A stretch of DNA of 31,266 nucleotides, from IMG/VR virus record IMGVR_UViG_3300028287_000017, positions 1 through 31,266 of that record. The stretch is one strand, 5' to 3'. Below, piece after piece: positions 1-31,266 of the stretch. The position numbers and the translations under genes are program-made. Under the pieces are notes generated by a model. That model had not been told where the DNA came from. It made no database searches and saw nothing but the letters and a program-made list of their open reading frames with translations. Positions within the stretch are counted from its first letter, which is position 1. Every line of letters starts with the position of its first letter. Source of the DNA: a virus.

Positions 1-116
1 CTTTGCCAAAGATTGCTTATAGCGTCTTCTACTTTTAATCTCTCTTCTGTGGTTGGTCGTTTTCCATCAGCCCACAATCCATTACGCTGGTTGATTAGTT
101 CTTTTAAATTTTTCAT
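1..116 (-). CDS. Small hypothetical protein, N-terminal part only
   Basis: The first 38 codons are present and the gene runs off the left edge. It begins MKNLKELINQRNGLWADGKR and is charged and probably helical. The ATG at 116 is set by the preceding repeated gene junction, whose AAAGAG lies just upstream of the start, exactly as for the small genes at 30409-30899. I do not recognise the family. The shared junction places it in the same class of tiny, probably early, phage genes. Because only the 5' part is visible, its length and function cannot be judged. Confidence 0.6.
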   Translation of the reverse strand, partial: MKNLKELINQRNGLWADGKRPTTEERLKVEDAISNLWQ

Positions 117-166
117 TTCTCTTTTGTTTTAAAGGTTCTCAATATGTGATAATCAAAACACTTTGA
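113..166 (-). pseudogene. C-terminal remnant of a small gene of the junction-repeat family
   Basis: In the frame read through the junction repeat, 17 codons follow an in-frame TAG (167-169) and end at the TGA overlapping the next ATG: SKCFDYHILRTFKTKEK. Its end closely matches the end of the intact 94-residue protein at 30896-31180 (..DFALHILETFKTKEK). The DNA similarity continues a few bases past the repeat, through a shared CAATAT. There is no start codon in this frame after the TAG. I read it as the 3' stump of a lost paralogue, or as a copied junction carrying flanking sequence. Confidence 0.45.
114..139 (-). repeat. Gene-junction repeat, copy at left end
   Basis: On the minus strand this reads ACCTTTAAAACAAAAGAG followed by AAATGA. 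It carries the stop of the upstream frame (TGA), the ATG of the next gene and the AAAGAG ribosome binding site. It matches copies at 30409-30432, 30482-30507, 30685-30710 and 30897-30922. Confidence 0.85.
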
Positions 167-170
167 CTAT

Positions 171-193
171 CATTCTTTGGTGTTTAAGGTTTG
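171..193 (-). repeat. Degenerate gene-junction repeat
   Basis: The minus strand reads AAACCTTAAACACCAAAGA then ATGATA. It resembles the AAC/ACC variant of the junction at 30482 and 30685 but has lost a T and the GAA before ATG. The frame opened by its ATG closes after a few codons, so it probably no longer serves a gene. Confidence 0.5.
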
Positions 194-224
194 CGCCCAT
201 TTTTATATGTCTGCGCCTATAATT

Positions 225-274
225 GTAAGGTTTTACCCTTACCGAAATCAAATCTCGTGAGGTTATACCCTTAC
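225..274. repeat. Two tandem imperfect hairpins in a noncoding stretch
   Basis: Two copies of an 18-base palindrome-like unit lie 32 bases apart: GTAAGGTTTTACCCTTAC at 225-242 and GTGAGGTTATACCCTTAC at 257-274. Each can form a 6-bp stem, the second with one mismatch. No T-run follows on either strand, so a terminator is unlikely; an operator or processing site is possible. The rest of 117-275 contains only degenerate junction repeats and a duplicated TGCGCC motif. I see no gene there. Confidence 0.4.
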
Positions 275-275
275 T

Positions 276-572
276 TTATACATCGCGATGTTCATCAATC
301 GCCAGTTTCAACCCGGCCAATTCTTCCAACGACAAATCCAAAATCATTTCAACTTTGTATTGAATGGTCGACATCAATTCTTCATCAGTGGAATCCAATG
401 CGGACAATGGGCCGTTGATGGCGCGTTCGATTTCCGTTTCCAACCGCCGCATCATTGCTTTGATGTTTTGGCGGTACAATCGTGTTCCTTTCATTGTATC
501 CATTTGTTCTAATGTCGCTTGGTACAATGCCACCAATTTGATGGCGTCTTTGAATGTTGTGAATTTATCCAT
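276..572 (-). CDS. Hypothetical helical protein, last gene of the SSB operon
   Basis: A 98-residue acidic protein (MDKFTTFKDAIKLVALYQAT...). It looks entirely alpha-helical with no membrane segment. A Met-Arg-Arg-rich stretch near residues 40-43 precedes a heptad-like region. Its ATG lies 3 nt after the stop of the 64-residue gene upstream, which supports co-translation with the DnaA-like and SSB genes. I do not recognise a family. Position suggests an accessory replication or early host-interaction role, which is inference only. Confidence 0.7.
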   Translation of the reverse strand: MDKFTTFKDAIKLVALYQATLEQMDTMKGTRLYRQNIKAMMRRLETEIERAINGPLSALDSTDEELMSTIQYKVEMILDLSLEELAGLKLAIDEHRDV

Positions 573-575
573 CTC

Positions 576-770
576 TTAAAATGTTAGCCATCTTTTACGG
601 CGTTGGTATTTGCGAATCAATCGTGCGTTGTTGTCCAATGATTTCACGATGTCATCGTTCCATTGCGTTTTGGATGCCACCAACATCGTGTTCAATGAAT
701 CCCATTGTAATTCCACAAGGTATCGGTTCACATATATCATGTGGCGGCGTTTACGAATTAACTTCTTCAT
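576..770 (-). CDS. Small basic hypothetical protein
   Basis: A 64-residue, strongly basic protein beginning MKKLIRKRRHMIYVNRYLVE and ending KYQRRKRWLTF. Basic clusters at both termini and a tryptophan-containing middle would fit nucleic-acid binding, but no fold is recognised. The ATG at 770 overlaps the 3' end of the DnaA-like gene by 20 nt, and translational coupling is likely because the only nearby ATG lies in this overlap. It belongs to the operon driven from 1961-1990. Confidence 0.65.
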   Translation of the reverse strand: MKKLIRKRRHMIYVNRYLVELQWDSLNTMLVASKTQWNDDIVKSLDNNARLIRKYQRRKRWLTF

Positions 771-1146
771 ATGCTTGCAATTTTTGTTTTAACGATTCGT
801 TTTCCGTTCTTAGGAAATCAATGATTGATTCCGCGGTTTCCTTATTCAGTCGTGCGCGTTCATCGTACTTGGTCAATATCTCGGTCAGTGCATTGAATGA
901 TTCCCGGTATTGCGGAACCAGCATCAACGCGTCGTGGTTTTTGTAATGATGTAGAATCGTGGCGTGATTCTTTCCGAAATATTTGCCCAGCGTGGTCGCG
1001 GAATAATATCCGCGACACACGTTGAACAATGCCGCACGCGGAACCACAACCGATTCAAGACGTCGTTTTTCCATCACGTCCGTGTTGTATTCTTTTTTTA
1101 AGAATGCAACCATTTCGTCAATCATTGTTGTTGGTCGTACGTTCAT
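751..1146 (-). CDS. DnaA domain IV-like DNA-binding protein
   Basis: A 131-residue protein whose centre resembles DnaA domain IV, the helix-turn-helix that reads DnaA boxes: RAALFNVCRGYYSATTLGKY followed by FGKNHATILHHYKNH at about residues 57-71. This corresponds to the GxxHTTVxHA-type signature of DnaA. The AAA+ ATPase domain is absent, since the protein is far shorter than the roughly 450 residues of DnaA. The C-terminal third (about 95-130) is a likely coiled coil. It sits 11 nt after the SSB gene. By analogy it may mark an origin or redirect host replication factors. The motif is visible; the role is inferred. Confidence 0.75.
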   Translation of the reverse strand: MNVRPTTMIDEMVAFLKKEYNTDVMEKRRLESVVVPRAALFNVCRGYYSATTLGKYFGKNHATILHHYKNHDALMLVPQYRESFNALTEILTKYDERARLNKETAESIIDFLRTENESLKQKLQAYEEVNS

Positions 1147-1157
1147 AGGGCTAAAAA

Positions 1158-1715
1158 TTAAAAAGGTAAATCATCACTCGATTCACCAAACGCATCGTTT
1201 GCCGTTGCCGTTGCAACGTTTGGTTTGCTTGTCGGCACGTTGCCTTGGTTCGGCATCAATTCGCCAACGTCGGGCAGACCTTCAAACAACGCATCGGAAT
1301 CGTTTGTGGCGTACTCAATCAAATTAGTGATGACATAAGCCGACAACCAAACCGATAGACCTTTTTTGCCTTTGTGTTCCCATTTCTTAATCCATACGTT
1401 CGCACGAATCTCACTTCCGTCCCCAATCAATCCATCAAACATTTGGCGGTTCGCCAAATATCCTTTTGGAATGTTGATGGATTTGATTTTCACAACTGGT
1501 TCTTCATGTTTGAAATTACCTTGTGGGTCTTTCGCACGAACGTGGTCCAAAATCTTGAGGTCATTCAATTGCTTTGTGGACGCCTCGTCCAAATACAAAT
1601 CGCAACCATATTTTTCCGACATTCCATCGGGTCCGCTTTCGTTTGTTAAGCGGGCATACTTTACCGAACCACTCAAGATGGTTCCGTGTCCTTTTGCAAA
1701 ATCTACATTTGCCAT
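1158..1715 (-). CDS. ssb: Single-stranded DNA-binding protein (T7 gp2.5-like OB fold)
   Basis: A 185-residue protein with a beta-rich N-terminal region of about 130 residues (KYGCDLYLDEAS..., IRANVWIKKWEHKGKKGLSV) resembling T7 gp2.5-type phage OB-fold SSBs. A low-complexity Asn/Pro/Thr linker at about 145-170 leads to the acidic tip SSDDLPF at the extreme C-terminus. That tip is the hallmark of SSBs and recruits replication partners. Start MANVDFAKGHG at 1715 follows an A-rich leader. It heads the replication genes of the operon expressed from the promoter at 1961-1990 and would protect ssDNA during replication and recombination with the YqaJ exonuclease. Confidence 0.85.
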   Translation of the reverse strand: MANVDFAKGHGTILSGSVKYARLTNESGPDGMSEKYGCDLYLDEASTKQLNDLKILDHVRAKDPQGNFKHEEPVVKIKSINIPKGYLANRQMFDGLIGDGSEIRANVWIKKWEHKGKKGLSVWLSAYVITNLIEYATNDSDALFEGLPDVGELMPNQGNVPTSKPNVATATANDAFGESSDDLPF

Positions 1716-1787
1716 AATAAAAAATTAAATAACGCCATTGTTGTTGTGTGCGATTCCGGGCGTCGTTCGGAATCGTTTGCTTGTATG

Positions 1788-1919
1788 TTATGCGTCGACC
1801 CCCAAAAGGAGCGACAACAATTTGTACACGGATAGGATTGCGAATGAACCGATGAAGAACATCGCCAGTAGAACAACCGAATATCCTATGTTTTCAAATG
1901 TGTTGTATTGCTTTTTCAT
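1788..1919 (-). CDS. Short single-pass membrane protein
   Basis: A 43-residue protein, MKKQYNTFENIGYSVVLLAM..., with one transmembrane helix at about residues 13-37 and a short cytosolic N-terminus. The frame stays open upstream to 2150, but I chose ATG 1919 because the promoter, its TSS and a 5' stem-loop lie at 1941-1990 inside that extension. The leader just before this ATG (ACCAAAC...CACCACGATT) also matches that of the gene at 2298-2516. It is first in the operon before SSB, a typical position for small early phage proteins acting on the host envelope. Function unknown. Confidence 0.6.
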   Translation of the reverse strand: MKKQYNTFENIGYSVVLLAMFFIGSFAILSVYKLLSLLLGVDA

Positions 1920-1940
1920 AATCGTGGTGTTTTGTTTGGT

Positions 1941-1956
1941 ATCGCTCCGTTGCGAT
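1941..1956 (-). promoter_or_regulatory. 5'-terminal mRNA stem-loop, AACGGA loop
   Basis: Minus-strand RNA AUCGC-AACGGA-GCGAU forms a perfect 5-bp stem with a six-base loop. It starts 4 nt after the -7 box and so would lie at or next to the transcript 5' end. The promoter at 2554-2583 has a stem-loop of the same size and spacing, with a different stem sequence and the loop AACGAA. Confidence 0.6.
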
Positions 1957-1960
1957 GGTG

Positions 1961-1990
1961 TAAACATACAACAAAAAACCGAATCCACAA
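1961..1990 (-). promoter_or_regulatory. Bacteroidota-type promoter of the SSB/DnaA-like operon
   Basis: Minus strand: TTG (1990-1988), 19-nt spacer, TATGTTTA (1968-1961), fitting TTG-N19-TAnnTTTR. The flanking element ACGTATTGTGNATTC around the TTG is shared with the promoter at 2554-2583. It would drive 1919 down to about 276. Confidence 0.7.
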
Positions 1991-2055
1991 TACGTGAATA
2001 AAAAATATTTAAAAAAAATGTTAATACAAGTGTGAAGAACCCGCCTTCCATAAAC

Positions 2056-2086
2056 TTGACTTTATCATTTGCGGTCGTTAACTTTG
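2056..2086 (+). promoter_or_regulatory. Plus-strand Bacteroidota-type promoter
   Basis: TTG at 2056-2058, a 20-nt spacer, and the consensus TAACTTTG at 2079-2086. It is the only full match I found on the plus strand and it points into a gene-free stretch that ends in a strong terminator, so it may express a noncoding RNA. A 9-bp inverted repeat (TTAACTTTG at 2078-2086, CAAAGTTAA at 2148-2156) includes the -7 box. Confidence 0.5.
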
Positions 2087-2092
2087 GCCATG

Positions 2093-2268
2093 TGAATGAA
2101 TTCACGCCCCCGGGAGGGGAGCGGCAAATCTCATTCTCATTTTTGGACAAAGTTAAAATTTAACAATAAGCCAAAAAAACAAAAGAACAACACGATTTCT
2201 TGCTCTCTCTATCTCAATTTGTTAAGTAGAAACCCCGACGAAACGAATGCGTACGTCGGGGTTTTCTC
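2093..2268 (+). ncRNA. Candidate ~175-nt plus-strand small RNA
   Basis: Bounded by the promoter at 2056-2086 and the hairpin terminator at 2229-2266, with no convincing protein on either strand. The start region has a GTGAATGAATTCAC palindrome (2092-2105) and a GC-rich CCCC-CGGGA-GGGG hairpin just after it. An A-rich middle is followed by TTTCTTGCTCTCTCT at 2196-2210. These 15 bases are perfectly complementary to the leader of the primase-helicase mRNA (28587-28573), directly over its ribosome binding site. This suggests a trans-acting antisense regulator. Both the RNA's existence and its role are inferred; the pyrimidine tract alternatively marks an old minus-strand ribosome binding site. 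Confidence 0.4.
2229..2266. terminator. Bidirectional intrinsic terminator
   Basis: AACCCCGACG (2231-2240) pairs with CGTCGGGGTT (2254-2263), a perfect 10-bp stem around a 13-nt loop that itself contains ACG/CGT. On the plus strand it is followed by TTTTCTCATTT, and on the minus strand by TTTCTAC. It can end the gene at 2298-2516 from one side and the candidate plus-strand RNA from the other. Confidence 0.8.
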
Positions 2269-2297
2269 ATTTAATGATTGGGGTGTTGGGGTTGGTT

Positions 2298-2516
2298 TTA
2301 AAAATTTAATGCAACTTGTTTGACCATTTCCTTTGCTTGGCTTAATGTGCGAACATTTGATGTGATGTTGTTCAACTCTTGGATTGCTCTTTTGCCTTCA
2401 TCATTGTTTGGAAACATGAATGACCATGAGTCTAAATATTTTGTTACACTTAAACTCGCTTCGCCTATTTCTACTCTATAAACGCCCGCGATTGATTTTG
2501 TTATTTTGTAATCCAT
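2298..2516 (-). CDS. Small hypothetical protein in its own promoter-terminator unit
   Basis: A 72-residue soluble protein beginning MDYKITKSIAGVYRVEIGEA. The N-terminal half looks like a small beta sheet ending SWSFMFPNNDEG, the C-terminal half like two helices. The frame is open further upstream, but ATG 2516 lies just after the promoter leader and has the same ACCAAACACCAC leader as the gene at 1788-1919. It lies between its own promoter (2554-2583) and a terminator (2229-2266), so it is monocistronic, like a moron. No family recognised. Confidence 0.7.
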   Translation of the reverse strand: MDYKITKSIAGVYRVEIGEASLSVTKYLDSWSFMFPNNDEGKRAIQELNNITSNVRTLSQAKEMVKQVALNF

Positions 2517-2533
2517 GATAGTGGTGTTTGGTC

Positions 2534-2549
2534 GTTGGTTCGTTCCAAC
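2534..2549 (-). promoter_or_regulatory. 5'-terminal mRNA stem-loop, AACGAA loop
   Basis: Minus-strand RNA GUUGG-AACGAA-CCAAC: a 5-bp stem and a six-base loop starting 4 nt after the -7 box. Geometry and loop match the element at 1941-1956, while all five stem pairs keep pairing with a different sequence. Confidence 0.6.
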
Positions 2550-2553
2550 ACTC

Positions 2554-2583
2554 CAAATGTAAAACAAATATTTGAATTCACAA
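2554..2583 (-). promoter_or_regulatory. Bacteroidota-type promoter, consensus -7 box
   Basis: Minus strand: TTG (2583-2581), 19-nt spacer, TACATTTG (2561-2554), a full TAnnTTTG match. It shares ACGTATTGTGNATTC with the promoter at 1961-1990 and drives the single gene at 2298-2516. Confidence 0.75.
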
Positions 2584-2612
2584 TACGTTAATAAAGTTTT
2601 TTTTATTGCATT

Positions 2613-2639
2613 AAAAAAGGGACGCCCAACGGACGCCCC
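2613..2639 (-). terminator. Terminator at the end of the late operon
   Basis: Minus-strand RNA GGGGCG-UCCGUUGGG-CGUCCC then UUUUUU: a 6-bp stem with one G-U pair and a clean U-tract. It follows the spanin gene and closes the long structural and lysis operon. The loop and neighbouring stem are the same as in the terminator at 15535-15563. Confidence 0.8.
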
Positions 2640-2687
2640 CCACAACAACAAAACAACGCATCCATCGGGACGACGTTGTTCGTTTTA

Positions 2688-3116
2688 TCATATCCCTTTC
2701 AAGAATCTTGACACCATCAATGCGATTGATATGAGCAGAATCAAAAAAAGAATCATACCCAGTTGGTCCAACAATGAACGCTTGGGCGGTTGCTCTTTAT
2801 AGATTAGGCGGTCAATAGGAACCTCAGCAATCACGCGAATGGTATCGGGCGGACACACAACATCCACACGAATGGTGTCGTGTATTCGTTGTATTCGCAC
2901 CCGTGCGCCACCGCGCACGATTTCCCGCGTTATCGTATCGCGAACGACCAATGTGTCCACCACACGGATTTCGTTCGTTACAATCGTTGTATCAACGCGA
3001 ACGATGGTGTCCGCAATGATGGTCGGGTCTTTTGCAATTGCACGTTTTAGGTGCCACGATGCGCCGCAAGACATCATCATTGATGCGGTAATTGCGACCA
3101 CGCACCATTTTGTCAT
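2688..3116 (-). CDS. Candidate unimolecular spanin (lipoprotein with C-terminal membrane anchor)
   Basis: A 142-residue protein with a signal peptide and a lipobox-like MMSC at residues 14-17, which would lipidate Cys17 for the outer membrane. The middle is beta-strand-rich with repeated DTI/DTL-hydrophobic motifs (residues 36-98). A transmembrane helix at about 119-136 is followed by a basic tail. An outer-membrane lipoprotein with a C-terminal inner-membrane anchor is the layout of u-spanins such as T1 gp11, which has a similar length. Position at the end of the lysis cassette fits. ATG 3116 overlaps the upstream TGA. Membrane layout is seen; fusion activity is inferred. Confidence 0.65.
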   Translation of the reverse strand: MTKWCVVAITASMMMSCGASWHLKRAIAKDPTIIADTIVRVDTTIVTNEIRVVDTLVVRDTITREIVRGGARVRIQRIHDTIRVDVVCPPDTIRVIAEVPIDRLIYKEQPPKRSLLDQLGMILFLILLISIALMVSRFLKGI

Positions 3117-3217
3117 CACGCCCCACACGAATCGCATTCCTCGGGGTTGTCAATTGAACATTGCGGTTGCGGGGCTTCCTCTAATTCGGAAACCCAATCA
3201 TTAAAATCGTCGGTCAT
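3116..3217 (-). CDS. 33-residue Cys-containing mini-protein
   Basis: MTDDFNDWVSELEEAP... ending CSIDNPEECDSCGA. It has three cysteines in its last 14 residues (positions 20, 28 and 31), the last two as CxxC. Its ATG follows the holin stop with no gap, and its TGA overlaps the ATG of the spanin gene. This exact fit between two real genes is the main evidence that it is translated. It is acidic with no membrane segment. No family recognised; it may mainly couple translation of the lysis genes, or bind a metal. Confidence 0.6.
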   Translation of the reverse strand: MTDDFNDWVSELEEAPQPQCSIDNPEECDSCGA

Positions 3218-3394
3218 TTATTTTGTTTTTGTGGATTTAGGGTCTTTGGAAAAGAACAACGCGAACGCCACGCCGATGAACGCGCCGAATTCACTCAATG
3301 ATGCTTTTTCGAATGCAACGAGTAACGCCCCGGTAACAAACACGATTCCGCCCACGATGGTAGTTTTGATGTTTTTGAATAGTCGTTCAATCAT
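3218..3394 (-). CDS. Candidate holin, two transmembrane segments
   Basis: A 58-residue protein, MIERLFKNIKTTIVGGIVFV..., with transmembrane helices at about 11-28 and 34-49, a short turn containing Lys and Glu between them, and a basic tail (SKDPKSTKTK). Size, hairpin topology and charged C-terminus fit class II holins. It lies downstream of the amidase and next to the spanin candidate. I chose ATG 3394, 1 nt after the upstream TAA, over an open extension to 3418 that would overlap the previous gene. The membrane protein at 3679-4077 is the alternative holin. Confidence 0.6.
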   Translation of the reverse strand: MIERLFKNIKTTIVGGIVFVTGALLVAFEKASLSEFGAFIGVAFALFFSKDPKSTKTK

Positions 3395-3395
3395 T

Positions 3396-3686
3396 TTATC
3401 TTCTTTTAAGTATATCAATCTCGCGATGCAAGTATTTGTTTTCCGTTTCTAATTCGGCAACCTTTTGGGTCAACTCAAGAATCTTCGCGCTGGCTTCTTC
3501 TAAAGCCACGGACATTTTTTCCACTCTATTTTTCAAATCGTCACGATATTGCACGCCGTCATTATTTTGCAATTCATCCTTGCGTTGTTCTGCTTTTAAT
3601 TTCAATCGCGCCTCAAAGAATTTCCATATCCCAGCGGACCCCGCGATTGTCCCAATGGTAATCAATATTTGTTCCGTACTATTCAT
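3396..3686 (-). CDS. Membrane-anchored coiled-coil protein of the lysis cassette
   Basis: A 96-residue protein with an N-terminal transmembrane segment at about 7-24 (ILITIGTIAGSAGIWKFF), a charged region, and a long coiled coil at about 50-96 ending LETENKYLHREIDILKRR. This N-in anchor plus coiled coil resembles inner-membrane spanins and similar small proteins often encoded near phage lysins. Its ATG overlaps the upstream gene by 8 nt. A helper of holin or spanin function is plausible, but a free-standing structural role cannot be excluded. Confidence 0.65.
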   Translation of the reverse strand: MNSTEQILITIGTIAGSAGIWKFFEARLKLKAEQRKDELQNNDGVQYRDDLKNRVEKMSVALEEASAKILELTQKVAELETENKYLHREIDILKRR

Positions 3687-4077
3687 GGCGATGCAATTGT
3701 TCCGTTTTTAATCTTTTCAAAGACCCAAATGATGAGAACACCAACACCAACCATCCCCAATGTGATGGCGTTGATAGTCCAATGGTGACGACATACATCA
3801 TCAATGTGGTGACGAACAGCCCGAACGTTACAATCGACGCGCGAACGCGGCATTTTAAATCGCCATTAGCCACACAAACCAATTGAAACACCCCAGCACA
3901 CACCAAAGCGATTTGGTAAAAATAGAGGGGACCTAATTCGATAAGTGTGGCCAATGGTGCAAGCAATAGATTCACCAATGCCAATGTGATTTCCGTGGGC
4001 TGGGCATCTGAATACTGCCAAACATTCAAAAGATGTTTGCCTTTGGATTTTGCCAATGACTTGATGCGCTGAATCAT
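3679..4077 (-). CDS. Multi-pass membrane protein next to the amidase
   Basis: A 132-residue protein with about four transmembrane segments (roughly 30-47, 52-70, 80-100 and 107-119), a basic N-terminus (MIQRIKSLAKSKGKHLLNVW) and a basic C-terminus. The start is ATG 4077, which overlaps the amidase stop as TAATG; an open extension to 4167 would lie inside the amidase. It could be a holin with more than three helices or an antiholin-like regulator of the candidate at 3218-3394. No family recognised. Confidence 0.65.
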   Translation of the reverse strand: MIQRIKSLAKSKGKHLLNVWQYSDAQPTEITLALVNLLLAPLATLIELGPLYFYQIALVCAGVFQLVCVANGDLKCRVRASIVTFGLFVTTLMMYVVTIGLSTPSHWGWLVLVFSSFGSLKRLKTEQLHRHE

Positions 4078-4538
4078 TATTCTTTCGTTGTTGTTTTCGT
4101 CACCTTTGGTTTCGTCACCTTTGGTTTCGGCACGCCGTATTCCTTTTGCACGTCGAACGATGGGCACGCTTTCGCCGCGAACTCATTGTGTCCGTGAATC
4201 GTTGCCGTTGGATAATCCATTTTTAAATCGGCAACAAGCTGGTCCAATGCTTTGCGTTGGGCGTCCGTGCGCGTGTCTTTTGGCTTTTTGTCCTTATCTA
4301 TACCACCAACATAGCAAATGCCGATTGATGTGGCGTTGTGGCCTTTCGTGTGCGCTCCGCTTCTATGGAGTGGGCGTCCGTTTTTTACCGCGCCATCCAA
4401 TTCAATGACGAAATGATATCCGATGTCAGACCATCCGTTGCCTTTGACGTGCCACGATTTTATCGTTTCCGTTTTTACGTCGCGGCCTTCCGGTGTTGCG
4501 GCGCAATGCAATATTATTTTTTCAATCTTACGTTCCAT
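4077..4538 (-). CDS. Endolysin: N-acetylmuramoyl-L-alanine amidase (T7 lysozyme-type)
   Basis: A 153-residue amidase_2 (PGRP-like) protein that cleaves the bond between MurNAc and L-alanine in peptidoglycan. Zinc ligands fit His11 (IILHCAATP), His117 (GHNEF) and Cys125 (ACPSFD). Tyr41 (GYHF) and Lys123 match the catalytic Tyr and Lys of T7 lysozyme. Length equals the T7 enzyme plus a short tail. There is no signal peptide, so holins must release it. The C-terminus carries a Lys/Thr-rich tail made by a 15-bp tandem repeat. It opens the lysis cassette. Confidence 0.92.
   Translation of the reverse strand: MERKIEKIILHCAATPEGRDVKTETIKSWHVKGNGWSDIGYHFVIELDGAVKNGRPLHRSGAHTKGHNATSIGICYVGGIDKDKKPKDTRTDAQRKALDQLVADLKMDYPTATIHGHNEFAAKACPSFDVQKEYGVPKPKVTKPKVTKTTTKE
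4096..4125. repeat. 15-bp tandem repeat in the amidase 3' end
   Basis: TTCGTCACCTTTGGT occurs twice in tandem (4096-4110, 4111-4125), with a partial third copy. On the minus strand it encodes the repeated PKVTK units of the amidase tail. Copy number is likely to vary by slippage. Confidence 0.9.
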
Positions 4539-4557
4539 AATAAACTATTTTTTTAGA

Positions 4558-4923
4558 TTAAGCAACCACATCCGAATTGTCGGCGATAAACGCACGCGCT
4601 TCGCTTGCGTTCATCAATGTGTATTTAGGCGCGGCTTTCTTAGAACCCAATGCAATCAATGCGCTGGTTTCCGAATCTTTCCATGACACTTCCAATTCAT
4701 ACACTATGAATTCCACATCGTTAACGCTAACCGATACGGCCGCACCGAAATCCGCTTTGTACTTTTCGCCGTACTGCGACCACGTTGGATGGATGGTTGT
4801 GGTGGTTTCCACTTCACCCTCATCATTGTATGTGCTTTCAGTCCAATCGTATCGTGTGATGGCTGACGGCAATGCATTGTCTTTGTCCGCCGCTGGAATT
4901 GAGATGTAAACGTTTCCCCTCAT
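4558..4923 (-). CDS. Hypothetical protein downstream of the receptor-binding genes
   Basis: A 121-residue soluble acidic protein, MRGNVYISIPAADKDNALPS..., mixed alpha/beta, with tryptophans in a central section (TIHPTWSQYGEKY). It contains the phrase KDSETSALIALGSKKAAPKY near the C-terminus. It lies 12 nt after the 590-residue LamG protein and 19 nt before the amidase. Position suggests a small tail accessory protein or a fibre assembly chaperone. I do not recognise the family. Confidence 0.7.
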   Translation of the reverse strand: MRGNVYISIPAADKDNALPSAITRYDWTESTYNDEGEVETTTTIHPTWSQYGEKYKADFGAAVSVSVNDVEFIVYELEVSWKDSETSALIALGSKKAAPKYTLMNASEARAFIADNSDVVA

Positions 4924-4935
4924 TTTGATTCTTTT

Positions 4936-6708
4936 TTAATTTGTATATGTGTTTTTTCCCGCGTTGTAGTTTCTTTCAATTTCGGATGCCGTAAGAGCGC
5001 GGTTGTAGATGCGCGGTTGGGCGAGTTGGTCTTTGTATGCTCTTGAATTTCCACTACTATCTCGGCCAATAACTTTTACCAAATCATTTGTTTTACTCGT
5101 TGCACTCGCCGCCGCTTGCACAACAAAAGAGCCGTTTAAGTAGATGTTTATATTTGTACCATCATAAACCCCAACAACGTGCGACCAATCGCCTTCACTT
5201 GAACCGCCCGCTACTATTAAAGTTGAATCGTATCTAAACGTATAATTTAAAGATGAATCAATATAAATTGAAGATGTGGAACCGCCCGAAACATTACCTC
5301 CAAGCGTTAGCAATACATTGTAAATGCTTCCGCTTGATATATATTTTGCTTTAGACCAAACTTCAAGGCTAAACGAACCCGTTCCAAAATCAAGGCTTTC
5401 ATTATCGTGAACCTCTGCCCACGAATTCCCGTCAAGATTTAGCGCGCCTTGTTTCCGCACGTTTTCAAATAGATTCACGCCCGTAATATCGCGGCCCGTT
5501 GTTAAGCCTTGCGGGAGTAATACGGGGGTTGGTTGTGTTGTGTTTCCAATCGTTGGAATGTAAGCACCCGCTTCGCTTGATATTTCGTGCTGAAACCCAA
5601 AAAACAAAATATCGTCATCACCTTTTATACCAGCGGTTACGGCTGAATAAGTAAAAGTGTATTCAAATCTTTGCCACTCATCGGTCGTTGTTTGCAATCC
5701 CGAACTTATTGTGTTTCCGTTTCCAAAAAATCTAAATTGTGCGCCCGTACCCGTTGTTGATTTGGCCCAAACGCTCAATGTGTTATCGCCGCTTGAACCC
5801 GTTGCGCTTATATACATAATGCCTCCCGGCGTCATTTCTACGCGTGTTGCGTTTTGCGTGCCGTCTGGACTTATTGCATAATCTGCGGTAATCGTAGCGT
5901 TTGCTTTTGTCCATTCATCAAACTCATTAGAGTAAGAATATATATTACTCCCCTTATTCCAATCCATCACCGCCGACTGCGCTACGGGTGCGCCGATTCC
6001 GTTGACGTATGTGGCCCCCGCGATTGTCCCGTGGTTTCCGTTGCCGCTACCATCGTACGCCGTCGTTCCCGCGCCTTCCATCATTGGAAGCCATAACTTT
6101 AAAGCGGTGTTATCCACTCCAGTAGGTACGACCTTTTCCGGGTTGTTGTATAGGTCGGCCACTTGTGCGGCGGTTAGGGCTACATTAAACGCTTTAAAGC
6201 CGCCTATATTACCAGCTAAAGAATAGTTATTAGTAAACCTTGCGCCTATTGTTAAACCACCCGAAACACTTACAACATTAAAAGCCGCAAACGATTGAGA
6301 AAATACGCCGTTGATATAAAGGTTTACACTTGAAGCGTCCGAGGTTATATCTATTTTATACCATTGATTTCTTTCAAAAATAAAGTCCGATATTCTTGAT
6401 GGGTCACCTACTTGAAAGATTTGTAATTGTCCCGTTGAGATAAAGTGCGCTCCTTGTCCAGTCGCTTCACTTGCGCGAGTGTCAAAGATATACCAAGCCA
6501 ATATACTGCCAGTATCAATCTTTACATTTGCCGAATACGTCCAAACATTAGTAGACTGCAAAGCCATATTTGGCGTTTTGACATAATCATTCACCCCGTC
6601 AAAATCCAAGGCCTTCCCCGAATATAGTTTTGCCCGATTGTACCCCTTCGGGCTTTGGTCATTGCCGCGGGGGTTAAACGGCTTATTGTTTGTTGTAGTT
6701 ACGCCCAT
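4936..6708 (-). CDS. LamG-containing receptor-binding/tail fibre protein 1
   Basis: A 590-residue protein. An N-terminal LamG/concanavalin-like domain (about 30-195; ALDFDGVNDYVKTPNM ... WYKIDITSDASSVNLYINGV) is followed by a DGSGNGNHGTI link. A jelly-roll, carbohydrate-module-like domain begins at YSYSNEFDEWTKANATIT (about 258-395). A second LamG domain (about 420-585; FSLEVWSKAKYI ... NGSFV) ends in PRIYNRALTASEIERNYNAG. LamG folds bind sugars, and their duplication downstream of tail-tip genes suggests recognition of host surface polysaccharide. ATG 6708 is 4 nt after the upstream stop. It shares modules with the proteins at 7095-8936 and 8936-9712. Confidence 0.75.
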   Translation of the reverse strand: MGVTTTNNKPFNPRGNDQSPKGYNRAKLYSGKALDFDGVNDYVKTPNMALQSTNVWTYSANVKIDTGSILAWYIFDTRASEATGQGAHFISTGQLQIFQVGDPSRISDFIFERNQWYKIDITSDASSVNLYINGVFSQSFAAFNVVSVSGGLTIGARFTNNYSLAGNIGGFKAFNVALTAAQVADLYNNPEKVVPTGVDNTALKLWLPMMEGAGTTAYDGSGNGNHGTIAGATYVNGIGAPVAQSAVMDWNKGSNIYSYSNEFDEWTKANATITADYAISPDGTQNATRVEMTPGGIMYISATGSSGDNTLSVWAKSTTGTGAQFRFFGNGNTISSGLQTTTDEWQRFEYTFTYSAVTAGIKGDDDILFFGFQHEISSEAGAYIPTIGNTTQPTPVLLPQGLTTGRDITGVNLFENVRKQGALNLDGNSWAEVHDNESLDFGTGSFSLEVWSKAKYISSGSIYNVLLTLGGNVSGGSTSSIYIDSSLNYTFRYDSTLIVAGGSSEGDWSHVVGVYDGTNINIYLNGSFVVQAAASATSKTNDLVKVIGRDSSGNSRAYKDQLAQPRIYNRALTASEIERNYNAGKNTYTN

Positions 6709-6712
6709 TTTT

Positions 6713-7090
6713 TTAGTCGTTTAAATCGTTATCTACTACCGGCACGCGGTCGGGAAATAGTGCGTAAAGCGTCGCGGTGTATTCCGCGTTGGCCTCGCTA
6801 TTGCCAAAGCTATGAACGCCTACTGGATCGGGCCAAACGATATTAGCCTCCCAATCAGCTACAACGCCATCACGCCAAAGCACGTCGACGGAATAATTGT
6901 CCGCCAGTTGCGCCGGGGTTAACTCTTCGCCGTCGTCGTCGTATGTTGCCGCCGTGGTTACGATATGCCCCAGCATTGCGATTGTATGGCGGTGGGTTGC
7001 GTTGCCGTCGTCATCAATACCGAGCGCGTCGATTGCGCTTTGTGCGCTCGCCGCGTCGGTAAACTCGTATTTTCTAAATATGTACTTCAT
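6713..7090 (-). CDS. Small acidic tail-region protein
   Basis: A 125-residue acidic protein, MKYIFRKYEFTDAASAQSAI..., with a predicted ferredoxin-like start and several Asp-rich loops (GIDDDGNATH, YDDDGEEL). The C-terminal phrase NAEYTATLYALFPDR is reminiscent of small proteins encoded among fibre genes in Bacteroidota phages, but this is weak. ATG 7090 lies 4 nt after the stop of the 613-residue fibre gene. It may be a fibre chaperone or a minor tail-tip component. Confidence 0.65.
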   Translation of the reverse strand: MKYIFRKYEFTDAASAQSAIDALGIDDDGNATHRHTIAMLGHIVTTAATYDDDGEELTPAQLADNYSVDVLWRDGVVADWEANIVWPDPVGVHSFGNSEANAEYTATLYALFPDRVPVVDNDLND

Positions 7091-7094
7091 AGCT

Positions 7095-8936
7095 TTATAA
7101 AGTTGTAAGGGTTGCAAGTTCGCTATCGCTTAAGGCCTCGTTAAAGACCGCCACTTGTTTGACGTTGCCATAGAAATAAAATCTATCGTCTCCATATTGA
7201 GATTCAATATTATTTAAAGTGTTTGATGGCAAAACATTTCCGCTTGTATCGGTTCCAACTTCAACACCATTAACCCACAAAGCAAAATCATTTTGTTTAT
7301 ATTTAAAAGCTATCTTGTTAAAAGAATTAGCATCGCTTAAAGTGTAGCTTATAGTAGCTTGACCAGCACCCGATATATCATAAGCGGCGGTGATTAAATT
7401 GGTTGTGCTTGAATATTGTAGACCAACTCTATTGTTTTTAGTGCCATCATTTATATTAAGCATTCTCAATGTTCCGTCATCCGCCAAAGCCGATATTTCC
7501 GCAAACAAAACGCCTTCGGTGCTATTGATTGATTCAGCACTTCCGCCATTTTCACAAACATCCGCCGCGCGGGTTACTCCGCCCGATTCCCCGTGGTTCG
7601 GTATGTACGAACTCGGATAGGTTGCGTTTTGTTCGAGCATTGCGCCATAGGCATAAATCCCGTTTGAGCCGTTGCCAGTAAATGATGTGCTTGAAATGCT
7701 TTCACATACATACAAAATAAAACGTGCAGATGTTGACGGAACACTTGTTGTAATATGTATTCTATACCAATCGTTCTGCATTGGCTCTATGTCGCTTGTG
7801 GTTGGAGCCGTTCCGAATGTTGCTCCTTTTGTCCCGTTTGACAAATCAAAAAATCTACCCTTTGCAGATGTAACTTCATAAAGGCAACAATATTGATATT
7901 CTCCCTTTTTAACAAAAGCAGACAAAGCTACATTCGCGCCGCTTGATACTGATTTTGTTATATCAATTTTATGCTGGCCACTTGTTGCGGTTGGCACTAA
8001 TTTATTTGCATCCAAAAAACCGCTGGGGCTTGTGGTTGCGTTTGTCGTAATGTTTAGACTTGTTTTAGTCCAAGACGAATCCTCAAAGTATTCACTATAC
8101 TGAATTAACTGCTGGCGCGATGGCTCCAAAAGCAACGCCCCGTTTTCCCCATTAGCGTCGTAATTTATCCGCGGCAAATCGACGAGTACGCCCGCCTTGC
8201 CGGTTACGCTTGTGGATTCGAGGTAGTCCGTACTAACTAAACCGCTTTCCAGTTGGGCGTTTTGGATGTATACAAAATCTCCGTTTGAACTTGTTTGTGA
8301 ATTATCGCCGTCGACTAATGCAATAAAAGAATATCCAGCGGTATATGGTGCGCTTGTTACTGAACATCTATACCAGCCATTTCCTACACTTTCAATGTTA
8401 GAGGCTATGATATCGGAGCCTAATTTAGTACCAAGTGTTCCGCTTGCTAAATCAAACCATTGTGCTTGTGATGAACTGGCGCGCGTAGATGCTAAATAAA
8501 TAAAATCGACGCTTCCTTTTTTCGCATAAAAAGAGGAAGTTACAACAATGTTTAAACCAGTTGTATTTTGATAAATTGCTCTATCGCTCCCACTTGATGT
8601 CGCTGAAAATTTCCACGCATTTGTTCCGCCGTCTTTATCTGCTTGGCCGCTTGTTAATGTTGGTGAATTTAAAGAACTCCAATCCGAATCGCTGAAATTA
8701 TTTGATTCGGTCAATAGGTTTTCCCGGTATTTCTTCAGTAATCCATCGCTCCCGATTCTTGTCGCCGCCGCATTGCTCCCGCGGTCAAAATCAAAATCGG
8801 CCCGCGTTTGGTCATAACCACTATTTTGGTCGGTGCTATCCGGTGCGCGGTTTCCGCTTGGTAAAACGTTATATAATTTCCCCGCCTCGTAGGTGCTCGG
8901 CACCATTAAAAGGCTTGCTTTGTCAATTAGTGCCAT
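7095..8936 (-). CDS. Multidomain receptor-binding/tail fibre protein 2 (two jelly-roll modules plus LamG)
   Basis: A 613-residue protein. After a short N-terminal adaptor (about 1-70) come two related jelly-roll modules, beginning NLLTESNNFSDSDWSSL (about 73) and LIQYSEYFEDSSWTK (about 277). Each has an ATSSG/TATSG strand and a SxFxKKG or SFYAKKG strand. A C-terminal LamG-like domain (about 470-613) has the DFALWVNGVEVG strand and ends NVKQVAVFNEALSDSELATL. The modules recur in the 590-residue protein. ATG overlaps the upstream stop as TAATG. Sugar binding is inferred from the folds. Confidence 0.7.
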   Translation of the reverse strand: MALIDKASLLMVPSTYEAGKLYNVLPSGNRAPDSTDQNSGYDQTRADFDFDRGSNAAATRIGSDGLLKKYRENLLTESNNFSDSDWSSLNSPTLTSGQADKDGGTNAWKFSATSSGSDRAIYQNTTGLNIVVTSSFYAKKGSVDFIYLASTRASSSQAQWFDLASGTLGTKLGSDIIASNIESVGNGWYRCSVTSAPYTAGYSFIALVDGDNSQTSSNGDFVYIQNAQLESGLVSTDYLESTSVTGKAGVLVDLPRINYDANGENGALLLEPSRQQLIQYSEYFEDSSWTKTSLNITTNATTSPSGFLDANKLVPTATSGQHKIDITKSVSSGANVALSAFVKKGEYQYCCLYEVTSAKGRFFDLSNGTKGATFGTAPTTSDIEPMQNDWYRIHITTSVPSTSARFILYVCESISSTSFTGNGSNGIYAYGAMLEQNATYPSSYIPNHGESGGVTRAADVCENGGSAESINSTEGVLFAEISALADDGTLRMLNINDGTKNNRVGLQYSSTTNLITAAYDISGAGQATISYTLSDANSFNKIAFKYKQNDFALWVNGVEVGTDTSGNVLPSNTLNNIESQYGDDRFYFYGNVKQVAVFNEALSDSELATLTTL

Positions 8937-9712
8937 TAGCTTAGTGAGTTTATTGCAGCGGTGATGGCTGCTTTGTTTTCGATGCTTAAGTCTTTATCCG
9001 TTGCAAGTTGCTCCATATTGGCGAGCGATGCCGCCGGGCTTGTGATGTCATCTAAACTATACCACGCTTGTAACCCGTTTGATTCCGCACCGGTTAACCC
9101 TTTGTAGCTTTTCCACATCACGGAATTTATCTCATCGCTTGAAAGTGCGCGGTTCCATATCGCGACGTTGGCGAGGTTGCCGTTCCAGTCGTTAACATCC
9201 CAAACGCTTTTGCCTATACGAGCCGAACCGCTTAATGTAGTGTCTAACCCTACGGAATTTGCTGAATATATCTCCGAACCATTAACGTACATTTTTAACG
9301 TCCCGCTTGAAAGTGTAACGCTAATAAATGCCCATTCGTTTAGTGAAATTGCGGTCGTAGAAAAGCGGTTGTTTGCATATCCAATAACTGCTAAAACGTT
9401 TGTGCTGGCTTGTGTTATAATATCAAAAGCCGCATTTGTTGTACCGGTACCATAGGATATTATTCGGCCGTTATCGTTTGCGTTTGGATATATCCACGCG
9501 CTAATTGTTCGCGCACTTGTGCCGCTTGGTAAATTGGTGTCGGGAATATCAATAAAATCACTCGACCCGTTGAATTCGGCCGAGCCTTGGGCGGGGTGTG
9601 AAATGCCAGCGGTCGTGAACTTGTTAAACATAACGAGTCCGTTTTTTATGATTGCCGCCCCTCCACCAATCACGCCTCTACGAAGTAGGTAATAAAAAGT
9701 TGATTGTTTCAT
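8936..9712 (-). CDS. LamG-domain receptor-binding/tail fibre protein 3
   Basis: A 258-residue protein with a short hydrophobic, glycine-rich N-terminus (RRGVIGGGAAIIKNGLV) and one LamG domain at about 40-205. Motifs include AEFNGSSDFIDIPD, ISAWIYPNANDNGRIISYG, LKMYVNGSEIYS and LANVAIWNRALSSDEI. A short helical tail (LANMEQLATDKDLSIENKAA) may trimerise. It is the first of three LamG proteins after the tail-tip gene and closely parallels the LamG domains of the other two. Likely host-surface glycan binding. Confidence 0.75.
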   Translation of the reverse strand: MKQSTFYYLLRRGVIGGGAAIIKNGLVMFNKFTTAGISHPAQGSAEFNGSSDFIDIPDTNLPSGTSARTISAWIYPNANDNGRIISYGTGTTNAAFDIITQASTNVLAVIGYANNRFSTTAISLNEWAFISVTLSSGTLKMYVNGSEIYSANSVGLDTTLSGSARIGKSVWDVNDWNGNLANVAIWNRALSSDEINSVMWKSYKGLTGAESNGLQAWYSLDDITSPAASLANMEQLATDKDLSIENKAAITAAINSLS

Positions 9713-9758
9713 TGTGGTATTTTATGTTTTGTAAATATAAGTATCAACTAACGAATTT

Positions 9759-12200
9759 TTATTTCGCCTTTCGTTGGATGATGTACCAATTCGAGTTGTG
9801 CGCCAATACCATCACGCCATCATAATCGCGGTTGAATGTGAATTCCGCATCGCCATCAATCGTGTCGGGTGATGTTGGTGACAACAAAATCGATTTGTTT
9901 GCACCGATGGTGCCGTCCGATTTGAAACGCAACAATCGCCCTTCGTTATCTCCAGCACGCGGCAAATTGATGGTTGCCGTTCCATTAGCACCCGACCACG
10001 TGTTGAACATCATGTATTCCGTATCGCCAACATCGTATGTTGACCCCGATGAATTCGTGATGTCGGTGATTTCTTGAATCAATGTTCCTTGATGGTCCAA
10101 GTTGTTCAACGTGGTGTCGCCCGTCAATGTGGTTGAACCCGTGACATCCAAACGACCCACCAATCCAGTGTCCCCACCGACATCCAAATCGGTGCCGACA
10201 TTCGCCGTGGTTGTCACGTTTAAAATGTTGGTGTCAAGATTCACGGCATCGATTCCGTCAAAAGAAACGCCACCCGTTGAGCCGTTAACGTTTCCAAAAT
10301 TCACGTTGTCCGTTGGAATCACTACATCATCAAACGTTGGTGTGATTGCCGCCCGATTGATGACGAACCATTCGCCATCCCATTCATCGCGGTTGGCGTC
10401 GTAAGTCCCACCCAATTGAATCCAATTGTTTGAATCAAACGTCAAACGCTGACGGAAGTTGTGAGAACTAAACATTCGACCCGCATATTTTTGAACGGGT
10501 TCATCCATTAGTTTCAACAATTCTTGACAAACCAATTTTTGGATTTCAACATAAGAACCGGAATTGCCTTCGCGCCAATTGGTGTATGGAACCTTTATCA
10601 ATAAACCGCCGGAATTGTATTGATTGACCAGTGAGCCGCGTTCGCCTTGCCCGGTGAAAATACTTGTTTCGGGCAGTTCGTAAGAAACCGAACCATTGAT
10701 ATCTGCATTCGGCGACACTGCGCGAATTCTTGTTGTTTGATTTTGTATTGAGCCGAATGAAGTGTCAACCGATTGCAACGTCATCTTGTATGATGACGAG
10801 TTCCCGATATTCAAACCACGAACCGAACCATTCGTTTCAACAAATCCAACAAAGTCCCAATTGATAGTCATGTCCCCATCGGCTGGAATTGTAGGTGTGA
10901 CGATTGTTGTTGGTCCGCCGATTTGAATGACGTCCGGAGTATTGCCTAATGTCACTTGTGCGCTAAATTCTTGGAACGTGCCAACTAATATTTCATACCC
11001 CGAACCCGATTGAGTTGTGGTCCATACGGGTGCCGATGGTGTTGTTCCCGTGTACGTTCTTTTTAAATAGTAGGTGACGTTGTTGTTGAAATCAAACAAT
11101 TCAACATTCAATTTCAACTTCGCAAAGATGTTGTTTACTGGTATGACATTGACATTCAAAAACAATTTGATTTGGTGATTGAACACCAACGTCAATTGAT
11201 TCTGCAAAGCGGATGAAACCAAACCAACCGCCAAATCGGGGTCGTTGGAATTGTCCCACGTTACACCATTCATTGCTTTTGGTTCTTGATTCAGCGTGAT
11301 GGACACGTCGTTCACCGCTGGCAAAAAGTTGAAAATATTTCCAGCCAATCGCGCCTTGTTGGATGTTTGGTCCAACGTCTTCGTGTAACTCAATCCGCTC
11401 GTTGTACCAATCTTTGTTTTATCTTTTTTATAGCGGTGTTCCGTGAATGTCGCATTGTCGCGTTGAAACAATTGTTCCAATCGATATTGACCATCTGAAT
11501 AGTAAAAACGCAAACCAAAGATTGTACACATTTGCGACAAGATTTCAAACCAGTTTTTGTTGGTGTAAACACCATTTTCGTCAATCGTGTCGAATGCGTG
11601 GAAATCTGCAAACAACTCATCCAATGGATTGTTGTTCGCGTTGTACGTCATTTCTTGCGCCCACCAATCGCACACAACCGCCAACACCGGGTCCGTTGCA
11701 TCGTATATTCCCAACACGCCAACTTGGTCTAATGCGTTGATGAACTGGTTGGTAAACTGACGGAAAAATGACGTGCCGCACAACGTGTCCGCCAACTTTG
11801 AAATCCCGTCGGTCGCTTGGATATTCAAAACGTATGGTTGCGATGCATCTTCAATTTCAATGATGTCTTGAACGATATATCCACCCCAAAAGAATGTTGC
11901 AGATGCTTCGGTGTTTCCGCGATATATTTTTAAATAATAGCGGTCTTGTTGGTATTGTTTGATGTTTGTTAAAAATGCATTGGTTGCAGAATCTTGAACA
12001 TACATTCCAAACGATACCGACGACCCAATGATTGGGGAATACACATTGTCCGTTTGCCCGGAATAGGTTAATTGAAAACCATCGCCAGCGACGCTGAATT
12101 CATCGGGTGATGTTCCCGAATAGTCCTCATCCCAAATTTCAATTTTGTAATATTTACCATTTGAACTTTGAAATTCCGAAAATAGTTTTGATGCCGCCAT
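9759..12200 (-). CDS. Tail-tip/baseplate hub-like protein with fibre-like C-terminus
   Basis: An 813-residue protein immediately after the tape measure gene, the usual place for distal tail and hub proteins. The N-terminal ~150 residues (FSEFQSSNGKYYKIEIWDED ... YYLKIYRGN, FFWGGYIVQDIIEIED, ATDGISKLADTL) match a pattern I know from tail proteins of Bacteroidota phages. The C-terminal ~160 residues change character to short repeated beta strands (DLDVGGDTGLVGRLDVTGST, TTLTGDTTLNN) and end WYIIQRKAK, as in fibre or appendage shafts. It probably closes the tail tube and anchors the LamG fibres. Domain roles are inferred from order. Confidence 0.7.
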   Translation of the reverse strand: MAASKLFSEFQSSNGKYYKIEIWDEDYSGTSPDEFSVAGDGFQLTYSGQTDNVYSPIIGSSVSFGMYVQDSATNAFLTNIKQYQQDRYYLKIYRGNTEASATFFWGGYIVQDIIEIEDASQPYVLNIQATDGISKLADTLCGTSFFRQFTNQFINALDQVGVLGIYDATDPVLAVVCDWWAQEMTYNANNNPLDELFADFHAFDTIDENGVYTNKNWFEILSQMCTIFGLRFYYSDGQYRLEQLFQRDNATFTEHRYKKDKTKIGTTSGLSYTKTLDQTSNKARLAGNIFNFLPAVNDVSITLNQEPKAMNGVTWDNSNDPDLAVGLVSSALQNQLTLVFNHQIKLFLNVNVIPVNNIFAKLKLNVELFDFNNNVTYYLKRTYTGTTPSAPVWTTTQSGSGYEILVGTFQEFSAQVTLGNTPDVIQIGGPTTIVTPTIPADGDMTINWDFVGFVETNGSVRGLNIGNSSSYKMTLQSVDTSFGSIQNQTTRIRAVSPNADINGSVSYELPETSIFTGQGERGSLVNQYNSGGLLIKVPYTNWREGNSGSYVEIQKLVCQELLKLMDEPVQKYAGRMFSSHNFRQRLTFDSNNWIQLGGTYDANRDEWDGEWFVINRAAITPTFDDVVIPTDNVNFGNVNGSTGGVSFDGIDAVNLDTNILNVTTTANVGTDLDVGGDTGLVGRLDVTGSTTLTGDTTLNNLDHQGTLIQEITDITNSSGSTYDVGDTEYMMFNTWSGANGTATINLPRAGDNEGRLLRFKSDGTIGANKSILLSPTSPDTIDGDAEFTFNRDYDGVMVLAHNSNWYIIQRKAK

Positions 12201-12203
12201 ATA

Positions 12204-14855
12204 TTAAAAACCTCTTTGTCTTGTTCGGTTGCGTGATGCGCGTTCGTTGGACAACAAAATGTCCGACCCGCTGATGCGTCCAGTGACGACAACGTTTTGT
12301 CCGCCGCCGCCTTGCATCATTGTGTTGAGTTTTGATAGCGGAATCACCGCTTCGGATTCTCTACCCTCGCCGATGAGAGCGAGAGTTGGTCCGGTCACAA
12401 TTCCACCTTCGGCCATAGCTGGGATATCACCACCCGCCGCTTTTGACATCGATGCGCGAATGGCACCCGCCGCCGCAACCATTGCAATACCGGCACCAAT
12501 GGCCAACGCCGCACCCATTGGTGTGGGACCTAACGCTAACGCTTTGACAAAAGCCTCAACACTGATTCCGTATTGAATGAACATTCGGCCAAGTTGGTCT
12601 AACAACCCAGCAAATTGACCAAGCAAGAATCCACCCAAATCTTTGAACGACGCTTCACCCATTACCATCGCACCCGCGATTTCTGCCATTCCCGCAATCG
12701 TGTCGATTGATGTGCGGTGCATCACATTGGCGATTTCGTTTCCGAGTTCCTTGTATTTCGCGGCAAACATTTTCGCCGTTTCATAAGCCTTGCGGAATGA
12801 ATTGTCGAATTCGTCAGCGGCATCGGCCGTGTCTTCAAATCTGTCCGCGATTTCTGATTCTGCGTCGGTATATTCATCACGCAATGCAATTACTCTTGCT
12901 AATTCATCAGCGTATTCCGCAACCGGGTCTTTTGCTTTTTTTGCAGATTCCCCAACTTTGCTGATTCCTTTTGATTGACTACCCGCTCCTTGGGCACCAT
13001 CTTCCATCGATGTGCCCAATGATTCAATGTTTCCTTCGAGCGCGGCAACTTCTTCTTGTGATTCACCAATGATTTTATTCAATGAGAATTGAAACGATTC
13101 AAGGGTCTTTGAATTCCTTCCAACGGAAACCGAGGTGACGCCTAATTTTTCAAGGTCTTTTTGATAGAAACGAATTTTCCGTGAATCTATACCCTTCGCA
13201 ACTTGGTCGTTGAACGCCTTTGTCAAGGTGTTCAAATCCTTTTGTGCGGTGACGGCTTTTTCGGTTGCTTGTGTGATTTCATCTTGGAACGCAACCAACG
13301 CAATCTTTTTTCGGAATTGCTTGTTGGCTTCTTTTTGAGCCAAGGCAATGTCATCAATTCCCGATTTTTCCGAAATAAGATTTGGCAAATAGTCGGTGTA
13401 TTCCGTGTTCAATTTATTGATAATCGAACGGCGTTGGTCGGATTTTAAATTTCCAGTTTTTAAAGCATTAAAGAGATTGTTCATCTCTCTTTGCTCCAAC
13501 TGCATATTTGAAATATTTTCGTTGGCTGAATCGCTCAAATTTGATTCCATTGCAACGGCTTCTTTCTTCTTCTTATTGAACAAGACAAACGCCGCCGTCA
13601 AAGACGCAATCAAACCGATGGTGACACCAATTGGATTTGATTTCAAAGCAACATTAAAAACGCGAGTGACTGCCGCCGCCATCTTTGTTGTGGCGGTTGA
13701 CTTAATCATCGCCGCGCGCAACAATGTGAAATTCCGAATCAGCCCACCAGTCAAGAACATCATCGGGCCGATTGCCGCAACAATTCCCCCAAATACAACC
13801 GCGGTTTTCTTTGCCGCTGGCGACATATTGTTCAATTTGCCCGCAAGTTTTGCCAACTTTTCAATCATTGGAACAATGGCTTGCGCTACAATTTCCCCGA
13901 TTGAGATTGCCAATCCTTCCATTGCAGATTCCAAACGCTTACCAGCACCAAAAGCATTGTCGCCCATGATGTCGGCCATTTCTTTTGCCGCACCCGCTGA
14001 ATTTTCAAATTCTTTGGTCAATGGTTTGATTTGGTCAACGCCTTCCGATAAAATCAAAAGGGCTGATTGTGCCGAACGTCCAACTTCATCTTTCGCATCG
14101 GCAAGGTTCAAACCTTTGCTCGCCAAATCTTTCAATGCTTCGGACACTGGTTTTCCAGTTGCACCGATTTCCGAAATGATACGGCGCAAAGATGTACCCG
14201 CTTGGCTTCCTTTGATACCAGCATTGGCCAAAACCGCCAACATTGCGGATGTTTCTTCAATGGACATTCCCGCGCTTTTCGCAACGGGTGCAACGAACTT
14301 CATGGAGTTCGCAAACGTTTCCATATCCAACGCCGATGTGCTGAATGATTTCGCCATCACATCGGTGACACGACCCGTTTCGCTTGCATCTAATCCAAAG
14401 GCACGCAATGTAGAACCAGCAACTTCAGCGGCACGCGCCAAATCGCTCCCCGACGCTTGCGCCAATGCCAATGTTGATTCTGTGACCTTTGTGATTTCCG
14501 TGGCCGTGAAACCAAGTTTTGCGAACTCCGTTTGTAGGCTTGCAACCTCACGCGCACTGAACATCGTTGATGCTCCCAAATCTTTGGCGTTTTGTGATAA
14601 CGCTTCAAATTCTTCGGCGGTCGCACCAGACACCGCTTTGACTTTGGACATTTCCGCCTCAAAGCCCTTGAACACATTAAACGATACCGCACCAATTGCC
14701 GCGAGTGGCGCGGTCAACTTCATGGACAAATTTTTGCCCGTTTGTTGCATCTTACGACCGAACTTGTCCATTGAACGTTCGGCCTTGTTTAGACCCTTAC
14801 GGAATGGCGCGATGTTCGCGGTTAGTCGGAAATTTAATGAACTAAGACTTGCCAT
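12204..14855 (-). CDS. Tape measure protein
   Basis: An 883-residue protein with the TP901-type tape measure core: an N-terminal coiled region (AERSMDKFGRKMQQTGKNLS), the conserved block ALSQNAKDLGAS...FSAREVASLQTEFAKLGF at about 86-120, then AGSTLRAFGLDASETGRVTD. Several hydrophobic segments follow (about 345-380, 405-425 and 770-805) and a Gly-rich C-terminus (GEGRESEAVIPLSKL). It sets tail length; at the roughly 1.5 angstrom per residue seen in other siphophages the tail would be about 130 nm. It overlaps the frameshifted chaperone gene by 14 nt. Confidence 0.95.
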   Translation of the reverse strand: MASLSSLNFRLTANIAPFRKGLNKAERSMDKFGRKMQQTGKNLSMKLTAPLAAIGAVSFNVFKGFEAEMSKVKAVSGATAEEFEALSQNAKDLGASTMFSAREVASLQTEFAKLGFTATEITKVTESTLALAQASGSDLARAAEVAGSTLRAFGLDASETGRVTDVMAKSFSTSALDMETFANSMKFVAPVAKSAGMSIEETSAMLAVLANAGIKGSQAGTSLRRIISEIGATGKPVSEALKDLASKGLNLADAKDEVGRSAQSALLILSEGVDQIKPLTKEFENSAGAAKEMADIMGDNAFGAGKRLESAMEGLAISIGEIVAQAIVPMIEKLAKLAGKLNNMSPAAKKTAVVFGGIVAAIGPMMFLTGGLIRNFTLLRAAMIKSTATTKMAAAVTRVFNVALKSNPIGVTIGLIASLTAAFVLFNKKKKEAVAMESNLSDSANENISNMQLEQREMNNLFNALKTGNLKSDQRRSIINKLNTEYTDYLPNLISEKSGIDDIALAQKEANKQFRKKIALVAFQDEITQATEKAVTAQKDLNTLTKAFNDQVAKGIDSRKIRFYQKDLEKLGVTSVSVGRNSKTLESFQFSLNKIIGESQEEVAALEGNIESLGTSMEDGAQGAGSQSKGISKVGESAKKAKDPVAEYADELARVIALRDEYTDAESEIADRFEDTADAADEFDNSFRKAYETAKMFAAKYKELGNEIANVMHRTSIDTIAGMAEIAGAMVMGEASFKDLGGFLLGQFAGLLDQLGRMFIQYGISVEAFVKALALGPTPMGAALAIGAGIAMVAAAGAIRASMSKAAGGDIPAMAEGGIVTGPTLALIGEGRESEAVIPLSKLNTMMQGGGGQNVVVTGRISGSDILLSNERASRNRTRQRGF

Positions 14856-15207
14856 TGGCTTTTGCGCGTTGTTTGCGTTCGTTTATTACTTCTAATATTT
14901 CGCCCCGTGTCCAAACCTTGCGGTCCTTTTTCGGCTTGCTTTCCCAAGGAAACACAATCAAATCTTTTGGCTTGATGCGCTTCTTTGTGTGCGGATTCAA
15001 AAGGATTGTTGTCATCCAACGCGTCCTTTCCCAATCCGTTTGTTCCCTTCGGTTTTGACGTTCGTTCCAACCCTCAACCAAGTTGCCCCACTCGCGTGGC
15101 AATAGGTCATAGAATTGGGACGGCATCAATCCAATTTGACCGAACGCGAACGCTTCCAACGTGTCCCATGTTGCAACGTCACCTTGTTGCGACGTTCGGT
15201 CATTTAC
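14842..15207 (-). CDS. Tail assembly chaperone, -1 frameshift extension (GT-type)
   Basis: This 121-codon frame has no ATG before 15126 yet reads cleanly from the slippery site at the end of the upstream chaperone gene: VNDRTSQQGDVATWDTLEAF then AFGQIGLMPSQFYDLLPREW. It should be made as a C-terminal extension of the 102-residue protein, giving about 223 residues, the lambda gpG/gpGT arrangement. The AFG..GL.P..FY.L.P.EW pattern resembles chaperone parts in other siphophages and gene transfer agents. It is Trp- and Lys-rich and would bind the tape measure protein while the tail tube polymerises. Confidence 0.85.
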   Translation of the reverse strand, partial: VNDRTSQQGDVATWDTLEAFAFGQIGLMPSQFYDLLPREWGNLVEGWNERQNRREQTDWERTRWMTTILLNPHTKKRIKPKDLIVFPWESKPKKDRKVWTRGEILEVINERKQRAKANGKS

Positions 15208-15512
15208 TTTTTTTCACTACCCGATGAAAATTGTTCTTCAAAGACGGCGAACGCCTTTTCAATCAATGTCTCATCTTCGTCAATCCAGTCGGCAACATCT
15301 GCCACATCATAGCGGAATGGTGCCTTTTCTTTTCTTGCGCCGTCTTTGAATCCGCAATACATCAATGTTATTGCTTGGTCCAAAGTCATATCGTCGCCAA
15401 GGTTTTCCAATTGCGCCAATGTTGTTCCCGTCATTCGGCTAAATTCACGCAAGGCGTTGAATCCAAATCGAATTGGGTGTTTACGTTCCCCGATTTCAAT
15501 AATTGTTGTCAT
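15204..15512 (-). CDS. Tail assembly chaperone (G-type)
   Basis: A 102-residue protein lying between the tail tube gene and the tape measure gene, the conserved location of tail assembly chaperones. It begins MTTIIEIGERKHPIRFGFNA and includes LREFSRMTGTTLAQLENLGD, a pattern typical of this family (small alpha/beta N-terminus, then helices). It ends SSGSEKK at a slippery A-AAA-AAG, so a minor fraction of ribosomes would continue into the longer product. It lies downstream of a terminator-like hairpin that may reduce its expression relative to the tube protein. Confidence 0.85.
   Translation of the reverse strand: MTTIIEIGERKHPIRFGFNALREFSRMTGTTLAQLENLGDDMTLDQAITLMYCGFKDGARKEKAPFRYDVADVADWIDEDETLIEKAFAVFEEQFSSGSEKK
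15207..15214 (-). promoter_or_regulatory. Programmed -1 ribosomal frameshift site
   Basis: At the end of the first chaperone frame the minus strand reads GAA AAA AAG TAA. The heptamer A-AAA-AAG is in the correct X-XXY-YYZ phase directly before the stop. A -1 slip continues into GTA AAT GAC and on, in frame, through to the stop at 14842. A AAA AAG is among the most efficient bacterial slippery sequences. Confidence 0.9.
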
Positions 15513-15534
15513 GTTGTTGTTTTTTGTTGTTGGT

Positions 15535-15563
15535 AATAAAGGGACCGCCCAACGGACGGCCCC
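15535..15563 (-). terminator. Terminator or attenuator after the tail tube gene
   Basis: Minus-strand RNA GGGGCCG-UCCGUUGGG-CGGUCCC then UUUAUU: a 7-bp stem including one G-U, nearly the same element as 2613-2639. No new promoter is seen before the chaperone gene, so it probably lowers rather than stops downstream transcription after the abundant tube protein. Confidence 0.75.
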
Positions 15564-15578
15564 GAATCATTTTACTGA

Positions 15579-16016
15579 TTATGCAACGGATGCTTGCGTC
15601 AATACGCCAGTTCCCGTGAATCCGAATGAGAAAGAAACGTTTTCTTCAACGCCCGCTTCTTGTTCGTAGCTTGTCAAATATGCGTCGCCAGTGTAGTCGA
15701 TTTCGCCGCTTGTTGCAGAACCGAATTTCACCTTTACTTGTGTGCGGTTTGACAACAATGTGAAAAGGTCGTCCGGTGTGTCGTAATCGCCCGAAATTGA
15801 ATAAGTCACCAACCCGTCGCCACTAAGCGACCAAGATTTCAAACCCTCAAGATTTTCTTGCCATCCGGCTGAATCTTTTGTTGTGGTGTCGCGCACTTCC
15901 ATTGATGTGCTTAATGATGCCGATGTTGCACGGCCAATGATGTCGTAAGTTGTTCCGCCATCTTCTGAAATTTGAATCACAACATCCGTTGAATTCATGA
16001 TGCTTGTTGAAGCCAT
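15579..16016 (-). CDS. Major tail (tube) protein, TP901-1 type
   Basis: A 145-residue beta-rich protein beginning MASTSIMNSTDVVIQISEDG, with repeated T/S-rich strands. It shows the hallmark block RATSASLSTSMEVRDTTTKD followed by SAGWQENLEGLKSWSLSGDG, in which the module GWQENL.G..SWS is characteristic of TP901-1-like tail tube proteins. It ends in strands YLTSYEQEAGVEENVSFSFG. It would polymerise as hexameric rings around the tape measure protein. It sits between the tail terminator and the chaperones and is followed by an attenuator hairpin, consistent with high expression. Confidence 0.9.
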   Translation of the reverse strand: MASTSIMNSTDVVIQISEDGGTTYDIIGRATSASLSTSMEVRDTTTKDSAGWQENLEGLKSWSLSGDGLVTYSISGDYDTPDDLFTLLSNRTQVKVKFGSATSGEIDYTGDAYLTSYEQEAGVEENVSFSFGFTGTGVLTQASVA

Positions 16017-16051
16017 TTTAGTTGTTTTTTATCGTTTTTAAATTTAGTAAA

Positions 16052-16441
16052 TCAATCGCGTGAAACCCGAAATTTCAAATCAACTTGTGACCCAAACGTT
16101 CGTTCATCATCGCTAAACAAATCGCGTTGGCCTTCAAAGGCGCACGATTTTACTTTCACCCCGCCAATCGTTTCGTCCATTCTTACGAATGCACTACGAA
16201 CGTATTCAACGGCGTTTTGTGTGTCCGAATACCTTGTTGAAATCAACGTGATTCGAACATCTATTTCGTCAATATGCGAGTCGCTTTCTTTCGACATACT
16301 TGTTGTAATATTGACAACCTCGTAAATCGCGAACGGCGTCGCTTTTGTTTGCGCTCCTATCACCGGAAACACTCGTCCACCAAACAACGTGTTCAATGCT
16401 GAATCGGTTCTAAACTTTGATTTAATAACCTTACCAATCAT
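16052..16441 (-). CDS. Tail terminator / tail completion protein (DUF3168-like)
   Basis: A 129-residue alpha/beta protein: MIGKVIKSKFRTDSALNTLF, then GGRVFPVIGAQTKATPFAIY (the P-FAIY pattern of DUF3168 tail completion proteins), and a DVRITLISTRYSDTQNAVEY strand-helix. It ends in paired strands. Such proteins cap the tail tube and join it to the head. The ATG overlaps the gp10-like gene by 4 nt (ATGA). Gene order (gp10-like, then this, then tube) is exactly that of other siphophages. Confidence 0.85.
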   Translation of the reverse strand: MIGKVIKSKFRTDSALNTLFGGRVFPVIGAQTKATPFAIYEVVNITTSMSKESDSHIDEIDVRITLISTRYSDTQNAVEYVRSAFVRMDETIGGVKVKSCAFEGQRDLFSDDERTFGSQVDLKFRVSRD

Positions 16442-17016
16442 ATTCGTGCGGCTTTTACTTGTTTATTCAAGAATGAACGCATCAATCGTTTGAACTCGTT
16501 TCCAACGCCACCCGAATTTTTTGTTCGTGCGCGTTTAGCAAATCCTTTGTTTGGTCCGTTATATTGTCCGTCCCTTAAATATCCGTATTCCAAAAAGTGT
16601 GCGAACCAACCACCCTTTTCCGGGTCGCTAAACGCACGCTTCACCCTTGGACCAACTGACAACGATGCAAACGTCGCCCCACGATTCACACGCGTGGTGA
16701 TGATGCCCATTGATTTCTTTAATTGGCCTTTAGTTATTTCTGCATAAATGCCGCCGTTTCGGTACACCTTAAACGTTCCCGAACTGATGTTCGTGATTTC
16801 GTCTTTGTACCCTTCCAACATCGGCTTCAATGACTTGCGTGCAATGCGACGGATTTGTGCAGTCGTCACGCCATCATGTAGGTTTTCCAACTCTTTGAAA
16901 GCGCGTTCGAATTCCTTCTTGATGTCCTTTTCGTCAAAGCCAATGAAAGCACCACCCGAACCGCCGCCCGTGCGTTTGCTTCCTGCTGACATCATTCTTT
17001 CCGCCGTTGTTCCCAT
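16438..17016 (-). CDS. HK97 gp10-like neck/tail component
   Basis: A 192-residue protein with a Gly/Ser-rich flexible start, a helical segment at about 28-75, and the family's recognisable block EKGGWFAHFLEYGYLRDGQY at about 134-153. In HK97 gp10-like proteins a hydrophobic-H-F-x-E-[YF]-G motif follows a beta hairpin. The C-terminus is basic. It likely acts at the head-tail joint or tail completion. Its start overlaps the adaptor gene stop as TAATG, and its end overlaps the DUF3168-like gene. Confidence 0.85.
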   Translation of the reverse strand: MGTTAERMMSAGSKRTGGGSGGAFIGFDEKDIKKEFERAFKELENLHDGVTTAQIRRIARKSLKPMLEGYKDEITNISSGTFKVYRNGGIYAEITKGQLKKSMGIITTRVNRGATFASLSVGPRVKRAFSDPEKGGWFAHFLEYGYLRDGQYNGPNKGFAKRARTKNSGGVGNEFKRLMRSFLNKQVKAARI

Positions 17017-17339
17017 TAGTCCGCAAATCTTGTCACAATCTTTTGGAACGACTTGCGTGCGTCTGCATTCAAAATCGCTTCGATTGTGTAGGTTTTGTTG
17101 TCGTATACAATTTGCATTTGCTCATTAATGTCTGAGCGGTAACGAATGAAAAATTCGACTTTTTGCGTGGCGACCATTTGGTTTCCTTCCTCACCTTCAT
17201 TCCCGCTTTTTTCCACGACCTTTGCCCAAACATTGGCCAAGGTTGTGAACCACAAAATCTTCTCACCAAAATCATCGGTTGATTCGGTGAATGATTGAAT
17301 CGCGATTCTGCGGTCTAATTGTCCCGACTGGTCAATCAT
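17016..17339 (-). CDS. Head closure protein (SPP1 gp16 / head-tail adaptor type)
   Basis: A 107-residue beta-barrel-like protein: MIDQSGQLDRRIAIQSFTES, then LANVWAKVVEKSG and a strand pair VEFFIRYRSDINEQMQIVYD followed by NKTYTIEAIL. The sequence L..R..I......T.D.FG followed by ..W..V.A.V and RYR..I is the classic phage head-tail joining pattern. ATG 17339 overlaps the connector stop as TAATG; an open extension to 17369 would lie inside the previous gene. It would seal the portal after DNA packaging. Confidence 0.85.
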   Translation of the reverse strand: MIDQSGQLDRRIAIQSFTESTDDFGEKILWFTTLANVWAKVVEKSGNEGEEGNQMVATQKVEFFIRYRSDINEQMQIVYDNKTYTIEAILNADARKSFQKIVTRFAD

Positions 17340-17908
17340 TAGAATGTGAATATTCGATATGGGTTCCACAAATATTCGGATGCCGTTGGCAGTTGACGAA
17401 CGCGGTCCATTCTTTGGTCGTACAATTCAGAGATGACCAACATCATCCCTTGAATCAACGGCTTTGGAATTGCCGAAACATCAGTCCCTACAACATAGCG
17501 AACAATTAATTGGTTGATAACACCCGCGCCCGTTGTCCATCCACCGATGGATTGAATGCGTGCGGGTTCTGAAATTAAATCGGTTGTGTACAACGATGAC
17601 GAAATCACCGCCGTTGAACCAATTTCATCTACATAAGAAACTGAATCGATTGATGCAACTGGTCCGCGTGATAAATACAACAAGTTCGATTGACCATCCC
17701 AATGATTGCGTGGGAATTGGTCAAAATATTCGTCTATTGTTGAAGTCACCAAAATGCGTCGCGTGTATTGTTCACACATCTCACGTGATGCCGAAATCAA
17801 TGCCGAAATCAAAGTGTCGTCATCGCTATGGTCAACGCGCAAAAAATTCTTTGCTTCCGTCAATGTGATGGGTTCGGACGCCGCGGGCGTTACAATATCA
17901 ATTGCCAT
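17339..17908 (-). CDS. Head-tail connector (gp6-like adaptor)
   Basis: A 189-residue protein with the gp6/gp15-type adaptor pattern: PITLTEAKNFLRVDHSDDDT, LISALISASREMCEQYTRRI, then a beta region and the C-terminal helix PLIQGMMLVISELYDQRMDR. The L.EAK..LRVD...DD..I..LI.AA motif is diagnostic of this family. It forms a ring under the portal. It follows the capsid gene and a 63-residue gene, and overlaps the head closure gene. Confidence 0.92.
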   Translation of the reverse strand: MAIDIVTPAASEPITLTEAKNFLRVDHSDDDTLISALISASREMCEQYTRRILVTSTIDEYFDQFPRNHWDGQSNLLYLSRGPVASIDSVSYVDEIGSTAVISSSLYTTDLISEPARIQSIGGWTTGAGVINQLIVRYVVGTDVSAIPKPLIQGMMLVISELYDQRMDRVRQLPTASEYLWNPYRIFTF

Positions 17909-17911
17909 TTG

Positions 17912-18103
17912 TTAGCGTGTTTCTTTTGTATTGGTCTTTTTCACCGCCTTCTTTGCGCGTGCTTTTGGTGCTTCGGCTATTGCCTCACAAAAACCCGCAT
18001 TCAAAAAATCGGTCAACATCTCATCGGAGCGGATTTCCACCACCGCGTGTTTGCGGTAGTGGAATCCGTTACCCGAAACAGATTTCAAAAATCTGACTTT
18101 CAT
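17912..18103 (-). CDS. Small basic protein between capsid and connector genes
   Basis: A 63-residue protein, MKVRFLKSVSGNGFHYRKHA..., with a short beta-rich start and an Ala/Lys-rich tail (KARAKKAVKKTNTKETR). Proteins with this MKV.FLK...G..Y..G/H.VVEI......F...GF.E pattern are common beside phage capsid genes and may be minor head or connector components. It begins 2 nt after the capsid stop and ends 3 nt before the connector start. The basic tail could contact DNA. Function unproven. Confidence 0.75.
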   Translation of the reverse strand: MKVRFLKSVSGNGFHYRKHAVVEIRSDEMLTDFLNAGFCEAIAEAPKARAKKAVKKTNTKETR

Positions 18104-18105
18104 GA

Positions 18106-19305
18106 TTAGGCTTGAGCCAAGTATTTAACCGCACGGCTATCAAGAACCTTCGCATCCTTACGAGCGTAAGAAACGAAACCAACTTCTAACTCGTCCATGT
18201 AACGCTCGTTCAAACGTACCATTTGAACACCACCAGCAGAACGAACAACGAACTTGCTGAAATCTGCCGCCAATAGGGTCTTGTTGCCCGTTGCGATGCT
18301 TGATTCCATATCGTTGTTGTAGTATAGGTTGAATCCGAATAATTTGTCCGGCTGACCCGCTTCCATCGATGGGATGAAGATTGGGAAGTCATTTGCAGAA
18401 CCAAGACCTAAAGCACGAATTGCCGCGATAACGCTATCGTTCGCCATCAAACCAAATGTTGGCTTGTTGCGGTACGATGGGTCAATTGAGTGGATAAGGT
18501 CAAGGATATCGTCAGCAACGATTGCCGTTGCAGATGCCGCGGTGTTTCCTAAAGATGCACCCGTGATGATACCTTGTGGCTGGCTTGAACCAGTTCCAGT
18601 TGTGAATGCCGCGTTTGTTGCACGTGCGATTCTTTCTCCCATTGCTTCAGCAAGGAATGCGTTCAAATCGAATGCGTTGTCTTGCAACAATTGCATTGAC
18701 ACACGAACTTGCGATGCGTAGTTGTAAGCAGACAATTGCGCGTTTGCGAATGTCATATCTTGAACAGTTACCGCCGCCGCTTCAGAAGTCAAACCAGCAT
18801 CCGTGGCCGTGTCGTTGATTGTTGGATAGTCCAACAATGCGCCACCCGCAGTGTTCAATTTTTTGGCTAAACGCTCAACCTCACCGGTGAACAATGTCGC
18901 CATATCTAATTCGTTGCTGAAATCTTGAGGTACTAAGAAACCACCTAAAGAATCAGTCCCAGCGATTTGCGTGCTTGTTCCACGTAATTCACTCATAATT
19001 GAACGCTCGTTTGCGCTCAAAGAACCCATTCCGTTGCGTAGGTATTTTTCGAATGCACCTTTGCGAGTTGCTTTTGGAGCCGCTTCACGAACTTCAGCAT
19101 TTGCCGCCAATTCTTTCTTCATCTCAGCAGTGCGCTCGATAACGTCGATTTGGTCTTTGATGCTTCTTGCATCCGCTTCCATTGCGTCGAATTTCGACTT
19201 TTCTTCGGCGTTCAATGAACGTCCTTCTTTTTGTGCCGCGTCAACGATTGCCGTTGCGCCTTTGATTAGTTCCGCGCGTTGTCCGCGGAGTTCGATGTTT
19301 TTCAT
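18106..19305 (-). CDS. Major capsid protein, HK97 fold
   Basis: A 399-residue HK97-family capsid protein. The first ~100 residues (NIELRGQRAELIKGATAIVD, then ADARSIKDQIDVIERTAEMK) form the coiled-coil delta domain that serves as scaffold and is normally removed by the prohead protease. The body has GTDSLGGFLVPQDF at about 115-128, YNYASQVRVSMQLLQDNAFD in the middle, and ends FVVRSAGGVQMVRLNERYM. It lies directly after the protease gene, 3 nt apart. The cleavage point is probably near residue 100, inferred from HK97. Confidence 0.95.
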   Translation of the reverse strand: MKNIELRGQRAELIKGATAIVDAAQKEGRSLNAEEKSKFDAMEADARSIKDQIDVIERTAEMKKELAANAEVREAAPKATRKGAFEKYLRNGMGSLSANERSIMSELRGTSTQIAGTDSLGGFLVPQDFSNELDMATLFTGEVERLAKKLNTAGGALLDYPTINDTATDAGLTSEAAAVTVQDMTFANAQLSAYNYASQVRVSMQLLQDNAFDLNAFLAEAMGERIARATNAAFTTGTGSSQPQGIITGASLGNTAASATAIVADDILDLIHSIDPSYRNKPTFGLMANDSVIAAIRALGLGSANDFPIFIPSMEAGQPDKLFGFNLYYNNDMESSIATGNKTLLAADFSKFVVRSAGGVQMVRLNERYMDELEVGFVSYARKDAKVLDSRAVKYLAQA

Positions 19306-19308
19306 CGT

Positions 19309-20616
19309 TTAGAAATTTAGAATTTTACTTTTATACAAATAAAGGTTGGAATCTTCTTCCTTCGTTTCCACGACTTCGGATTCGGTATTTTCTACCGATG
19401 CCGCTTTCGCTTCTTCTTTGGGTTCCGTTTCCAAATCGCGCTTCAACTCTGACGTCGAATCCGGATAAGCTGGTTGGCTTACGGGGCTTACATCGAGCAA
19501 ACGTGATACTTTTTCAATGATTCGGTAGGTTGTTCCATCGCGTTGTTCCCATCTATCCTTTTCGATTAGGAAAGCGAATGAACTTTGATTGACGTCGCCG
19601 CGCTTCATCAATTCCGCTAAATCATTGGCATATGTTGTGTTGGGTAAATCAACCTCATAAAACAAACCGCGTTTGTCCGTGCTGATTCTTAGCGTGCCGC
19701 TCGACACACGTCCCAACAATAAATTTTCATCGTGGTTAAAATAGGCACGAACGTCGTTGTCCATAACGCCATCGAACGCACCCGTTGCAATTTGTTCGTA
19801 GAAACCACCCATCCATTCGGAATCCGAATTGTAAATGGCGGCATAACCACGAATTGTGTTTCCATTTTGTTCCGCGTTTTCCATTCGGAATTCGCGTTGT
19901 TCTTTTACGACTGAAGACTTGCGAACTTCAGCATCGAATTTTTCTAATGCGCTGAATCTATGAACAACGTTCAACACTGGTTTGCGCTCAACGTATGCGT
20001 CGGATTCTGAATCGTAGCGGTAAATTCTAATCAATGCCGCGGGGTCATCGGTTGTTCCGTTGACTTTGAATCCCGAATCCGCTTCCAATTCGCCGTCCGT
20101 TTCAACTTGAATGATTCGGCCATAAGCATTGCCGCCCGATGAGTTCCAACGCACAAAGTCACCAACCGCCAATTCGTTTGGTTCGGCACGTTGTTCCGCC
20201 TTTGATTCCGTTTCAATATCATCGCCCATTTCGCCTTTGCCGAATGTGATGACGATTTCGTCATCGGTTTCAACAACGGATTTGATATGTCTTTCGCTTT
20301 TATCTTCTTTCATTTTTTCAATCGTTCTTTTTGCCCAATTCAACATCGGGTCGCCACCCCATGCGGCATACATAATCGAACCACAAATTTCTTTTCCATC
20401 CTCATCAAAAAAATTGCCTTGGTCGTACACCTTGGCACGTGATAAAAACGAAAAGGTCCGAACCAAAACATCGTCCGAAATCGGTGCGCCGCTTGACAAT
20501 TGCGATGCACGTTGCCAACCGACGGATGTGCCGCAATCGGTTCCGTTGTCCTCGCGGTGTTTTAACGCCTTCTTAGCGTTGTTCTTTGCCCCTTCGGGGT
20601 AATTACTCCACGGCAT
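19309..20616 (-). CDS. Multidomain prohead protease (HK97/S78 type) with two N-terminal domains
   Basis: A 435-residue protein, about twice the size of a plain HK97 protease. Residues 1-100 carry a domain I know from marine phage maturation proteins (AKKALKHREDNGTDCGTSVG ... IMYAAWGGDPMLNWAKR). Residues 150-200 resemble a short SH3/Tudor-like DUF2945 domain (VGDFVRWNSSGGNAYGRI). The protease occupies about 240-385: GYAAIYNSDSEWMGGFYEQI, His295 in FNHD, Ser345 or Ser346 in NQSSFAF, and Asp375 in SRLLDVSPVSQPAY. The tail is Glu/Lys-rich. It cleaves the capsid delta domain. ATG 20616 overlaps the portal 3' end by 14 nt; the longer open start would overlap it more. Confidence 0.9.
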   Translation of the reverse strand: MPWSNYPEGAKNNAKKALKHREDNGTDCGTSVGWQRASQLSSGAPISDDVLVRTFSFLSRAKVYDQGNFFDEDGKEICGSIMYAAWGGDPMLNWAKRTIEKMKEDKSERHIKSVVETDDEIVITFGKGEMGDDIETESKAEQRAEPNELAVGDFVRWNSSGGNAYGRIIQVETDGELEADSGFKVNGTTDDPAALIRIYRYDSESDAYVERKPVLNVVHRFSALEKFDAEVRKSSVVKEQREFRMENAEQNGNTIRGYAAIYNSDSEWMGGFYEQIATGAFDGVMDNDVRAYFNHDENLLLGRVSSGTLRISTDKRGLFYEVDLPNTTYANDLAELMKRGDVNQSSFAFLIEKDRWEQRDGTTYRIIEKVSRLLDVSPVSQPAYPDSTSELKRDLETEPKEEAKAASVENTESEVVETKEEDSNLYLYKSKILNF

Positions 20617-21823
20617 CGTTTGCGTCGTTTTGTGGGTTCGCAACGTCAATCATATTCATTGGTTGCAAGTATGCATCACCGCCATCGATTGGGGCCATAT
20701 TTTCCAACTTGCGGACATCGTTTGCGCTAATCCATCCCCATTGACGTCCCTTTGTATAGGCTTCGTAACGTGAACGAATATCACCACGCAACAATCCGTC
20801 CATATTGAAACGAATGTAATATTCAGAATCGCCAACAAACAACTTGCGATTGATTTCCGATTCCCAGCGTTTAACCCACGGCAAGATTGTGTTGCGTTGG
20901 AACATTATTCCTTGCTCTTCGACGTTGGCGCGTGTGCTTGAATTTTCCATCGAACCCAAATAGGCCAATGGCAAACGGAAAAAACGTGCGATATCTTCAA
21001 CGCCGAATTTTCGCGTTGATATGAATTGCGATTCTTGTGGACTGATGGACATTTTTTCGACCTTCATCCCTTCTTCCAAAATCGCCGTTTTGTGCGCGTT
21101 ATCTAATCCCGCGTTGCGTTGTGTCCACGAACGAATCAAACGTTTGTAGGCTTCATCGCTAAGACGTCCCGGATGTGTTAAGACTGCGGAAACGTTTGCA
21201 CCATTTCCAAAGAACGAACCACCGAATTGGTCAGCCGCTAATCCAAGGCCGATTGATTCACGTGCGGATTCAATGACCGATTTTCCAACCACGCCGTCGA
21301 ATCCTAATCCAACCAAGTGAATCATTTCGGAATCGTCGAATGTTTCTTTGTTGTCAACTTGATAAAACTTTTCGTCTTTGTAGACTTTCACATCAACACG
21401 ATTTGGTGAAATCGGAATCAACTGAATTGGATTCCCAGCACCATCGCGTTTGATTGCGATGAACGCGTTGCCGTGCAAACACAAATTTGCTTGACACGTT
21501 TCGCGGAATGTGAAATCCGTCATCATCGCATTTGGATGATGAATCAATTTGTTGATTGGGTGCGCGCTTGCATCCGCAACGATTCCGTCCGTGGTTTGCT
21601 TAACGCTCCACGGCAATGTTGCCATCGTTTCGGAAATAACACGAACGGCACCAAAGACGGCCGACAATTGCATCGCGGTGTTTTCCGTGACTGCAATGCC
21701 CGTTTTTGATTCGTTGTCGCTGAACATCCATTCGGCGGGATTCGCCAATGATGTTGATGGGCGGTTCGGATTGGAACGAAATGCGCCCAAAATGCGCCCG
21801 AATAAATTTTGATTTTCGGCCAT
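20603..21823 (-). CDS. Portal protein (HK97 family)
   Basis: A 406-residue portal. Family landmarks include VTENTAMQLSAVFGAVRVIS then ETMATLPWSV (about 45-80), a CLHGNAFIAIKRD block (about 113-126), SEMIHLVGLGFDGVVGKSVI and, near residue 280, FGVEDIARFFRLPLAYLGS, then NVEEQGIMFQRNTILPWVKR. It forms the dodecameric DNA entry channel and binds the terminase. It is the first structural gene after a terminator (21888-21919) and a promoter-like sequence (21853-21883), so it likely begins the late operon. Confidence 0.96.
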   Translation of the reverse strand: MAENQNLFGRILGAFRSNPNRPSTSLANPAEWMFSDNESKTGIAVTENTAMQLSAVFGAVRVISETMATLPWSVKQTTDGIVADASAHPINKLIHHPNAMMTDFTFRETCQANLCLHGNAFIAIKRDGAGNPIQLIPISPNRVDVKVYKDEKFYQVDNKETFDDSEMIHLVGLGFDGVVGKSVIESARESIGLGLAADQFGGSFFGNGANVSAVLTHPGRLSDEAYKRLIRSWTQRNAGLDNAHKTAILEEGMKVEKMSISPQESQFISTRKFGVEDIARFFRLPLAYLGSMENSSTRANVEEQGIMFQRNTILPWVKRWESEINRKLFVGDSEYYIRFNMDGLLRGDIRSRYEAYTKGRQWGWISANDVRKLENMAPIDGGDAYLQPMNMIDVANPQNDANDAVE

Positions 21824-21852
21824 TCGGTTGAAAATGATTGTACAATTCGGGG

Positions 21853-21883
21853 TGAATATACAATATCATTTGCAACAAAACAA
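21853..21883 (-). promoter_or_regulatory. Candidate late promoter upstream of the portal gene
   Basis: Minus strand: TTG (21883-21881), 20-nt spacer, TATATTCA (21860-21853), an imperfect TAnnTTTG (last two bases differ). Placed between a strong terminator and the portal ATG, where a promoter is needed. It lacks the ACGTATTG element and the stem-loop of the promoters near 1970 and 2560, so it may belong to another class. Confidence 0.4.
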
Positions 21884-21887
21884 TGGC

Positions 21888-21919
21888 AAAAAAAATGGGG
21901 ACGTCACCACAACGTCCCC
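21888..21919 (-). terminator. Intrinsic terminator between the terminase block and the portal
   Basis: GGGGACGT (21897-21904) pairs with ACGTCCCC (21912-21919), an 8-bp perfect stem with a 7-nt loop. It is followed on the minus strand by A then eight T (21895-21888). Confidence 0.9.
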
Positions 21920-21962
21920 AACCAAACCAAACACCAATCGGAGCAGAACGCCCCGTGGTTCC

Positions 21963-22193
21963 CTAAATGCTTTTGTGTATTGCCGAATTTCGTTTCAAAC
22001 GTTCGTTCAATGCCGAACGGCTAAATGAAATGTATGTCGTGCATTCTTTCAATACGATTCCCGATGGTGTGATTGATTCCACCAAAAATTCTTTTCCCGT
22101 GCGCGTCATCTCGATGATGTCGCCAACTGATATGTCGTCAACTGGTTCCATGTTCGGTTTGTAATGTACGGAATCATTTTCAATTATTTCCAT
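21963..22193 (-). CDS. Small hypothetical protein after TerL
   Basis: A 76-residue protein starting MEIIENDSVHYKPNMEPVDD. It contains a short beta-rich core, ISVGDIIEMTRTGKEFLVES, resembling a small SH3-like barrel (V/I-GD-I/V ... G....V), and a basic helical end (RSALNERLKRNSAIHKSI). ATG 22193 overlaps the previous small gene by 14 nt; a longer open start at 22235 would lie well inside it. It is the last gene before the terminator. No function assigned. Confidence 0.7.
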   Translation of the reverse strand: MEIIENDSVHYKPNMEPVDDISVGDIIEMTRTGKEFLVESITPSGIVLKECTTYISFSRSALNERLKRNSAIHKSI

Positions 22194-22344
22194 TCGATTC
22201 AAAATCGGTGCGAAAAACATTGATGATTTCCCCATTCAAAAGAATGCGCACAATGTACCCATCGCCCGATTCTGCAATCCACGGCGTCATTCCACAATCA
22301 AACAATTGCATTGCTAATGACTGGGCATCTTCAATTTTCATCAT
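22180..22344 (-). CDS. 54-residue hypothetical protein overlapping the TerL stop
   Basis: MMKIEDAQSLAMQLFDCGMT..., then a hairpin-like GDGYIVRILLNGEIINVFRT and a short Asn-rich end. It begins with two ATG codons, the first overlapping the TerL stop as ATGA at 22344-22341, and ends 14 nt inside the next gene. This tight packing is why I call it real despite its size. It looks like a tiny alpha/beta protein; no family recognised. Confidence 0.65.
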   Translation of the reverse strand: MMKIEDAQSLAMQLFDCGMTPWIAESGDGYIVRILLNGEIINVFRTDFESNGNN

Positions 22345-23891
22345 AACATTCGTATTCCTTGCGATTCATATGTTGACGTTGACGTCATATCTTTTCCCTC
22401 CATTGTCATCATCTCGCCCAATGCCATAATCATTGCGATGATTCCGTCAATCTTGTCGCCCGCTTTTGATTTGCTGAACTTCACATTCTCGGCATCGTCT
22501 TTTTTGGTGACTACATTCGCCGCCATCCATCGCATCATTCCGTGACCGCCATGATGCAACAATCGTTTCTTCACCAATATTTCCGCATTCTTAATCGGTG
22601 CCGTCATAGAAATAAAACCTTGGCCGAACGGGTCCATCTCAATCCCGGCGTCCGTCAATTGTTGGACCAGTGAATTCGAATTCCATCTATCAAACGCCAC
22701 GGATTGAATGTCAAAGATTTCCGCACATTCCTTGATGACGCGTTCAATGACCGCGTAATCGGTTGAATTCCCTTCCGTCACAATCAGTTCGCCAGCCGTG
22801 ACGAATTTGTCGTAAGAACCACCCGTTTGATTCCGACGGCGTTCAACGGCGGCTTCACTGACAAACAATCGCGGCACCACCTTGATAGCCCCGTCGTCCA
22901 TTGGGAACGCTAAAACAAACGCCGTGACATCTTCAACCGCGGCCAAATCGAGTCCGGCGTAGCATTTACGGCCGCGCAATTGTTCCAAATCTACATTGCC
23001 CGCGGATTTCATCCACTCGTCATCGGTAATCCACGACGCCAATGAGTTGACCCACTGGTTCAAATGCAGTTGTCGGAATGCAATTTCCGATGACGGCAAC
23101 GTCTTTGCTTCGCGCGCCATCTTTTCGAAATATTCGGGCTTGATGCTGATTCCGAAATTTGGGTTCGCCTTTTTCCAAACCTTTGGGTCGTGAATGTCAT
23201 CGTCCGGGTCCGCTTCATATATAAGCGGCAAAAATGTGTTGTCATCAATCACGCCTTCTTCAACTCGTTTGCCGTACGAATACAATTCGTGGCAAATGGA
23301 ATTCGTGTCGAACACTCCAGCCGTGGTGATTGCAATCATCAAAGGTTGCGAACGCGCACCCATTGACGTCGCCATCACATCCCACAAGTCGCGATTCTTC
23401 GCCGTGTGCAATTCGTCATAGATGACCGCGGACGCATTTGCCCCGTGCAATAATCCAGCATCGGCGGCGACCGCTTTCAAAAACGAGTTGGTGCCATTCA
23501 ATACGATTGAGTTTTGGTAGGTCTTGCAATTCTTTGTCAAGATTGCGGAGTTGCGAACCATTTGTTTGCACACCTCAAACACAATCTTTGCTTGGTCGCG
23601 TGATGATGCGCAACAATAGATTTCCGCGCCTTGTTCTTTTTCAACGAACAAAATCGCCAACGCAATGGCCGCGGACAAATTTGATTTTCCGTTCTTTCTC
23701 GGAATCTGCACGTAGGATGTTCGGTATTGCCTCAACCCGTTTTTGTTTATGGTGCCGAACATCTTGTGAATGAATTCCTTTTGCCAATCTTCCAAAAGAA
23801 AAGGTTGGTTTGCCAAATCACCTTTCACGTGCGTGCAAACGCGTTCAATGAAATTGATGATTTTGTTTGATTTTGTTTCGTCGTGTGTCAT
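22341..23891 (-). CDS. terL: Terminase large subunit (Terminase_1 family)
   Basis: A 516-residue packaging motor. The ATPase has a Walker A-type IPRKNGKS at 63-70 and Walker B AVIYDE at 155-160 with catalytic Glu160, followed by a coupling TTAG motif (189-192). The RNase H-like nuclease has acidic residues at Asp315 (AGLDLA), Asp401 (VAFDRWN) and Asp480 (DKIDGIIAM). It cuts concatemers and pumps DNA through the portal. The gene begins at ATG 23891, overlapping the stop of the inserted HNH gene as TAATG. Families like this usually package from cos sites. Confidence 0.97.
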   Translation of the reverse strand: MTHDETKSNKIINFIERVCTHVKGDLANQPFLLEDWQKEFIHKMFGTINKNGLRQYRTSYVQIPRKNGKSNLSAAIALAILFVEKEQGAEIYCCASSRDQAKIVFEVCKQMVRNSAILTKNCKTYQNSIVLNGTNSFLKAVAADAGLLHGANASAVIYDELHTAKNRDLWDVMATSMGARSQPLMIAITTAGVFDTNSICHELYSYGKRVEEGVIDDNTFLPLIYEADPDDDIHDPKVWKKANPNFGISIKPEYFEKMAREAKTLPSSEIAFRQLHLNQWVNSLASWITDDEWMKSAGNVDLEQLRGRKCYAGLDLAAVEDVTAFVLAFPMDDGAIKVVPRLFVSEAAVERRRNQTGGSYDKFVTAGELIVTEGNSTDYAVIERVIKECAEIFDIQSVAFDRWNSNSLVQQLTDAGIEMDPFGQGFISMTAPIKNAEILVKKRLLHHGGHGMMRWMAANVVTKKDDAENVKFSKSKAGDKIDGIIAMIMALGEMMTMEGKDMTSTSTYESQGIRML

Positions 23892-24763
23892 TACTTTATT
23901 TTTATTTCACTTCTTGACACAATCTTTTTTATTGTGTTGGGGCTTGGATGGTTAGACAACACTTTCGTCAATCCAGCAAGGGAAATGTATTTGTTGTTTT
24001 TAGACAAATTATCATTGGCGTTCAATACTTGCATGTTGCTGAAGTGGTTTAATGCAAAAACCTCATCTTTGTTTTCTGATAATGACACCGGAACGATATG
24101 GTCAATGTGTGTTTTTGGCGGATTGTATTGGTCATTCAACCATTCTTCAAAGAACCAAGTCAACGTGCATCCAAGTATTTTTTCGGTTTTCTTTGATTTC
24201 TTGAATCCGTTCCTTTTGTAGGATTTCCAAATATTATTCCTAAGCAGTCGTGAATATTTATAAATCGGATTGTCTTTGTGTTTTTGGTGAAACACCTTTT
24301 TTTGATTTTTTATTTTAGTCTTGTTGTTTGTTCTATATTCTTTATTCCTTTGCAAAACCTTGTCCCGGTTGTTTTTGTAATATTCCTTTTGCTTTTGTGA
24401 AGTCTCTTTTTTGTTTTCTTCGTATTTCTTACGCTTTCGATTTTTTACGTAATCAATATTTTCTTCTCGCCATTCCTTTACCTTCTTTTTGATGTCGTCG
24501 GCGTTTTTATGGTAATACACTTTTCTTCGTTCACGAATGACATCAATGTTTTCGTGATAATATTGATTTGTTCTTTTTTTTATATCCTCTTTGTTTTCTT
24601 GATAGCGTTCTTTATCCTTTTTGCTTTTTAGCTTCTTGTTCTGCAAATGATATTGGTTTTTACAATCCTTACATTTTGACTGACGCCCGTCTTTTGATTT
24701 CGTTAATTTATGAAAATCATTCAACGGCTTTATCTCTTTGCATTTGTGACATCTCTTTTCCAT
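23891..24763 (-). CDS. Free-standing HNH homing-type endonuclease between TerS and TerL
   Basis: A 290-residue, Lys/Asn-rich protein coded by visibly AT-rich DNA. The N-terminal zinc ribbon has Cys5/Cys8 and Cys31/Cys34 (KCKEIKPLNDF..., CKDCKNQYH). A central region of about 55-160 is made of roughly seven 15-residue repeats (pattern Y-x-x-N-x-D-x-I-K-x-R-x-K-x-Y). The HNH nuclease at 217-256 has THIDHIVPVS, LNHFSNMQVLN and NDNLSKNN. Start ATG 24763 overlaps the TerS stop as TGATG; an upstream GTG is also open. Such genes insert between conserved genes and cut alleles that lack them. A packaging role is a weaker alternative. Confidence 0.9.
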   Translation of the reverse strand: MEKRCHKCKEIKPLNDFHKLTKSKDGRQSKCKDCKNQYHLQNKKLKSKKDKERYQENKEDIKKRTNQYYHENIDVIRERRKVYYHKNADDIKKKVKEWREENIDYVKNRKRKKYEENKKETSQKQKEYYKNNRDKVLQRNKEYRTNNKTKIKNQKKVFHQKHKDNPIYKYSRLLRNNIWKSYKRNGFKKSKKTEKILGCTLTWFFEEWLNDQYNPPKTHIDHIVPVSLSENKDEVFALNHFSNMQVLNANDNLSKNNKYISLAGLTKVLSNHPSPNTIKKIVSRSEIKIK

Positions 24764-25212
24764 CACCCAATCAAGTCATCCAATGTTTCAATCTTTTCTT
24801 GCGTCTCAATCTTTGCGCGTGACGATGCGGTCAATCCAAATTGGACCATCATCTTTTCAACCTTTGACCATGCGGCATTCATCATTGAAACTTCCGGTCG
24901 TGGTCGCCACATCAAATCGCCTTGCGCGGTTGTCGTTGCGTAGGTTGGACCTTGTTCTTTTACAACGGCGCGCGCGACTTGGTAATCTTCCCACGCGTCC
25001 GACAACATTTGCAACGCCATCGCATCCACTTCAGCAACGACGCCAAGGTCGTCCAGTTTCTTGACCAACCATTCAAACGTTTCGTTTGCGGATTGCACTG
25101 CGGGTGCGGTTGGAATGCCGTCGGCCTCCAATCGATTCTTGTGTCGGCTGGCGTCAAATGTGCCTTGCGCTTTCAACATCGCCGTCGGTTTTGGTTTTCT
25201 TCCTTTGCTCAT
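24763..25212 (-). CDS. terS: Terminase small subunit, P27 family
   Basis: A 149-residue protein with the P27 start MSKGRKPKPTAMLKAQGTFD, in which RKPKPT...LKAQGT is the family signature, followed by the helical core FEWLVKKLDDLGVVAEVDAM with LQMLSDAWEDYQVARAVV. The C-terminal motif MMNAAWSKVEKMMVQFGLT is also typical. It recognises the packaging site and activates TerL. I start it at ATG 25212; an in-frame GTG lies 9 nt upstream. It directly follows the candidate cos region, and the large subunit is separated from it by an HNH gene. Confidence 0.92.
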   Translation of the reverse strand: MSKGRKPKPTAMLKAQGTFDASRHKNRLEADGIPTAPAVQSANETFEWLVKKLDDLGVVAEVDAMALQMLSDAWEDYQVARAVVKEQGPTYATTTAQGDLMWRPRPEVSMMNAAWSKVEKMMVQFGLTASSRAKIETQEKIETLDDLIG

Positions 25213-25366
25213 ATTAATCACATTTTATCATCAACTGCCCACATCTTGACTTTTGCCGCCCCAAAAATGCGGTCGTATTCGCTTTATGGGGGCGGTGATG
25301 TTTAGATTTTACCATTTTTACATTTAATACCGCCCCTCCCTTGGTAATATGTGGGCATAATCTTCA
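25213..25366. other. Candidate cos site with nested inverted repeats
   Basis: A noncoding gap directly upstream of terS and downstream of an HNH gene, in an otherwise almost gapless genome. TGCCCACAT (25236-25244) is inverted as ATGTGGGCA (25349-25357). Inside, GCCGCCCC (25255-25262) and ACCGCCCC (25329-25336) can each pair with GGGGGCGG (25288-25295), giving alternative hairpins. Packaging sites of cos phages with P27-type TerS commonly lie here, and HNH proteins next to terminase take part in cos cleavage in HK97-like phages. The nick positions cannot be read from sequence alone. Confidence 0.5.
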
Positions 25367-25654
25367 TTATTCGTGCGCTTCTTTGCCCGATTTTATATTG
25401 TGACATCGATGACACATCGTTTGTAAGTTGTCCCACTCCAGCGAATCGCCACCTTGCTTGATTGGGATGATGTGGTCAACCACTTGGCCAATGCCGTCGC
25501 ATTCAACACACAACGGATGTCGCTTGATGAACATATTGCGGAGCGTTCGCCATGCGTTTGTTTGATAGAATTTGTTGCGTTCAATTCTTTGTTTGCTGGC
25601 CTTGTTCTGACCTTGCAACCAAGGCCGTTGCTTTCTCTTTGGTACATTTGGCAT
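25367..25654 (-). CDS. HNH endonuclease next to the terminase genes
   Basis: A 95-residue HNH protein: a basic N-terminus (PKRKQRPWLQGQNKASKQR), the FYQTNAWRTLRNMFIKRHPL helix, zinc cysteines Cys49/Cys52 and Cys81/Cys84, the catalytic Asp60-His61 (VVDHIIPIKQGGD), Asn76 and His85 (CHNIKSGKE). This small format is the one that sits beside terS in many HK97-like phages, where it cooperates with the terminase in specific end formation. It differs from the homing-type gene at 23891-24763, which is three times longer. Confidence 0.93.
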   Translation of the reverse strand: MPNVPKRKQRPWLQGQNKASKQRIERNKFYQTNAWRTLRNMFIKRHPLCVECDGIGQVVDHIIPIKQGGDSLEWDNLQTMCHRCHNIKSGKEAHE

Positions 25655-25656
25655 TG

Positions 25657-25980
25657 TTATTTCAATTTATCTTTTTGTTCGGGCTTGTAATACTTGCGCA
25701 CATCACGACGTTGTTGGTCGCGTTCCACGGCCGTCATCTTTGATTCCCACCAACCAAAATGGATGTACATGTGGTTCATCATCGTTTGTTTGTTCAACTT
25801 ATATTCGCCACCTTCTTGCGGTATGTTCAACCCTCGTTGTTCGGAATATCTTTTGTCACAATGTTTGCATTGCGCACGTCGGCCACCACGACCCCGAATC
25901 AATTTGTTGTATTGTTCGATAGGTCGTTCGGTCTTGCATTTGGTGCAAATCTTATGTGTTTGTTTCAAAACGTTTTTCAA
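25657..25980 (-). CDS. Zinc-ribbon protein lacking an ATG start
   Basis: Up to 107 residues. The N-terminal zinc ribbon has Cys12/Cys15 and Cys38/Cys41 (ICTKCKTERPIEQYNKLIRG, CKHCDKRYSEQ), the same type as at the start of the HNH gene at 23891-24763, but no nuclease follows. The basic C-terminus (WWESKMTAVERDQQRRDVRK) could bind DNA. No ATG precedes the zinc ribbon: candidate starts are TTG 25980 or TTG 25968, both within the 3' end of the previous gene. The start could also depend on frameshifting. It ends 2 nt before the HNH gene, so the pair may act together. Confidence 0.65.
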   Translation of the reverse strand: MKNVLKQTHKICTKCKTERPIEQYNKLIRGRGGRRAQCKHCDKRYSEQRGLNIPQEGGEYKLNKQTMMNHMYIHFGWWESKMTAVERDQQRRDVRKYYKPEQKDKLK

Positions 25981-26185
25981 TTGCGGTTTTTCTATATTTC
26001 TTCAATGCAACGACCTCATCGTCTGCATTCTTCACAAATCGAATGGCGTGGCCAATCAATGCCGTGTCGTTCACTTCTTTAATGACTGGAACCATTTCGT
26101 GTTTGCGAATCGGCTTGGATTCACCAACCTCCATGTCCACAATCAATTGCGCGATTTGGTTGCGCACTTTCAAATCTATCTTCAT
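25952..26185 (-). CDS. Small hypothetical protein
   Basis: A 77-residue protein starting MKIDLKVRNQIAQLIVDMEV, with the segment GESKPIRKHEMVPVIKEVND and a basic C-terminal end (KKYRKTAIEKRFETNT). A DNA-binding helix is possible, but no family is recognised. The ATG overlaps the stop of the 145-residue gene as ATGA. The 3' end overlaps the zinc-ribbon gene by 29 nt, an unusually long overlap here that raises the possibility of a frameshift between the two. Confidence 0.65.
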   Translation of the reverse strand: MKIDLKVRNQIAQLIVDMEVGESKPIRKHEMVPVIKEVNDTALIGHAIRFVKNADDEVVALKKYRKTAIEKRFETNT

Positions 26186-26619
26186 AAGATATGAAATTTT
26201 TCAATATCAATGTAGGCGTTGCGGCGTATCGCTTCACCACCATCAATTGATTTTTGTGTTCTCGTTTCTTTTATCTCCATTGGTACGGCTACACCATACT
26301 CATCACCTAATTCAAGGCCGATGACAACGCCGTCTTTGATTAGGTACACAATCAAAATGAACGGCACGCACATCATTCTTGACATCTCAATGCCGTTCAA
26401 TATCTTATCGTAGGATATCAAATAAGTGCCGAACCGCTCCATTGATTCCAATGATTCGTTGCGTGATTTGAATTCAACGATGTGCGTCACCTCGTTGTTC
26501 TTTGTTGCAACGCCATCAATCAATGCGTATTTGGGCGTTGTGTGGACCTTCCATCCGTACCGCTTCAACAAGTGGTCGAATGCTAATTCTTCGAAACGTT
26601 GATAATCTTCGTACTTCAT
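26182..26619 (-). CDS. Probable PD-(D/E)XK nuclease-like protein
   Basis: A 145-residue protein with the minimal restriction-like nuclease pattern: an N-terminal helix (EELAFDHLLKRYGWKVHTTP), Asp35 in ALIDGVA, then the strand THIVEFKSRN with Glu49 and Lys51 (E-x-K). The rest is a mixed sheet ending AYIDIEKFHIL. It starts at ATG 26619, overlapping the primase-helicase stop by 4 nt. Candidate roles are resolution of replication intermediates or host DNA breakdown. The fold call rests on a short motif. Confidence 0.6.
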   Translation of the reverse strand: MKYEDYQRFEELAFDHLLKRYGWKVHTTPKYALIDGVATKNNEVTHIVEFKSRNESLESMERFGTYLISYDKILNGIEMSRMMCVPFILIVYLIKDGVVIGLELGDEYGVAVPMEIKETRTQKSIDGGEAIRRNAYIDIEKFHIL

Positions 26620-28571
26620 ATTAGATTTGTTAGTTCTACAACTCGCGAACGTGCTACTTTTTTATATTGAATAATGTTTGTCGCCTCCATTTCATTCAAT
26701 GCCTTTTCCGCGATGCGCCTCAACACGCCTTCGGTATCTGCAATGAATTTGACGGCATCCGTTGTGGTCTTGCCTTCAATCATTGGTGCCAATCGTTTGT
26801 GGTCCTCAATGGTCCACACTCGTTCGGGTGCTGATTCGAAATCCTCTTTTTGAACCAGTTGAATCGTATCATATCCCGTGATGGTCATTTCCATCGATGG
26901 GAATTCTTTGTTTCTTGTGTATTCGGGAACGATATCAGATGCGCCCGGTGTTGTTTCTGATTTGGCCAATGATATGGTTGTTTCCGCCTTTTGGACAAGA
27001 TAGGAACCCAAATGTCCTTTGGCATTGCGGTCGTTCTTGTTTTCGTGCAATACACACGAAATGTGGCAATTGTTGTTTGATGTCCATTGCAACAACATTG
27101 ACGCCAATGCGGTCGCTTCTTCTTCATCGTTTACGCCCTTGGACGCTAAGTCAACCACACCATCAATGACCACATACCCGATATTGTCAAACGACTTCAT
27201 GATGTAGTCGGTCAACTTCAATCGTTCCTTATTTGTAAGCAATCCACGGAATCGGTAATGTTTGAAATTAGGTAAGTTGACACGTGGGTCTAATCCGCCC
27301 ATCGTTTGGATTCTATTCTTTGCCTTTGATGCGTGCCAATCACCTTGTTCCGTATCAATGTAAATATTCACTTTGTTTGAAACGTGTCCACGGATATGAC
27401 CACAAACATTGTGTTCCGATATTGCCGCGGCCATCAATGAGCTTAGGAAATACGATTTCCGTGATTTGGCTTTCCCTTGAATCAATGAAAAGTTGCCCAT
27501 CGTTCCAAAGATGTATTCATCCGTTCCAAAGTGTAACGTGATGGCTTTTTCCGGTTCTTCAATTTCCTTGGTTGAATCCACTTCCAATGATTCCAACAAC
27601 GCCTTCATTTCATCGATGTCGTCATCCGTCGCGGTTTCATAATCAAACAATGCGTCGTCGGGAATCGCTGGGGCTTGTTGCTCACCAAACCCATCGTTTC
27701 GCAATTCTCGAATCGCGGATTGGAAATCACCGCCGTGGACCAATACAACGAACGCTTGGAATGCGTCAAATGTTTGTTCCGCTTCGAATTGTGTTGAGGT
27801 CGTGAACGGCATAAACAATCCCGAATCTTTGAACACAACACCGGACGTGTCTGCATCCGTGTTGCCGGGACGTTTGACATACGTCATTCGTTCGTTCTCA
27901 TCCACTATCGTCCACCCCGCGGACGTCAGCACATCCAACACGTGATATTTGGCCCTAAACTCACCCCACGGCGTTGTTTCGTCAACATCCCCCGACCAAA
28001 CCGAATCCGTGGGCTGATTCTTCATCGGTTCGGACGTGGGGACGTCTGCCGTCATCATGCGAGCGCATGACCAAATGATGTTGCGTTCATCGGGCGTGAT
28101 GGTTTGCACGTCCGTGATTTTTCCAATTATCTTGTAACCCGCCGACGGCCAAACAACGATTTGACCACCACGGCCACGCGTTTCAAAAGTGACTTCGCCA
28201 TCTTTGTTTTTAGCTAATTTTTCATTTCCAGCGATTTCCGAACATTTAAAAATCCAATGATAACCACCCGAACGCGTTTGTTGAATGACCATTCTTTGCA
28301 TCAACGTCGGGTCGTTTTGTTCTATTAATGAAACGAAATCATTGTATTCGTCACCCTCGAAATGCTTGGCATCAATATCAAGGCACTGAATGCCGTCGTA
28401 CCCCATGACCAATCCAATGGAATTGGTGTTCGCGAATGGTGTGAAATCGGTGACGGGTTCGTCAATGTGTTTTTGCCAACCTTTGATGGCTGGAATCTTT
28501 GAATCGGGACGCAACGGAATCGGCTTGAATCCGTGGTCGACGTATTTTTTGGCAATCTTTGTGATGTCCAT
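26616..28571 (-). CDS. Primase-polymerase/RecA-like helicase
   Basis: A 651-residue replication protein. The N-terminal Prim-Pol domain (about 1-165) has Asp65 and Asp67 in LDIDAKH, the SGGYHWIF motif (101-108) and GRGGQIVVWPS (133-143). A central FKDSGLFMPFTTSTQFEAEQ section is followed by a DnaB/RepA-like RecA fold: an atypical Walker A, GKAKSRKS (366-373), Walker B YVVIDG (466-471), and CVLHENK (506-512). It would prime and unwind DNA at the fork. No DNA polymerase gene is seen, so the host replisome is likely used. The leader AGAGAGAGCAAGAAA is complementary to the candidate small RNA at 2093-2268. Confidence 0.85.
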   Translation of the reverse strand: MDITKIAKKYVDHGFKPIPLRPDSKIPAIKGWQKHIDEPVTDFTPFANTNSIGLVMGYDGIQCLDIDAKHFEGDEYNDFVSLIEQNDPTLMQRMVIQQTRSGGYHWIFKCSEIAGNEKLAKNKDGEVTFETRGRGGQIVVWPSAGYKIIGKITDVQTITPDERNIIWSCARMMTADVPTSEPMKNQPTDSVWSGDVDETTPWGEFRAKYHVLDVLTSAGWTIVDENERMTYVKRPGNTDADTSGVVFKDSGLFMPFTTSTQFEAEQTFDAFQAFVVLVHGGDFQSAIRELRNDGFGEQQAPAIPDDALFDYETATDDDIDEMKALLESLEVDSTKEIEEPEKAITLHFGTDEYIFGTMGNFSLIQGKAKSRKSYFLSSLMAAAISEHNVCGHIRGHVSNKVNIYIDTEQGDWHASKAKNRIQTMGGLDPRVNLPNFKHYRFRGLLTNKERLKLTDYIMKSFDNIGYVVIDGVVDLASKGVNDEEEATALASMLLQWTSNNNCHISCVLHENKNDRNAKGHLGSYLVQKAETTISLAKSETTPGASDIVPEYTRNKEFPSMEMTITGYDTIQLVQKEDFESAPERVWTIEDHKRLAPMIEGKTTTDAVKFIADTEGVLRRIAEKALNEMEATNIIQYKKVARSRVVELTNLI

Positions 28572-28572
28572 T

Positions 28573-28587
28573 TTTCTTGCTCTCTCT
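28573..28587 (-). promoter_or_regulatory. Primase-helicase ribosome binding leader, target of candidate antisense
   Basis: Minus-strand AGAGAGAGCAAGAAA then A-ATG. It is an unusually purine-rich, SD-like leader for this genome. All 15 bases occur in reverse complement inside the candidate plus-strand RNA (2196-2210), so pairing would cover the binding site. Confidence 0.5.
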
Positions 28588-28598
28588 TTGTTTGGTTT

Positions 28599-28961
28599 CT
28601 ATCTAATCAACGCCCAGTTGTCACAATTGCGTTCGTGATATTTTGGTGATAATGTCACGGATTTTTTGTCGCGCAATTCTTCAAATGGGAAAATGAACCA
28701 ACGGCGGTTGTGTACGTCATAGCACACGATGAAATCAACGCCCTCATATTTGCTGAAATCATTTGAAATGCGTGCGTGTCCATGTGCCAACATCGTTCCG
28801 CTTTTGACTTGAATGGTGACAAACCGCGTTTCATTGAACGCAATCAAATCGATGGCGGATTGATTCACAAACGGAAAGGCAACGTGCCAATCTCTTTTGA
28901 TGAGTTCAGCGGCACAACGCAATTCGGTCAATGCACCATATTTGTGGGAATCGTGAATCAT
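28599..28961 (-). CDS. PD-(D/E)XK endonuclease-like protein (PDDEXK_5 type)
   Basis: A 120-residue protein with the compact archaeal-resolvase-like layout: KYGALTELRCAAELIKRDWH (conserved Glu13 in the first helix), AIDLIAFN with Asp38, and FVTIQVKSGT with Gln51-Val-Lys53 (Q-x-K variant of E/Q-x-K). The remainder, VDFIVCYDVHNRRWFIFPFE, fits the family's closing strands. It likely cuts branched or damaged DNA. The start overlaps the VRR-NUC stop as ATGA, and the stop is 27 nt before the primase-helicase ATG. Confidence 0.8.
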   Translation of the reverse strand: MIHDSHKYGALTELRCAAELIKRDWHVAFPFVNQSAIDLIAFNETRFVTIQVKSGTMLAHGHARISNDFSKYEGVDFIVCYDVHNRRWFIFPFEELRDKKSVTLSPKYHERNCDNWALIR

Positions 28962-29386
28962 ATGTTCGCAATCTTTTCAAGATAGTCGTCGTATGATTTG
29001 GCGATGAAATACACGCCACCCGCTTCAATGATTTCTTTTTCGATTTCCTTTTGGTCCGCCGATTGTCGGTCGGCACCAATCTTGACTTCAATACCAATGA
29101 AACGTCCGTCAATGATTCCAATGATATCCGGGACGCCCTTGCGTTGAACACCGGCACGATATACACGCTTTTTAACGTCATACACGGCCCCGTTGTTGAT
29201 TCGGTATGCAACACCCCCGCGAACGTGATACATGTCCCAAATGATGGTCTTTGTGAGGTCGTTGGCGGTGGTGTCCTTGAATCGTTTCTTCACCAATGCG
29301 TGTGGTGGGAAATCGGGATGCTTTTCGGCTTTTAATTTATCGGCCAGTTGGCCCAGTTCTTTCAAGTTCTTCGGAATCCAATTCAT
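28958..29386 (-). CDS. VRR-NUC domain nuclease
   Basis: A 142-residue protein. After a helical N-terminus (about 1-45) comes the VRR-NUC fold: the ARG/VYR strand pair (VYRAGVQRKGVPDIIGIIDG), Asp87, then GIEVKIGADRQSADQ with Glu100, Lys102 and Gln112, and the closing AGGVYFIAKSYDDYLEKI. VRR-NUC enzymes process branched DNA and are common in phage replication modules. The first ATG is at 29386; the frame is open to a TTG at 29431 within the previous gene. Confidence 0.88.
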   Translation of the reverse strand: MNWIPKNLKELGQLADKLKAEKHPDFPPHALVKKRFKDTTANDLTKTIIWDMYHVRGGVAYRINNGAVYDVKKRVYRAGVQRKGVPDIIGIIDGRFIGIEVKIGADRQSADQKEIEKEIIEAGGVYFIAKSYDDYLEKIANI

Positions 29387-29522
29387 TGGGGGTTGTTTGC
29401 GTTTCAAATTGTTTGTTCGCCGCGTGTTCAATCATTCGGCTTATATGGGATTTGTCCATTGCGTGGAAATATTGTTTTGCCATTTCCCAACACATTGAAT
29501 CAACCGATGATTTTTTGTTCAT
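29337..29522 (-). CDS. Small hypothetical protein between two nuclease genes
   Basis: A 61-residue protein, MNKKSSVDSMCWEMAKQYFH..., mainly helical, ending in an acidic and polar section (TTPNELDSEELERTGPTGR). Its ATG overlaps the exonuclease stop by 23 nt and its 3' end overlaps the VRR-NUC start by 50 nt. That long overlap makes its last third the least certain part. No family recognised. An accessory role for the exonuclease is possible from position only. Confidence 0.55.
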   Translation of the reverse strand: MNKKSSVDSMCWEMAKQYFHAMDKSHISRMIEHAANKQFETQTTPNELDSEELERTGPTGR

Positions 29523-30117
29523 ACTTCTTCAATTTATCCCAAAACTTCAGATATTCCATTTTGCGCATTTCTAAATCTAAACCAACATCGGGGTCATCGC
29601 GGTGAACCCGAAAAATAAACAAATTTTTTGAGATGCGCGGGTCGAATGAAACAAAGTCAACCCATTGGATTGAATCCACTATCAAAAAATAGTGCATCAC
29701 TTGATGCTTGTATTGCGCTGGAACCTTGTTTCCCGCTATGTACGCAATGTGATTTTTCGTTGATGGACATTTGATTTCCACGCCACCAATCGGCACGCCA
29801 TTCTCATAAACCAACGCATCGGGCGATATCGCCAACCAATCGTGGTCGTCGTGAATAACGAATCCAACTTCGCGGGCATCTGCTCCCGTGCGCATTCGGT
29901 ATTCATCCAATGCAACGGGTTCCATCATGATGCCGTGCATCATCGCTTGTGTGGTTGGTGATTCTTGAATGTCACCGCTTAATCGTTCAGCGATTAATTC
30001 ATAAACGAACGGCACGTTGTTCGATTTGAATATGTTCCCAACACGGGAACCAGTGATGACGCCAAGGCGCATTTCAAACCATTCTTTGGAACGTTGTTCC
30101 ACGTTTTTAATTTTCAT
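29500..30117 (-). CDS. YqaJ-type viral recombinase exonuclease
   Basis: A 205-residue lambda-exonuclease-like protein. It has the YqaJ start SKEWFEMRLGVITGSRVGNI, the AMMHGIMMEPVALDEY motif with Glu66, ISPDALV with Asp100, GGVEIKCPS with Glu114 and Lys116, and YKHQVMHYF with Gln139. It would resect double-stranded ends to give 3' overhangs for recombination or concatemer repair. I start it at ATG 30117, overlapping the upstream stop as ATGA; the open extension to 30153 lies in that gene. No RecT/Beta annealing partner is recognised nearby. Confidence 0.92.
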   Translation of the reverse strand: MKIKNVEQRSKEWFEMRLGVITGSRVGNIFKSNNVPFVYELIAERLSGDIQESPTTQAMMHGIMMEPVALDEYRMRTGADAREVGFVIHDDHDWLAISPDALVYENGVPIGGVEIKCPSTKNHIAYIAGNKVPAQYKHQVMHYFLIVDSIQWVDFVSFDPRISKNLFIFRVHRDDPDVGLDLEMRKMEYLKFWDKLKKYEQKIIG

Positions 30118-30272
30118 TTGATTTCGTTTTTGTTGATTCCTAAAATGTGGCAACGTATTGTCAAACGTTCATCAAAGTCGCAATCTTTGTATTGCTTATT
30201 CAATAACAACTTTGCGTTGAATATCAATCGAGATGGCCAAATCGGTTGGTCAAATATTTCTTGTTTAGTCAT
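30114..30272 (-). CDS. 52-residue hypothetical protein upstream of the exonuclease
   Basis: MTKQEIFDQPIWPSRLIFNA..., continuing KLLLNKQYKDCDFDERLTIR and ending CHILGINKNEIK. It is mostly helical with two cysteines. The ATG overlaps the previous gene by 8 nt, and the TGA overlaps the exonuclease ATG as ATGA, so it is framed by real genes on both sides. No family recognised. Translational coupling to the exonuclease is clear from the overlap. Confidence 0.65.
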   Translation of the reverse strand: MTKQEIFDQPIWPSRLIFNAKLLLNKQYKDCDFDERLTIRCHILGINKNEIK

Positions 30273-30411
30273 TCTCGATTCCGTTTTGTTGCAAATCGCG
30301 TTGGTTCAAATCAACGATTCGATTGCGGTTGATTTCTTTGGCTTGTTTGACCAGTTGTTCGATGGTTTCCATTGGGTACCCCATCAATTTGTTGAATGCT
30401 TCTTTGTTCAT
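30265..30411 (-). CDS. 48-residue hypothetical protein after a junction repeat
   Basis: MNKEAFNKLMGYPMETIEQL..., continuing VKQAKEINRNRIVDLNQRDL and ending QQNGIEND. It is charged and probably helical. The ATG at 30411 is provided by the gene-junction repeat with AAAGAG just upstream, and the stop overlaps the next gene. It links the small-gene array to the recombination operon. No family recognised. Confidence 0.7.
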   Translation of the reverse strand: MNKEAFNKLMGYPMETIEQLVKQAKEINRNRIVDLNQRDLQQNGIEND

Positions 30412-30432
30412 TTCTCTTTTGTTTTAAAGGTT
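30409..30432 (-). repeat. Gene-junction repeat, untranslated copy
   Basis: Minus strand AACCTTTAAAACAAAAGAG then AAATG. Unlike other copies it follows TGA TAA, so it does not encode the ETFKTKEK tag, yet the ribosome binding site and ATG are kept. Confidence 0.85.
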
Positions 30433-30450
30433 ATCATTTAACTAATAACC
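30429..30450 (-). other. Hairpin beside a junction repeat
   Basis: Minus-strand RNA GGUUAUUA-GUUAAA-UGAUAACC: an 8-bp stem (one U-G pair) next to UUUAAAAC. It covers the stop of the 16-codon frame and overlaps the beginning of the repeat. A weak terminator or a control on reinitiation is possible. Confidence 0.4.
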
Positions 30451-30484
30451 AATCTGTTATTGTAATTGTACTACTTCCCATCAT
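30434..30484 (-). CDS. 16-codon mini-ORF between junction repeats
   Basis: MMGSSTITITDWLLVK, started by the ATG of the junction repeat at 30482-30507 and ending just before the next repeat. It has proper initiation signals, but its size makes a functional product doubtful. It may be a leader peptide coupling translation, or the scar of a deleted cassette gene between two recombining repeats. Confidence 0.3.
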   Translation of the reverse strand: MMGSSTITITDWLLVK

Positions 30485-30687
30485 TTCTCTTTGGTGTTAA
30501 AGGTTTCTACTACTGGAGCAAAACTTTGGGATACTTCACCCTTCACCCAAACTGAACCATTAAACTCTTGGTGCATTACTTTAGGTTTCCAAAACTGCCA
30601 CCAGCGAGGTGAGGATTCAACAACAAATGTTGTTTCTAATCTGTTCCATCCGTTTAAGGATTCTGTTACTTCAAATTTTGTTTTCAT
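30481..30687 (-). CDS. Small Trp-rich hypothetical protein with C-terminal ETFNTKEK tag
   Basis: A 68-residue protein, MKTKFEVTESLNGWNRLETT..., beta-rich with a cluster SSPRWWQFWKPKVMHQEFNG and a strand VWVKGEVSQSFAPVV. The last eight residues, ETFNTKEK, are coded by the junction repeat and recur in two unrelated neighbours. The ATG lies in the preceding repeat. No family recognised. Confidence 0.75.
   Translation of the reverse strand: MKTKFEVTESLNGWNRLETTFVVESSPRWWQFWKPKVMHQEFNGSVWVKGEVSQSFAPVVETFNTKEK
30482..30507 (-). repeat. Gene-junction repeat
   Basis: Minus strand AAACCTTTAACACCAAAGAG then AAATGA. It encodes ETFNTKEK-stop of the 68-residue protein and the ATG of the next frame. Identical over 26 bp to the copy at 30685-30710. 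Confidence 0.9.
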
Positions 30688-30899
30688 TTCTCTTTGGTGT
30701 TAAAGGTTTCGTTGTAGTAATCATCTGAAGATTTTTGAAAGCAGTTGCGTTGGTAGTCATCAGCAAACTCACACATCACCTCTTTCTCTTTCTCAAGCAT
30801 TGCTTCGGCTGCCTCAATACACGGAGCAACCTCGTAAGAGTCGCCGTACTTGGCTATTTCCCACATTTGGTCAATTAGTTCTTGCATTGGTGTTTTCAT
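30684..30899 (-). CDS. Small helical phage protein with C-terminal ETFNTKEK tag
   Basis: A 71-residue protein, MKTPMQELIDQMWEIAKYGD..., helical, with LEKEKEVMCEFADDYQRNCF and the end DYYNETFNTKEK. Proteins of this build (EKEVI..FA..Y..... YYNETF) are frequent short early genes in flavobacterial phages; their function is unknown. In this gene the tag reads naturally as the end of the protein, which suggests it may be the original source of the repeat. Confidence 0.8.
   Translation of the reverse strand: MKTPMQELIDQMWEIAKYGDSYEVAPCIEAAEAMLEKEKEVMCEFADDYQRNCFQKSSDDYYNETFNTKEK
30685..30710 (-). repeat. Gene-junction repeat
   Basis: Same 26 bases as 30482-30507: end of one gene (ETFNTKEK-stop), ribosome binding site AAAGAG and ATG of the next gene in one unit. 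Confidence 0.9.
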
Positions 30900-31180
30900 T
30901 TCTCTTTTGTTTTAAAGGTTTCCAATATATGTAGAGCAAAGTCTGCCATCATATCATAATGGTAGTGTGCATAGGTTTGTACTTCACTACGATTAGACTG
31001 AACAAAGTCATCAGTCATAGATAGAATCTTGTCGTGTGTATCAGTACCATATTCTGCTAATACTTTATCCCATTCCTCCTTCAGTACCTCTTTAGGTGTT
31101 GTTTCAACGATGTATCCCATCTCTTCACCAAAGTTCTTGAAATCTGCTTGTGGATTGTAATTTGGATTTACTTCACTCAT
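30896..31180 (-). CDS. Acidic hypothetical protein with C-terminal ETFKTKEK tag
   Basis: A 94-residue acidic, helical protein, MSEVNPNYNPQADFKNFGEE..., with KEEWDKVLAEYGTDTHDKIL and a His/Tyr-rich YAHYHYDMMADFALHIL before the tag ETFKTKEK. A remnant of a related end is seen at 113-166. The ATG follows AAGAG after the stop of the right-edge gene. No family recognised. Confidence 0.75.
   Translation of the reverse strand: MSEVNPNYNPQADFKNFGEEMGYIVETTPKEVLKEEWDKVLAEYGTDTHDKILSMTDDFVQSNRSEVQTYAHYHYDMMADFALHILETFKTKEK
30897..30922 (-). repeat. Gene-junction repeat, AAAACAAAAG variant
   Basis: Minus strand AAACCTTTAAAACAAAAGAG then AAATGA. This variant is shared with 114-139, and the match continues to about 30929 into the end of the upstream gene. 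Confidence 0.9.
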
Positions 31181-31185
31181 TTCTC

Positions 31186-31266
31186 TTATTTTTGAAAATA
31201 CGCTCTATTCAAATAAGTCATTGCTGAATCTATTTGCTCTCTTGCTTCACGAGATTCAGTCAATTC
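31186..31266 (-). CDS. C-terminal part of a hypothetical protein at the right edge
   Basis: The final 26 codons of a gene entering from beyond the window: ELTESREAREQIDSAMTYLN then RAYFQK and TAA. Helical and charged. The stop is followed by GAGAAATG, a shortened version of the junction leading into the 94-residue gene. Too little is present for a family call. Confidence 0.6.
   Translation of the reverse strand, partial: ELTESREAREQIDSAMTYLNRAYFQK

Follow-up and report, generated by a model that had tools for sequence, protein, structure and literature searches.

Judging from its sequence and its recurrence in relatives, the gene-free gap between the late and early genes of the phage analysed here most likely gives rise to a small RNA some 175 bases long, which is probably a stand-alone, trans-acting repressor of primase translation and, in this way, a brake on phage DNA replication. 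The architecture of the element, its conservation, its complementarity to the primase leader and the way in which loop and leader change together among lineages can be read directly from the genomes; transcription and its start, pairing, repression and a role in dosage sensing are the predicted parts of the model. The features involved are collected in Table 1.

Table 1. Predicted features of the small-RNA element, its surroundings and its putative target in the window.
Feature	Position	Strand	Basis or remark
ORF left of the gap	1788-1919	-	Borders the gap
Divergent early promoter, TTG-N19-TATGTTTA	1961-1990	-	Kept in relatives
Small-RNA promoter: TTGAC (-33), 18 bases, TAACTTTG (-7)	2056-2086	+	Sequence; conserved in relatives; agrees with the Bacteroidota -33/-7 consensus (PMC6847099)
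P1a/b, left arm, overlapping the -7 box	2078-2090	+	Inverted repeat; compensatory changes
Predicted small RNA, about 175 nt	2090-2265	+	Putative start at 2090-2092 from the G at -5 of the -7 box (PMC6847099); expression predicted
5' hairpin, inner part of P1	2090-2140	+	Folds in every relative despite differing sequence
P1a/b, right arm	2144-2156	+	Inverted repeat; compensatory changes
P2 hairpin, pyrimidine-rich loop	2189-2223	+	Weakened stem in the window; L002 and L003 keep an intact one
Antisense segment TTTCTTGCTCTCTCT	2196-2210	+	15 nt complementary to the primase leader
P3 hairpin and T-run, putative intrinsic terminator	2230-2265	+	Plus-strand tail with 5-7 T in 8, 19/19 copies
ORF right of the gap, accessory	2298-2516	-	Borders the gap
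Primase-polymerase with AAA domain, predicted target gene	26616-28571	-	PF09250 1e-12; PF13481 2.6e-7; phrog_19930 4e-50
Predicted target AGAGAGAGCAAGAAA, directly before the primase-polymerase start codon (ATG, 28571)	28573-28587	-	Best P2 match in the window

Genomic setting and host

The window, that is, the whole stretch of DNA that was analysed, is an IMG/VR record of 31,266 bases in which almost every credible gene is encoded on the minus strand, among them those of an amidase, a tape measure, a head protease, a large terminase, the primase-polymerase, a YqaJ-type nuclease and a DnaA-domain-IV-like protein. The phage is marine, and its host probably belongs to the Bacteroidota, since its promoters are of the TAnnTTTG type and its leaders are A-rich. 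The promoter consensus of this phylum consists of TTTG at -33 and TAnnTTTG at -7, with a G at -5, and its messages are devoid of Shine-Dalgarno sequences (PMC6847099). A DNA search for a cultured relative returned no match, searches with the SSB-position protein and the DnaA-like protein found no cultured relative for either, and with the primase only distant counterparts turned up, in Cellulophaga phages and others. No tRNA or tmRNA was found.

An earlier note, made from the sequence of the window alone, had placed in this region a plus-strand promoter directed against the genes, and both ORFs bordering the gap are indeed encoded on the minus strand. The gene-free stretch that it described also exists, but at 378 nt (1920-2297) it is larger than the note had it. 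The left-hand ORF encodes a putative membrane protein, 43-47 aa long in many relatives, and precedes the gene in the SSB position; in the L010-L018 group, the leader of the membrane-protein gene also carries AAAGAGCAAATG, which makes it a possible second target. Several other traits of the surroundings are worth recording. The early promoter cassette (1962-2002) is duplicated at 2555-2595, ahead of the right-hand ORF (78% over 41 nt), the sequence of the late-gene terminator (GGGGCGTCC..GGGCGTCCC, 2596-2656) is strongly conserved between otherwise diverged relatives, and the small ORFs located between the element and the early genes differ among relatives.

Promoter, hairpins and terminator

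The promoter pattern proposed in the earlier note is present, with TTG at 2056-2058 followed after 20 bases by TAACTTTG at 2079-2086. By chance alone the pattern is not significant and proves little, since TTG-N20-TANNTTTG occurs twice in the window against 0.66 occurrences expected from shuffling, and 15 of 100 shuffles reach two; its significance derives from its conservation in relatives. Across 19 records, the first box reads TTGAC, except for TTGCC in L010, and the -7 octamer stands at a fixed spacing and is of the TAnnTT type (TAACTTTG, TAATTTGG, TATCTTCG or TAACTTGA, with GACCTTGC in L019). The 18-base spacer between the boxes is unrelated in sequence among copies and constant in length, and such a fixed spacing around varying sequence is as expected of a promoter. 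The -7 boxes of L010, L019 and L020 are close to TAnnTTGY, a known variant of this motif in Flavobacterium (PMC9723704). Moreover, inspection of the aligned copies revealed a second motif, approximately GTGAATAA, 16 bases upstream of TTGAC. The element thereby appears to possess the promoter of its own that is expected of a trans-encoded antisense small RNA, L019 being the weakest case.

The predicted RNA, 143-202 nt long across the group, would consist of the 5' hairpin, which varies in both sequence and length, an A-rich linker, P2 with its UUGCUCUCU-type loop and the terminator, in this order. The strong terminator noticed earlier is real: an 11-bp stem (AAACCCCGACG, 2230-2240, with CGTCGGGGTTT, 2254-2264) is followed by TTTTCTC, and the P3 hairpin and T-run of a putative intrinsic terminator are found in all copies. 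A consensus terminator scan missed P3 only because its loop exceeds 8 nt. On the minus side the tail is poorer than on the plus side, with at most about 5 T of 8 as counted by eye, the scripted counts for that side being too low where A-T pairs extend the stem.

Conservation in related phages

Conservation in relatives, which the earlier note had put forward as a check, was examined by searching IMG/VR with the neighbouring 185-aa protein, which yielded 19 loci, and with the amidase, a 149-aa protein and the primase, which yielded more. At least 19 related phage records share the element (the window, L002-L005, L007 and L009-L021), and the same layout recurs in all of them: a TTGAC-like box, at a fixed distance from it a TAnnTT-type box, then the 5' hairpin, P2 and a terminator with the stronger T-run on its plus side. 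The element sits where the late genes end and the early genes have yet to begin, sometimes shifted relative to small accessory genes. When IMG/VR was searched with the pattern TTGAC-N17-19-TAAYTTKG...CAAAKTWAA, the matches listed comprised the phages already known and matches devoid of the rest of the layout, and among the matches listed for the same DNA pattern in bacterial genomes none displayed the rest of the layout. The most deviant copy is that of L019, in which both the loop (AGAGAGACTAAAG) and the -7 box are changed and whose contig contains no primase gene; the AGAGAGAGAG leaders of L292, L293 and L302 were considered as candidate counterparts.

A peptide encoded by a 75-aa plus-strand frame (2096-2323) was considered and rejected, as the frame contains a stop in L002, is diverged in L003 and is not kept; no open frame within the element is conserved among the relatives. 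Likewise, no covariance model of Rfam 15 scored above its gathering threshold in the window, and only weak chance hits were obtained, in six relatives.

Complementarity of the P2 loop to the primase leader

Read on the minus strand, the P2 loop consists of AGAGAGCAA with lineage-specific flanks, and the corresponding words stand directly before the primase ATG: AGAGAGAGCAAGAAA in the window, AAGAGAGCAAGAAGA in L007, AGAGCAAAAAGA in L004, CAAAGAGCAAAAA in L010 and AAAGAGAGCAAAAA in L020, where the leader reads AAAAGAGAGCAAAAACC. Since the minus-strand words of P2 are those of the primase leader, a plus-strand RNA would be antisense to the primase start region. The gene whose translation start region matches the loop is thus located elsewhere, at a distance of 26 kb in the window. 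Within the 31 kb of the window, both strands included, the primase leader is the top match of P2, with a score of 15 (15 identical nt) against 11 for the next.

Duplex energies point in the same direction. The primase leader ranks first among the 14-46 ORF leaders of each contig in 15 of the 16 records holding both partners. It is first of 46 in the window, at -25.0 against -13.1 kcal/mol for the runner-up, and the values for the primase leader and its comparison are -26.5 and -14.6 in L007, -26.4 and -18.2 in L004, -23.6 and -14.0 in L018, and -22.5 and -20.6 in L020. In L005 the primase leader is third, first place being taken by an ORF inside the element itself, and in L011-L017 the perfect match spans only about 8 nt with a gapped extension, the primase still being first by energy. 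Loop and leader appear to change together between lineages: when they were permuted over seven lineages, treated as independent though they share ancestry, 28 of 5040 arrangements reached the true pairing.

AG-rich leaders are common, a fact that counts against the model. The RNA could instead act mainly on a host mRNA or on a number of phage leaders, that of the primase being one of many A/G-rich leaders that the loop would fit. In the L010-L018 group, AAAGAGCAAATG also precedes other early genes, both small accessory and membrane-protein genes, so that the RNA may have several targets, and AAAGAGCAAA occurs in three early leaders of L012. However, AGAGCAA near a plausible gene start is found in the window mainly in the primase leader, and this, together with the energy ranking, makes a main target other than the primase unlikely.

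The inverted repeat at the -7 box

The earlier note missed that the window contains just two copies of TAACTTTG, both in this element and on opposite strands (the second copy at 2148-2155, minus strand), as the arms of one inverted repeat. The -7 box and the downstream stretch form a 9-bp stem, and in almost every copy one mismatched position comes next after the ninth pair. In this basal stem of P1, both sides are changed in 8 of 12 pairs, and 96.9% of the cells are paired. Covariation amounts to 0.607, compared with 0.174 for shuffled partners and at most 0.107 when the arms are shifted against each other by one, two or three columns; complementarity was the criterion by which the arms were picked, and this is a bias towards structure, but the two-sided changes are nonetheless real sequence differences.

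The left arm covers the -7 box, so that with a start five bases further on, as expected, the RNA would be unable to form the basal stem of P1, and the location of the covarying P1a partly upstream of the putative start counts against the small-RNA model. The stem might reflect a cruciform or a DNA hairpin formed at the promoter, or else a start further upstream that has gone unrecognised. A start upstream of TTGAC, by which all of P1 would be transcribed, was rejected on inspection, there being no conserved -33 box at the right distance. A more far-reaching proposal is a new phage RNA family in which a copy-number-dependent antisense loop sets the primase level and, in addition, a hairpin or cruciform between the -7 box and the downstream segment controls the promoter, coupling the state of replication to RNA synthesis; in this combined form we regard it as tentative and rather doubtful.

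The conserved pairing of P1a, whose left arm would be outside the RNA, also fits a DNA element, namely a phage replication origin composed of DnaA-like boxes, of AT-rich tracts and of P1 as hairpin or cruciform, in which the apparent promoter would be part of the origin and the RNA secondary. DnaA-box-like sequences adjoin the element (1993-2001 and 2031-2039 in the window, neither of them exact; L007 and the L010 group have the exact TTATTCACA), box matches overall being not above chance, and the DnaA-domain-IV-like protein is a product of the downstream operon (751-1146; PF08299 4.3e-7, just under the curated cut-off). However, GC skew shows no switch, and an origin predicts neither a polar T-run terminator nor the complementarity of a second loop to the primase leader. 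Moreover, the boxes overlap the early promoter, whose copy at 2555-2595 is boxed as well, which suggests operators. An origin in place of a functional RNA is, on balance, a poor prospect; an origin nearby is plausible because of the DnaA-box-like repeats and the DnaA-like protein, and may coexist with the RNA. As an observation in its own right, the DnaA-box-like cluster by AT-rich tracts (1981-2039 in the window, overlapping the early promoter) also occurs in L007 and the L010 group, as a possible origin or operator.

Finally, a minus-strand RNA, made by read-through or from a convergent promoter at the second TAACTTTG copy, in which P2 would mimic the primase leader as a decoy for a leader-binding protein, agrees with the T-tract upstream of that box in the right arm and with the identity of minus-strand P2 to the leader, but it is less likely than the plus-strand RNA, and very improbable in itself, given the polarity of the terminator, the lack of a good -33 box on that strand and G-U pairs that are possible in the plus sense only (one in P2 of L002; P1b of L004 and L005).

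Proposed mechanism

A stand-alone plus-strand small RNA, the reading advanced in the earlier note, is the one best supported by comparison, namely by the architecture shared by 19 records, the fixed -33/-7 spacing, the polarity of the terminator, the compensatory changes, the lack of a conserved ORF and the complementarity between P2 and the primase leader; target and function, which that note did not name, are proposed here. The main RNA polymerase of the host would start at TTGAC-N18-TAACTTTG, divergently from the early-gene promoter, and transcription would end at the P3 terminator. The P2 loop would pair in trans with the start region of the primase-polymerase mRNA and block initiation, the small RNA exerting negative control on phage DNA replication. 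As the RNA would be made from each genome copy and rise with copy number, it would act as a dosage-sensing brake; alternatively, it may have a role in timing, delaying primase synthesis early. We infer both the timing and the direction of the effect, repression rather than activation. Since loop and target have changed together in lineages, the pairing is testable by mutation.

Comparison with known systems

Classic plasmid copy-control antisense RNAs are encoded opposite their target. In pMV158, the small RNA RNAII acts against repB, and plasmids limit replication proteins by antisense RNA (PMC4485353); the phage element would resemble these systems in that a small RNA blocks translation of a replication protein. 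Unlike in plasmids, the phage target lies far from the element and would be reached in trans by a short loop match. The c4 RNA of P1/P7 is a phage antisense RNA that blocks translation initiation of a phage gene. The same applies to P22 sar (PMC12197685). Both differ from the present element in that their target is an antirepressor gene and not replication, and sar is, in addition, cis-encoded.

In lambda, pO activity affects replication (PMC3985674; PMC12197685), and OOP is similar to the element as a short phage RNA against neighbouring genes near replication functions. However, OOP acts in cis by pairing with cII, no relation to the element emerged in sequence or structure, and the phage element has no Rfam match. 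The cis-encoded type in general (OOP, sar, CopA) differs in kind, because 26 kb of the window separate the element (2056-2265) from the target leader (28573-28587). Lambda PreS is a trans-acting phage small RNA for DNA replication, which acts on host dnaN with Hfq (PMC12197685), whereas the predicted target here is the phage's own primase.

As far as tested, none of these named systems is homologous to the element, which is ordinary as a pattern and, as a conserved element, probably represents a new family of phage small RNAs acting on the phage's own replication. The match between loop and primase leader provides a computable signature by which RNAs of this kind could be found in further uncultured phages. 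Plasmids are the classic setting of antisense brakes on replication, and the evidence gathered here points to a group of dsDNA phages in which a trans-encoded RNA is directed against their own primase.
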